From Schizochytrium sp. TIO01 (Eukaryota > Sar > Bigyra > Thraustochytrida > Thraustochytriidae), in the NCBI GenBank assembly GCA_004764695.1, contig SMSO01000025.1, positions 3,752,102 through 3,816,101 on the forward strand: DNA of 64,000 bases, in the 5' to 3' direction. This document shows positions 1 to 64,000 of this stretch, piece by piece (within the stretch, counting starts at the first letter, position 1; the number at the start of each line of letters is the position of its first letter). The notes beneath the pieces were generated by a model. The model did not search any database. It was given only the letters and a program-made list of their open reading frames with translations, and was not told where the DNA came from. The translations under genes were made by a program, and so were the position numbers.

Positions 1-237
1 AAGGTTTGATGCTTTGACAGGTCTCTCTACCTCTACTACCGCTCTAGCTAGAGTAGCAGAGCGTGAAAGCTATATAGCGAGAAAGGCATTTTAAAAAGTA
101 ATTTTAAAATTAGAAAGAGAAGAGAGGAGGCCCTTCAGTTGATGATGATGCGCAAGAGTGTGCGAGACGCGGTTCTCTTAGTATTTAATCTCTCACCTTT
201 TCTATCTTACAGCAAGCGCAGTCCCTCGCGCTCTCTT

Positions 238-275
238 GCAGGCAAGCAGGCAAGCAAGCAGGCAAGCAAGCAAGC
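238..275. repeat. GCAA/GCAG microsatellite
   Basis: A run of (GCAA)n interrupted by GCAG units. A second GCAA run lies at 34446-34466. Confidence 0.85.
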
Positions 276-2489
276 CGCCATCTGTTTGCCAGCGCCGCTG
301 CGTTCGGCCCCGCCGTCCCTTCTTCGCTGCTCGCTTGCCGGCGCTTGCTGTTCGTTCCTTGGGCTTGGTTCTGAGGATGGATGTTGCTGCCTACCTGCAG
401 ATGATCTATCTTTCGCGACGTGGACACCGGAAGTGAACTTGTAGCAGTGCCAGAGACCAGACTCCAGCGGGATCAAATGCAGCACCAGGTCTCGCCAGCG
501 GCACGGAGAGCAAGGCAGAACGCGACAGAAGAGAGAGCACCTTGTTTGTTCGAGGGACTGCGACTTCTCGCTCCCAGGATCCGGACTCCAGGAGGCCAGA
601 AAGGTGGACAAGACGCCACGAGCGAACACCAATGCGGTCTTCATGGCGCCCTGAGCTGCCTTGTACGGATTCCTAAACAGTGAAGCCCAAGTGCCACCTC
701 CCTTTGCAAAGCGCGGCGACGAGAGTAATCAAAGGTCGATCATCATGCTCCTCGTCACGGCGAGATCGATCTCGAAAGACGACTTCGTGTGCAGCAATTT
801 CAACTTGGCTTTCAGACGCTTGGAGATGCTGCAGTGCGCTTCTGCAGGACCTTGTCGCCTTTTCCAATGGGGATCCTGGGAGTCCTGCGAAAGTGTCTGA
901 GGATCAGCGTTGTTGTTCTAGTAGTAGGTAGTACCTGTCGTAGGTTCGAGACAACTTGAAACTTGAGGTGCAACGCACGTAGTAGAGTGTGCGCTAAAGT
1001 GGACTGAGCCATTGAACCGCGGAAATGGATGCATTCATGCATACATACACATGCACATCTATACCTCATCTCTGGTAGTGGCTAGTGCTGCTCTGTTGCG
1101 TAGGCGTTTCGCACTTGATGGCCGAAAGCTGCAGCCTTAAGTTTGAGAGGAGAACAAGAAGCTCATCACGTTCATGTATACCCTAAAATTCAAGCAAAAG
1201 AGCCTCGGCTTAGCTTATAAGGATTTAATATAATAATTTTCAAGTTGAAGGTTTAGGGTCATCTCCAAAAGAGTTAAATCATCACCTTCGGAAATTCACA
1301 CGTGTTTGCTTCGTTCCCCCTTTCCTTTTTATAGAACTGATGATGTATCGAGACACCTGCTGAATAGAAGTACTAAAGATCAACAACTTTACCCCTTGGG
1401 GATTAATATGTCTGACCGAATCTCTAAACAAACTCTCTCATTCCCACTCTCTGAACCTGCGATGACAATGAATTAACCAAAGCTTTTTAAAGTACAGATT
1501 AAAACAAACCTTTTTTTTTAGTTTGACTGTTTGAAAAGCGAAATTCAAAGCAAAGCAAAAATTAAGAAGTGCTAGCAAAGAACCAGTGATGATGGCGATC
1601 CTGGGTTCTTCATTTCAAAGGCACTACTTAAGCTCCGGTAGCTAATAACATCTGCCTCTGGAGCTCTAGGCCGATTCGTTCCAGCCGGTATCAGATCCGA
1701 ACATGCTGCAGATGCGAAAGGGAAACGTGTAAAGATCTGTAAACGATTTCTTTCATGGAGTGCCGAACTCACTCACTCAAACTTGCTGCTTTTGGCACCG
1801 GTGAAGCTGCCCTCAGCAATATGAGGCAAACGAAATCTGCGCCCGCCACAGCATCAAAGTAATCATATAGAATATCGCCGCCTTATCATGGCTCGAAACC
1901 GTAATCTGTGGAGCTTTTGGAGAAAGCTCCGATAACATTTGGGTATAAATCTTTGCCCGAACAGACGAGGAAATATCTTTTGCTTGGACTTGACGAGCAA
2001 GTTGAACCTCTGCCAGCTTGCAAAGCTGCAAACTAGTGAGGGAGGGGGGGAGGGCAAGAGATCCTTCCGTGAAGGCTGACATACTTTCCTGAAGATCGAA
2101 ACTTGAAGGACAGAAAGGGTGAGTGCCTTCAACGTGAAGTTCTCTGCTCTTGTTTCCTCATACCGCAATCTCTGTGATTTTCTCACACGCGAATCCACGC
2201 AGAAGTAGGGACTGTTCATGGATACTAGGTAGGCACCTACCTACTCCTCAGTAAAAGACAATGGGAAAGTGGCGTCTGGAACTGGTTGCCTCAGAGGTTT
2301 CTTACTAGTTTCTGTCATAAGCGGCTGGAAGCTGGGTGAATGAGCGAAGTCGCCATCGCCACTCTGATCGTCCACACTATGGTTGAAGGGGAGGGGCCTT
2401 GGCCTTCTTAATTGCTCCACGCACTCTCATTCAATTAAGTCGTCACTCGTTCATTCATATTACTACATAGCTAGCCACCCACGTCCTAG

Positions 2490-2524
2490 TTTTTCTTTCT
2501 TTCTTTCTTTCTTTCTCTCTTTCC
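2490..2524. repeat. (TTTC)n microsatellite
   Basis: A pyrimidine tract of about eight TTTC units grading into CTCTC. Confidence 0.85.
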
Positions 2525-2793
2525 ATAGATACCAACAACTGCGGAGGTCGCCGGTGACCAGAGCCAGCCGTAAAGAAAATAAAATATCCACAGAAGAGGA
2601 ACTAACTACTGCCTGCCAATCACATCACATCACCGAAGAGTGGAGGCGTGGCGCATCATCCAGGATAAATAACAAGCCAGCAGCAGTGAGGGATCCCTCT
2701 GCCCGAAGGAAGTACCGCTCGAGGAGGCCACCCTCCGCGAGAAAGAAAGTATACTCCACCGCAGCTTCAGGTCAGAAGCGGAGTGAGTCGAAC

Positions 2794-2892
2794 GCATTGC
2801 ATTGCATTGCATTGCATTACATTACATTGCATTGCATTGCATTGCACTGCATTACGTTGCATTACATTGCATTAAATTGCATTGCATTGCAT
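2794..2892. repeat. (GCATT)n pentanucleotide array
   Basis: About twenty tandem copies of GCATT with occasional single-base changes (ACATT, CACTG, ACGTT, AAATT). The changes follow the 5-base register, so the array is one locally expanded tract. Confidence 0.9.
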
Positions 2893-3273
2893 AGAGAAGG
2901 TACCGCTCATCCGAAGTGACCACCTTTTGAAAGATAGATCGACCGCCTTCGAAACTAACAAGCGCAAGCCCGCATAAAAGATTTCACCACTCATGCGCCC
3001 ACTCACTAATTGCTTGCCAGCGCTGTGAAGAGACCGAAAGCTCCGCTCCAGGCTTGCCCCCTTTTAGGCGCAAAGGTCAGGGACCTAGTTAGAGCTACAG
3101 ACGAGAGCTAGCTCTCTTCAAATCCCGCTCGGGAAAGGATCTCGCGGCACTGGCACCGCTCCAGATGAGGGAGGTACCCAAGCAAGCCTACTTACACCCG
3201 GAGCAGCAGCAGCCAGACGGTTTGTTTCCCGTCACGGGCAGGTTGAGTTGACCTTTTCGCGATTGGTACGAGT

Positions 3274-3309
3274 GTTTCTTTGTTTCTTTGTTTCTTTGTT
3301 TCTTTGTTG
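3274..3309. repeat. (GTTTCTTT)n microsatellite
   Basis: Four to five copies of an 8-base unit. Similar TTTG/TTTC runs occur at about 11918-11990. Confidence 0.85.
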
Positions 3310-4400
3310 TTTGACGTTTATATTTCTTAGGTTACATGGACAACGGATCGGAAGGACCTCAGGCCTTGAGGTTGAACGCTCCAGGTATGAACAGTGGCTG
3401 GCAATATCTGCGGCACTTGTATAGCAGGCGTTGGGAAGCTGGTATAAGGCCCTGTTCGGCGCTGCAGCTGTAGCTGTAGAAGACTCGCGAGAATAATAAA
3501 AGCGGCGGCTACCGTTCAGGGATCTCCAAGTAAGCTTTCTTTTGCGTGTCAGCCGAAGCTTATTTTTATCAGTCAGTCAGTCAATCAGTCAATCGGTCTT
3601 ACTTTTGCTTATAATGAAATAAAATTAAAAATTAAAACAACCCGCAGACATCGATACTAAATAAGCTCTATTCATTTATAATTTTAATTATCAGTATTAA
3701 TTTTAGTTTTGTTTAAGTAAAAGTCAATTTAAAAACAAAACAAAAAAACATTTAAACCAGCTTGAACTCTGAAGGAAACAGAAGTTTTGCTCTTTTATAA
3801 AAAGTTAAGAGCCTGCTGCATATCACATGCATGATACGGGACGTTCTATGACTTTATGTTCAAACAACAATCAATTATCGAGGGAGGGGAAACCACAAAG
3901 AGCGAGCCTTGATGCGCTTGACGACGGTGGTCCGAATCAAGAACTGCGTTCGATATTCGGCGGTGGCGTCTCGAAAGAATCTCAAATCGACTCCCGCGGA
4001 AATAAGAGGCGCGAGGCAGAGCTTTAATTAAAAACTAATATATATATATAATAAAAACTTGATTGATAATTTTTTAAAATTAAACAAAGGTACTTTGGTA
4101 GCCGCTATTAGATGGTAGTTTAAGCAACAGGGAGAGGTCCAAGGATTCGCTCTCTTTATTTTTCTCACTTTCTCTGAGCGCCCAGTGACGAGGATCGAGC
4201 GATAGTCAACGCGCTCGCAGCGTCGAAGTGCCCACGATGTCTTCCTCCAACTCCTTAGCATCATCGACGTCGTCATCATTAGCAGCGCCGCAATCGCAGT
4301 CTCGCGGAAAGGCGCGGCCTCTGGGGACCCAGAGCTTTGCCGCCCTTCGCACAGAGGAAGATTGGCATATTTCGTTTCTTGATTGAATGAAACAAAGCGG

Positions 4401-4401
<1 letters not shown>

Positions 4402-4431
<30 letters not shown>

Positions 4432-4438
4432 AAGAAAG
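4402..4438. repeat. (GAAA)n microsatellite
   Basis: A purine tract of about nine GAAA units with one GATA interruption. Confidence 0.85.
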
Positions 4439-7400
4439 TTTGTTTAAGCGAATCCCGGAAAAGCTCTGGTCTTTTCTGGGTACTACCAAGAGTTCGTCTG
4501 CCTAGTAGCGTGGCTATTGTTTACCCTAGTCCTTGTAGGCTCTTCCTACGCCGACTCGTATCGATTGGTTGTCCTCGTTCGGTAAGCTTTCCTTCCTTTT
4601 GTCTCTTCTGCCTTCGCGTCTCTGTATTTCATTAGCGGTTCGAGAAAGAAACCATTTCAGAGAGAAAGAAAGTACAATCCACGTCGACATCATCCAATTG
4701 TTCTTTTTCAATTACTATTTTATAACTGAGTCGATGATCTCTAGAGGGGCTATGCTTAATCATCAGGTAGGAGAAAACTTCCAATATCACTCATAAAATA
4801 AGTAGGTACCCACCTCTGCTAGGCAGCAGATACAAAGCTGCGCTGATTTGCTGGTTTTTAAAGGAACATTCGACTGTTTGAAAGGCGGCGGAGTAAGCGT
4901 AGAAGGAGCTATCTTTTAAAGAGACACTAGCTGGGGATTCCAGACAAGTGGAAATAGCCAAATCGAAAAGAGCCAAGGAACTCGTAGAGCGTTCATTCGT
5001 TTATCTGCTGGTGTTTCGCACCTTGGTAATCAATCAGCCTTGGATTGAATTCCAACGCCTGATTTTGATAGAAGAACAGCGATCAGAGGTGTCACTAATG
5101 CTGCAGATGTGCAGAATAGAAAGTTAATGTATCTGTTTCGAAGAAAATTGTACATATCAACTTCTACGGGTGTCTATAACTTTTACTAAGAGGCCAGGTG
5201 TGGGGGAGGGAGTGAACCGACATGTATGCGAGAAGGAGCAAAATGGACCCGTCTACCCACAGATGACGATATATACCTAATCTCTAATATTAGTATTAGA
5301 GGCTTTTTGTTGTTGAAAAATGTGAAAATTTTTGTTGTTAATGGATAAAAACTTCTTATGCCAAGTCCTCTTATTCTTCCTGCAATAGGGGATCATATAC
5401 TCAAAGATATGCTCAAAAATATAAAAATCATAATAGAAGATGTATAATATATATATTATATGACAGAAACAAAAGGAGCAGCATGTCTATGCGACTATCA
5501 GCTTCATGGTTCTATTGAATTCCCATTTTGGCCTGGCCTTGACTAATTTTTATTGAAGCGAATTAGTAGCTAAGAGATCTTCTTTGACTGTGATTTCATT
5601 TTATTTGAATATTTAATTTAAAATTAATATATATATTTTTAAGTAAAAGAAGAAAGTGGTAGAACATTTTCCATGAACCGGTGCGTACTTACCTAAGTAG
5701 TTATTTGGGATGGGGGCTATCAGGGGATTGATTTCGTCTTTAGGAGTGCTATCCTTGAAAGCGCCCAGTCCGTTTGTATTGCTATCACGCACCGTTGCAG
5801 GAAGTCACACAGAGAAACTCGCCAAGTGCACCCAGGCGTCGCCGAAGCGAAGCAGAGTATCTGCAGCTGAGTGACTTTCATTTACTGTGTATCTGCAACA
5901 ACAAAGGTGTCGTATCATTTGCAAGACCAGAAGAAACCTGGCGCTTTGAAGGGCAGACATGGTCCTCGTACCTTGGTGCTTCAGGAAATCTTGAATCAAG
6001 TCGATGTCCTGTCTAAGCTGATAATCTGCAGGCACCTTCTGCTCTCCATTGCAAGTTTTCTGTGCTAGCTAGTAGCGAGGTTTCGTGTCAAGTAACTTCG
6101 CAGAAGAAAGAAAGCTCACTTGGTTATTGCTTTATCATTCATTACCAAGGACCGCTCCACCCGCGTGAAAACCTGCGATCCTCCAACGTTCCTCTGTCCG
6201 AACACCAAAGATCTCGCGTTGGTCGGAGATGCATTCAGGACGGAATCGACGGCGAAGGTTCAATTCAAAACACGCGAAGACTCAGCTTTCCGTTTCTGCG
6301 AGGTGGGTGAGCGTCTGCATCGGCGAGCTCAAATCTCCACCCTTATTTGCACAGCAGCTCCAAACCGCCACCGCCATGCACCTCGAGACCACCCGCATTT
6401 TATCACCAAAGCCTGTCACTCGTGGCGTCTTCGGGTTCGTACGACGCCATCGCCGCTGCAGTTTGCGCTCTCTCAGCATGCACATGCATGTCAAGGCGGC
6501 CAAGAGCGCAAAGTGGACTCTGCCACAGGCGGCGCCACAAATGCCCTGAATTGTCACGCGCTGACCTAAGCTCAAGCAAGCGCGACCGAAGCAAAAGGCG
6601 AGAAAGGAAGAGAGCGGGAAACTAAACAAAAGAGAACGCGTGGGGTGTACCTCCCTTTCGTCACGGTCGCTGCTCCGGCCGCGAGACCGGCCCTATTGCC
6701 GCAGAACCTCGCGAGGTGGTTGGCGATGGATGGAGGCAAGCTGCTCAGGCTGCCGGTTTCTCCGCTTCTGCTCGTGACAGTGGTCGCACACAGCATTAGC
6801 TGAAGGCGCGTTTTCTGCTGAAGATATGCAGACACGCGGAAGAGATGCGATCGGTATCGTTATCTATCCATCCTCAAAGTCTCGTCAGCTGACGAAAATC
6901 TTGCCACAAGCAAGAACGAGCGCGTACAGACAGAGCAGGCAGACGGACCGTGGGCTTTGATTTGACTTCGCGCGTGCTTAGAAGGCAGCAGCAGAAGTTG
7001 TGCATTTATCTCCGCCAAAGCAAAGATTTCCGGCGGTTTGGAAGGCGTGGTCCAAAAGTCGGCAGCACCTCAGGCCGGCGCGTGCACAGAACGAGATATC
7101 TACTGTGGCGGAGCGTTTCAAGAGTCGGCGTACGCGCATCGCAAGGCTGCCAATGGATTGATTGGTTGGTTGATTGATTGGTTGCTTGGCTGCTTGATTA
7201 TGCATGCCTGACCGAGATGGATGACTCCGAGTCGAGGAAATGGTGGAGAGAGCGAAAGGGCAGTCAGTGCGGAGGCAACAAGGATCCAAGATCACCTGAG
7301 CATCTGCGAGAGAGGGAGGATTCGTTTGATTGTTTTTGCGAAGGAAAAACACTTCTGCAGGAGGATTGATTTGAGGTTCAAGCTCAAGTTCAAGAGGACG

Positions 7401-8465
7401 CCAGTGCGTTCTCTTCTCCATCGATGCGCTAGAATTTCTGAACCCTTGGCACGGTTCACTTGAACGAAGAAGGTAGGTATCAAATCACTTCCTTCCTGAT
7501 AGACTATTATATAAATGTGGCTGCTATCATATATATATATATATAATTTATTTCAAGTTTTGATTTTTTAAAAAATCAAATGAACATAAAACGTTACCCG
7601 CCTCGGAGTCTATTTTTGGTTGAAAGAAAAGAAGTGAACGATCGCTTTCGAGCTTTTCAGCGTTTTAGACTATGAGCTGCTACTGCCACTATTAGTACTC
7701 CTCCATGATAGCAAATGAAACAAGCAAAGTTTCCACCCACTCATTATGCAGCTCGAATGGCAAGCTGCATAGAAGTGCGTAGGTAGTGCGTAGGGCTCAG
7801 CCAAGACGCGTTTTCTAGTCCACTTTGAACGGTACCAGCAAACTCTATTACTCGTAGGCGAATTAAGTGGTGCTGTAACGCCGCCGAGGCAGAGAACGCT
7901 TTCTTCTTCTTCTTCTGTGGTTCATTCGCGCGGCCTTCTAAACTGCTCGAAATGACTTGGAATGACTTGGAATGAAATGGCGCCTGTGAACGCGAACTTG
8001 AGAGTTGAAAGGGAAAGAGTTGTCCCACGTTCGCTTTTTAATTTTCAAAAATTTAAAAACAATAAACATAAAAGCAAGAAACAAAATTACAAAATTACAA
8101 AATTACGAATACGAATGTGTCTATGTATGTATGTATGTAAAAAACTAGTGAAAACTAAAAACCAAAACGAGTCTTCTTCTTTCTCCTTTCAAGTTCTGCC
8201 TCTGCAAATGTCCAATGAGCCTTTAAAACAAAATAAAACCGGAGTCGTAAGCGCAATTCGAAACTTGAAGGCGCCCATAACGCAGGAGGGCCCCGCCTTG
8301 AAAGAAATAGCTCTTGCTCGGTGCATGGATGACAGACAGACAGACTTCGCTCGAAACAGCCGCGTCATAGAGGCGGAGCGCCGCACAGAGATCCTTGAGC
8401 ACAAGTTCTTGAAAGAGGAGCGTCCCCGACAAAAGCACGCAGGCCTTGCGTCCTTTTCTTTTTCA

Positions 8466-8490
8466 CTGCTGCTGCTGCTGCTGCTGCTGT
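8466..8490. repeat. (CTG)n trinucleotide run
   Basis: Eight CTG units in a gene-poor region, with no convincing host gene. Confidence 0.8.
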
Positions 8491-11400
8491 GTACCTGCGT
8501 TCCCCGTTCTCCTGAGGTTCTTGGCGTTGGCCAGCTCCATGGCATATCACATTCGAAGCTTCACGAGGAGAAGAACGAGAGAGGCCGAAGCGTTCTTTGC
8601 GAAGGTGCGTCACTCCCGCGGATGGAACGCGGTGAGTGATGATAGAGACGGCCATCATCGCGAAAACGGGGTCCAAGTTGAGACCGCCTTTTCCACATCG
8701 CGGCGCATACTCTGCGAAGATAGAGGATGAGAAGAGAACGCGGATCTTCTTTGAAGCGAAAGAGCAAAGTGAAAGTTACTCCACTACTAACTAATTAAAT
8801 AGCTAGCTAACTGGCTAACTCCAGAGAGGGACGAGGCGTCCAGCGTAAGAATCTCGCGGCGAACTTGAAAGACGGACTCCGTGTGAGTTGGCGGTTTGTC
8901 ACCGCAGAAGAGCGAGAAAAGGCGGCTCTGTGCTGGAGCAGACTGCGAGCAAGGGAAGGGACCTGGAGCTCGTGCTTATTATTATTGGGGTGAATGGGCG
9001 ACTGCCGTGAGAAGGAACACGGTGGGCTTTCGCTGCAAAGCCTTTGAAGTGCCGCGGGGCAGTTCTTGACTTTTACTCTTTGTGACGTGTTTCTATGGGC
9101 TTTTTGAATGTGGAATAGGTTCTCTACAATACAGGGATTATATATATTCTTAAAAAAATCTTTTTAGTATTTTTATTACTGTTTTTTCTTTACAAAAATA
9201 CTTAGTATTAAAATCACACCCTTACAGACAAAACACTTATTTAAAAAAAAAAAAGAAAAAAAAAAGAAAAAAAAAAAAGAGAGAATGTATATTAGCCAAA
9301 GTTATCCGAGAACTCCTTATTCTACAGAAAATGACAAAGAAGCGTTGGAGGAGAAGTAGAGGAGACACTATCTTTTTTCCTTCTATTTTTAATTGCCTCG
9401 AGTCTTTTCTTTCCTTTTCTTTTCTGTACCTCGGAACTGCACAATCATGCGTTTTGTTAGCGATAAAAATATTTTATTTTTTTCAACACCAAAGAAAAAG
9501 TATAATTCCTAAGGCAACCCCTCAAGTCATGCAAACGCGCCTACGACCGCTTGGTTACCTAGGGTCAGAGTACACGTTTTTTAGTGGCACGCGTCTGAAA
9601 CGACTCAAACGAAAGGATGTTCGAAAACATGCGACCAACCAGCCCACCACTACTAAGACCTCCTAGGCGGCGATATGGTTTTGCTTCTTCATGAAATAGC
9701 ATTTCAATTGAAAAGACAAGCGAAGTCTGGGAATGGGTAAAGGAATCAGCGATATTGGTGAATAGGTAAAAATTGATGTGAGCCTTTCTCAAAAAACTCT
9801 TGATGGGGAAATCAAAGATCATCGTACGATTCCACCTCAAAAATTAGGGGAAACAAAAGCGAATGATTTTGAGTGGGGATCAGTTGAGGGTGCACCTGCC
9901 CTAAATATTTTCGAAGAATCGCCATTTGTTTGAACTTTCTTAGCGAAAGCAGAGTCCTTCAAAGCAATGATGAGGGTAATAGCATGGCAAAAGATGCAAG
10001 CTCGGCTAGGAACGCTTGCTTCGGCCCTCAAAACACTGCAATCATCAAGCACAAGAACGCTTTGCATGCCGCCATCCGGGAAACTAATCGATGGCTAAAA
10101 CAGATGCATGAGCTTTCCACCGTGAAAGAAAATAAGTCCCTAAACAAACGAAGCCTAACTCTGAAGCTATAAAGATCGAACGAGAGCCTCGCCAAGAAAG
10201 GTTCATTTAGAGCTTTTTGGATGGAATCCGGATTCTCGAATTTATAATGGGATCAGCTGGTGAATTGGGATATCTCCTTATAAAGACTTACTCTCAGCAC
10301 CCGAGAACGCCTTCACCAGGTCAGCCATAATACTCATGGTAGTGGTAGCTTAGGTAGCAGTAGAAGTACTCATGACGTCACCTTATTAATTCTCCTCTTT
10401 CTCTTTTCCATGGCTTTTGTTCATTCATTGCCTTCATTTTCATTTTGATAATTTTGTGTACTTGTGCGCATTAGAAGCTCTCTTTTGCCTTTGCTTTGGT
10501 GCGGAGGGATGATCGACTACCTTCTCTTGATTTTCCAAGTTTTAACGACGATGCAAACTTTCATCGGAGAGCTCCTTTAATGGTTTTCCTTTTTGCATTT
10601 TTTCAATATTTCAATTAATTTTAATTCTAAATCAAATAAAACCAAAACAATAAGTTTTAATTCTAATTTCTTTCTGTTAATATATACATATACGTAAATG
10701 TATATATAGAAAGAGCAATAAATATATACCGTCAAGTCCCCTTTTTACTCTCCCTGCTGCGAGGAAGAAGAAACCCGCGTGTCCAAAACCGAGATCGTCT
10801 CTGGTTCTCAGGAAGCAGAAAGAACGAGAACGCCGCAGGCTCTTGAGCAGCAGCTGTGAGCAGTAAACAGTGAAAAGGTAAACAGTAATCAAAGAAGAGG
10901 CATGGATGTGGCTCAAGCTCGAACTCCTGACGACCAATCGATCCCTCGCTGCTAGATAGCAAAGAAGCAATATAAAATCCTGCGGCTCGCGTGAAGATAC
11001 GCTTGGCTGGCTGGGAGAAAAGTCGAGATCTGGGATGGCGGCGGGCGATGGAGATGATGGGTGATGTATGTCATGCGAGCTTGATGACGCTTACCTGGAG
11101 CGGTTCGAAGCGTGACATTTGAACTGCCTGGACTGTGCAGAATCTGCGGATTCTCTCGTGCATTTCGAAGCCCGCCCTGATTGCGATGGAAGAGAGAGAA
11201 CCCAGAGGTGAAAAGGATAGACTTTGGATTACATTTGGAGGAATCTCTCAAGAGCCAATGGCCTTGGAGCAAGCGAAGGGCCAGACAGACAGCTCTAGAG
11301 GCAGACAGAGACACAGACAGAACAGGCGGGCGGGCGCCAAGGCTGTACAGATGTTGAACAGCAGAAGAACGATAGTGGATTCGTGCGGCGACAAGTTCAT

Positions 11401-11759
11401 TTGCTCAAAGATATGCAGAGAAGGTATTACGTGTATCAATCTTCCTCCTTTTTCCTTTTTGATCCTTCAACTTTTTTACTTCTTCTTTTTAATTAGTTTA
11501 ATTAGTTTAATTTTTAAAATAAATAGGAATATAGTTATAGAAAGGATTAAATAAGTACGAAAGATACGTGTATACAATAGATCTCTTGGAATTTTGATTG
11601 GGGAATCAAGAGTGCAAAGAATCAAACCTGCCACCCGCGGGTTGCTCCCCGGGGAGAAGGAAAGATACTGTTCCTCGAGAAAGACGATCGATCCGCGGAC
11701 ACATCGATGGTCGAAGCGACGCAACGGCGATGATTACGACGATGTTGATTGATTGATCG

Positions 11760-11794
11760 ATTCATTCATTCATTCATTCATTCATTCATTCATT
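11760..11794. repeat. (ATTC)n microsatellite
   Basis: About eight tandem ATTC units following a GATTGATTGATCGATTC stretch. Confidence 0.85.
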
Positions 11795-12144
11795 GAATAG
11801 ATCTGTACCTGTATCACGAGAGTGAAGAAGCTGAGGCACGCGCGGCGCTTGAAGTTGCTGCTGCTGCTTCTTTGCCATCCTTCAATGGTGTCTTGAAAAT
11901 CGTTCATTTTATTAGTTTCTTTGTTTGTTTGTCTGTTTCTTTGTCTGTTTCTTTGTTTCTTTGTTTCTTTCTTTGTTTGTTTCTTTTCGGGGGGCGTTTG
12001 GGATTTTCAAAAGCAGGCTCTCTTGTCCTGCCAAACGCAGGCGGCCTTTTCGCCCTTTGTTTCGCTGGTTCGAGTCTGATTCTTTTGTGCTTGGGTTGAA
12101 TGTTGAGTTCGAGGGGAAAGAGGGAGGGAGAAGAAGCGGGTGCA

Positions 12145-12178
12145 GGAAGAAGAAGAAGAAGAAGAAGAAGAAGAAGAC
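12145..12178. repeat. (GAA)n trinucleotide run
   Basis: About eleven GAA units on the plus strand. A (CT)n/(CTAT)n tract follows at 12316-12352. Confidence 0.85.
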
Positions 12179-12314
12179 AGCCAGCCAGCCAGGCCTCCGA
12201 GTGTTTTACAAATTGGCAAAAGGAGCACTCGCCTGGCAGCCGACTACTTTCAAGTGCTGCCGTCGAGGCCCCAAAGAGCTCGAGGGTTTCTTGAAAGAGA
12301 TCAGAGACCTTGGA

Positions 12315-12351
<37 letters not shown>

Positions 12352-13236
12352 AAGGCGAGGGCCCACCCACGCCGACCTGTGATAGGGCAGAGTGGAGAAT
12401 GAAGGATGTTATCTGGATATCAATTCGATTGGTGCTGTTGGTGGTGCTGTTGGTGCTGCCGTTATTGTTATTATCGCTCTGCGGGAAACAAGGTGAAGTG
12501 GCGCCGCACCGCGAAACAAAGAAAGATCCTGCTTCTCCGAAACGCGGGCCGAGTTTAGGGCAGAGGCGCTTTGAAGAGTTGAATTATCGAGCAGGAATCG
12601 ACTGAGTTTTAGCTGAGCTGAGGAACAGCTGGGCGAGTGAGCGCCGCCGAAGAACGAAGGAAACGGGGTGGAGTGAGCTGGCGAGCGAGAGGTCCCGGTT
12701 TGCAGAACTGTGAACGAGGAGTGCGGAAAGAAGAAACGCGCAGTGCTTGGTTTCTCTATTTTTTGGTCCCCACTTATTTATTGCCTCGCCGGAAAGAACT
12801 CAATGGCCGACCCACAGTCAGAACTGGGCCGCTTTGCGTGGCGGGGAGACTGTGGGATTAGAAAGGGCTGCGGGGTCAACTTTAGCCCACAGCGAGGCGG
12901 CGAGAGGCATCGCCGTCACGAGAGGGAGAGGAATCGTTTTGCTTTTGGTGGCACGGAGGGCCAATGAGCCGAGGCAGAACGAGCTTGCGTGGAATTCTTG
13001 CTCTCCAGGCTCAATCCTTTGCGGAAGGCTGAAGCCTGAGGGTATTAATTTTTTGTGTTCGAATCCACGAATTTAATCACAGGTCGGAAAGCTATGATGA
13101 AGGCTTGATTATATCATCTCTGAGCTGCCCAACGAGGTTCTTGACGGTTTGGGCTTAGCATTAGCGAGAGACCAAAGGCCATCAATGAAGAGACGTAGAC
13201 CCTCGAAACTAGCTTGGAAGACCAAAATGTTAACAT

Positions 13237-13542
13237 TTACAGCAGCTCCGCAAACACTGAGTCAAAGTAACAATCAACTTCACCAAAAACAATATCTTGC
13301 GTACCAATAATGGTGACAATGTCGGGAATTGGATGTGCTTTTGCCATCATATCCAGTTCTTGCAATTGAGCAAAATCAGATGAAGAAAGTAACCCGCTAC
13401 CCTCTGTGTCATGTCGAGTAGCTTCGTGTCCACATTTTACAATTTGGAGTTTTCCCTGTTTTGTTTGTTTGTTACTTGAATTGTGCTCTGTTCCTAAGGA
13501 GGGTTGAAAGTTGGCTGGTAAATTTTGCCCTCCACTACGTCT
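13237..13542 (-). pseudogene. Decayed C-terminal fragment of complex I subunit NDUFS2/Nad7
   Basis: An open frame of 101 codons without a start codon, bounded upstream by an in-frame TAA at 13543-13545. Its last third (about 13273-13374) reads like the invariant C-terminus of the 49-kDa subunit of NADH:ubiquinone oxidoreductase. An FAQLQELD segment (family FAHLAALD) is followed by [18 protein letters not shown]. The family ends in GEVDR/GEIDR and a stop. Here the Arg codon position reads TGT (Cys), the stop is lost, and twelve further codons follow before TAA. About 18 hydrophilic residues are inserted between the KLQIV segment and FAQL. No convincing upstream part of the gene was found on the minus strand. 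It is most likely a pseudogene fragment, either a nuclear duplicate or an old mitochondrial insertion. Two in-frame TTA codons argue against a direct recent copy from a mitochondrion using the Thraustochytrium code, where TTA is a stop. Confidence 0.6.
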
Positions 13543-14779
13543 TTATTACTTTGTCACTTTCACTCATGCAAGCAAAGGCAATGCAACCTTTCATTTAAAA
13601 GCGCATGATTTATAGTTAGTGCGTTACACGCGCACGAGAGATCGATGATGATTTACATGGATCAATAATTCTTTCACTTTAAGAGTAAATGGATAAAGTC
13701 CCTGTTCTTAGAGGAACAAACCTTGAACCTTAAGGTGGGTACCTCGCCTGCGGTACGTTTCTTCACTCATCTTGAGCGAAGAAAAGAAAACCAGACTGCT
13801 AAGGAAACACCCCTGTGCGTTCAAGAAAGTACTGTTCTTTGCAACGTTTTCAGCGTTGTGAAGGAGGTACGATCAAAACCCACACACGAACGATTCAAGA
13901 TGTGCATGGTGTAATGGGTTTCGTGTGACGTTACAAATGCGCGAGGATTTTCTTGTGTCAAGTCAATCAATGAGGGACTTCACCAGCACCTCGTAACTAA
14001 CTCAAATTGAACACCTGCTTGGCGATGCAGCTACTCTCTTAGCACATTTTGCAAGAAACTTGCCGATTGAAAAAGGCATTATTGAGCCGCTCAAATGAAA
14101 TTGCAAACTAAGAACTCGCGCTCCAACGTTCCATCTCCTAGATCCCCATCCGATTTTATTCATGCCTATTGCTCGGTGTGAACTTTCATCAATACCTCGC
14201 ATGTCCGCGTTACGCAGAAGCAGGCGAAAATCTGCTGTCGAGTTTTGCTTAACCAGCACTAAAAGAACCTTTGGCTTGTCAAACTCTAATGAGTATGGCA
14301 AACGCGCGGAGTTTGTTATCTAAGTGTCCTGACGCAACATGGGGTTGGAGCAGGCAGAACTGGGCCATATCAGTTCAAAGGGCTTTGAGGAAAGGGCTAC
14401 GAAAATTGAAATTGTAGCTAGCAGTGTAGCGAAATCACAACGATCAAATCGTTGCCACGGAAAAAAAGAGAGACCATGCTCTAAGATGAAATTGAAAATT
14501 GAGTAGCATTGCCTTTAATTCTATGAAAAATGCACTCAGACACCTGTTCGAATGATTAAATTAATTGTTGGTTTAATCTTTTGAGACGGATGGGACTGCG
14601 TAAGTTAGGCTAAATAACATCAAGGCCCGTCCTCAGCAAGGGTAGCAGGCACATGGACATTAAGCATCGGTAACATCGATGATGTACATCAACTAGTTTA
14701 CAATTGTGATCTCAGATCCGCCTGTGTACATTGGACATGGGTTTTGTAACTGCATCGAAAGGATGCAACATATTTTAGA
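13543..14779. other. Intergenic, no gene recognised
   Basis: This lies between the NDUFS2-like remnant and the 3' end of the channel gene. A minus-strand frame at 14002-14301 and a plus-strand frame at 13723-13914 are open but show no recognisable domain. I see no repeat array or RNA gene. Confidence 0.5.
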
Positions 14780-16309
14780 TTAAGGATTGGGATTATTGCC
14801 ATTGCTATTATTATTGTTGATATTCTTTGGCGCGGTGACATCAACCAGGTCATCCAGAAGCCTCTGTTGTTCAAATAGAATATGGTGATTATGATCCAAA
14901 GATGCCAATAACGTGAGGATCTCCGGCTGCAGCTCACGCTGCCAATACGGAATGCTTGGGTCGTTTAAGAAAGTTGAAGATGGTGTCTTGAGACGATTCG
15001 TATCCATCTCATCACTACTACAATCATTATCAGATGCATTGGAGTCCTCTGAAGCGCCACCTCCGCCACCTTGCTTCCCTCGAGTAGGACTAACATCAAA
15101 GTCCATAGTTTGACTTCCAGCGGACCCTCGACGCGTTGAAGAGCCTCGGCGAGCTTTTAAGTTTTTAGCAGACCTCTTTTTGCTACGATGCTTGCGTTGT
15201 TTCGTCAAAGCAGCATTAAATTTTGCACTTTGCCCGCCGGATTCAGCATCTAACATTTCCTGCTGACGAAGCTTACGCTGACGTTTACGTTCATTAGCTC
15301 GCTCTAAGGAATTGACAATGACAGCAATCATCAAGTTCAAGACGATGAAAGTCTCCAAGACAATAAAGAGCGACATAAGAATCATCAACTGAGGTGCACC
15401 CGCTGGATCCTTCTCGTATATTGTCAAATAATAATCTGACCAATCGTCTAGCGTAATGAGCTGAAAGAGTGAAAACATTGCTGTCCACAAATTGTTAAAG
15501 CGATCGGGGAACATATCTTGATATAGTGTCACAAATATAATCGCAAAAATGTACAACAAAAGCATGAGCAGCAAAATAATGGAACCCATTGCAGGGATCG
15601 ATCGGAAGAGGGTAGAGATGATAAGTTGTAAATTCTGTAGAAAACTGATGGCTCGTAATGCGCGCATTGCTCGCAATGCCTTGAAAACCCGAAAGAGACG
15701 AAAAATGGACGGCGATAAACTCGAGGAGTCATTCAATACTGTATACATTGCGGTTTCTACAATACTAATTGATACAATAAAAGCATCAAAAATGTTCCAG
15801 CCAGAGTCAAGAAACTTTTCTTGCTGAGCGTAAAGCTTCAGACTGAGTTCTAAGATGTAAATGCCCATCAGAATCTTATCGAAAACATCGAACCAGTACA
15901 TGGCTGCGAGCATAGTTGACTCTACATTTTGTAAGGTGATGAGTACACTGTTAAGGAAAATAGCACCAAGGATAAAGTTCGAAAACCCCGAACTTTTCAC
16001 GATACGGTTGATATAGATACGGAAAGGGCTCCACCTTCGTTTTCCTCGGGGTTTCCGTCGCTTCGCACAACACAGTTGTCGAATTTTGGGAGGAATCGCA
16101 CGCCTAGAAATCCTTTTAATGATGTTCTCCTCCTCCTCCTCATTTTCTACCTTCGCAATTCTTAGCATCCCATGGCGGTCTTTATCAATAGTTGGCCTCT
16201 CATTTAAAGACGCAACATTTGTGACAGGAGACATATAATTGTCTTGTGAAGAGAAGTCCCTGTTGGCCATAGGGGTGGGCATCACTGTGCTAGAGCGACC
16301 GAACACCAT
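14780..16309 (-). CDS. Single-domain voltage-gated cation channel, CatSper-like
   Basis: A complete 509-residue frame starting at an ATG (16309). It contains one six-helix ion-transport domain: S1 about 107-127, S2 137-161, S3 171-192, S4 201-225, S5 237-262, pore loop 272-292 and S6 308-335. S4 carries a positive residue at every third position (R204, R207, K210, R213, R216, R219), so voltage sensing is expected. The filter reads T286-L-D-D-W290, which matches the TxDxW signature of CatSper sperm calcium channels rather than the TLESW of bacterial NaChBac. S6 contains NLMIAVIVNS, shared by both families. The N-terminus (about 100 residues) and the Ser/Gly/Arg-rich C-terminus are cytoplasmic and low in complexity. 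CatSper-type channels assemble from four different one-domain subunits in flagellar membranes, so a role in a flagellated stage is plausible. It could instead be a homotetrameric EukCat-type channel. It is divergent from the TBC gene across 1.7 kb. Confidence 0.88.
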   Translation of the reverse strand: MVFGRSSTVMPTPMANRDFSSQDNYMSPVTNVASLNERPTIDKDRHGMLRIAKVENEEEEENIIKRISRRAIPPKIRQLCCAKRRKPRGKRRWSPFRIYINRIVKSSGFSNFILGAIFLNSVLITLQNVESTMLAAMYWFDVFDKILMGIYILELSLKLYAQQEKFLDSGWNIFDAFIVSISIVETAMYTVLNDSSSLSPSIFRLFRVFKALRAMRALRAISFLQNLQLIISTLFRSIPAMGSIILLLMLLLYIFAIIFVTLYQDMFPDRFNNLWTAMFSLFQLITLDDWSDYYLTIYEKDPAGAPQLMILMSLFIVLETFIVLNLMIAVIVNSLERANERKRQRKLRQQEMLDAESGGQSAKFNAALTKQRKHRSKKRSAKNLKARRGSSTRRGSAGSQTMDFDVSPTRGKQGGGGGASEDSNASDNDCSSDEMDTNRLKTPSSTFLNDPSIPYWQRELQPEILTLLASLDHNHHILFEQQRLLDDLVDVTAPKNINNNNSNGNNPNP

Positions 16310-18028
16310 CTTTATTTATTAAATGCCTTGGAAGGCTGTGTTTTTGTTAGATATGACGATAAGCCTGTGAGTGAATTATATTGGAGTCTTAGACACCAAG
16401 GCATCCACAGGCATGAAACAAGTTGTTGTTTTGTGAACTTCGACAGCTCAATGTACCGGTTCAAGCCAAGATTGCAACAAACTAAATATTTTTTGCAAGG
16501 CCTAGATATTTGCTCTCTCCTTCTCCTCAGGCCTCCTCAGCTCAATCCCGCCACACAGTTCTATCCTTCGTGCATGCAGTGCGGCTCAAACCTCCTTTGC
16601 CGCAGGATCAGCAACTGGGCAAAGTAATTGAATTATTGATTGAACAGGGCCAAGCCCACTCGCTATAAGTTCCCGCTACCTTGCTTGTGCTAACTTCAGC
16701 ACAGCTCTTCAACACCCAAAACTTTCGAAAAAGACAAACCAAAAGGTCAAAACTAGGCACAGCAGAGTGTAGAGCTGTCCTCGAGCGCGAGATCAACAGA
16801 CTGCTCGCTCGCCTGGAGGAACAGGAGCCAAACCTGGTCCACAGTGGCTCCCTAAAACTTTTGTTTGCCAGGCGAGCCTAAGAGAATAGATGAATGTACC
16901 TAAACCGCAGACGCCCAGCCCCCACCTAAGTTTCATCTACAAGTTACCGAGCGCTCGCTAGCTACAGTTCAATTCCAAGTCCTCTGCTTAACTTAACTAG
17001 CCGTTGCAACTCATCTTGCGTTCCGCTCAGAATGTCCATCGACCGACTGTATAATGCTCGCTCGAGTGCGTTCATGCATTCGCATCCCGTCATAGTTCTT
17101 AGTGAGGTGCTACATAACACTACTTACCTCCTAGTAATAGCAGTATTATGGCGAGAGAAATGAATATGCTGTAAAGAAGGGAAAGAGGAAAAGAAAGAAA
17201 AAGCTCGTGGACGAGAATCTCGACTACCAAAGCTCAAGATCGAAGCGACGATAATCCTAGAGGCTGACTCCTGGGGAAGGTGTTGGATTTCCTATAGGCG
17301 TTATTGTCTCTATTTTGTGGAAACTTGCCACGAGCTCAAGTTGGACTTGCAGCTGGAATTTAGCATTGCTCGCATCACCTTTTTTTGGTACGCACGTCCA
17401 CTCTTTGCTGCAGTGCAAGCAAGCAAGACGCACAGGCACAGGAAAGGCGTGCCGAAAGCTCGAGTGAACAACAGTAGCAAGGACCAACCGAGCAAAAAAA
17501 GGTGAATCTGACTCTTAAAACAGGTTAGCGCCGAGTGGCTTTTTTTGACCTGGATCGGGAATTTCATTTTCGCCACCTGTATCTGCTTGAACTTTCACTT
17601 CTTTTTGAGTCGAAAATTCTGGGGAAGACCTCCATCAAAGACTCAAGTTTTCCAGTAAGGTTTCTTTGAATATTGGTGAGGAGAATAGTATCAGATTCTT
17701 TGAGCAGGCAAAATTTCACTCCTTTTCCTCGCAGATTTTCCTATACTTAATTTGCCAAATCTGTTCTGCCAGGAAGCAATACGCTAACCACTAAAAGTCC
17801 TTGAGCCTAGCTGTGCAAGCTGAGCTAGTGTGACTGCCTCCCTCCATATCATTCTCAACATCGACAAGTGGGAGGCAAGTCAGCGCTAGCTTAAGTTCTC
17901 ACTCCAAAACTTGTTGTCCTTATCTCGAGGACAAATTCAAGCAAAAGATATCCAGCCTTTAGGTAAAATATAGAGGTGGACTACGGATTTGATTTTCGGA
18001 AAACATTCCTGATTTTGTTTAAGCCCTG
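16310..18028. other. Shared 5' region of two divergent genes
   Basis: This 1.7-kb spacer separates the start codons of the channel (minus) and the TBC protein (plus), so it should hold both promoters and 5' leaders. No long conserved frame, RNA gene or repeat array is evident. A few short open frames look like chance. Confidence 0.5.
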
Positions 18029-21000
18029 ATGTACGAAACTCACTGGAGGGACCTAGTTCGATGCTGGTCCAAAGCTCCAGCATCATGCCGTGAGCGTGTT
18101 TTAGAAGAAATTCTCGATGGGAAAGGTGTCCCCACGTACATACGTAGCAATCTCTGGATGGCTGCTTCAGGTGCTGAAAAGAAAATGGAGAGCTTCCCCA
18201 ATGTTTATCAAGACTATCTTGCAGAGGCGTCGAGGCGTCTTGAATCCTCAGAACCCACAGACTTCACGCAAGTGGAGTTGCAAATTCGAAAAGATATTAA
18301 ACGGACATATCCGCTTTTTCTGCGCAATGCTGCAAATGCCTATGGCAAATCAGCCTCGAGCTCTGATGAGTCAACAACAAGCTCATCATCATCAAAGAGG
18401 AGACCCCCCGTCTCATCGCCCCCAAGTCCCACTGATGATCAACATTGGCAGCAACATGAACGAGCTCTTTATAATGTCCTCTGCGCGTGTGCTCTCGCCT
18501 CGGGACCAAAAGAAGCATCATACCACCAGGGACTCAATTATATGGCTGCTCTTCTTCTCATTCTCATGCATGAAAGACCGCAGAGCACTACAGATGTTTT
18601 AGATCCTTCAGATATTGCAAGTCCTCATTCTGCTCCGACTAGAGCTGGACTTGACGTAGCTTCTACAGCTCTTTCATCACCGACATCCGCGCCTTCACCG
18701 ACTCCTTCAGCGGTACCATCGTCAAATAGCCAGGGCTATATAATATTGTCATCCCTGAAAGGAGATAAGGATAGTGCGGAGGCCACTGCGTGGCGCAACG
18801 CTGAGACTCGGGCATTTTGGATCCTACAATCATTACTAGAGGATTACAATCTTTCTGGAATATACGACTGCCACACTTCATTTCTTCAGCAATACCTAGA
18901 CCAGTTCGACCTTTTGGTACGTCGTTTTCTTCCTCGGTTGCATCGACACCTCGAACATGGCCTACAAGGAGGCTATCCTGTAGTACTATTTGCTATGGAT
19001 TGGTTTACTACTGTTTTCAGCTATAGCATGCGGATGGACGCTGTATATTTAATATGGGATTTATTTATTGTAGCACGTCTTGATGAGACATTATATGTAG
19101 CTGGTCTTGGCATCCTTTTGCATCTCCGAGACCGGCTAATGGCTATATCCTCCTTTGAAGAGATGGCCGATCAATTCAAATCTCTTGTTCGATCAATCTC
19201 TGCAAGGGAACTTTTATTATGCATTAAACGTGTGGTAGAGCGCATTGTTCCCTCCGAGCTCATTCCTCCTGGGCGGTCAACACTGGCCAATATTGAGCGA
19301 GCCATACACGATTCTAGCAATGAGCTCACGACTTCTGAATTTGATGCTACACAGCTAGTTAGAGCTGTCCAGCTTGGAGATGCCCCATCTACTGAACTTG
19401 AATTAGCAAAATACAAGTTTCCTGTGCAAATGCTAGAGCGCTTGCTGCTCCGGGCTGTCATGCTTGGGCATGCGGCTGTTGTAAAAACGCTGCTTTCGGT
19501 CTGCGATGCCTCGTGTCGAAGCTCAATTGCTTCGTTGGAGGGCCTAACACCTCTTCATTTATGTGCGATCATGGGTCACCCAACAGTCGCACGCGTTCTG
19601 CTTAGTGCTGGTGCAGACCGAAGTTTGCGTTCTCGCGCCCCCGTGCTGAATTCACTTCTTCCCGCTTCCGATTATACGCAGCAAACTTCAGATGAACACA
19701 GAACAGCTAGAAAGGTTGACGTTGAAACCGAAGTAGCAGTTTCCGTGTCTGAATATGGCATGTCTGCGGCGGAACTAGCCCGAACAATCAGCTTACAGAG
19801 TTCTATTATGGATCTTGCAACTACTGACAATAACAAGAAAGCCAATAGAACAAGGCCAACTAGTCATTCCATTGCTCATTCAGCAGTGCATCAAGTGCTC
19901 GATGGAAACATCTGCCTCGCCTGTGGTCGATTCCTTCAGCGTCGTGCGAATGAGGGAAGCAAGTCATTTTTCTCTTCTATTATGAATAGTTTGACCCCCG
20001 ACTGGGATGAAGCGGTACCTCGTGCCAATAACAAGCTTCACTCCTGGGATGGAGATTTATGCTCCAGTTGTGCAGACCAGGCGTCTCGTGATATTATCTT
20101 AGATGCTCCTATGGGATCTCTAACTTGGCACTGCGTCAACTGCAAAACTATGCTTCTTGGAGAACGCAAAGTTCAGTGTCGCCGATGCCAATTTTGGTGC
20201 TGCTCCGCTTGTACCTTTACACGGAGACAGCTCTTACCGAAATACAAACAACCAGTTCCAGTATGTGTAAACTGTCACCATGTTCTACGCTCCTGTCCAT
20301 GTGATGAGAGCAGCTGGCGAAGCTATCAAGTGAAGTGCGATCACCAACCAACTGACAACCTTGGCCCTGGTGGAAATACATGTTCCTGTGAACAATGTCT
20401 TCGACGCCGTTTCACATTGCGAGAACCTGCTCAGCACTCTCGGGAGGCGCGATATGATTCAGTGCGTCCTCTGTTTAATGCAAAGGAAGCTCTAGCCCAT
20501 GGGTTCTGGGCCAGCCAAGGCACGCGCTCACCTCTTGAGGTGCCGGCAACTAGCACTGAGGTCTCCCAAACCGACAGAGATGTATTAACTATCATTGGGA
20601 ATATTGAAAAATTTGTTACTGCTCGTACGCAGCCTAGCCGCTTCAAGTCTAGAACAATGATGCGTCAACAAAACCAACAACATCAATCCGCCCAAGACGC
20701 AGAAGTGCATGGATCTAACGGAATCAATGCTTCAAGCATGAAATCTGTTCACACTGACGCGGGTGGATCGCTGTCACTGGAAAAGACAAGTGTCACGGTT
20801 GATGAGAAAAAAGTATCCCTTGATTCATCTGATGAGTATGAAGATGATCAAGAACACGAGGCATCGACTCATCGGGAGGCTCAAGCTGATATACAGGATC
20901 GTAAGAACTTTGAGCCCTTGCAACGTTCTTACCGCGATTTCCATGCAGAACTCGTTGAGTTCTACACTGTATGGAACCCTTCGCAAATATCCAAGGTTGA

Positions 21001-21076
21001 TGTGCTGTTGTCCAAATACAAGGGTCGAGAAGAGGAGCTTCTGAACTCTCTTCATAAAATGTACGCTAAAAGATAA
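18029..21076 (+). CDS. TBC-domain RabGAP with ankyrin repeats and FYVE-like zinc finger
   Basis: A complete 1015-residue frame. Residues about 30-400 form a TBC (Tre2/Bub2/Cdc16) domain with both catalytic fingers: the arginine of the D-I-K-R-T-Y-P motif (R92) and the glutamine of YHQGLN (Q167). It should therefore be an active GTPase activator for a Rab protein. Two serine/proline-rich inserts (about 108-136 and 195-235) interrupt the domain. Residues about 446-540 hold two to three ankyrin repeats (for example GLTPLHLCAIMGHPTVARVLL). Residues about 700-752 form a cysteine-rich finger with four CxxC pairs in FYVE order, but the R(R/K)HHCR signature is replaced by RKVQCRRC. Two further CxxC pairs precede it (CLACG, CSSC). 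The last 45 residues contain YKGREEELL, a tail I associate with stramenopile and alveolate proteins. The likely site of action is an endosomal or other membrane. Lipid binding by the finger is doubtful. Confidence 0.9.
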   Translation: MYETHWRDLVRCWSKAPASCRERVLEEILDGKGVPTYIRSNLWMAASGAEKKMESFPNVYQDYLAEASRRLESSEPTDFTQVELQIRKDIKRTYPLFLRNAANAYGKSASSSDESTTSSSSSKRRPPVSSPPSPTDDQHWQQHERALYNVLCACALASGPKEASYHQGLNYMAALLLILMHERPQSTTDVLDPSDIASPHSAPTRAGLDVASTALSSPTSAPSPTPSAVPSSNSQGYIILSSLKGDKDSAEATAWRNAETRAFWILQSLLEDYNLSGIYDCHTSFLQQYLDQFDLLVRRFLPRLHRHLEHGLQGGYPVVLFAMDWFTTVFSYSMRMDAVYLIWDLFIVARLDETLYVAGLGILLHLRDRLMAISSFEEMADQFKSLVRSISARELLLCIKRVVERIVPSELIPPGRSTLANIERAIHDSSNELTTSEFDATQLVRAVQLGDAPSTELELAKYKFPVQMLERLLLRAVMLGHAAVVKTLLSVCDASCRSSIASLEGLTPLHLCAIMGHPTVARVLLSAGADRSLRSRAPVLNSLLPASDYTQQTSDEHRTARKVDVETEVAVSVSEYGMSAAELARTISLQSSIMDLATTDNNKKANRTRPTSHSIAHSAVHQVLDGNICLACGRFLQRRANEGSKSFFSSIMNSLTPDWDEAVPRANNKLHSWDGDLCSSCADQASRDIILDAPMGSLTWHCVNCKTMLLGERKVQCRRCQFWCCSACTFTRRQLLPKYKQPVPVCVNCHHVLRSCPCDESSWRSYQVKCDHQPTDNLGPGGNTCSCEQCLRRRFTLREPAQHSREARYDSVRPLFNAKEALAHGFWASQGTRSPLEVPATSTEVSQTDRDVLTIIGNIEKFVTARTQPSRFKSRTMMRQQNQQHQSAQDAEVHGSNGINASSMKSVHTDAGGSLSLEKTSVTVDEKKVSLDSSDEYEDDQEHEASTHREAQADIQDRKNFEPLQRSYRDFHAELVEFYTVWNPSQISKVDVLLSKYKGREEELLNSLHKMYAKR

Positions 21077-21445
21077 TCACACTTTGTTGTTTCTACTTCA
21101 TGTAATATTATACTCTTCCAGAAACAAGTTTATTGAACCCATTCTGCCGAATAGCTTGCTTGAAGCACCAAAACCTAATTGTGTAAAGTCTAGACAAATG
21201 TTTTTCTACGAGCGCTTCTTCATAAACGAAAATATTATTTACCATAGAGAGCTTGGTTTTCCTGTGTCTTTGAAAATTCCCCGTTCCCGCAAGTGCTTAT
21301 GAGGAGTTGCTCTAGCACTCAATCTGTTGTGTTGCAACCCGCAAAGTACAAAGTAATACTATATCTAAATAACTTTTGATGAACTCAAATGAAGATAACA
21401 AAAGGAGACAGATAGGCAAATTCAAATGCTAAAAAACGAAAGTGA
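21077..21445. other. Convergent 3' intergenic region
   Basis: This lies between the stop codons of the TBC gene (plus) and the CCT gene (minus). It must contain both terminators/poly(A) sites. No gene is visible. Confidence 0.6.
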
Positions 21446-24400
21446 TTAATTTTTTTGAGGAAGATTTTGTGCAGATGCAGATGTCGTTGGTGCAGATTCT
21501 GACAACACAACAGTATCCTTGGATTGAATAAGTTGTTGTGGGGCAGATTGAGGTGCAGCGCTTGGCGCAGCAGTAGGTGGAGTGCTCGGCGCAGCAGGGC
21601 TTACGGTTGAAGCATTGGCTGATTGTGTAGCGCCAACAGGTTTAGCTGTGACAGCAGTTGCAGTGGTGTGGAGTGCACCAGCGTTCACTGCAGTGTTGGT
21701 CCGAGGTTGAGAAGATACAGGTCGTCCATTAGCTACCGTGCGAGCAACAGAAAGGGGCGCATTCATGCGCTGACGAGGCGGTGCAGAACCCGGGGCGACA
21801 GGGTTGTTAAGACCGGCGTGGTTAGGGCGAGGGGCTGAAGAAGCTACCACCCGGCGCAAATCACCAGATTTTACCGGAGTCACAAAGCCAGCAGTTGAAG
21901 ATGAGGATGCCCCGGAAGCAGCAGTTGAAGACTTAGATGGTGTGCCTGCGGGTGTGGAGGTCCCTGCGCCGGACGATGGAGCCGCACGGGCGGTCGTAAC
22001 CTTTGTCGCAGACCCAGGCGTCGCTCCAGCCTTACTTACACGCGGCGCGGGCATCATCTTTACAGTCTTGCGATTGCCGTGTTTGTCAATGCTGGTAATT
22101 GTACGGGCGCCGCTGGAAGCCGTTGTGGTAATGCGACGTTCTCCATTGGGGCAAATCATTGTGGTGGTACGAGTACCACTTGGTGTAACAGTGGTTATAT
22201 AACGAGTTCCATCAGCAGCTTGAGAGGTGAAAGTCCGAGCTCCATTGTTGTTCATAATACCACCAGATTTTAGAGGCACACCTGGGCGATTTGGCGCACC
22301 TACGCGACCATTTGCTGCGGGGGATGGCGCAGAAGAACTTTGGGCTGCGCCCGGAACACGAGCAGCTGCCGGGGAGGCCGCAAGGCCTCCAGTAGCCGGG
22401 ACTGTTGTAGCTGCAGGAGTGCCAGCAGGACGGGCAGGCGCCTGAGGGCGGGTCTGTGGCGTCCTTGACATGATACCTGTCGCCGCTCGCAGAGGCGCAT
22501 TAAGCTTTCCGGTGCGAGGATTTACAGTGGTTCCATTATTAGAGGTAGAAGAATTGGGAGTGGTTGTTGCGGTATTCACAGTGCTTGTGTTATTCTGAAC
22601 ACGAGGTGCTCCGGAAGGGTTCACCATTTGGGGGTTGGCGGCGCCAGCCTTTACAATCTTAGTCGCTGAGCTCTGGTTATTATACACAGGCTGTCCATTT
22701 GGTGCATTTGCTGTAGACGAATTATTCGAAGCTACGGAACTGGACAACGGAGCAGGAACACCATTGTAAGCATTGTTAGCAACAGCATTTGTGGGTGCTG
22801 CAGCACTGCTAACAGGCGGACGAGGTGCAATATTTCCATTGTTTAATTTCCCGCTTGTGGTAGGGGCCATCTGGAGGTTGCCGCTCTTACGCGCTGCCCC
22901 TCCAGGGATGGAGGCAGAGGCAGCTGTTGTCGTTGTAGCAGCAGTAGCAGTAGCCAACGTAGGAGCACCAGCAGCAGTGACTGAAGCAGCAGGAGGTTTT
23001 ACACCACTAAGATGCTGATTGTCAGCAGAAACAGCAGAAACACCAGCAGCAGTAGATGAAGACTGTACAGAAGACGTCATAGGCCGTTGCTGCTGAGACT
23101 GAGGCACGACAGAAGGGCGCTGAACACTCGGTGTGGTAGCAACTGGGCCACGATTTTGCTGGACTTGTGAGTGCTGGATCACTCGTTGCTGTTGAGCTTG
23201 CGGCTGGCCATGAACAGTGTTGCTTTTCACTTGTTGTTGGACATATTGGCCCGATCCGTTCATCTTCATGGCAGCCTGTTGCTGATGGGAAGGATGTTGC
23301 TTCTGATAACCTGGTTGAGGGCTAGCAACACGAGTATTAGAGGTTTGAGAATGTTGCTGCTGACGGGCCATCATATGCGCAGGGCCGGTAACACGCTGTT
23401 GTTGTTGCTGTGTGCTCATCGTACGTGCCTGCTGATGCACAACACCTGCACCAGGACGATGCAGTTGTGAATTTTGGTGGGCCTGATGAGGAGCCATACC
23501 AACACCAGGTGCAGACGAAGAGGGTTTGGAAGGCGCTCCCACCATTCCAGGTCGTGAACCCATCGGGATGCCCTGCATACCGGGCTTATTATGCATCATA
23601 GCCGGGTTTGACATTGGTTTCGCCATGCCGGGTGGCTTATTGTTCGGAACTGGAGTAGATGGAGGTTTACCTTGATCTGCAAGAACCTGGTTTTGCACAT
23701 GACGTGGTACAAAGCGACCCTTGACACGAGGACGAGAGTCAGCCAGTGCTTTACGGCAATTGTACTTAACACGTTTCAGCCACACACGGCGTTTCCTCTT
23801 CTCTAAAAACTTTTCAATTCTACGGCGACGTTGTTCCATGGTCAAAGTTCCAATCGTAGCATTACGATTTGCCATCCGCGCTGAGAGGGAAAAGCTTGGA
23901 GGAGGGCACACTGGGCGAGCTTGAACACTAGCAGGGGGCATCGGGGAGCCACTTGCCTTAAGTTGCTGTTGTGCCTGCTGCTGTTGTTGAATTTGTTGAT
24001 GAGGCTGGTGTTGCATCTGAGCTTGTTGAATATTAGTACCAGAGGGCTTGGCCACAGGCAAGGAGTTGCTGCTGCCATTGTTCAGCAAGTTAGGCGCCAT
24101 GTTGGGTGCCTTCGGCATACTCGACGCCACAGGAACTGACTGCATTGAAGCAGTAGCTAAAGATGGAGATGATGTGTGCAACGTAGACGCTGTTGATGGT
24201 TGTGTAGGATGCATCGAAGAAGCGTTCTCCATTTTAGGTTTTCCGTTTTGCACTGGGGCGTGTCCGTCAACAATTGTATTCTTATTAAGTTGTGGTTGGG
24301 GAGGTGGCGGGGGGGGCGCAGCAGCGGCTGCAACAGAGATCGATGACTTGTTGCTCGGCTCCCTCTCCAAAGGCAGTGGGGATGCAAGGCCTTGGCTCTG

Positions 24401-25945
24401 CTCAAAACCCTTTGCCAACTTGGGTGCCTGTGTCGTATCGGCCTTTACACCCTTGTTCTTCACCTTTTCATTAATAAGTGAAAAAGACGCCCTTGGTTGG
24501 AAGTCAAATTCTGTCGCCTCAATTTCAGAGTCTGACTCAGAGTCGTCTGGGTGCGCGTCTTGTGCTACACGAAGGTACACAAGCATTTGCTTGTTTCGGC
24601 CTGGCATAGTAGCTCTTGCTGGCGCCGCCTTATACAAAGGTGGAACACGCTGTGTCATTGTGGGAATTGATCGAGGGCGTTTACCTCTTGAGAAAGCTGC
24701 ACTAGACATTCTCGACTTGTAAATAGCTGTTTCACGTTCAGCTAAAGCTCCACTGTGCCGTGGGACGCGGAATGTAATACGCTTTGGGTTGTTTGCTGCT
24801 GCTGCAGCACTTGCTTGCGCAGAAGCTGTTGGCACAGGCAAAACTGGTAAATCAGATGACGAGGATGAGGATGAAGATAACGAAAGAGGTGCAGTCGGCA
24901 CAACCTCTGGCACTGATGGTTTGGCATCAGTAATGCTTTCTAACTCCTCCTCTTCAAGAAGGTCCCAGTCTTCGTTCGTCTCCCCTCCGCGTTGGTTAAC
25001 CTGAGCTAATTCCAGCATGGACGTAGGCAACATCGAGAACTCGAGACTGTAGCCACGGGGCCGTGTGCGGATTGAAGGCGAAGGTGGAGAAGCTTCCAAG
25101 TCTGTGTCGTGCACCCAATCGAAAGATTTACCACGCGACCTAAAGGAGGCCAATGAGAACACACTACTTGATCTATCGCGAGGAATAGAGGCAGCAACCT
25201 CAGCAACTGTGTCATCGGGAAAGTCAAGCATAACCGGTGGCGGCCTTGGCACAGAGAAACGAACCGATGCAAGTGTCGGTGTGTTGAGGCTTAAAAGACT
25301 TGCACTAGTAGAGTCCAGACTCAATAGAGAACTTGAACTACTTGAAGATCCACTACGTGCCTTTGTCAAGAATTCGGTGCTTTCAGCCAAAAAGGAGCCC
25401 CGAGAGCCAAAATCGAAAGACTTCTCTTCAAACTCTTCGCGAAGATCACTACATCTTGATTTGATGGGACTATTCCGCGGCAACAAGTCTGACGGCCTTG
25501 AACGCCTGGTCTTATCCAAAGGAAGGGGCATTGCGAACGAGAAAGTTGAGGATAGACTAGAGATGGATGACAAAGATGCAGCACGTTGCCTTGGTGCTAT
25601 CACTTTGGTTCGTGGATTCAAAGCGTTACTCGCAAGTGTTGTTGTTGACGAGGAAGTGCCTGCTGTTCCGTTTGACGCCGAAGAAGATCCACTTGAGGAT
25701 GAAGATGAGGGGTCTAATTTCAACTCAGTAGCGTCTTCCAGCGAAACATCTAACATAGCATCATCTTCCACAAAGCTAAGGACGCCCTGCGAAAGAAGCA
25801 TCTCTATTGTGTCAACGGCTGTGATGTGTGGTGACGAATCGGGACCCATGTCGTCTTCTGCGTCTGATTCTGCAATACCCTGGAGCGCTTCTGGAATACC
25901 ACTATAAGCACCTTTATACTCCCCAACCTCCAGCAAACTTGACAT
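21446..25945 (-). CDS. Large CCT-domain protein, probable transcriptional regulator
   Basis: A complete 1499-residue single-exon frame. Residues about 703-747 (DNA 23705-23839) match the CCT motif of CONSTANS/TOC1-type proteins: an arginine-rich start (RRRRIEKFLEKRKRR), then KRVKYNCRKALAD and the diagnostic RPRVKGRF. CCT domains act in nuclear import and in protein or DNA contacts, including with NF-Y subunits. The rest is low-complexity: Ser-rich before residue 300, Gln/His/Met/Pro-rich at about 640-960, Ala/Asn/Thr-rich after that. Residues 1236-1301 form six head-to-tail 11-residue units of the form xRx(I/T)Txxxxx G (see findings). I recognise no response-regulator, B-box or GATA domain, so it is not a canonical plant-type CCT family member. 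A role in transcription is inferred from the CCT motif alone. Confidence 0.85.
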   Translation of the reverse strand: MSSLLEVGEYKGAYSGIPEALQGIAESDAEDDMGPDSSPHITAVDTIEMLLSQGVLSFVEDDAMLDVSLEDATELKLDPSSSSSSGSSSASNGTAGTSSSTTTLASNALNPRTKVIAPRQRAASLSSISSLSSTFSFAMPLPLDKTRRSRPSDLLPRNSPIKSRCSDLREEFEEKSFDFGSRGSFLAESTEFLTKARSGSSSSSSSLLSLDSTSASLLSLNTPTLASVRFSVPRPPPVMLDFPDDTVAEVAASIPRDRSSSVFSLASFRSRGKSFDWVHDTDLEASPPSPSIRTRPRGYSLEFSMLPTSMLELAQVNQRGGETNEDWDLLEEEELESITDAKPSVPEVVPTAPLSLSSSSSSSSDLPVLPVPTASAQASAAAAANNPKRITFRVPRHSGALAERETAIYKSRMSSAAFSRGKRPRSIPTMTQRVPPLYKAAPARATMPGRNKQMLVYLRVAQDAHPDDSESDSEIEATEFDFQPRASFSLINEKVKNKGVKADTTQAPKLAKGFEQSQGLASPLPLEREPSNKSSISVAAAAAPPPPPPQPQLNKNTIVDGHAPVQNGKPKMENASSMHPTQPSTASTLHTSSPSLATASMQSVPVASSMPKAPNMAPNLLNNGSSNSLPVAKPSGTNIQQAQMQHQPHQQIQQQQQAQQQLKASGSPMPPASVQARPVCPPPSFSLSARMANRNATIGTLTMEQRRRRIEKFLEKRKRRVWLKRVKYNCRKALADSRPRVKGRFVPRHVQNQVLADQGKPPSTPVPNNKPPGMAKPMSNPAMMHNKPGMQGIPMGSRPGMVGAPSKPSSSAPGVGMAPHQAHQNSQLHRPGAGVVHQQARTMSTQQQQQRVTGPAHMMARQQQHSQTSNTRVASPQPGYQKQHPSHQQQAAMKMNGSGQYVQQQVKSNTVHGQPQAQQQRVIQHSQVQQNRGPVATTPSVQRPSVVPQSQQQRPMTSSVQSSSTAAGVSAVSADNQHLSGVKPPAASVTAAGAPTLATATAATTTTAASASIPGGAARKSGNLQMAPTTSGKLNNGNIAPRPPVSSAAAPTNAVANNAYNGVPAPLSSSVASNNSSTANAPNGQPVYNNQSSATKIVKAGAANPQMVNPSGAPRVQNNTSTVNTATTTPNSSTSNNGTTVNPRTGKLNAPLRAATGIMSRTPQTRPQAPARPAGTPAATTVPATGGLAASPAAARVPGAAQSSSAPSPAANGRVGAPNRPGVPLKSGGIMNNNGARTFTSQAADGTRYITTVTPSGTRTTTMICPNGERRITTTASSGARTITSIDKHGNRKTVKMMPAPRVSKAGATPGSATKVTTARAAPSSGAGTSTPAGTPSKSSTAASGASSSSTAGFVTPVKSGDLRRVVASSAPRPNHAGLNNPVAPGSAPPRQRMNAPLSVARTVANGRPVSSQPRTNTAVNAGALHTTATAVTAKPVGATQSANASTVSPAAPSTPPTAAPSAAPQSAPQQLIQSKDTVVLSESAPTTSASAQNLPQKN
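22043..22240 (-). repeat. Six 33-bp units encoding an 11-residue protein repeat
   Basis: Within the CCT gene, six consecutive 11-residue units begin ARTFTS, TRYITT, TRTTTM, ERRITT, ARTITS and NRKTVK. The first five end in Gly. The units are in perfect register with no indels, but their DNA has diverged, so the array is old and kept by selection on the protein. Confidence 0.85.
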
Positions 25946-28391
25946 TCTTGGTTTGCAAAGGCGGCGAAAGCCACCAAAGGATTAACAGAACCGGTCAGAT
26001 AGGACAAGAAGAGTGCCTGGGCAATAGATACTAACACCAGACGCAAGCCGCCCAAGGATGCGTCTAACTAAGGCGCTGGCAAAGGCTTCGAAACAACAAC
26101 TACACGGAGACCACAAATCAATCAAATGTGGCGTGCGCGTAAAGGAGTCTCTTGCTAGTAAATAAGCAATATTTCAAAGAAATACAGCAAAGACTGTGTG
26201 ATACAATCACAAAGGAGGTGTGAAAGTTGAACGCGAAAAACAAAAACAAACAAAAAAACTGCGAGACTACACGTGACAGAACCATAAATTTCACGCCAGC
26301 CAAACCAACATAAAATCATGATGAAGAGGGTGGTGTTAATTTTTCTTTTTCATGAGTCCACTTGATACATACATTTACATCAAACAAAACAAAACAAATT
26401 TACACCCCAAGCGAGTCAACCCAACAAATCATCTTTGTCGAAAGGTGGGTGCTCACATCAATATTCCCCAGCTATTGATGCTTTTAGCTTGTTGTTGCGA
26501 AAAGAGAAAGGGGAAGATTCATCATTGGGGATGGAAAGAGAGGAGTTTGCGTCTGCAACTCCATCATCGATTTCAATGCTCCCAGAATCCAAGAAACAGC
26601 GTCTTAAAGGAGAGTAATAGAACAGTAAACTGCCTACTTGAACATCAGTACCTCCTCATATAGATTCACCGCACAAAGAGAGACGGACCAAAGTTCAATA
26701 AACCTATAACTAGTTTTCTTCTGCATAATGTAAGTAAAACGCGGACCTCTAAAATAGAAATCCATGTAATACACTCGCCGTCATCATCAATCCGATAATC
26801 TTGCTATCACCAAAGCCTGCGACTACTGGTGCATGTTTCTTGGTTTATTTGAAAAAAAGTAATTTTCGCTCGTATTCTCACAGTTTTCAAATTGCATGTA
26901 TGCAAGCTGACTGTGCATAATTTAAAAAAAAAGTAAGGAAGACCATCTTACTATTCTTTGAAGGAGCACAGAGACCTACTACATAAACTTGCAATTTGAA
27001 AACACTGAGCAACACGAGAGAACATTACATTTTCTAAATGAACGAAGAAACACGTACCACTAGTCGCAGGCTTTAATATTAGCAAGAGCATCACACCGAC
27101 TCGCTGCGTCTTTGCAAAATATAAATGAATGAACATGATGCGGTTCAATACTTGATTGATACCGTGTTAACTAGTCAAGGAATTTGTCCAAGATTCTACT
27201 ACTCTAAGCACTCGTCTATAAAAGTGTCGGTTATGAAAATCGTCTCTCCAACATCACAAATTCTCTCTCGCCAGGTTGGATGCTATAAAGAAGTCCTTGC
27301 GCGCTTCCGCTAGCGCCGTGCACAGAAAGTAGCGCGCGTGCCATCCATCTTGCGTTCGGATGGCCTACGCGTTCCAAGGTAGCCCCTTCCAGGGAAGGAG
27401 AGACGCGTCGCCTAAAATTACCGCACATGAGAGCGCCTCAGAGCGAGTCATTGCACCCTCAACAGCCCACTTTTACGCGTGCTGTTGAGAAACCTCGACG
27501 CCCTTTTAGCTTTCCCATTTAGAGGTCTCCAATCAGGCAGACATCCATCTTCGATGCTCAAGCCACCCTAACCTAGTGCTCACCGCGACATAGCGCGTGT
27601 CCCAGCATTTGTCAAGGCAGAAGAGCACATACTGTTTCGTCGCCATAAATTATAAATTGATGTCACTCACTGCTAAGTCCACAAAATAGAATCCTCGCCG
27701 TAGATATCCACGTTTGAGCCACCGCGAGACGTCCACCCTCTCGTCGTCCACAGAAATCAAAAACAGATCAAGCGCAAGTCAACTCGAACCAAACAAATCG
27801 ACGTGCAACCTAAACACAAAAACACGAAACAAAGAGACACGCCCACACCGAGTCTTAACCTACTCGAGCTCGTCCGCGCTTTGCAGATATGCTTCGCACG
27901 CAGACAAAACAAACTGATTAAAACTCAGAATTAAAGGCGGCAAATGCCACGTGAATTTAATGTCTTCCAGCCAGTCGATACAAAACAGGCCTTCTTGTCC
28001 AAAGACAGGCAAATTTGACGCAACTCTGGCCAACAGCTGCCGGTTGCCGGACGCCACCCTGAGCAAAGGCAGGTCTACGGACCAGAGCACAGCAACGGAG
28101 CGAGAAGACGGCAAGGACTCGCCAGCTATGAATCAAAGTGCCTTTTAATAAGGTCGAATAATAACAAGGCGTGCCCGCGTGGCGCTCCCGACCAGTAGTT
28201 GCCGATGATCTGCTGCGACGCTCCTGCCGGGGGTGGCGGGGTAGCGAGGCGGCGGGGGTCGGCGCGGTAGGGAGTCCGGAGGTCAGCCGCGCTGTTTGAA
28301 GGCTAAGGCGCGGCGCGGTCGAAGCAAGCCCGCCGCGCAAACCTAGATAGCTCTGGCGCGCTCGCTCGCTCGCTCAGGCTTTCTGTCTGTC

Positions 28392-28445
28392 TGCCTTCTT
28401 TTCTTTCCTTCTTTCTTTCTTCGGTCTTCTTTCTTTCTTCTTTCC
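28392..28445. repeat. CTT/CTTT pyrimidine tract at a GC/AT boundary
   Basis: An almost pure pyrimidine run of CTTT and CTTC units. It sits where a GC-rich segment (to about 28390) gives way to an AT-rich island (from about 28450). Confidence 0.75.
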
Positions 28446-31400
28446 CGCTCTGTTTCAAACTGTTACTAAAACTATGGTTTCAAAGAGTTTTTCATTTGTA
28501 TTTTTCTTCAGACTAAAACTCTTTATTTTTCTTCCGACTGAACTGGAAGAACATATCGACTCACTGTTTATATTTTTCAAAATTAATATCATATTTAATG
28601 TATTTTATTTTACCCAACACCGCTCTTCCTACTCATATCCCTATACGTTTCCTTACATAAGGGCTGTACATATTCTATGTTTTAAAATGTTTTACTTTAA
28701 TGAAATAATTTTATTTCTTTTCTTCTTCTTCTTTTATAACAAAGAAATAGCATTTTAAGTAATAAATGTATCAGGATAAAATACAACACGAAACAAGAGT
28801 GTTTCCATGTTTTCTTTCTATAAAAAGTGGTAGATAGAAAGGCACACCTACCTACTTAACAAGATGTGTAAATTGCACCATCTTGCCAGAGTTCAAATGA
28901 TTGTACTCCACGTTTGCAATTGTCCTCAGGCTGGATCTATATTGTTTAAAATCTCGAACTGCAATCGAAAAGAACTAGAATTGCGAAAAGAATTTGAATT
29001 GCGAAAAAAAATAAACTAAAAAAACTAGAATTTCGAAAACTTGGAATTTCAAGGAATTTGAATTCAAATTGAATTAAGATCTAATAGAGCAAAAGGTATT
29101 CCAAACCCCAAATAAGAATAGCACAGCTTTGTGCTAATGCACCTGTTCATTCACAGGAACCCTGCATATCATAGCTTTTGATGTTCTTGTGATTGATTTT
29201 ATCTTTGGTATTTCCATTCTACAGGGTCCTTGGTGGCCCGTTTGCTCGAGATTAACAGGCATTGTCACGCTCACCTAGTGTAGTAGTGCATTCCGAGTCC
29301 CACGCTATTCTTCAAAACTCTTACATGGCTGGCGCGGATACCAGTATACTAGAGAGCGCATACGAATGCGAAGATCACGATGGTTCATTTCTTCTTTTTT
29401 CTCAATCCTTCGGGAACGTAGCTTTCATTGGTCTTACAGGTGAAAACGAGCGAAAGAAACCAAAGCAGCAAGGGCTGTTCATTCAGGCTTGCCGCCACGA
29501 TAAGCTCGTCTCCGTCGCAGGCTTGGGCCGTCCAGGACCAAGACCATGACTTGATTCAATGCTGTCGCCGTGGCGTGAATTTCAAGAACGCCATCTTTCA
29601 ATTGGAGCTTTGTAATTCACCGTTTGCAACACGAGAAGGGAAAGGAGATTTCAAATTCTAATTTGGTTGTCATTTTTTCTTAGTTCACTTAGTATCAACC
29701 AGCACCTAATAGCGCGTACATAGCATTGCCTAACCTACCTCCTCCTTCTTTCTCTTTTCTGCATCCTTTTCTGCGTCCTTTTCCTCAACCGTGCTTTCTA
29801 ACAAGTTCACTCTCCCTTGCTTTTGTTACTACTGCCTATAAGTTAGTAATATTGCTACATATGGCTCGGTCATTAACTTATAGTTTCTTTAATTCTAAGA
29901 TACTAGCAGGAAGGAGGCCAACCGCTTAGAAACAGATCAGGCGCTAATAACATGAATACAACATTCAATATACTTGTTCCTCATCTTGTATCGACTATAA
30001 TAATGCAAAATAGCAACTTTGGAATATGTGTGTTGAATGATGGACTAAAGGGACAGCACCTTCTTTTCCTGTTCCTTTGTTCCTTTCAGTGAGGCAGTCA
30101 TTAATTTTTTTTAAGCAAGAAAGCTTACAAAAAAGAAAGAGCCTGCATTTAATTATAATAATTAAAAAAAAAAAAAAAAAAACTAGAGTATACAGCAGTG
30201 CCTACTTAGAATTTTATTATTTCTTCTTTTTTAATGTATAAATAGATAGGTTGCAGAGGAAATCCAAATATTTATGTTTTTTACTTTGTTTTAGAAACTA
30301 AGAGAGGACCGTAGTGGCGAGACCTTGGAGCGGACCATCGCTCTCGCGCTCTGTGCAAGAAAAGGTACCCGGGAGCGAGGCTTGGATAAGCGACCTCATT
30401 AACAGCGCTCTCCCAGCCAGAGCAGTGCTGCACGGCCCTTTAGTGCACCTTCCTCCTCGCACCGAGACAGTCGCACTTTGGGCAAAAAAAAAATTAAGAC
30501 ACCGCAAGCTTGTAAAAAACGACGCCAACAATTGTATTTTATCCATACTTCACGACAGAGAGTAGTAGTGTTAGTGCTATGTAGCTCTTAAACTTGTCAT
30601 ATGGAAGCATATTGTATTGTATCCTGATGTATTTTTGGACAACTTCTAAATAATAAAATAACTCATTTCAACTGAATGAAAAGGTGTACAAAGTAAAAAA
30701 ATCGTTTTTTTAAATAATCAATAAAACATCGAAATTCCCAGAGGCCGCGCAGAATGAAATTCCCTTCCTTTCGTATTGTATTTTGGTATTCTCGTTCGTT
30801 CCACGCGAAGGAGATACGGGAAGTGGGATATAGCCCATATAGCTCACTTGGGAGGGGTTTAGTTTCACTTTGGAAAAGGCGTGAAAGTAGCTTATAGCCC
30901 GCAAAGAGCATTTGCTGCGCGGCAAAGAGGAAGCAGCAGCAGCACCAGGAAGGAAGGAATCGCAGGAGTAAGCAACACTCCACCGAGGAAAAGTCGAGGG
31001 AGTGAGTGTCTTCTCTTCGCCAAGTGAGAGTCGATATGGCGCTCTAGCTGGTCAGCCGAGAGCTTCTGTACACCACTGTCCTCGCTGGCCCGATCCATGC
31101 TCCAGATTCCCCGCCATTTTGTAGGGACCGGTGGGCAACCAGATCGCGATTGAAGATGTGAACGCAGCGACATCAAATGGTCTCACTCGTCATGTATATC
31201 ATGGCAGCTAGGTAACCTACCTACCGAATACCATGCTACTTCTTTTTGAAGTGTTTTTTTTTTATTAATTAAAAAATAAAACCTCAATGGGGGGGAAATG
31301 ACGAAATAAAAGTTTCTAAAAACTTGAAGTACTCCTTCTTTAAAGCTAGTGTCCAAAAGGCCAAGCTCCTTCGACTTTGTTCTGGAATTAAAATACACAA

Positions 31401-34250
31401 ACTATCTTCTTTACTCTCCTGCTAAGTAGGCACTTATCGACTAAATAACTTGAAAAGGTTTGTTTTCTTCTGCTTTGTTTAATTTATGCATAGGTTATTT
31501 TTGTCATTTATTTAACTCGGAACGATTTTTGCTTCTTGGAAAGGTAAATTCTTGTCTTTGCAACTGCAAGGTTCAAAACCAGCCGCCAAATCGCTCTCAA
31601 AACTGCAAACAAACCAATAGCTGGACGCCGTCGGCAGCTGCTCCAGACGGAAGGACAGCCGCTTTCCAAGTCCTTATTTTTCAGAGACCTCGATCGCCAC
31701 CGCTTCTTCCTCTCGGCTCCAAGTGCGCCGCGACAATGGATAAGACAAGGTGTCATTAATGCTTGCTTTTGGAAGCTGAAGCGCAAACCAGACCAGGGGT
31801 GTGCGCGCGTGACTTATAGTGTTCTGGGTGACTGACCCTTAGTGGGACGCACTGAATGGGTGGTTCTGCTAAAATCAAGGATATTCTTGCTTGGTCGAGC
31901 GGCGCTTCAGTCGGGGCAAGGACTTGAACGCAGAGTTGAGTTCGTATGAAGATATTGAAGATCAAAGATCGCACTTGTTGAACTTGAAATTCAATTCAAG
32001 ATGTGGGCTGGCGCAGTAATTGACAACCAGCTTGAAGTCACCGAGATGCTAACGCCCGACGGACAACCGGTCTCTGGACTGGCATGCCTTCTAGTACCAA
32101 GGTACCTACCTACCCTACTGCCTTCGCATGAGACAGCGTCCAAAGTTTGAATTAATTCGAAAACTTAAACTTGGATCAATGTCGCTCTCGCTGTCTCCTT
32201 CCCAGCACCACCTCTCAGTCAACTCTGCGAGACCGACCTATCATCGTGGCAGACTTTGATTGCACGCTTTCGCCATGCACCTCGTGACCCTGTCTGCTAT
32301 CTTTCTTCGCGCTCAGTATCGAGAATCCACGTCCTCTGCGACGAAGAGGCTATGAAGATTTGAACTTGAGGTTCTGCTCTGCTGCCGGGACCGCGGTTCT
32401 CTTCTCTTCTCTTTGCGACTTCTTGGGAATTTTCCTCTCGGCCTGGTGTGCCTCCTCAGCGGAGATCTGCTTGCCGGCCTGCCCGCCTGCCTCTGTCTTC
32501 AGCTTGCTGAGCGAGAGCGGAGACGCTGGCGAGTGCCCAGACCAGCTTCAATTGGAGTTCTGTCGTTGCTACCAACGAGGGTCGGCAATTCAAATGTCAG
32601 CTGCCTTCCAATAGTGGAGTCCAAGCCCGGCTTCCTCAAAGGCAGCAATAGCGGCGGCACTTTGTTGTTGTAGAAGGGCCGAATAGTGCTTGCTTGCTCT
32701 AGGCCCTTCGTTAATCTTTCAAAGTTGGTTGGAAAAGATCAAGATTAACCATTTTGAAAGATAGTAGAAGTGAAAGCTTTCTTGCGCTGTGTCTGGAGAA
32801 TTGAAATAGTCAACTTGCGTTGCGTTGCGTTACGTCACTATGAGATGTTTTTTTATTGATAGAAAGTAAGCTTTTTGTTAATTTGGTTTTAGAAATTCTT
32901 CTTTCCTTTCCTTTTCTTTTAATGAAAATGAAAATGAAAATGAAGAATAAAATACAATGGAATAAAATACACATGCTTTCTTGTCACTTTCTCTGTGGAA
33001 GGCAACCGCTTTTTTGTTTCCTGTTTCGTTCTTGAAGTTCTCTTTGAGAGAAGGAAAAGGGGGAGAAAGAGCAAAGATAGAGTGTACGTGAGGAGAAGAA
33101 AGAGGCACGCACTTCAATGGAAAGGCATTATTTTACATTTTTGCTTTAAAATATTTTTGTTTAATATGAGTTTTAATTTATTTATTATTATTATTTTTAA
33201 TAATAAAGTTTTAGAAAAGATGAATGCGTGTGTATTCATTCTACTTGTGGGAGATGAAGAGGTTGTGTGATAATTCGATGATTCTGCATCGACAGGGCAC
33301 GAAACATTGCTCCTGGAGTCACTAAGTATGTTTCTACAGGGCTTGTATCGCGTAAACATTCGATCTCGCGCTTCAGAAATATTAGTTAAGTGTTTCTTCT
33401 TAAGTCCAAGGTTCACATCTTGGCAATTGAATTTGGTAATTTCCAACAAAAATCGGAAATTCCAGGGATTTGGGAATTTTCGCTGTGAGTTTGAGCAATT
33501 GAAAGAAGACCCGAAGGGCAGAATGATCCAGAAGAACCGCTCGGTGGAAAGGTTTGTCAACGATACCGTACGATTGATTGTCATATTCAAATCATCGTCC
33601 CTTCGCATATTTCATTTCACATTTTTTGCATACATTTTGCCAAACAGCAGCCAGCCCTGCAATTTTGCTCAACCAGAAGCTCGCTTGGTCGAGTAGCACA
33701 TCGTACCTGGGTGTCTGAAGCTGGCATGGCCGTACGTACGTACAGACAGCACTCACGAGTTCCTTGCTTTGTTGTAGATCGCCGCTCTTCTGACCATAAA
33801 TCGGCCTTGGTTGATGCGATGCATCGCTGCGGCTTTTGCCAACCGTGCAAGGCACCTACCTACCTTGGACGAGCCAAGCTCGAGTCGCAGACTCCGTCAG
33901 AACTGAAAAGCGTATCGCATCTCGGAGTGAAGTGGACAGTCTTGGCAGATTCGCACGCTCGCTCTTGTGCGCTCTCATGATGGATGATCAGAGCAAGCAA
34001 GCAGCAGCTAGGGGCGACGGCTGAATGTGCAGTGAAGAGAGCAGACCCAGTGGAGAAGGAACTCGAGGTTCTCCTCCACAGACACACCATGCCGGCATGA
34101 CATGCAACTGACTGGTCCAGAGCGATGCTAGCTTCGGGCCCTGGTTCTCGAGAACCAGTTGTCTTCCTCTCCTCAGCCCCCCTTCATCTTCATCTTCATC
34201 GTCATCGTCGCCGATTCGCCATTACGATCGCCGCCACCACCATCATCATC

Positions 34251-34278
34251 TGCAGCAGCAGCAGCAGCAGCAGCAGCA
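34251..34278. repeat. (CAG)n trinucleotide run
   Basis: Nine CAG units, outside any recognised gene. Confidence 0.8.
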
Positions 34279-34445
34279 TGAAATTTGAATAAGCAATGTG
34301 GCCACCATAACGCAGCGACACCAGACCGGCCTGGCGTCAGGGCTGCAGGGGCTCCGAGAGCCGCATGGAGAGAGAAGTCTAGCGCGATTGGAGAACGTGA
34401 ACGCAGCGTGGCGTCGATGACCCGCCGCCACTGGCATGCCAAGCA

Positions 34446-34466
34446 CGCAAGCAAGCAAGCAAGCAG
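34446..34466. repeat. (GCAA)n microsatellite
   Basis: Five GCAA units, the same motif as at 238-275. Confidence 0.8.
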
Positions 34467-36325
34467 TGGAGGATTTCAGAGTTTGAAAAGGGAGATTTCG
34501 AAATTTAGAGAGAAACTATGAAATGGAGAACGAACGAGAAAAAGAGAAAGAAAACAGACGCTCGATCACCTGGATGGAAATCGAGTTTGCAATTAAAGAA
34601 GCGAACTCCGGACCCTCGAGAGCGCCAGGTAGAAAGCGCGCAAGGAGGCCTGACGCCAAATTATGTGCGGGTCGCAAAGGCCTCGAGCGAGCTTGGAACG
34701 TGGGCGGCTTCGAATCGGAGCCTGAGGGTTCATTCATTTCGTCAGGCCTCTCAAAGCATGACGCGAGAACCAGTCTTGAAAAAGAAAAAAGAAAAAAGAA
34801 AAAAAGGATTATTGGTGTTTTTTTAGCTTCTTGTTTTCTTTCTTTCTTTTAGTTTTCTCATTTGTTCTTTATTTTTATACTACCTTCCTCTCTAGTAGTT
34901 TATTTGCGAAGGAACGAATCAAAAAGCAGATGAATACGAGGAGACCACTCATTCGTTGAAAGCCCATTCTCGCATTCTCTCAAGTTGAAAGAGACGCGCG
35001 AGAGAGATGGAGAACTTGCTTCTCAAGGAAGACTTAGTTGGTTGAGTTGAAAAAATTGGTCTTAAAATAAATCATTCACAACTCGCCAACATTTTTTTAA
35101 TACCAAAAAGAAGCGTCATGATCATCGAAAATCGCCAAAGAGAAGAAAACACAGCGGGCTCGAATGACTGGTTCTACGCGCAGGGCGCTGCCGTTATTTT
35201 CGTCGTTGCGCGGTACTATTGAGCCCTCAGCCACCAGTCGTACGTGCCAAGCCTCGCCCGAAGCAAGCACACAGGCACGCAGGCACGCAGCTGTGCAGCC
35301 AGCCAGCTGGCTACGTGCGAAGACAGCAGGCAGCGGCAGGCTCGCGAGGAAGGCACGGCTGGTTCTTGGGCTCGAGATATACTGTAGTCCATATTGTGCC
35401 TAAGAACTGGAGCTCCTGGTTCTCGCCACCACCCACCACAGCCAGTCAAGAAAAGTCCTCCGAAGCGAGGAATGACTGGCCACGCAGAGCCCTGATACGA
35501 AGCTTTGGAACTCTCGCAACAGCGGACGGAGATTGCCGCGATGAAGAATAAAATCCCCAGCTCGTCACCGAGTCTGTCTATCCCAATAGGCGACGACGCC
35601 GCTCGAACGAGAGAGACTGCGTCTATATCTACATGAGCATGATAGTATTGTACTGCTACTAGGCACCTAGCTAGGTGTCTAATACATAGTATGATGATGT
35701 TTACTGGCTAGAGAGCACATGCAGCGCACAGTGGGGTGTGCGCTTTTTCTCTTCGCGGCGAAGATCTTCCCCGGAGTCAGGTCTTGAAAACCTGGAGGGA
35801 TCATTACTTTGGGCAAATCCCTGCTGCCATTATGGCTGCTGGTAGCGAGGAAAGACTAGCTTCTCCGTGGCATTTGATTCGCTAGAGTGATTGAAAAGCC
35901 CTCATCCTTGCAATGAATGAAGTTCTGTCTGTGGCTGAGTTGAAAGATCATTTTGCTGGTACTTTACGTGAGCTTAAAACTTAGACGAGTGAAGATAGCA
36001 CATAAATAAGCGTGTGGCAGGCGCTTTGGTATTGCTGTGGAGAAGGATAAACTCATCAAGCTCAAATCAATGCATCGCTCTTATTTTCAATTCCTTCTTT
36101 TTTATGAAGTAGGTTTGCTGGTACAAGAAAAGTAGAATGCTGAGGGAAATTCACAACCGGTATTATAGGGATGAATGCCGTCGATTTTAGAAATAGCTCA
36201 TGCTGTATGCTGTATGATGTATGATTGCTTGCATGCCTGGTTTATTCTTAGCCTTGGACAGCAACTTTTAAAGGCGACTAAGCTTTGTAAGAACAGAAGA
36301 ATGGAACCAAGAAAGGATTTTACTC

Positions 36326-36433
36326 GAAGCAATGTATCTTATTATCTTACACGAAGCAATGTATCTTAGTATCTTACTCGAAGCAATGTATCTTATTATC
36401 TTACACGAAGCAATGTATCTTAGTATCTTAGAA
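36326..36433. repeat. 27-bp tandem repeat, four units in two alternating types
   Basis: Four exact-length units start at 36326, 36353, 36380 and 36407, each beginning GAAGCAATGTATCTTA. Units 1 and 3 continue TTATCTTACAC; units 2 and 4 continue GTATCTTA (unit 2 then CTC). The real higher-order period is therefore 54 bp. Directly after the array lies a run of ten G at about 36444. Confidence 0.9.
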
Positions 36434-37339
36434 ATGCAACTTGGGGGGGGGGGCGCAAAACAACTTCTAGGGTTTAGGCCGTGCCACAAAGGTGCCTTTT
36501 GCTAGTGAGAAATTAACTAATTGAAATAGTATCTCTAGAGTAATAAAAACAAGAGACCTTTCAAGAAAAAAAAAAATTCACTTGTGTTTGAAAATACAAG
36601 TTATGAGGATTGGAGATTGAACGACTAAACCTATCTAATGCTGTTAGGAGGTTTTTTATATGATCCAGTTGTTGCCTCGTCCACATTGCGCGAAATAAGG
36701 TGTTTGTTGACTAGTGCATAGGCCTAACTAGATGCTATAAGTAAATAGCACAACCGCTAGCTGACTCAATCGTGGTGTCCTGGAAGAAAACTCAGACTAG
36801 TAGACGTAATAGGGTACTAGGTTTCACTCAGAAGAAACGATCTTGGATATTGATAATGACAAGCGGACTTATCCAAAAACTTGGTGCAGGCAGTGGCAGA
36901 CGAACAGAATGACTGTTTTTGAGTCAAGCTGTGTCGACGAGGGTAGCGATACTAAGAAATGATCGTAGATTTTGCAAAGTGCAGCATGTGACGGTTGCAG
37001 TAATGATATGTACTGGCGGTGAGCGCACACTTGTGACAAAATGAAACGGTCTTTTCTTAACAAATCTTTCTCCCAAGATATTCTCGAATATTGCACCAAC
37101 TCCACATTATATTATGCGAGGTAACAGAAATGGCGACCATACAAAACATATTTTAATCAGGAGAACCTTCCAGCAAATGACACCTTATCATGGGAGCTCC
37201 TTAGGTAGATTTGTTACCAATTTTGTTCCCATTCCAATTTTGTTCCCATTAAGACAAGACAAGTTAGTCAGACACAATTTACCTTTACTTATTCTTCGAA
37301 ATAATGAAAGAAGAAAATATTCAAATGTAAACCCATGTT

Positions 37340-38322
37340 TTACATCAACGCGATGGAACCATTTTTTACAAGGTCTTTGATGGGCCTGTAACGAATTGCG
37401 AATAAATCCCCGGTCTGCATATGTGCTGGCTCAGATAAATTATGGGGATCAACCTCAACATCGCCGAGATCTTCTTGCACACGACACAGGACAAAAGTGT
37501 CGAGGTTTGGCTCGGGAACTAGAATTTAATAAAATCACAAATCATAAGTTGGGAGGAGGGGATACAAATGCAAATTGAACGTCATTTTTGCAGAGCATAA
37601 TTAGTTAGTTTGCTACATCCATGCTTCATGCGGGCGAGAAATTAGTATTTCCCAAACTTACTCATATTGACTTGATCATTTTGATCCCCAAGCTTTTGAT
37701 GTACAGTAGGCATTTTAGACAGGGCTAACTTGCGCATGTGGGAGGCTTGCAAATCTGCGAAGCGCCGCACGAATTTCTGCTCCGCTGCGCTAAGAAGATC
37801 CATCATATTCTCATCCTTGACGAGGAAAAAGGCATACTTCTCGATCTTCCGGAGACGCGTACGCAGGTATTCCACCACCAAATAATTTACGCGATCTAGC
37901 TCCATTTGATATACTAGCGCTTGCATCATCAGTCTCACGTTTCGCTGCATCTCCTCCACGAGATCCTGTTGCCGCTCAACAGCCTCTTTTAAATGTTTAA
38001 CCAGGAGAGCCTCGTAAGGAAGAATCTCAGGGGCCCCCTACAAATATATTCCGTCGTCATGTATACATTTATTATTTTAACAGCCTCGATTTGTTAGAAA
38101 CTCTGTCTCAAGTATTTGATTCTGCCTGAAAATTTGCAGTAGAGTGTAACTTACTTTTTCATTAAGAAGAGCCTTGCGCATCAGGTCCACGTCAACATTG
38201 CGAGAGCGGGCTCCAAGAGCATCAAAGTCAGCATATTCCTCTTGGAATTCTTGCTCGACCCTGGCTTCATCTACATCATCCTCGTTCAAGCCGCCTCTGT
38301 ATGAAATCCCATCGTCTGACAT
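37340..38322 (-). CDS. SLD5: GINS complex subunit SLD5 (three exons)
   Basis: Assembled from exon 1 38155-38322, exon 2 37662-38037 and exon 3 37340-37518. The two introns are GT-AG, 117 and 143 bp, in phases 0 and 1. The product is 240 residues, the usual SLD5 length (about 220-240). The family hallmark is the ELDRVNYLVVEYLRTRLRKI segment in the middle of the alpha-helical A domain. The small C-terminal beta-rich B domain is encoded by exon 3 (DTFVLCRV ... FAIRYRPIKDLV). The start is the ATG at 38322, which opens MSDDGISY. The frame is open eight codons further upstream, but without another ATG. SLD5, with PSF1-3, forms the GINS ring that joins MCM2-7 and CDC45 in the replicative helicase. 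An acidic N-terminal extension (about 45 residues) precedes the conserved core. Confidence 0.9.
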
Positions 38323-38382
38323 GTTGCCTTCTTCTTGTGCAGACAAGCCTTGCGCCTAACCACTGCTGCTCTTGTTGTTGCG

Positions 38383-38544
38383 ATGTCAGCAAGCAATGTT
38401 TACCCAGTCCTCTCCGCACGTAAACCGGCTGCCCTTGGCTACAAAGAAAAGAAAGAACTCCACGTGCAGGATATGAGCAAGCTGATTGCCCGAATGCGAG
38501 CCCAACAGAAGCGGTCGAGTCGTGCTGCTGGTTGCGCGCGATGA
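38383..38544 (+). CDS. Possible small protein, divergent from SLD5
   Basis: A 53-residue frame starting at an ATG only 60 bp from the SLD5 start codon on the other strand. It begins MSASNVYPVLSARKP and is rich in Lys, Arg and Ala, with a helix-like stretch around KKELHVQDMSKLIARMRAQQ. I recognise no family. It may be the first exon of a gene, a short peptide, or chance opening of the SLD5 promoter strand. Confidence 0.25.
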   Translation: MSASNVYPVLSARKPAALGYKEKKELHVQDMSKLIARMRAQQKRSSRAAGCAR

Positions 38545-39216
38545 TGTTTTGCTCCGCTGATTTGATCTTGCAAGTTCGTCATTCAACTACCTAACGACCT
38601 GTCTCCACATTATAGGATTAGGTACTAGGGCCTACTGTTACAATGTAATACTTTTTACTACAAAACAAGCATTGCTACTAGTAGTTACTAATAACCAACA
38701 CAATTCAATCCAATAGCAAGACTATATAGAAGTACTCTGATTCTTCGACACAAACTCTTTTGAATTCTATTGATCGGGACGTCGTAATATGCAGAACTTC
38801 CATGACAATCACAAGGGCAATCGCCAAGTACAAGGGGTTTGCTGCAGAGATTGTTCTTTCATGAGGTCTAATATCTTGTTATCTTGGTTTGGGGATTTAG
38901 ACCTCTTCCTCATCATGATATATATATATATATTTTCCCTCGATAATTCAAGTTTGAATTTGTTTTCCATATAGCCCATTACGGTAGTTTGGAACCAATA
39001 AATTCAAACCTTCAAATAGCTTCAAATTGTAAAATTGAATTTGCATTCTGAATTGCCTCAAAGGTCTGGGACCTAAATCGAATTGGGGGGTGCGAGTTGG
39101 AGACAGAATTGAGACTAAGCCTTCGTCGTGCAACATCCAGTAACTGCAGAGACTCGGTACTTTTTGTTCACTCTTCGAGTGTTTGGTCATCAAAGCATTG
39201 CTAAAGAGACGAAACC
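38545..39216. other. Intergenic, 5' region of the CXC gene
   Basis: AT-rich, no gene recognised. It contains a short (TA)n run near 38920-38932 and a TTCAAATT-rich stretch at 38946-39030. The promoter of the CXC gene is expected here. Confidence 0.5.
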
Positions 39217-40767
39217 ATGGCGTTGTGGCAAAGCCTAGCCGATACCAATGTTGCTGTGGAGTCAGGTATTGTTGAGCAGAGAAAACGGCAGCAAGAAAGG
39301 TTTGTGGAGGTGCTATCCACTCGTGGAGGAGTAGCGCAAGAACATCGCGCAGAAGCAGTTCGGCAAGAATTGGCAATCTTCCTTGAAGCAGCTTCTATTG
39401 ACGATTACAACTTAGCGTGTCTTATGGCCCAGACGAGGCTTTCCCAAGCAAGTTTTGCAGAACTTACGGCAGCGTTTGAAACGCAATGCGAAGAACTGGG
39501 CATCTCTGTACAAAATACGTTTTCTACGCCGTGTATCTTGGGGGGTAATGAGCAACAATTGGGCTTACTTGGTGTCAATAATCGGGCTCTTTCGCCCTAC
39601 TCTTTCTTCGATGATTTGTCAACTACATCAGAGGACGACAGACACTCTTCAGATTGTTTTTCGCAATGTAGCAACAGCCCTGATCTTGTGCTTCGTGCGA
39701 TCGCCTCGAAGATACCCTTTTCAGATGCAGAGACCGTTCAACTTGAATTCTCGCCCTTGAAGAGCAACACTGAAAGAGAAGAACACAGAGTCGAAGAACA
39801 GAATCAAGATAATAACCCTAGCAAAGAGTCAACACAACCACGGAAAATCGGTAGCCGGAGAATCAGTGTTCGTCTTCTTTCATTACGTGAACAAACAAGT
39901 GCTGCAGGTACAGATGATCATAAGTCAACTTCAACATCGAAAAATAAGAAAAAGAGAACTTCTTCAACAAAGTCTCGCAACACAATTTCACAGAGCAAGC
40001 ACAAAACAAATCAAAATTTATCCAGTCAGCACTCAAAACTGGCCCCAAAGTTTTCTAGTGATTCTGATGAATGCACAACAAAGAAAAGGCGTATGGCAGC
40101 CAGCAAGCAGCACTCATCTCTTGATGAAAACTTTCAACAAGAAGACCTAGTGGACAACGTTGGTGGCAGTGGTGGTGGACATAAGGACTCAAACGACGAG
40201 GATGAGGATAACTCAGACGCTATTAACAACAAAAGTTCAGACGAAGGATCTGCTGCAGAGGCAGCCTCGGAGCGCTCGAATTTTGATGAAGACTCCTATC
40301 ATCCAGACTCGGATTCCGATGAAGACTTTGTACTTGACAAGGATGAGGCGCAGGTAAAAAAATCACACCACCCCAAAAGCTCATGTAGAAGAAAGAAGAT
40401 CTCCAAAGTTTGTGGGGAAGGTGTTCCAAAGGCTAAACCCCCTTCTAAACTCAAGGATACTTGCCATTGCAAAAACTCAAAGTGTCTTAAACTGTACTGC
40501 ATTTGCTTTGCTAAAGGAGCCATGTGCAATCCAGCTCTATGCGCATGCGTCGGATGTGAGAACAATGTTCATTACAAAGAAAAACGAGATCAAATTATGG
40601 AAGAACGCCTTGCTCAAGATGAAGATGCATTCACGCCAAAGCGTGAAAGATCATCAGGCTTTTGCAAATGCAAGCGTTCACATTGCTTAAAAATGTACTG
40701 CGATTGCTTCGCATGCAAGCGCAAGTGCACAAGTGAATGTCGCTGTGAAAACTGTGAAAACATCTGA
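39217..40767 (+). CDS. Tesmin/TSO1-like CXC transcription factor (LIN54-type)
   Basis: A complete 516-residue frame. The C-terminal quarter has two cysteine-rich CXC domains, about residues 413-449 and 481-516, each of the form CxCxxxxCxKxYCxCF...C...CxCxxC. They are joined by a 30-residue linker that lacks the RNPxAFxPK motif typical of animal LIN54 but keeps DAFTPK. The preceding region is acidic and Ser/Lys-rich (about 180-400). CXC tandem proteins bind the cell-cycle gene element TTYGAA in MuvB/DREAM complexes, or act as developmental regulators in plants. The protein ends immediately after the second CXC, whereas LIN54 has a C-terminal helical region that binds MuvB partners. MuvB membership is therefore uncertain. 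It is convergent with the myosin gene, 201 bp apart. Confidence 0.9.
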   Translation: MALWQSLADTNVAVESGIVEQRKRQQERFVEVLSTRGGVAQEHRAEAVRQELAIFLEAASIDDYNLACLMAQTRLSQASFAELTAAFETQCEELGISVQNTFSTPCILGGNEQQLGLLGVNNRALSPYSFFDDLSTTSEDDRHSSDCFSQCSNSPDLVLRAIASKIPFSDAETVQLEFSPLKSNTEREEHRVEEQNQDNNPSKESTQPRKIGSRRISVRLLSLREQTSAAGTDDHKSTSTSKNKKKRTSSTKSRNTISQSKHKTNQNLSSQHSKLAPKFSSDSDECTTKKRRMAASKQHSSLDENFQQEDLVDNVGGSGGGHKDSNDEDEDNSDAINNKSSDEGSAAEAASERSNFDEDSYHPDSDSDEDFVLDKDEAQVKKSHHPKSSCRRKKISKVCGEGVPKAKPPSKLKDTCHCKNSKCLKLYCICFAKGAMCNPALCACVGCENNVHYKEKRDQIMEERLAQDEDAFTPKRERSSGFCKCKRSHCLKMYCDCFACKRKCTSECRCENCENI

Positions 40768-40968
40768 CTTCAACCATGGGAAGTAGTTACGTGCAAAATA
40801 ATCTAGGTTTTCAAACCCATATTATCAATCCAATGTATGTATCAGACAACGAAAAGCCGAAAAAAAAAAGTCAATAACTACTCACAGAATTAAGTAAAAG
40901 TACTTCTAAAGCCTTGTTTGTTTATCTCTTATTAGCTTGGTCTTCGTTCAAGGTTAGGGTCACGAGGC

Positions 40969-43900
40969 TTAAGTTGCGACTTCTTGCATATCGGCATCCA
41001 TCAGTTGATTTGTACTTGGAGGTGGGCTTCGAGAAGTCAAAACCGGCCAGCATTGGTCGCAGACGGTCACACTGTCTTGAATCTGGAACTTGGTGATCGG
41101 ATACTTGTGCTGGGAACACCTAGAACAACAAACCCGTGCACAATGCCTACAATGATGTTGATCACGGAAGTACCCAAACTGTGTTCTACAAAGCATACAA
41201 ACTTTGGTATCTCGATGAAATTGCTTCGCTAGTGTCTCATCAGGGGGTTTACGGACAGATTGCAAAAGATCCACAGCAAAATCCTGGGTAACAGATTTCA
41301 TGTCGAGAGGAGTTTCTCTTTGATCATTCCAGATATAAAGCGGTGCACCCATTTGCACCAGTTTGCAAGCAATTTCTCTGTTGTTTAGCTGGCATGCAAG
41401 ATGTAGAGCTGTATTTTTCAGGCGATCCTGCTCGTGGAAACGTACGTTGGGACGTTTGAACTTGGCCAGTGCTTTCTTTGTTGCACTCTTGTTTGAGCAA
41501 AGAATGCTAAGTGGTGTCGAGCCTGCATGGTTTTTCAAGTTCGGATCAAAGTCATTTTCAAGCAGAACATAAATAGCTCTTGACATCTCTGGATTCCCTG
41601 GACCCGCACAAACAAGATGGAGTGCAGTGTTACCACTGTTATCCGTCAGATCTCGAAGGTTTTTGCCACTTTCTGTAGGAGACTGTTGGGTTTTAGCCTG
41701 TCCATTGTTCGCCACAACGATCGAAGACTTCTCGCGCGAAAGTGATTTCCACCCTAAGAGGTTGTGAATCATAGTCACATTGCATGTCCGAGCTGCGTGA
41801 TGCAAAGCCGTTTGCCCTTGCTCATCACCCCGGGTAATGCTCGCCCCACTGTTTAGAAGCTCAACCATTGTATTCACCGCACCAATTCGCACGGCAGCGT
41901 GTAGAGGGGTCTGCCCATACTTGTTTGCTCCCTCCGGATCCTCAGAGTTATTACTCACGTTGGCATTGCCCTGGCGGATAGCTCCGTGTCGAATCAGAGT
42001 TTTCGTGAGACCGAGTGCATCGTCGCCCTTTAGCACTGCCTCCATCAAAGGCGTGTTTCCATGAGCATTTCGAGCGTAAACACTGGCACCGTGTTCGAGT
42101 AGCAACTCCACCATGCGTTCCGAGCCGTCATCTGACCACTGGAATGCCTGAATAGCGGCATGTAGAGCGGTACGATGCGTACGATTATCCTCTACGTTTG
42201 GATCTACACCATCCTTGAGAAGTTGCTCTAAGACAGGCAAAATACCATGCTCCGCAGCGAGAGAAAGGGGTGGGATGTTCAACGTTCTTGCAGTTTGAAG
42301 AACAGTATCCATATCAGCAACGAGTGGCTCCTTTTCAAAGTCTAGTAAGCCATCGCCATCCAACCCACGGGCTCCTACTTCCTTCAAAGTCAACTCGAAC
42401 GATGAATCTCCAGCTGCACTTCCGTTTGCATTACTTTTGGGTGCACCACTTGAGGGGCGAAAAAGGTCTACGCTTGTTCCTCGTCCGCGGTTAAAAGTTC
42501 GAGACGTGCCCTGATTTCCACGTCCAGGGGTCTGATTACTGCCATGCGTAGCCACGATTGTACCATCCTGGCTAAGCTTGAACGGTGTTACTCCATTCTC
42601 GCTAGAGTCTCCATGCGAGCCTGCAGAACCAGTTGAGTATGTAGATATCGAAGCGCCACGTCCTGGACGAACAGGTACAGTATCATGGCCTCGGTTTGAG
42701 CTCTGATGTCCATCCTGCATGAAATGGCTTGTCATAAAAACATCATGCGCATTCTTGGGTTTGCTATCAGACAAAGCTTTTCGCGTCCGGTAAGATGTGC
42801 TAGGTGATGGCGAGTAGAAACTGTCATGAAAATCTCCATCCTGTCCTCTCCCATCTCCACGAAGATGACGGTTTGCAAGATCCTCTGAATCGTCGTCGTC
42901 ATCATCACCGCCATCACCATCGTCGTCTTCATCATCAGTTGGTAATTGCTCAATTTGTGGTGAGCGCGGCATCATATTAGCGAGACCCTCCTCTTCAAGC
43001 AAACTCTCTGAGAGATAGCGAAGATCACTCTTTGAGCCAGCATAGCGTCCTGGTGTAAGACGTGAACGATCTTCATCTTTCTCTTGCATGAAACGTTCAA
43101 GACGACTCATCAGCCTTGCCACAAGCTCAACGTCGCCCCGGCCTTGTCGAAGTGGCGAAGGCGAACCTTCATTACTACGCGGAGTAAGTTGTTCTTCCAC
43201 CACTGATGCAGTCGGCTTTTGGGCTTGCCTTGTTGCAGCCTCGCGAGACCAAGCATAGAAGACAGCCCGCATTAGGCGAGTCTGAGAATGCTCACGATGA
43301 ATGCTCTCAAGCTTGCGTAAACGTCGCTCCGCTACAAACGTCACGTGCCAGGCAAGAAAGTGTCGACGCAGGCGATTTGCGTCAAAGATCTCTAAAAGTC
43401 GTTTGAACTGCACCTCGTCCTCTAAGCGCAGAGCAGCCCAGAGGTACCAAGCTTTAAAAACGCGTAGGCACAAGAATCGATGGTCGCGTACTGCCAGGAT
43501 TGTTTCAACGCGATCTGCATGCGTACCACGACGAGTTTCGTCTACCCATGCTGTAAATGCACGATGCAAAAGACGGTGTTCTCGACGGGCAAGAGCAAGA
43601 TCAACCACTATATCTTCGCTTTGTGAATCAGTGCCATGCATTGCAAGTGCATTAAACGCACTCTGTAAACGTCGTCGTTCAAGTAAACGGCGGGCAATCG
43701 CAATTCGCTCTCGAAGCACCTTGGCTTCACGAACTCCGGAAGACCATACACTAATGACGTGCTGGGCTGTTCGCCGAGATCGGCGGTCAATGAGAACTCG
43801 AGCTTGGAGAACACTTGTTGACCATGCCTTCGCTCTGTTCAGCTCTAGCATCTGCTTCTCCAGTAAGTTGATTTTTGCATTTGAAGACTCCCGGAAGTCA

Positions 43901-46900
43901 TCTAATGCTGCCGCCTTAAGCTCGTCATTCTTTTTCAGTCGTTCTACTTCGTGTCGGGATTCGTTCCTAGCCTTGCGTAGCTCGTCTGCTTCCTGATGGG
44001 CGTTCCGAAGCTCTGTTTCAAGTTCAATCACCGCGGAAGATCTCGCCATTTCGTGATTAGCTTGGCGCTCTCGTTCGAAATCTGCGATACGGACAGATAG
44101 TTCTTCTTCCTTTTTGCGCCCTTCTTCGAGCTCCCTCTCTAGCTTTTTCTGTCCCTCCTTTGCCGCATTGAGTGCTAATTCAAGCTCACCCTGCTTAATT
44201 TCAGCCCGATTTTTCAAGCTCGTTTGTTGGGCAAGAAAATTCTTGACTTCATCAATCTCGATTTGCTTTGTTTCAAGTGCTTGTGTCATTTCGGCAAATT
44301 TGTGTTCAAATTCATCTATGCGCGCCTCCAAAACAGCTTGCTGTTCATTCCGGACCATTTCGGCATGTTGTACGTCGAGTTCTACAGATGTGGGCTCAGG
44401 AATTTCACTTAGTTTAGCCCGTTTCTCCTCAATAAGAAGTCGCTTTTGACGCAGCTCTTCCTCAATACGATTTCTCTCCTCGGTGACCTGCGGGTTTGGC
44501 AAAGAAGAGAGTTGTGCTTCTTCTTGAGAAATCCTAGGGGTTGGCTCTTCATTATTGAGGTTTTTGTCCAGATGCTCGAGTTCTTCACCGAAAGTTTGTG
44601 CATACCACTCCTTGTCACTTGCTCCGTAAGATCCAACAGTCGCGAGAATCACCTGTGTAATCGGTTTGCTTGTGTCACTTGACATGGACGAAGCTACTGG
44701 TCTTGTGCCAGAAGTTGGTAAGTCCTGTGGGGATAACAAAGGCATCTTATCCTCTACACTGGCTGCAGGATCTCTAGAAATTTGAGGTATATAACTGGAA
44801 GGGGAATCACCGATCATGGGCTCATAATCTGGTATGGAGGTCGAACGCAATGTCTCCTTTTTACGTTGAATAATCTCGCGAACATCCTTCATGTAGAACC
44901 ATAAACGAGCGGTCACGGTAGCAGCAGCAAGGACCGCAAGCGAACGTGTACTCAAACGAGCAGGCTTCTCAACGTTATTTAAGGCCTGAACTTCTATTTG
45001 AGATGCCTCGTTTCTATCTCCATCGCAATTGTCTGATGTGGGGGGCGAGGAAGCTAAAGACGGCGAGGTGGAGGGTGCAAGCTCCCCACTTTTAATTTGA
45101 CGGCGAAGTTCATTCAGCTCTGCACGCAATGCATCCCTTTCCTGCAAAACTTTGCCAAGATCTCGAGCACCACGGCGTAATTCACGTACTGCGTCACGTG
45201 CTTGCCTTGCGCGAATTAAACATTGTATTTTAACAGCGCTTGCCCGTTGGCGCCGAAATTGACGCAAAATTTTAATCGCACGAGCCCAACTTTGAAGTGT
45301 CAGCCTTGCTCGCTCAATACGGAGCGAACGAGCTTCGACTCGCCCACGTCGCCCGCGCTCAGCAGCTTGGATTACAGTCGCACAATTACGAAGCTGCTTG
45401 AAGGCTGTGCGATAAAATAACATTCGAATCCACGTTTGTACACGTAGACTTGCGCGCTGGCAACGAAGCTTGTGGGCGCGCTGACGGGCAAGCTTACCCC
45501 TAATGAGCGACTGAATACGAAGGCCCGCGTTACGTTGTTTAAGGTAGTGCTGACGGCCAGCCCTGGCCTGAAGAGTCGCTACAACCAGAGAGACAGCCCT
45601 ACGTTGCCAGCGAGACCACCACTTTTCGAGAATATCATGCCCCTGTTTGCGCATGAAGATTTTTGTTTTTCCGATTTGTGTGAGCTCTTCAATGTTATCC
45701 TGCGACCCACTAGATGCATCATGGGCTCGAAGAATGCTCAACACATCACTTGCGAGCTGCCGAGCTGCACTCCGCTCTAGCGTACCAACTTTTGGGATCT
45801 CCTCTAAAATCTTGCGACCTCGTAAAGTCTCTTTAGATGCTACCTGGTTTGGAAAAATCAAACGGGCTGCGGAAGGTCCAGCCAAGCGTCCATAACGTTC
45901 AACAAAAGTCTTATGCGGCATGCGGATGGGAAACCCTGCTCGGGCCACGCGCACGGCTTCAAGAACGCCTCCACAGCGCAATTGGCCCACAACGCGACCA
46001 CGGTGAATGACCTTAGCCTTTGCAACATCATTAGGCTTGATACAACGAATATAGTGCGGTGCTGTCTGCTCGATGGTTTCAATAAGTGAGTTGAGCTGGC
46101 GCTTAAACTCGGCACTTACAGAGGCCAAAGAAAGGGCAGAACGACGCTGAGCTGAGGATGTGGTGGAACTAGACGCCTTGCCTTTGCCACGTTTCTTAGA
46201 TGAACTATCCCCACCATCCTCACTGGCGCTGAAACGATCGCATATAAATTTGAATGATGACTCTTTCATAAGATCAACAACTTCTTGCCGTAATGCATCA
46301 CGATTCTTATCACAAAAATTTGCCGAGTTGTACGTTACTGCGCCAGCATAATGGTGAACGACAAATTCACCCCTTACGCGCTGGGCCTTTGAAGCTTCGA
46401 AACGATCACGGGATCCACATGAGTCGTATAATTTACTCGCAAAACCTTGGTCATTACCCTTGGGTAAGCGACACTCATCATCAAGAATAGCAAGAATGCC
46501 CATCTTTGCCTCCTCTTTGCTCCCTGCAGTACCGCTACTTCCACCAATTCCGCCGTCAATGAGCTCTACAGTAGACGCATTCGAAGGGAAGTCGATAAAG
46601 CTCCAGTTGATCTTCTCCTTGGCATAGATGGACTGTTCGTGTTTGAACACGAAATCGTTAAATTGTTGCTGAAGACGCTCGTTTGCATAGTTAATACAGA
46701 GCTGCTCGAAGGAGTTGTACTTGAAAATCTCAAACCCAAAGATATCTAAAACACCAATAAATCGTTTAACTTTGGAGCGATGATGAATGCACTCGTTGAC
46801 GCGAGCCACAAGCCAGTTAAACGTGCGACTGTAAAGGCTTTTGGCAAGTGCATCACGGCCATCAGTGGCATCCTCTGGTTTTAAAGGCACTTCAAAAGTT

Positions 46901-48372
46901 TCACCACCAGCGTTTACGTTACGCATGCACAACGCCTTATTAATGGCTTCCTCCTTTAGCCCCAGAAGATCAGTCAGAGCAGTAAGTGCGGCTTTTGACT
47001 CAGCATCTTCAGAGTCGATGGTAGATCCTGGCAAATCCTGGTCTCCGCCCTTGGCATCGGCAAAAGTGATGTTACCAAGGTGGAGCACTACAGCTACCAC
47101 CTTGAACACGTCGACGCGTTCTTCATCTAAGAGGCCCATAATAGCCATAGAGCGCTTAGTAACAGCAAATTGGTCGGCGTCTGAAACACCGTCGCGACGG
47201 TCATAGCACGCTCCACCATTCAGAAATTCAAAGGCTTCCGGTTCGTCATTAGGATCAAGACGCCAGCTCTCTTTTTCTTCGTTCGAGCCGCCATAAAGCA
47301 TCTGGTAGAACACGTGGTATCCACGCTCACCTTCGCCTTGTTGGGTAATCCGTACTTTTTCTAGAAGGTACGTAGCAATGGAGGCTCCGACGATAAATCC
47401 ATCTGCATCAAACTGGATTTGGATGAATTTTCCGAAGCGTGAACTGTTATCATTGCGAATTGTTCGAGCGTTACCAAAAGCTTCTAAGATTGGATTGCTC
47501 TCCAATACCTGCTGCTCGATGGAGTAATCTGCCAGTGCGGTTTGAGCATCAATCGATGCAGTTCGGCCCTTTGCTTTTGCGCTGGGTGAATTAGATTCGT
47601 CACCAAGGTACTCTGAGACATGAAGAAATTCCTTCGCTTCCTGACCATCTGCCCGGGGTCGCCGTGCCACGGTTGCAAGGTATTGCATCACAATTTTAGT
47701 TGACTCAGTCTTTCCTGCACCACTTTCGCCACTAATGAGAATAGACTGATCTTGATCACCACCCTCACGACCACTTTTATCAATCAGGCAAGCGTAGGCA
47801 TCTGCAGCCACTGCATATACATGAGGCTGGCGACCGATCTCATCCTCTGCAATAGAAGACTCAGCACTAGCGCGCTGGTAGCTTTCCAGGATAGAGTTAC
47901 TGTACAAAGGTAGGCGTTCGAAAGGGTTAAGCGCGAGGAGGATAGGTCCACACCATGTGTAGATAGTAGACGTCCAAAATCGCTCGCAAAGAGCCTGAAG
48001 AATAGCTGGTTCGTGCAAGTGAACCAGTTGTACGAGATCTGCTGGAGGTTCCTCCCAGTTGTTGCGCTCAACAATATTTTCGGGCTCTACTTTCACAATT
48101 GCATCTTCATCTACACCCTTTTTCGAGTCTTCGCCAAAGTCGCTATCACTGTCATCACTATCGTCTCCTGAATTACCGGGTCGCTTTCTGTTCATGGCCT
48201 CCCATGACTCAAGTTGGACAGAGAGTTTGTTTTCTGGATCTGGTTCCCCGAGGACCAGCGCTGGCACCCAGCCAACCAGGTCCTCCTCTGAAATCTGGTC
48301 TGCATTTGAGCCCTTCCGCGCGCCCTCCTCCGGAAGAAGAGCAGTAGAACGGATCCAAACCTTACGGCTCAT
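40969..48372 (-). CDS. Giant myosin: motor, IQ, coiled coil, Sfi1-like repeats, ankyrin, FYVE
   Basis: A complete 2467-residue single-exon frame. The myosin head spans about residues 105-905 with an intact P-loop GESGAGKT (about 213), switch I NDNSSRFGK (about 305) and switch II DIFGFEIF (about 541). About five IQ motifs follow (920-1060), then a short coiled coil and a long one (about 1300-1500). Residues about 1525-1711 carry six units with an AFxAW-type core resembling centrin-binding Sfi1 repeats. A Ser/Asp-rich linker leads to seven or so ankyrin repeats (about 2031-2370) and a C-terminal FYVE finger (about 2391-2447) with HHCRHC. The FYVE finger suggests recruitment to PI3P endosomal membranes; the WxxD element is not evident. 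The protein is predicted to be an actin-based membrane-cargo motor. FYVE- and ankyrin-tailed myosins are known in oomycetes and relatives. I do not assign a class. Confidence 0.93.
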   Translation of the reverse strand: MSRKVWIRSTALLPEEGARKGSNADQISEEDLVGWVPALVLGEPDPENKLSVQLESWEAMNRKRPGNSGDDSDDSDSDFGEDSKKGVDEDAIVKVEPENIVERNNWEEPPADLVQLVHLHEPAILQALCERFWTSTIYTWCGPILLALNPFERLPLYSNSILESYQRASAESSIAEDEIGRQPHVYAVAADAYACLIDKSGREGGDQDQSILISGESGAGKTESTKIVMQYLATVARRPRADGQEAKEFLHVSEYLGDESNSPSAKAKGRTASIDAQTALADYSIEQQVLESNPILEAFGNARTIRNDNSSRFGKFIQIQFDADGFIVGASIATYLLEKVRITQQGEGERGYHVFYQMLYGGSNEEKESWRLDPNDEPEAFEFLNGGACYDRRDGVSDADQFAVTKRSMAIMGLLDEERVDVFKVVAVVLHLGNITFADAKGGDQDLPGSTIDSEDAESKAALTALTDLLGLKEEAINKALCMRNVNAGGETFEVPLKPEDATDGRDALAKSLYSRTFNWLVARVNECIHHRSKVKRFIGVLDIFGFEIFKYNSFEQLCINYANERLQQQFNDFVFKHEQSIYAKEKINWSFIDFPSNASTVELIDGGIGGSSGTAGSKEEAKMGILAILDDECRLPKGNDQGFASKLYDSCGSRDRFEASKAQRVRGEFVVHHYAGAVTYNSANFCDKNRDALRQEVVDLMKESSFKFICDRFSASEDGGDSSSKKRGKGKASSSTTSSAQRRSALSLASVSAEFKRQLNSLIETIEQTAPHYIRCIKPNDVAKAKVIHRGRVVGQLRCGGVLEAVRVARAGFPIRMPHKTFVERYGRLAGPSAARLIFPNQVASKETLRGRKILEEIPKVGTLERSAARQLASDVLSILRAHDASSGSQDNIEELTQIGKTKIFMRKQGHDILEKWWSRWQRRAVSLVVATLQARAGRQHYLKQRNAGLRIQSLIRGKLARQRAHKLRCQRASLRVQTWIRMLFYRTAFKQLRNCATVIQAAERGRRGRVEARSLRIERARLTLQSWARAIKILRQFRRQRASAVKIQCLIRARQARDAVRELRRGARDLGKVLQERDALRAELNELRRQIKSGELAPSTSPSLASSPPTSDNCDGDRNEASQIEVQALNNVEKPARLSTRSLAVLAAATVTARLWFYMKDVREIIQRKKETLRSTSIPDYEPMIGDSPSSYIPQISRDPAASVEDKMPLLSPQDLPTSGTRPVASSMSSDTSKPITQVILATVGSYGASDKEWYAQTFGEELEHLDKNLNNEEPTPRISQEEAQLSSLPNPQVTEERNRIEEELRQKRLLIEEKRAKLSEIPEPTSVELDVQHAEMVRNEQQAVLEARIDEFEHKFAEMTQALETKQIEIDEVKNFLAQQTSLKNRAEIKQGELELALNAAKEGQKKLERELEEGRKKEEELSVRIADFERERQANHEMARSSAVIELETELRNAHQEADELRKARNESRHEVERLKKNDELKAAALDDFRESSNAKINLLEKQMLELNRAKAWSTSVLQARVLIDRRSRRTAQHVISVWSSGVREAKVLRERIAIARRLLERRRLQSAFNALAMHGTDSQSEDIVVDLALARREHRLLHRAFTAWVDETRRGTHADRVETILAVRDHRFLCLRVFKAWYLWAALRLEDEVQFKRLLEIFDANRLRRHFLAWHVTFVAERRLRKLESIHREHSQTRLMRAVFYAWSREAATRQAQKPTASVVEEQLTPRSNEGSPSPLRQGRGDVELVARLMSRLERFMQEKDEDRSRLTPGRYAGSKSDLRYLSESLLEEEGLANMMPRSPQIEQLPTDDEDDDGDGGDDDDDDSEDLANRHLRGDGRGQDGDFHDSFYSPSPSTSYRTRKALSDSKPKNAHDVFMTSHFMQDGHQSSNRGHDTVPVRPGRGASISTYSTGSAGSHGDSSENGVTPFKLSQDGTIVATHGSNQTPGRGNQGTSRTFNRGRGTSVDLFRPSSGAPKSNANGSAAGDSSFELTLKEVGARGLDGDGLLDFEKEPLVADMDTVLQTARTLNIPPLSLAAEHGILPVLEQLLKDGVDPNVEDNRTHRTALHAAIQAFQWSDDGSERMVELLLEHGASVYARNAHGNTPLMEAVLKGDDALGLTKTLIRHGAIRQGNANVSNNSEDPEGANKYGQTPLHAAVRIGAVNTMVELLNSGASITRGDEQGQTALHHAARTCNVTMIHNLLGWKSLSREKSSIVVANNGQAKTQQSPTESGKNLRDLTDNSGNTALHLVCAGPGNPEMSRAIYVLLENDFDPNLKNHAGSTPLSILCSNKSATKKALAKFKRPNVRFHEQDRLKNTALHLACQLNNREIACKLVQMGAPLYIWNDQRETPLDMKSVTQDFAVDLLQSVRKPPDETLAKQFHRDTKVCMLCRTQFGYFRDQHHCRHCARVCCSRCSQHKYPITKFQIQDSVTVCDQCWPVLTSRSPPPSTNQLMDADMQEVAT

Positions 48373-50556
48373 CGAGCGAGTATGGAGTTGTTTGAAGGCT
48401 TTCTACTTCGCAGGCAGACCACTTTCGCAGATATTCGAACACAGGTTTGAGATGAGTCAAGAGCGCTGAGATGACTGACAGGAGCACTAGCTTAATCTTC
48501 AGTCAACCACAAGACCTAATAGATGTCCCACTGCAAAGTGAACCCGAACTAGGGATAGAGAGATAGCCAAAGTCAGGTCAGGATGTCTTGCTAGAAATCT
48601 ATTTTGCAAAATACCCCTGGAAGAAATCCCTTCCTACAATGCAAAGTCCGCGGGAGATTCCTGTTTCTATGAGGGTTCAAATTTACCACTAGTTATCTCA
48701 CTCTCCAAACTTACTCCGCCAACCACGAACAAGAGTTGCAGTCGTAGTCAAACCTGGGCTTGGAGTCGAAGCTGGAGCAAAGCAATTCGCGATATAGTTG
48801 CGCTGAGTTAACTTTTAAGATTGCTTCGAACAATTCCCGTGCACGAGAGAGCACGCTCCTCGCGGCATCCAGGTGAGAACGGTTGCTGTGGTGGCCCCGG
48901 GCTCCCGCGGGGCCATACACGGGAGAGCCGCGCTCCAGCAAAGCTCGGAAGCTGCAGCAGGCGGACTTGGCTTCGCCTCGGTATTCGCGATCTGTTGGTC
49001 TGCGACAATGAGTGTTGTTGCTTTTTCTTATTCTACTTCGTCGATCTTTGTAAAGTACAGCGTTAAGTGGAAAATGCCTACTACTACCTACCTCCAACTA
49101 CTCTCACACACAATATACGAGTTTAAACGCTATACTCCACTTGCCCCCCAGGATAACCCACTTGTCTCGCTGAGAAGATCTAATAGGTCTACTTTGCTAC
49201 AGACTGAAGAGGAAATGTTCTTAAAATTTATTCTGCTTACTTTATTTTATTTCCAAAAACTAACATCGCCCGTGAAAGAAAGAAAAGAGTTGTGACCAAT
49301 GTAAGGAAAGCCAATTACGAAGATGTGCTGGAAACCGCCAGTCAGTTGTGTACGACGCAGGTTTGTCGTCGAGCCTGATCAATGAATGGCAAGGAACAAA
49401 CTTGCAGACGTGATCACGGCGGAAATTTCGATACCTGCCAGTGCCACCCAGGTATATATATATGTATGTATGTATGGAAGAAAAGAAGCTATCGAGGAGT
49501 GCGACTGCTGGAAATCTCGGAAACAGCTCTTTTCCGTACCAGCGAAGAGTCATTGGATACCTATTAGGACTAAGTCTGTAAAACCAATGGAAAGTTACTG
49601 AGATCGTTATCTACAAGGTTCTTCAAGATCCTGCTGATGAGGAATACTAGAAAAGGAAGAGGTCCTATGGAAAGTGCCGGTGCCAGTGCTTAGCAAGCAA
49701 GCTCCAGGTTCTTTGTGAGCGGAGATTGCCGTGCGAAAAATGGTTCTTGGGCAGGAATGTTCCACTTTGGCGTTCTAGTTGAGAGTTGTGTACCTAGCTA
49801 GGTAGTATATATATGTGTATATACACATATATACATATATATATATAAGACATCCTACTTCTCGTACAGCGAGAATTCATGAAGAACGTGAACACGAGAA
49901 GGGGCATCTGGGTCGAGCGATATCCCACCGCAGTGGTCGATTAAAGCCTAGTGCCTGCACTAGCCAGCTACTCTCTCAAGCTAGTGTTTCACACTGGCAA
50001 GTGTTGATTATGCAAACTCTGGTGAATATAGAGAAGTAGACGTAGTTTTTTGCCCTGGGAATGCTTAGCTACTATTCATATCAGGACATGACATGCCATG
50101 ACGTAAAGCTGAAAATGAAGACTACTACCAATAAATAAAGAAATCCATCAGAAGATGAGGATTTCGTGGTGGACTTCGAGTTGAACGCAAACCGGACCTG
50201 ATGCGATTTCTTGTGCATGGTAGGTATAACTTTTGAGATAAACTCTATATTTCTATTAGTAGGTAACTGCTAGGTTAGATTGCTAGGACTAATACTGTTG
50301 CTGTTGATGAAATAAATCGACCTTTTGCTTTGCATACACCACGACGCATACCTTGGATTAGTTGCAAAACCGGACGCCCTGGGAGTGTCCTTTGTGAGTC
50401 TATAAAGTTGTCTCTGGTTTGAAGTGAATCCGGCTCGGCGTTCTTCTGAGCAAGATTTTCAATCCTTGCTCGAACGAGCGTTCTTAACTAGGCTCATCTT
50501 GAACGGCTCGCCTCTCGTATCTTTGAGATTGACGTCCAAATAAACATCACGCAAGG
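48373..50556. other. Shared 5' region of myosin and PH-ankyrin genes
   Basis: This 2.2-kb divergent spacer has no supported gene. It contains (TATG)n around 49452-49475, a 26-bp perfect palindrome within a TA-rich tract (49808-49833) and two CTACCTA/CTAGGTA-type motif copies (49079-49094, 49792-49805). It should contain both promoters. Confidence 0.5.
49808..49833. repeat. 26-bp perfect TA-rich palindrome
   Basis: The sequence is self-complementary around the centre 49820/49821, with core GTGTATATACAC. A (TA)n run follows to about 49847. It could form a hairpin or cruciform, or may just be microsatellite drift. Confidence 0.8.
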
Positions 50557-51780
50557 ATGAGCCAAGGTTTGGCACCGTCGACTCAGAACCTTACGGGCCG
50601 AGGTAGTGTGGCAACTGGCATTCGACCCCCATGGGAAAAGGCGTGCACATTTGAAGGCCCTCTGTTGAAGAAAAGCGAGTGGCTGAAGAAATGGAATTCG
50701 AGATACTTTCGTATTCGGGGTCGCACATTGTGCTACTACGATTCCCAAATGAGCAAGGTGGCAAGAGGAGAGATTCCACTCATCGGAGCTCAAGTTGCTT
50801 CTGTAAGTGTGCCGGAGCTTAATCGTAAATTTACATTTCAGATTCGCACAGCAAAAAACCAAGATTTTTTGTTTTGTGCGCTTAGTGAAGAAGATCGCCA
50901 CAATTGGATTTCACAAATTGACACTACAATTCACACAGGGCCACAAGCCCAGGCATCACGCCAGGTACAGCAACAGATTGCTGCCAGGGCACTCCCAGAT
51001 TCACAAGGATCTGAAACGGCATCTTCGGCTGCAGCGAACGTCACATCCGCTGGTGTTGCTGATGCATATCAGCTGGGAGGATCTCAGCAAGAAGAGCTTG
51101 ATGCAGATGACAGTGCTACGATTACAGATGGAGATGACGTTGCAGAACAAAGCGCTAATTTACAAGGTATTACAGAAGATCTTGACGATTTAGAAATTGC
51201 TGGAAAGCATCGATTCCCGAGCAATTATGTTCCGCCACCGCCGCCTCCTGACGCGGAAGACCCTCTTTCTTACCTTCTCTCAGTACCGGAGCCGTCTAGT
51301 TCATCCTCCAAAAAACAGGCCAGCTCGCCTCGCGGGGGTCGTCGGCCGAAAACAAGTGCTTTTGCAAAATCTCAGGCGTCGGCATCCTCGTTTCAACGCA
51401 TCGCGTCGCCTCCATCTCGAAGTGTTCAGCGTACCAGCTCTGGCGAAGCTATGCAGCGAATGAATGACGCACCTAGTGCAGATCAAATTAATTTTGATGG
51501 TCCTGCTCTTCGCAATGCTGTGCGTGCGGGTGATCTCTCGTTGGTGAAAACAATTTTGGCTGCTCGCCCGGATCTCGCAACCTATCAAGACAACCAAAGC
51601 CTGACTGTCTTACACTATGCAGCTATGTTCAAGCACGAAGAAATCTGCATGCTTCTTCTCAGTATGGGGGCTGATGCAACTATTGAAAGCCCTAGCGGGG
51701 AGACCCCTCTTAAGCTGGCCCCTGTGTCGGTGGCTAATCATATGCGAGAATATCTCAATGACAACTCAAGTGCTGTGTAG
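50557..51780 (+). CDS. PH-domain protein with C-terminal ankyrin repeats
   Basis: A complete 407-residue frame. Residues about 31-125 form a pleckstrin-homology domain. It begins FEGPLLKKSEWLKKW, has the basic KKWNSRYF strand typical of phosphoinositide-binding PH domains, and ends with the conserved tryptophan of HNWISQI. A disordered linker follows (Gln/Ala/Ser-rich, a proline run at about 226-233, Ser/Arg-rich 250-300). Residues about 314-400 hold two to three ankyrin repeats (LRNAVRAGDLSLVKTIL, LTVLHYAAMFKHEEICMLLL). It is probably a membrane-recruited adaptor. It has no GAP, GEF or kinase domain. It is divergent from the myosin gene and convergent with the chorismate mutase gene. Confidence 0.9.
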   Translation: MSQGLAPSTQNLTGRGSVATGIRPPWEKACTFEGPLLKKSEWLKKWNSRYFRIRGRTLCYYDSQMSKVARGEIPLIGAQVASVSVPELNRKFTFQIRTAKNQDFLFCALSEEDRHNWISQIDTTIHTGPQAQASRQVQQQIAARALPDSQGSETASSAAANVTSAGVADAYQLGGSQQEELDADDSATITDGDDVAEQSANLQGITEDLDDLEIAGKHRFPSNYVPPPPPPDAEDPLSYLLSVPEPSSSSSKKQASSPRGGRRPKTSAFAKSQASASSFQRIASPPSRSVQRTSSGEAMQRMNDAPSADQINFDGPALRNAVRAGDLSLVKTILAARPDLATYQDNQSLTVLHYAAMFKHEEICMLLLSMGADATIESPSGETPLKLAPVSVANHMREYLNDNSSAV

Positions 51781-53439
51781 GTATGATATACGCAACCTTA
51801 GCTTTCCCGCTTCCCACGCGGATAAGGCTGGCCTTAGGCAGCATCAGCAGATGGTTAGTATCCTGAATTAAATATAATTTTTTTGACCTTACGCCGCTCA
51901 AGCTGCATCACTCAATACATTGGTACACCTCCCAGCCTTGGCATTAATTTGTGGCTGTATGAAGAAAGAAAGCCATCTTCAGCTCACGCGCACCAATTGT
52001 CACCGCAGAATCATTGAACAAAACGCACGTTCTGTAGACGATAGTCTGAAAACAAATATTCACTGCACATCGTATTTATTTTAGGCTACATGGCAGTCCA
52101 AGTAAGTTAAGTAGGTTTATTCATAGAATGGTCAACCCTGAATCACACATAACTTAGTTCTTTTAGAAATATAAAATGTCAAAGTTGTATTGTCATCATA
52201 GTAGCAGCAGTAGACGCAATCTGCTTCTTCAAGGTCATGCCGACTTCGTGGAATCAATCAAGGGGCGACTCTGATGCAGAAGCGGAGCTTCACAAAGGTC
52301 CTTGCATCCAATTCCAAGTCACGGTTTTATTTCTCGGAAGATGGGGACCTTGCTCATGATACCAAGGGGATGGGGCGCTTTTGAATCGTGATTATTGACA
52401 GAGCGTTATACCCATGTTGCGGGTCGTAGAATGATAAAAATTGCATAAGTTGACTACCACAACTCGTGGCAGCCTCCATGCATGCAATACATAGTTTCAT
52501 CCTTGCACGAAATCCAAGTTCGACGCACTATAGTATTGTGTTTGCTTACGTCGCCAGCAGAGATCGGCGGATGGTACAAAGGAGCAGCAAGTAATCAATT
52601 TGTCCATGTCAATTCACTTAAAATTTTGACTTAGGGAAACGCCCGAGTCCTTGAAAAGTGTTGATCTCACCGATGCGTTGCATCTGCGTGAGAGGTTGTT
52701 TAGTACTGAGGCATAGCAGTTAAGGTCGTTCCAAGTAATAGAGTCTCAAACATTTTTCACAAGGTTGTAGAGGTAGAAAATATGGAGAACGGTCGTGCTT
52801 CTCATGTCTAGAATTTCTTGTAATGTGTATCATCATTTTCTTTTATCAACATGATATCAAATAGCATATCAAAATACATACAAATCTCAAAATTACATAT
52901 AAATAAACTCATAGGAAAGAAGAAACATGGATTCAAAACTTAAAGTGCTAAAAATTTGAACAAATACAGAAGCAATATGATGTCTGCAATAATACTATAT
53001 CGATTAGAAATGTTAAATTAAATTTTGTGATGAGCTATTGAGTGGAATCATCAATAACCAAGAATCCAAAAACATAGAAACAAGATGTTTCCATCCCTTT
53101 CGCCATGACACAGATCACACAAGAACCCACACAGGCCCATTCGGCAAAGATTGAGAAGAACAATGCCAAGTCGATTAGGGAAGTCTCAAAACAAAAGTAT
53201 GTTTTAAAATATATCAGGCGTGACAGTAATTAGAAAACATGAAAATGATGTATCAATAAAATTGCTTGGGTGGTTGTATGAAAGAGGCGTCCTTTGCTTC
53301 GAAGAATGCCGGGCAGAAAAAGCAAAACCAAAGAATTCAGAAGGCAAGATTGCCCCTCCTTCTACACTACAGTATTATGCGTCTCAACAGCACACGTGCA
53401 ACCTCATCATGCCCTTCGGTTTGAAGATCTGTGGATAAT
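51781..53439. other. Intergenic, no gene recognised
   Basis: A 1.66-kb convergent spacer between the PH-ankyrin and chorismate mutase genes. It is AT-rich, especially 52800-53060, with no array. The one short frame near its right end (53220-53438) shows no domain. I looked for snRNA and tRNA signatures and saw none. Confidence 0.5.
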
Positions 53440-55145
53440 TTAGTAGGCACCAACGAGGCGGAGGAAAGGTGTAGCCTGCTTAAGCTTTTCCAGCGAAGCC
53501 TGCAAGGCCTCGTAGTTAAGCTGCTTGCTCTCAATCTCGCAGAAGAAGGCAAAGTCAGAAGCAGCACCAGCCGGCTGCGGCATGCTCTCGAGGCAGGACA
53601 GGTTGACAGCATCCAGGGCCTTGAGAGCCTCCACAAGAGATCCAGGGCGGTGGGCAACTCCGAAGAAGGCCACCACGTGAGACTTGCCCTCACTGAGCGT
53701 AGACTCAACAGGACTGATGACATAGTAGCGATTCCACCTGGACTCATCCTCGGGATCTACAAAGTGAACAAGACCGCATACCTTCAGGTTCGAAGCAAGC
53801 AGTGCGCGCTGAGTCTCCTTGCAAAATCCAGTGGAAGATCGCTGAATGGGCACGAGTCCAAAGCCGACTTGGTTACGGGCTACTGCGAGGAATGCATCCT
53901 CGATGCTGGAGCAAGACTTAAAATCGTCCTCCTTGACGTCAACGAATCGAGTGCGGGCAGCTGCGCGGGCAAGATCGTCATCAGAGCTGACAATAGCCAC
54001 TGCGGGACGGTCCAAACGCTGCAAAAGGTAGTCTACTTGCACATCCTTGTTGAGAGGAATGAGATAGTTGCGGTAGAGACGTGCGATGACGTCAGGGTCA
54101 ACCTTGTAGCCCATTTCTTCGGAAGATGCACCGTCCGTACCGTAGCGAGAGGCCTTAGTGCGAACGCGCTCAACAACAGCATCCTCAACAGTGATGTTCG
54201 TGAGAGCGTCCATGATTCCTTCAGCGTCGTTGGCCTCGATCATCTTTGTGAAACGCTCGCGCTCAGCCTGAAACTTGGCCTCTGCAACGAACTTACCATA
54301 GTGGATGCGCTTAGAGAGAGCCTGAAGTACGGCAATGTCACAGGTACAGGTAGAGCCATACTCGCCATCATCATCGACGTCACCGGTGGCGCAAAGCTCA
54401 TCAAGGATTTTGGACACGTAGACATTGCTCACCTCCTTGTTGATGTTGATCATGTTCGGCTTGAGTGGACTCTTCTTCGTGCTGGCAGTGACAATGCTCT
54501 TGGGCAAAAGGTCACCGAAGAAAGCATTCTCATCAGGACTGTTGTAGCGTCCGAGCTTGGCATGCAGAGTCTCAGTCTCCACGAGGAAGTGTTCCATGAA
54601 GCAGAGGTCTTGGGCAAGAGGTGTGGCACCCTGGGCCATCACACGGGCACGAAGAACCTCAGACTCGCCCTTCTCATAGCATACGCGGTTACGTGCAAAC
54701 TGCGAACGCTCGATAAGCGCAAAGATAATGGTCTCCTCCTGGCGGATGAGAGCACCGCGGATGTCCGCGAGCTGTTAACATTTAAATAAATTCAACATCC
54801 GTCACCACCATTATGAACGAAGTGCAACCATCGTTCATCGGTTCGTTCGTCGCGAAAATACAAGTATTCGTTAGTCCAAAGAGATTGCCAAAGAAACCAT
54901 ATTTGACACGCAAGCCTCCGAGAGTCATCAGCAAAACTAAAGAATTTATCTCGGTGCTTTGCATAGATAATCACCAAGCTACATCACCAACATCCTAAAG
55001 GTCTCCATGATTTCAGCTTCTCACACCGAAGCCGCCGCTTTGAACCCTCACGACTTTCGAAGTGTGATCTGCGTGAAAATGGACAACACAAGCAACCTGG
55101 TTAGCTTCGATTGAGCTAGCTTACCTTGAGCGGGAGCGTCTCCAT
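53440..55145 (-). CDS. Chorismate mutase fused to a reduced PDT-like segment and an ACT domain (two exons)
   Basis: Exon 1 is 55125-55145 (METLPLK) and exon 2 is 53440-54771. They are joined across a 353-bp GT-AG intron in phase 0, giving 450 residues. Residues 1-262 are a eukaryotic AroQ-type chorismate mutase like yeast Aro7. Active-site equivalents R17, R162, K173, N199 and E203 are present; the yeast T242 and E246 positions are N248 and Q252 (E. coli chorismate mutase also has Gln there). The SPDEN motif (85-89) and the CDIAVLQALSKRIHYG block are well conserved. Residues about 263-361 resemble only part of prephenate dehydratase: GFGLVPIQRSSTG matches its GVVPIENSSSG, and WNRYYVI sits where catalytic TRF should be, so about 80 residues and the catalytic Thr are missing. 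Residues about 373-450 are an ACT domain with GSLV and LESMP (usual GALV and ESRP, the Phe-binding motifs). Chorismate to prephenate activity is expected; dehydratase activity is not. Confidence 0.9.
54772..55124 (-). other. Intron of the chorismate mutase fusion gene
   Basis: Donor AAG|GTAAGC at 55124, acceptor TTAACAG|CTC at 54772. Splicing joins METLPLK to LADIRGALIRQEE in phase 0 and restores the first helix with catalytic R17, which supports the model. Confidence 0.85.
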
Positions 55146-55332
55146 TGTGCACAAGAGTCTTGATTCTCCAATCGTGCTCTGCTCTACCCTGCCTGTCTCA
55201 GTACTCGCTTCTTCATCCACTCACAGATCAATCTCCATATTGAGCAAACTTAGTACTACTACCTATAGCCACATAAGGATATCTATTGTAACCAATAGCA
55301 TAGAAACCTGGCCTTATCTACCTATCCAACTG

Positions 55333-55370
<38 letters not shown>

Positions 55371-56448
55371 TACTACCCTAAAGTACCGTGTTGACAAGGG
55401 AGATGAAAGTTCAATAATTATAGCATTTCGGTTCTCATTTCATCATAATTAAATGTTATTTACTTTGCTGGTGGAGTCCATCATGAACTAAAGTCTTGCT
55501 TGGGATATTAGCAAGGCTCAATTATTCAATGTTGCATACTGGCTATCTCGGTCGTCGTGTCTCCTGAGGCGAGCACAGGCTCTGTCGGCGAACATTGCCG
55601 GAAGGATGATTATTGATAGATTGATAGCTACCCAGGTAGGGACCATTAGTGATACTATTAGAAGTAAAAAGGGTGTGCTACCAGCTCTGGCAAGGTTGAG
55701 GTTGGCTACAGAAGGAGGAAATGAAAGTCTCATACTTCCCGATCTACCTGAAGCCAGTACCCAAAATTATAATGTCTGCTTTCCAAAAAGGAAAGGGTGT
55801 GGGCAGCATTACCATGGCAGGTCCCTGCATACCTAATACTGATATGAGCTTCTACACTCTCAATCCTTTGACCAATGACTCAAAACATGGCGCTTTACCA
55901 CTACTATAGAATGAGAATGAGTAGGTGCATGTACGTGGTTAAAATTCAACCGAGATTTTGAATTCTAGATAGAGTCAAGCAATAAGCCCTCAAATTCTAT
56001 TTGAGGTCCATCCCATACTATGTATGCAGGTTATTTTATTAGATTGGCAGAAGTTAGAGCAAGGTCCCCGACTCTGTATTCGAGTAACAAGTTTGATAAT
56101 ACCAGCGGAAGTGGTCTGATTTGTTAGAGTATTAAATGTGAAAGATTTAACTTGCTTCTAGCATGGTCAATCAAGCGTGCGCTCAAAGAAAACCTACCTC
56201 GCATTATGTGTCACTGCACCTGTAACGCAGCATCATGCTTTGATTGATGCCATTCCTAAATGAAGTTCTAAAAGCAAAGGAAATAGTTTGGAGTTTATTT
56301 CATTTTTATAAAGATTGTACCGGGCCTATGCTAGCAAGGTGCACAATAGTACCTGACATGTCCAAGACACGATGCGTGATAACGTGCTAGGAAGGCACTG
56401 CCAGCGGATCTTCTAGCCTCTGTTTTGTAAAAATAAAGTAGAGGCCTC
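55146..56448. other. Intergenic region with (CTA)n run
   Basis: This lies between the start of the chorismate mutase gene and the 3' end of the 1038-residue protein gene. It contains a (CTA)n microsatellite. Open frames at 55606-55836 and 55721-55909 (plus) overlap each other and show no recognisable domain. Confidence 0.5.
55333..55367. repeat. (CTA)n trinucleotide run
   Basis: About eleven CTA units, upstream of the chorismate mutase start codon. Confidence 0.85.
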
Positions 56449-59400
56449 CTAATTTTCTTCTAGACTGAGGTTCCCAAACATGTCAGCATCCAGATCTTCC
56501 TCGTCTAGATTTTGGCTTGCATTGTCTCTAGGAGAAGTAGAATCTACGATACTTTCCCCGTTTGTTTGCACAGTTTTTGGTGTGTCAACTGCTTTATTCG
56601 TTCTTTCAGGAGCAACGTATTTTTCAGACGTCTTAGTTTTATTGTTGGCGATTGGAGATGTCAAAAAAGGAATTTTACTTTGGGCTAATGGGGTTGGGGT
56701 CGACATCCCAAAATCAATGCTAGCCATGATGGCATCTACTTCTTCCTTACTCTCAAGTATACTCAAATATGGGGGGGCAAAAGCTTCGCTCTTTTCTACT
56801 TTATCTGGCTCACCAGACACCAGATTGGGATCATTGGTAAATGCAATCGGTCTTGTCGTATTAATATCAGAGTCAGAGCCACCAATTTCATCATCCTCAG
56901 GTATACAAAATTCTGAAGAACTATTATCCCCATTGCTTATGATATATTTAGTGTGCCTACCAGCCGGGGAAGCTGCAAATGGGAGTTTGTTTTTGGCGAG
57001 CGGGGTTGGTGTTGTCACACCAAAATCAATACTCTCCATGATAGCATCCACAGTATCTCCGTCCTCATCCTCAAAAATGCTCAAAAAAGGAGCATTGTCA
57101 GAATTTTGATGGATCGTTGGCAAATTTACATGCGCAGGAGAACCAGGGAATGCAAATGTACTTTGAGCAAGTGGAGTTGGTGTGCTCATTCCAAAATCAA
57201 TACCTTCCATTATTGCATCTACATCAGCGTCATTGTTTGTAAACGAATCAAGATATAACGGCTCAGGTATATCATCCGGTTTTTCTTGACTGCTATTCTC
57301 TTCATTAAGGCATGCATTGATATCTAACTTGTTTTCTGACAAGCCTTTTTGAGAACTCTGAGCGCTATTCAATTTAGGCTTCGAAAGATACTTCTCAGCA
57401 AATTCGATCTCAGTCATTGCTTTGACTTGATCCTTGCTCCCGGTTTCGTTAAATGGTGTTACTTCATTTGAAGGATCGTCGGTCGTCCCCATAGCGCAGA
57501 TAACTTCCCAATCTTGATTCTGATTAATGTCTTCATCCGATTCAATTGCATTGGTTTTTAGATTTATCGACAAAGTTACATTAGAGTCCGTAGAAGCTAG
57601 GAGAGTGTGGCTTGTTGAAAGAAGCGGAGCTTCATGAACTTTCGCGAGAGTATCCACATGAGGGAGTCGAACCTCCTGTAAAGGGAATGCTTTTTTAATA
57701 GCCGACGAATCGATACCATCTAGCATCCGAGGGGTTGTAGAACTAGACAGATCCTCCTCAATATGAACAATTTCATCAATCTCTGCATCCACAGAATAGT
57801 TTTGACCCATAAAATTATCTAAGTGAGCAATCTTCTCTACCGAGTCATGAGATGCATTGCTGAAACGTCGGACAGGCTGACCGGGCACGATAGGTTCTAT
57901 TTTATGTTTAACCACAGAGTCATTTTTACCTGGACTTGTTGGGTCTAACGCCGAATCGACATCCTCCCAGTCATCCTCAAACATACAAAGACTTTGTTGC
58001 TGTGATTCTCGAGACAGTGTGCAATCTAAATCAATCTCATCAAACAGTTGATTATCGCCATTACTTTCCTCCGACTTTGTCGAATTCGTTTGTAATTGAC
58101 TGCCCGGTGAAGCTTGCTCTGTGGTAAAATCCACCACCCATTTTCTGTTTACCAGCTCGGAAGACATATGATTCCCTTGAGTACTCACAAAAGCTTCTGT
58201 AGCTGTATTGTTTGCCATTTTTTGACTTAATTGGTTCTCATCAAGGCTATCCTTGGCTTCCGCATGTTGCATAATAGATGTAGAGGCCTCTGGGACGTCG
58301 CCCGTAGTCCCAGCCAGCGCCGTTTGTTGACTTCGACCCTCCTTGGGAGCATGCAGCGGTAAGCTACTTTCAAGTGTAGATGATCGAGAAGAGTGAACGC
58401 AACTACCGGAATTGAATAGTTCTTGAAGTTCTACGGGGAGCCCGGCAATCTCTTCCGCCCTCTCTTGCGCTTTTCGTTTATCCTTTTTGACTTGTAAGTC
58501 TTTGTTTTGTAGTTCTAAGCGGCGATTGAAGGAAGCATGACTCTTTATGATAAACTCAGTACGCTGATCATATAGTTGCGACATCTTTTCTACACGGTAA
58601 GCATCAGCGTTTAGACTTGCCTCATAACGAGCTTGTGCAGCTGCTGTTTCAATCGCAGCAGCAATTTGTTTCTGCTTCCTGCTTTTCATAGATTTTTTAG
58701 AAATGACAGACACTTTTTTATTCCCTGCACGTCGTTTTGTTGGCAGTTTCTTAGAAGTTTTGGTTGATAACTTTGTAGATCCCATTTGAGATGTAGAGTT
58801 TCGATCTCGTGCTTTCGGCGGAGCTGACCGAGGTCTTCGGCGAGTATTTGCCATCTCCATGACGAAAACTGGTTGGTTAGGGATAACTTGGGATGATCTC
58901 TTAACCTTGAGATCGCGAAACGCTTCTAGAATAGTTGCGTCATGCCCCCAGCATTCTAGTCGATGATGCCGAGGGGAATCAGTTCCACGTCCATTATCTT
59001 CATACGATTCAGCAATTTGGATGCCTCGGATATTGCGAAGCTTCGTCCGTGGTGTAATAGGGAGAGAGTCTAGGGAAAGAAGCAAAGTCATTGTTTCATC
59101 AAAAACTTCCTCTAGATCACACGCCTCGTATAGCCTTCGAGATTTTTCATATGCTGTTGGATTCACATGTTGGTGAAGAATAGGAATTCGGTGAATGGTG
59201 GGGCCTTTCCTGCCACTAGAATATGGTCTTTGTCGTTGATTATGTTCAACAAAACCTTGTTCTTTAGAGTCTATGTGCTCCTTTTTCTTGTGTTCAGAGC
59301 TTTGTTTGGGCTTGGTTGTGGAGAAGTTAATCTCTGGTGACGCTTTTCGCTTCTTGGGTTTTTGGCGTGCAGCACTACTGCACTTTCCATCATGGAGAGT

Positions 59401-59565
59401 TTTTTTTAAAGTAATTGCTGACTTTGCAGGAGCTGTGCTTGTTGTTTCGTAGACCGCCATAAGAGTTGAATCTTCAGCTTGCACATCTGAGCGTTGAAGA
59501 TCCTCGAGCCAAGCTCTGGCTCGCAGCAGAGACATAGGATGGCCAACAGCAGCTTTGGCCACCAT
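56449..59565 (-). CDS. Unidentified 1038-residue protein with three TPTP-motif repeats
   Basis: A complete single-exon frame with a clear ATG (59565), but I recognise no family. The N-terminal part (about 1-130) is basic and low-complexity. Residues about 135-235 look folded, with a LEEVFDETMTLLLSLDSLP stretch. Residues about 285-375 are strongly charged and helix-rich (KQKQIAAAIETAAAQA ... KKDKRKAQERAEEI), a likely coiled coil. The C-terminal half is acidic and disordered and carries three copies of a motif with core VDAIMxxIDFGxxTPTPLA at about 57131-57226, 56962-57051 and 56648-56743. Each copy ends about ten residues later in an SP dipeptide. TP and SP are proline-directed kinase sites and the I-D-F-G core is hydrophobic, so a docking or phospho-regulated binding motif is plausible. 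There is no signal peptide or membrane helix. Confidence 0.88.
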   Translation of the reverse strand: MVAKAAVGHPMSLLRARAWLEDLQRSDVQAEDSTLMAVYETTSTAPAKSAITLKKTLHDGKCSSAARQKPKKRKASPEINFSTTKPKQSSEHKKKEHIDSKEQGFVEHNQRQRPYSSGRKGPTIHRIPILHQHVNPTAYEKSRRLYEACDLEEVFDETMTLLLSLDSLPITPRTKLRNIRGIQIAESYEDNGRGTDSPRHHRLECWGHDATILEAFRDLKVKRSSQVIPNQPVFVMEMANTRRRPRSAPPKARDRNSTSQMGSTKLSTKTSKKLPTKRRAGNKKVSVISKKSMKSRKQKQIAAAIETAAAQARYEASLNADAYRVEKMSQLYDQRTEFIIKSHASFNRRLELQNKDLQVKKDKRKAQERAEEIAGLPVELQELFNSGSCVHSSRSSTLESSLPLHAPKEGRSQQTALAGTTGDVPEASTSIMQHAEAKDSLDENQLSQKMANNTATEAFVSTQGNHMSSELVNRKWVVDFTTEQASPGSQLQTNSTKSEESNGDNQLFDEIDLDCTLSRESQQQSLCMFEDDWEDVDSALDPTSPGKNDSVVKHKIEPIVPGQPVRRFSNASHDSVEKIAHLDNFMGQNYSVDAEIDEIVHIEEDLSSSTTPRMLDGIDSSAIKKAFPLQEVRLPHVDTLAKVHEAPLLSTSHTLLASTDSNVTLSINLKTNAIESDEDINQNQDWEVICAMGTTDDPSNEVTPFNETGSKDQVKAMTEIEFAEKYLSKPKLNSAQSSQKGLSENKLDINACLNEENSSQEKPDDIPEPLYLDSFTNNDADVDAIMEGIDFGMSTPTPLAQSTFAFPGSPAHVNLPTIHQNSDNAPFLSIFEDEDGDTVDAIMESIDFGVTTPTPLAKNKLPFAASPAGRHTKYIISNGDNSSSEFCIPEDDEIGGSDSDINTTRPIAFTNDPNLVSGEPDKVEKSEAFAPPYLSILESKEEVDAIMASIDFGMSTPTPLAQSKIPFLTSPIANNKTKTSEKYVAPERTNKAVDTPKTVQTNGESIVDSTSPRDNASQNLDEEDLDADMFGNLSLEEN
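56648..57226 (-). repeat. Three-copy protein motif (VDAIM-IDFG-TPTPLA)
   Basis: Copies at 57131-57226, 56962-57051 and 56648-56743, spaced about 172 and 307 bp apart. All 20 core positions align without gaps, while the spacers are unrelated. The DNA is only moderately similar, so conservation is at protein level. Confidence 0.9.
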
Positions 59566-60071
59566 TGTGCGTGGATTTGCTCAGGCCAGTCAATCCGAGG
59601 CTTTTACAATGAGATATGCAAGTCTTCGATACACCCAGATTGAATATCTTGCAAAATGACTTGCTTGGGCCATTCACAGTGCTCTCCTTTGACTCAACTA
59701 TCTATTGAAGAAGCTTTGTGCATCGCCGCGCGACCGAAGTTATAAGTTCACATTCTCGTAAGAAGGGTGTGTACTACTACTATCACTGCTAGTGGTACTC
59801 AAGGGATTGTCATTTTTGACGACCTTTTCTTAAAACACAAAGTCTCCCTTGTTCTTGTGGATATGTTAGGGCAGATACAAAAAACAAAACAAAAACAAAA
59901 ACATTATAATGTTTTCAATTCTATCACTAACGCAACGTGTATGAACAACAAACACGAAGAGAGAAGCATATATTCATGGCCTATCGCGGATCCGTATTCT
60001 ACAATTTGTAATTTGGAGGAAAGGTTTCAGGTATCCCTATGGGTACCAAGTCGATTTGCACATTACAGTGT
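59566..60071. other. Short intergenic region
   Basis: This separates the start of the 1038-residue protein gene from the stop of the NRPS-like gene (both minus), so it holds the 3' end of the latter and the promoter of the former. An AC/AAAC-rich stretch lies at 59878-59900. No gene is seen. Confidence 0.6.
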
Positions 60072-60363
60072 TTATTCAAAGGTGAAGAAGGTTTCACTAT
60101 CTTGAGAAGGAGGGGGCAGAAACTCACAACGAATCATACAATCCATTGCAACTTGGCTCAAGACCTCTCGAGGTGGATAATTCACATCAATCAGAGGGTC
60201 TACTGCAAATCTGACACGACAACTTGGCTCCATCGCACCTGCGTCTGCAGCAAACATCGGGAGAAGAGGATGAAGAGCATTTGCGGGCTCATCCTTATCC
60301 AGCACTGCAGCTAATTGACGTCGGGATGGCGGTGCTGCATTTGACGACTTTGACGAAACTGCT

Positions 60364-60394
<31 letters not shown>

Positions 60395-60438
60395 TAGGGC
60401 CAGATTCTGCACGTTTCAAAAGATGCTGCTGCTGCTGC

Positions 60439-60486
<48 letters not shown>

Positions 60487-63400
60487 TGCTGGGATGGATC
60501 TTTAGCCTGCCGCAGAGTCTGTCCTAACAACGAGGCTCGTGGCTCTAACATTGGAACGGATGTAGAAGTCTGGAAAACAGAGACAGGCTTAGAGGCCAGA
60601 GAAGACGATGACGCTGTGGTAAACGGAGCTTGGCCACTTACGCTATCAGGATATGACTCGTCATCTGATGACGAGGAGGAGGATGAAGAGGATGTCGAGG
60701 TAGCTGACACGGCACGAGCTGGGTGGTCGAGGGGGCCACTTAAGTCACCCTCGGCATGCTCTCCAGGAGGCTTTTGCGTAGCAACACCTTTAGATTCAGA
60801 ATCACGCACATTTGCTCCAACAGCTGTCTGCTCCTTGACAGCACGAAGCAAGCGTCCTCGCCAATCTACATAGGGAATCAGCTCACAATTAAAACCTGTG
60901 GAAGATACCCAGTCAAAGTACTCAGGAAGGTACCATGGGTCGGGATGACACATGTTGAAAGCGCGTCCCTCAACTTGCGAATGGGCCTCCGGAAGGGTCA
61001 ACAACTTTATCATCGCGCGACATACAAAGTCCACCGGATTCATATCCATTACCCAATCTAAAACAGGCGCTGCTTGAAGCTGTAGGCAGCCCTTGAGGAA
61101 GAGACACATAAAATCGCCAAAACTTGCCATACCAGTGACAGAATGACCAGTAATGCGACCAGGTCTAAAAATGCATGTAGGAAGACCGCGATTTTGAGCT
61201 TCACGAACAAGATGCTCTGCAACCCATTTGGTTTGTGCATAGCCTTCAAGAAGGTGAAGGTCTTTACTGTCTGGGAGGGGGGCATCCTCGGCAAACTCAA
61301 CAATCTCTTTATTTTCTGGGCTTGTTTTAGACTCACCATCTGCACCATGAGGAGGTGCAAAAACAGACAGAGTCGAGACATGTAGCATATTAATGCGCCT
61401 GTCCTTTCGCGCGCATGCCAAACGAAGAACCTCCTGAGTACCACCAACGTTGACCGCGCGCAGACGTTTGTAGGGGAAGAGCGAGTGAACATAAGCTCCA
61501 GCATGGACAATCACATCTAGCTCTTGCGCTATTCTCTCAAAATCGTGCTTTGGCATTCCGAAGCGTTCCATCCCAAGATCTCCACGAAGCACCAAAATAC
61601 GCTGTTGTTGCTGAGTTTGCTGCTGCTGAGGCGTCTGAGTTTGCTGCTGCTGTTGTTGTTGAGATTGGAATGATTGTTGAGACTGAGTTTGTAAAGATTG
61701 CTGCTGCTGCGAAACAACGTCCCCAGCACTTGACCAATCCAAGTGAGAATCTTCAAAAGTGCCTATACTAGGCATGGTGTCTTCAGTGTAAAGATTGAAC
61801 TTCAGAAAGATCTCTCGAAGTTTCCCAAGTGCTTTTGATGCACTATCTGCCCTAACTAGGCAAACGATTGTAAGCTCAGGACGGCTTTCAGCCAAGGTTT
61901 CCAAAATTTGATGCACAAGGAACGCACCGAGGAAACCTGTCGCACCAGTCACAAAGATGCGTGACCACGTGTCAGGCAAACTCTTATCAAGAACACTACC
62001 TTCTTGTGGGCGGATGTCTTGATCAAGAATGCATTCAACCTCTGGGTCAAATCCAAGAGGATAATCCACATCAGGGGTTGGCGCGGTGTTCGCTCGTCCG
62101 GCAGAATCTCCACCTTCAGTGCGCGCCGCAACAGCAGCGGCCATACCTTCAATAGATGGGTCAGCGAAAAAGACTGAAATCGGCAGGTCTACACCAAGGT
62201 TCTCTTGGACCATCGCAAGCAGCTGTGTAGCTGCAAGAGAATGCCCACCAAGATCGAAAAAGTTATCATGGATACTAATTGACTGTAAACCCAGCGTTTC
62301 TTTCCACAGGTCTGCGATAACAACTTCCTCCATGGACCTTGGCGCAACAAGAGCTCGAAGTGCTTGGCCATGTGCATCATGGGCACTTTCTGTAGGGGGT
62401 GGTAGGGCCCGACGATCAATCTTACCATTTGCTGTTAATGGTAGTTCGTCCATGAAAACCCATGCAACAGGAACCATATATGAAGGAAGTTTGTCCTTCA
62501 CCAAACTCTGTAAAGCGTGGATTCGCTCTACTTCACCATAGGTATCTTCTTCAGATTCTGAAGAAATAACAACGTAAGCACATAGTCGCTGCTGACCAGG
62601 CACATCCTCTCGTGCAACGACACACGCTTCAAGAACACTAGGATGCTGCTTAAGAACTGATTCAATCTCGCCTAATTCCACGCGCATGCCGCGGATTTTG
62701 ACCTGAAAGTCAACACGACCTATGAACTCGATATTGCCGTCGCGTTGAAAGCGCACACGATCTCCAGTACGATAGAGCTTAGAACCCTTCAGATAGGCCA
62801 GTTCAGGTGTGTGCTCTACAATAGCAGCTATTGATTGAGGAAAATCAATGAATCGATCTCGCGTAAGCTCAGGACGGCCAAAGTAGCCGCGCGCAAGGCC
62901 AGGTCCTGCAATGCAGAGTTCTCCCGCGACCAGGGCGGGGACTGGCTCAAGGAACTCGTCAAGAACGAAAGCTGCAAAGTTATCAAGTGGTTTTCCAATG
63001 CATGGGGCCAGAACAGCCTTTTGGTTCTGTAGTCCCTTGGTCGATAGAAGGAGTGAGTTTGTGACAAAATAGGTACACATAATTGTACCTTCCGATGGCC
63101 CATAATGGTTATCCAGACGAAAAGGCACAGTGGAAAGGACATCACGAGGTACGTGCAGTTTATCACCACCACCGTACACAACGCGAAGGCTTGATGGCCA
63201 CTGCTGTGAAGTTGATGACTTTGTACGTAGAAAGACCTCTAGAAGCGGGGTGGGGAGCAAAGAGACCGTGATGCGGTCATTATGAAGACATGTGCGCAAT
63301 GCATGAAGATCCTTCTTTTGCTCATCCTCAACAAAGTGCACGGAGGCGCCCACTGAGAGGAAAGGCCAGATCTCAAGACCAACAGGGTCAAAGGCTGAGC

Positions 63401-64000
63401 CGACAAGCTGTGAAGCACGGTCTTTGTTTGAGAGTTCATAAATTCGAACATGCCAGTTGATGAGATTGACCATCGATCGATGCTCCACGAGAACGCCTTT
63501 GGGATTTCCAGTACTCCCTGAAGTATAAATCATGTATAACGTGCTACGAGAACCATGCCATTGCTGAGCATTTGAGCCCCATGACGAAGAAGCTGGCGGG
63601 GGTAAATTTGTCACTGCTCGGATCGCTCCAAACGCTCGCTCAACCTTACTTGCAATGCGATCCCAGCGCAAGTCAACAGGAATAATTAGCGGGAGATTTG
63701 GGATACTCTCGAGGCCCTGATGGCTTAACAGTTGCAATGAATGCCGATCGCAGAGAAGAACACGCATCTGCGAATCCTTGAAAACATAGGTAAGGCGTTC
63801 TTGCGGCCAGGAAACATCCATAGGAACGTAAGCGCCTCCAGCTTTTGCAACAGAGAGCATACCCAAAATCATGTTGGGTGAACGCTCCATAAACAAGCCC
63901 ACATTCACTGAAGGTTCAACCCGACAGCGGTAACGCAAGTAGCGCGCAAGCATGTTTGCTCTTGCATTCAGCTCGCCGTAGGTCCAAGTCCTACCTCGCC
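60072..64000 (-). CDS. NRPS-like enzyme: adenylation, carrier and thioester-reductase domains (5' end beyond window)
   Basis: The frame is open to the window edge. Upstream of the first in-window ATG (63953) it reads TWTYGELNARAN, the A1-A2 region of an adenylation domain, so the true start lies past base 64000. Adenylation motifs follow in order: A3 YTSGSTGNPKG (about 63500), A4 FDPVGLEIW, A5 NHYGPSEGT (about 63100), A7 LYRTGDRVRF, A8 GRVDFQVKIRG and A10 LTANGKIDR (about 62420). A carrier domain with DLGGHSL (serine for phosphopantetheine, about 62250) and a reductase domain with GATGFLG (about 61940) and the YxxxK pair in YAQTKW (about 61235) follow. There is no condensation domain. Such A-T-R enzymes activate a carboxylic or amino acid and release it as an aldehyde or alcohol. 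The substrate cannot be read from the sequence. The reductase is interrupted by polyQ tracts (61585-61712; 60424-60492; 60369-60395) and a Ser-rich region. Confidence 0.92.
60369..60492. repeat. CAG/CAA runs encoding polyglutamine in the NRPS-like gene
   Basis: Two mixed CAG/CAA tracts, about 9 and 23 codons, separated by a short HLLKRAESGPK segment. The mixture of CAG and CAA codons should make them less prone to slippage than pure CAG. Confidence 0.9.
61585..61712. repeat. Gln-rich insertion tract in the reductase domain
   Basis: About 40 codons, mostly CAA/CAG with ACT, TCT and CCT, inserted between the DLDWSS-like segment and the RILVLRGDLG strand of the reductase. Confidence 0.85.

Follow-up and report, generated by a model that had tools for sequence, protein, structure and literature searches.

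A Chorismate Mutase Joined to a Prephenate Dehydratase Remnant without Its Second Lobe: A Possible Phenylalanine Sensor in Schizochytrium sp. TIO01

In Schizochytrium sp. TIO01, a gene on the minus strand of contig SMSO01000025.1 encodes a chorismate mutase (CM) domain followed by part of a prephenate dehydratase (PDT) and an ACT domain. The gene (positions 53440-55145, two exons, 450 residues) was analyzed within a stretch of 64,000 nucleotides, referred to as the window. The arrangement raises the question of what the C-terminal tail does, i.e., whether a PDT that has lost a large part of its fold is an idle appendix of the CM or a module that has acquired a role in its control.

The gene model and the domains are summarized in Table 1. 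The splice that adds the short first exon is supported because the residues of this exon, from E2 onward, align with the solved CM chain 5w6y. The tail (residues 262-450) resembles the CM part in its codon-position bias, with a G+C content at the three codon positions of 0.64/0.43/0.60 as compared to 0.60/0.37/0.63; after base shuffling, the tail frame survives in 7 of 5000 trials. Codon usage, expressed per codon, is -0.136 and -0.084 in these two parts of the gene, as compared to 0.122 in two neighboring long open reading frames. On its own, an open frame is weak evidence of coding. Because the antisense strand is also open, with no stops across the tail region, and because codon usage is below that of the neighbors, it is homology and not the open frame that carries the argument below. 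The antisense frame itself (452 residues, 53431-54789, plus strand) extends over exon 2 and is probably a shadow of the composition of the coding strand. The possibility of a second copy, duplicate or allelic, was rejected, since a search of its own genome gave only the gene itself at the DNA level and a single protein match.

Elsewhere in the window, a 407-residue frame (50557-51780, plus strand) harbors a PH domain (E 7.1e-20) and ankyrin repeats. A frame of 1038 residues (56449-59565, minus strand) has no Pfam match at E 0.01 and contains a motif like VDAIMESIDFGMSTPTPLAQ, repeated at least three times. No Rfam family matched anywhere in the window.

Table 1. Exons, intron and domains of the CM-PDT-ACT gene (positions within the window)
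Feature	Positions	Strand	Description
Exon 1	55125..55145	-	Codes METLPLK; ATG at 55145, then AAG|GTAAGC donor
Intron	54772..55124	-	Predicted; 353 bp, GT-AG, GTAAGC...TTAACAG, G+C 0.43
Exon 2	53440..54771	-	443 codons and TAA stop; open frame
Yeast/plant-type CM domain	54010..54771	-	Residues 8-261, plus 1-7 from exon 1; TIGR01802, PDB chains 5w6y, 7rj1, 4ppu, 2csm
PDT-fold lobe 1	53758..54009	-	Residues 262-345; PF00800, lobe-1 profile, alignment, model; catalytic motifs lost
Turn DPEDESR replacing PDT lobe 2	53737..53757	-	Residues 346-352; alignment, model
Former TRF strand, WNRYYVIS	53713..53736	-	Residues 353-360; alignment; alone not significant
ACT domain	53443..53682	-	Residues 371-450; PDT-type ACT profile, NF008865, model

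The CM domain is complete and of the yeast type, as the initial annotation had proposed. TIGR01802 matches residues 8-261 with E 1.4e-83 (280.3 bits, cut-off 170.9) over positions 3-247 of its 247, and in phmmer alignments the domain has 99 identities over 246 aligned residues with the yeast chain 2csm and 114 over 256 with AtCM1. The catalytic residues of the yeast enzyme, which we take to be R16, R157, K168, N194, E198, T242 and E246, are identical at the first five of these seven positions. At the position of E246 the domain has a glutamine (Q252), as does AtCM1, and at that of T242 it has an asparagine (N248), where yeast CM, AtCM1 and 5w6y all have a threonine. Relative to the same three proteins, the domain also carries a ten-residue insert at residues 54-63 (54604-54633, minus strand).

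Further positions of the yeast effector site are presumably R75, R76, N138, N139, G141, S142, T145 and T226. Of these, four are retained here (R76, G141, S142, T145) and three are substituted (N138, N139, T226); R75 coincides with the position of Gly149 in AtCM1. Both glycines of AtCM1, Gly149 and Gly213, have their equivalents in the domain (G81 and G146); they are reported to determine effector specificity and response (PMC11171525). As judged from these residues, the CM domain is probably active and still classically regulated. The tail had originally been thought to offer a route to allosteric control different from the switch in Aro7. This idea is weakened by the retention of the two effector-site glycines, which makes it more likely that the remnant adds to the known allostery than that it replaces it.

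The tail comprises the N-terminal lobe (lobe 1) of a PDT, the very end of the PDT domain and then an ACT domain, in agreement with the original reading. The PF00800 match covers residues 278-340, corresponding to positions 14-74 of the 181 in the profile (28.2 bits, cut-off 25.2). The NCBIfam PDT models cover the TRF-containing end and the ACT domain, where the best score is 39.3 bits against a cut-off of 219 set for a whole PDT, and for the E. coli-type P-protein model NF007910 the score is 21.9 bits (cut-off 577). For comparison, a set of bacterial and archaeal PDT-ACT loci was used, from which the best 80 of 490 confirmed PDTs were aligned with the tail and with an intact paralogue from the same genome (see below). 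Profiles of the separate lobes were cut from these 80 sequences, and the tail was tested against 2000 shuffles. The lobe-1 profile gives 31.9 bits on the tail (best shuffle 13.6), the PDT-type ACT profile gives 39.6 bits (best shuffle 6.9) and the lobe-2 profile gives no match. The general Pfam ACT model has no match in the protein at E <=10, and the protein is absent among the 8 matches of this model in the genome.

About 80 residues of the second lobe (lobe 2) had been estimated to be gone, which fits the alignment, where lobe 2 (positions 83-170 in the intact paralogue) spans 88 columns and the tail fills 7 of them. Of the catalytic elements, the GxxGAxS loop, in which both G are conserved at 100%, A at 95% and S at 94% among the best 80 of 490 PDTs, is replaced by SSDDDLA (residues 269-275). 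The invariant EN pair is lost (ENS to QRS, residues 317-319), as are the T and the F of TRF, which reads NRY. The stretch around the last motif scores 0.5 bits, a value reached by 76 of 2000 shuffles and thus not significant alone, so that the equivalence of NRY, and of WNRY as first noted, with TRF relies on the alignment and the model. Because the three motifs are altered in this way, PDT activity is very unlikely; together with the loss of lobe 2, these changes are consistent with the earlier suggestion of an inactive PDT.

Conservation may differ along the tail. Among columns conserved at 98% or more in the best 80 of 490 PDTs, the tail keeps 3 of 12 in lobe 1 and the TRF strand, as compared to 4 of 4 in the ACT domain (p 0.019). 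The corresponding counts are 4/14 and 6/7 at >=95% (p 0.024), 5/18 and 6/11 at >=90% (p 0.24), 6/19 and 8/13 at >=85% (p 0.149), and 6/23 and 9/16 at >=80% (p 0.094). Because the p value depends on the threshold, this contrast is only suggestive. The median identity of the tail to the best 80 of 490 PDTs is 24%, and in a tree the tail has an end branch of 10 with long-branch warnings, such that the tree cannot place the tail or its origin.

The PDT ACT motifs at the Phe site are known as GALV and ESRP. In the tail, similar motifs are found at PGSLV (residues 383-387) and ESMP (402-405). The GALV position thus reads GSLV, similarly to GSL in PDB 2qmx, and ESRP reads ESMP; a PDT solved with Phe, 6vh5, has ESY in place of ESR. 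Helix 1 of the ACT domain has a two-residue deletion relative to the aligned PDTs.

An AlphaFold model of residues 262-450, based on an alignment of 54 of the 80 PDTs, fits lobe 1 and ACT with a pLDDT of 90.5 and a pTM of 0.86. In the model, strands 337-345 and 353-360, which flank lobe 2 in PDTs, are linked by a seven-residue turn, and a complete ACT fold (beta-alpha-beta-beta-alpha-beta) follows the TRF strand. As seen in the alignment and in the model, the loss of lobe 2 is clean rather than ragged, i.e., the hinge strands are predicted to be joined by a short turn. Because the PDT alignment leads the model, it indicates compatibility with the PDT fold, not proof of it. A second model, of the 443-residue exon-2 protein, used 31 of the 80 rows without the first 20-25 residues and reproduced the tail. 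Here, the first strand and helix of lobe 1, which these rows do not cover, are weak (block pLDDT 56-61). The CM domain is poor (mean pLDDT 61.6, pTM 0.46), and for this reason the geometry of a coupling between CM and tail is unsupported by the model.

In a Foldseek search with the tail model, ranks 1-16 are all chains of the PDT family, GqqA and 3luy among them. Rank 1 is 7alz (SeGqqA; TM 0.83/0.81), a placement explained by the fact that SeGqqA has lost the same lobe. In the SeGqqA crystal, residues 86-170 were lost by proteolysis, the remainder superimposes with a C-alpha rmsd of 0.76 A and L-Phe is still bound (PMC8192741). Chains A and B of the S. mutans PDT 4lub, present in the library with 188-190 of 276 residues (190 in chain B), also match the lobe-2-less model over their full length; from this example, PDT crystals may often have lobe 2 lost or disordered.

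The remaining enzymes of the pathway provide a context for the fate of the dehydratase. In six-frame, exon-by-exon searches of the 64-Mb genome, PF01817 and TIGR01802 each have one match and the AroH-type PF07736 has none, and a second CM gene is therefore rejected. The genome also encodes one chorismate synthase and two chorismate-binding enzymes. Because the CM is the only one found, beside a chorismate synthase and an intact PDT, it should be in use. PF00800 matches in two places, i.e., in the gene discussed here and in a fusion protein on contig C31, so that a separate intact PDT, anticipated in the initial annotation, is indeed present. The C31 fusion is encoded by an uninterrupted frame of 1057 codons (L012:1924-5097, minus strand, within C31:4495500-4504500) and contains, above the Pfam cut-offs, a PDT (residues 6-182), TyrA (PDH_N, 400-502) and a class I/II aminotransferase (682-1047). 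Its ACT domain scores 15.6 bits, as compared to the Pfam cut-off of 27, and aligns with solved PDT ACT domains before and after a long insert. All 12 columns conserved at 98% in lobe 1 and TRF (best 80 of 490 PDTs) are kept, as are all 4 in ACT, and no CM family is found among the 15 Pfam families listed for the protein. The CM tail and the C31 PDT-ACT part are 24% identical (45/186), on which grounds close paralogy is rejected; the tree, as noted above, does not place the tail. Together, as far as their domains tell, the two proteins could cover the steps from chorismate to Phe and Tyr. With an intact PDT on C31, the PDT part of the CM protein could decay or find a new use. No report of a PDT-ACT-TyrA-aminotransferase fusion of this type was recognized in the literature, as searched by titles and the starts of abstracts.

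Re-use would take the following form. There is, in our estimate, an even chance that the protein is a working yeast/plant-type CM with a C-terminal Phe sensor made from the lobe 1 and ACT of a dead PDT. In a homodimer, L-Phe would bind where the two ACT domains meet, as it does in PDTs, and binding would move ACT and lobe 1. The first strand of lobe 1 is predicted to start about three residues past the last CM helix, which carries N248 and Q252. Because of this proximity, the movement could reach the CM active site, where it would lower CM activity. In yeast CM, an allosteric function is established for the loop preceding this helix (PMC12459221). A precedent for control of CM by Phe in a fusion of this kind is E. 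coli PheA, whose CM activity drops by 55% in excess Phe (PMC10520331). Points against this reading are the ESMP motif, the two-residue deletion in ACT helix 1, the missing match to the general Pfam ACT model and the asparagine at the position of T242. The Phe input would add to the Trp/Tyr-type control at the classical CM site, and the removal of lobe 2 would take the dehydratase cleft away. The proposal is directly testable because the equivalent cut in SeGqqA left Phe binding intact.

A more specific and more tentative version, to which we would not assign even chances, is that a catalytic dehydratase, one lobe of which was cleanly cut away, became a stand-alone Phe sensor on an already allosteric CM, which would then receive two stacked inputs, one of the Trp/Tyr type at the CM interface and one from Phe at ACT. 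If true, the gene would display a recognizable step by which an enzyme becomes a sensor: one half, needed to complete the active site, is excised at the hinge, the other, attached to the ligand-binding ACT domain, remains, and the resulting module controls the preceding enzyme of the pathway. A eukaryotic CM would thereby have gained a Phe input separate from the Aro7 switch.

The observations above may also be read in other ways. The tail could be an inert or structural remnant of a former CM-PDT-ACT fusion in which the PDT became redundant, lobe 2 was lost and the rest drifts, kept since it is folded. The strong divergence of the tail, seen in its low identity to the 80 PDTs and its long end branch, points in this direction, as do the few strictly conserved residues left in lobe 1 and TRF. 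However, the frame and the codon-position bias of the tail are intact, the ACT core is kept at the 98% (4/4) and 90% (6/11) levels and the tail, according to the model, still fits the lobe-1/ACT fold, and we regard this explanation as unlikely. Members of both the CM and the PDT families are usually homodimers. This fact weighs against a further scenario, in which the tail, through lobe 1 and ACT, associates with the PDT-ACT region of the C31 fusion, brings the CM to it and passes prephenate on; for GqqA the homodimer is described in PMC8192741. Such docking is attractive in that CM is the one post-chorismate activity that the C31 fusion is without, and in that the ACT domains of PDTs pair across the dimer, with an interface of ~2230 A2 in GqqA (PMC8192741). 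The low identity of the two partners and the long insert in the C31 ACT domain speak against it, and we consider it unlikely.

The ligand, too, may differ from Phe: the ACT domain or the surface of lobe 1 could bind Tyr, Trp or another metabolite and control the CM in response. ACT ligands differ widely among families (PMC1173090), and the change from ESRP to ESMP would be in keeping with such a shift. Yet the nearest profiles are those of PDTs and the ESY-containing 6vh5 was solved with Phe, which leaves this variant highly improbable. Least credible is an artefact, i.e., that lobe 2 is missing due to mis-assembly or a missed exon, even though the gene is known from one assembly alone. The frame is continuous through the junction between lobe 1 and the TRF strand. 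An extra exon restoring lobe 2, which the initial annotation had named as a finding that would refute an inactive PDT, was looked for with the lobe-2 profile on 1997 stop-free six-frame peptides of at least 20 residues from the 64-kb window; none was found (best E 0.59), and the same scan found lobe 1 and ACT in the CM-PDT-ACT gene alone. A missed exon is therefore very unlikely, and a hidden lobe-2 exon is rejected. Moreover, lobe 1 itself is without the catalytic motifs, which a lost stretch of DNA does not explain.

The preferred reading, a CM under the control of a Phe-binding PDT remnant, may be set beside known systems. Searches with the exon-2 protein gave 50 pattern matches and no relatives in a collection of prokaryotic contigs, 10 pattern matches and no relatives in viral contigs, and no relatives in plasmids; the CM alignment gave 62 pattern matches and no relatives in the viral contigs. 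Because these collections hold prokaryotes, viruses and plasmids, the spread of the fusion among eukaryotes is not addressed by them. Titles and the starts of abstracts yielded no report that we recognized as a CM with a lobe-2-less PDT-ACT part.

Yeast Aro7 and AtCM1 have the same whole CM domain, with the five catalytic residues and the equivalents of AtCM1 Gly149 and Gly213. The matches to 2csm and 4ppu reach the end of those chains or stop within one residue of it, whereas here about 190 residues of lobe 1 and ACT follow directly. The bacterial P-protein PheA has the same order of CM, PDT-derived part and ACT, with control of CM by Phe (PMC10520331). However, its CM is of the AroQ-alpha type, whereas the CM described here is of the TIGR01802 type and is joined to a PDT without lobe 2 and its motifs. 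The combination that defines a bifunctional P-protein (AroQ-alpha CM, working PDT and ACT) is thus absent from the protein, as is that which defines a PDT (two lobes and the GxxGAxS, EN and TRF motifs). The TyrA-AroQ-PheA-ACT protein of Archaeoglobus fulgidus is likewise a multidomain fusion of the aromatic pathway with one ACT domain, but it is described as three catalytic domains and ACT, and the passage that describes it (PMC1173090) makes no mention of the loss of a lobe. The best structural match is the SeGqqA core 7alz, where the same lobe is missing, the fold is unchanged and L-Phe is bound (PMC8192741). In SeGqqA the cut is an accident of crystallization, whereas in the Schizochytrium protein the loss of lobe 2 is encoded in the gene and the remainder is fused to a CM.
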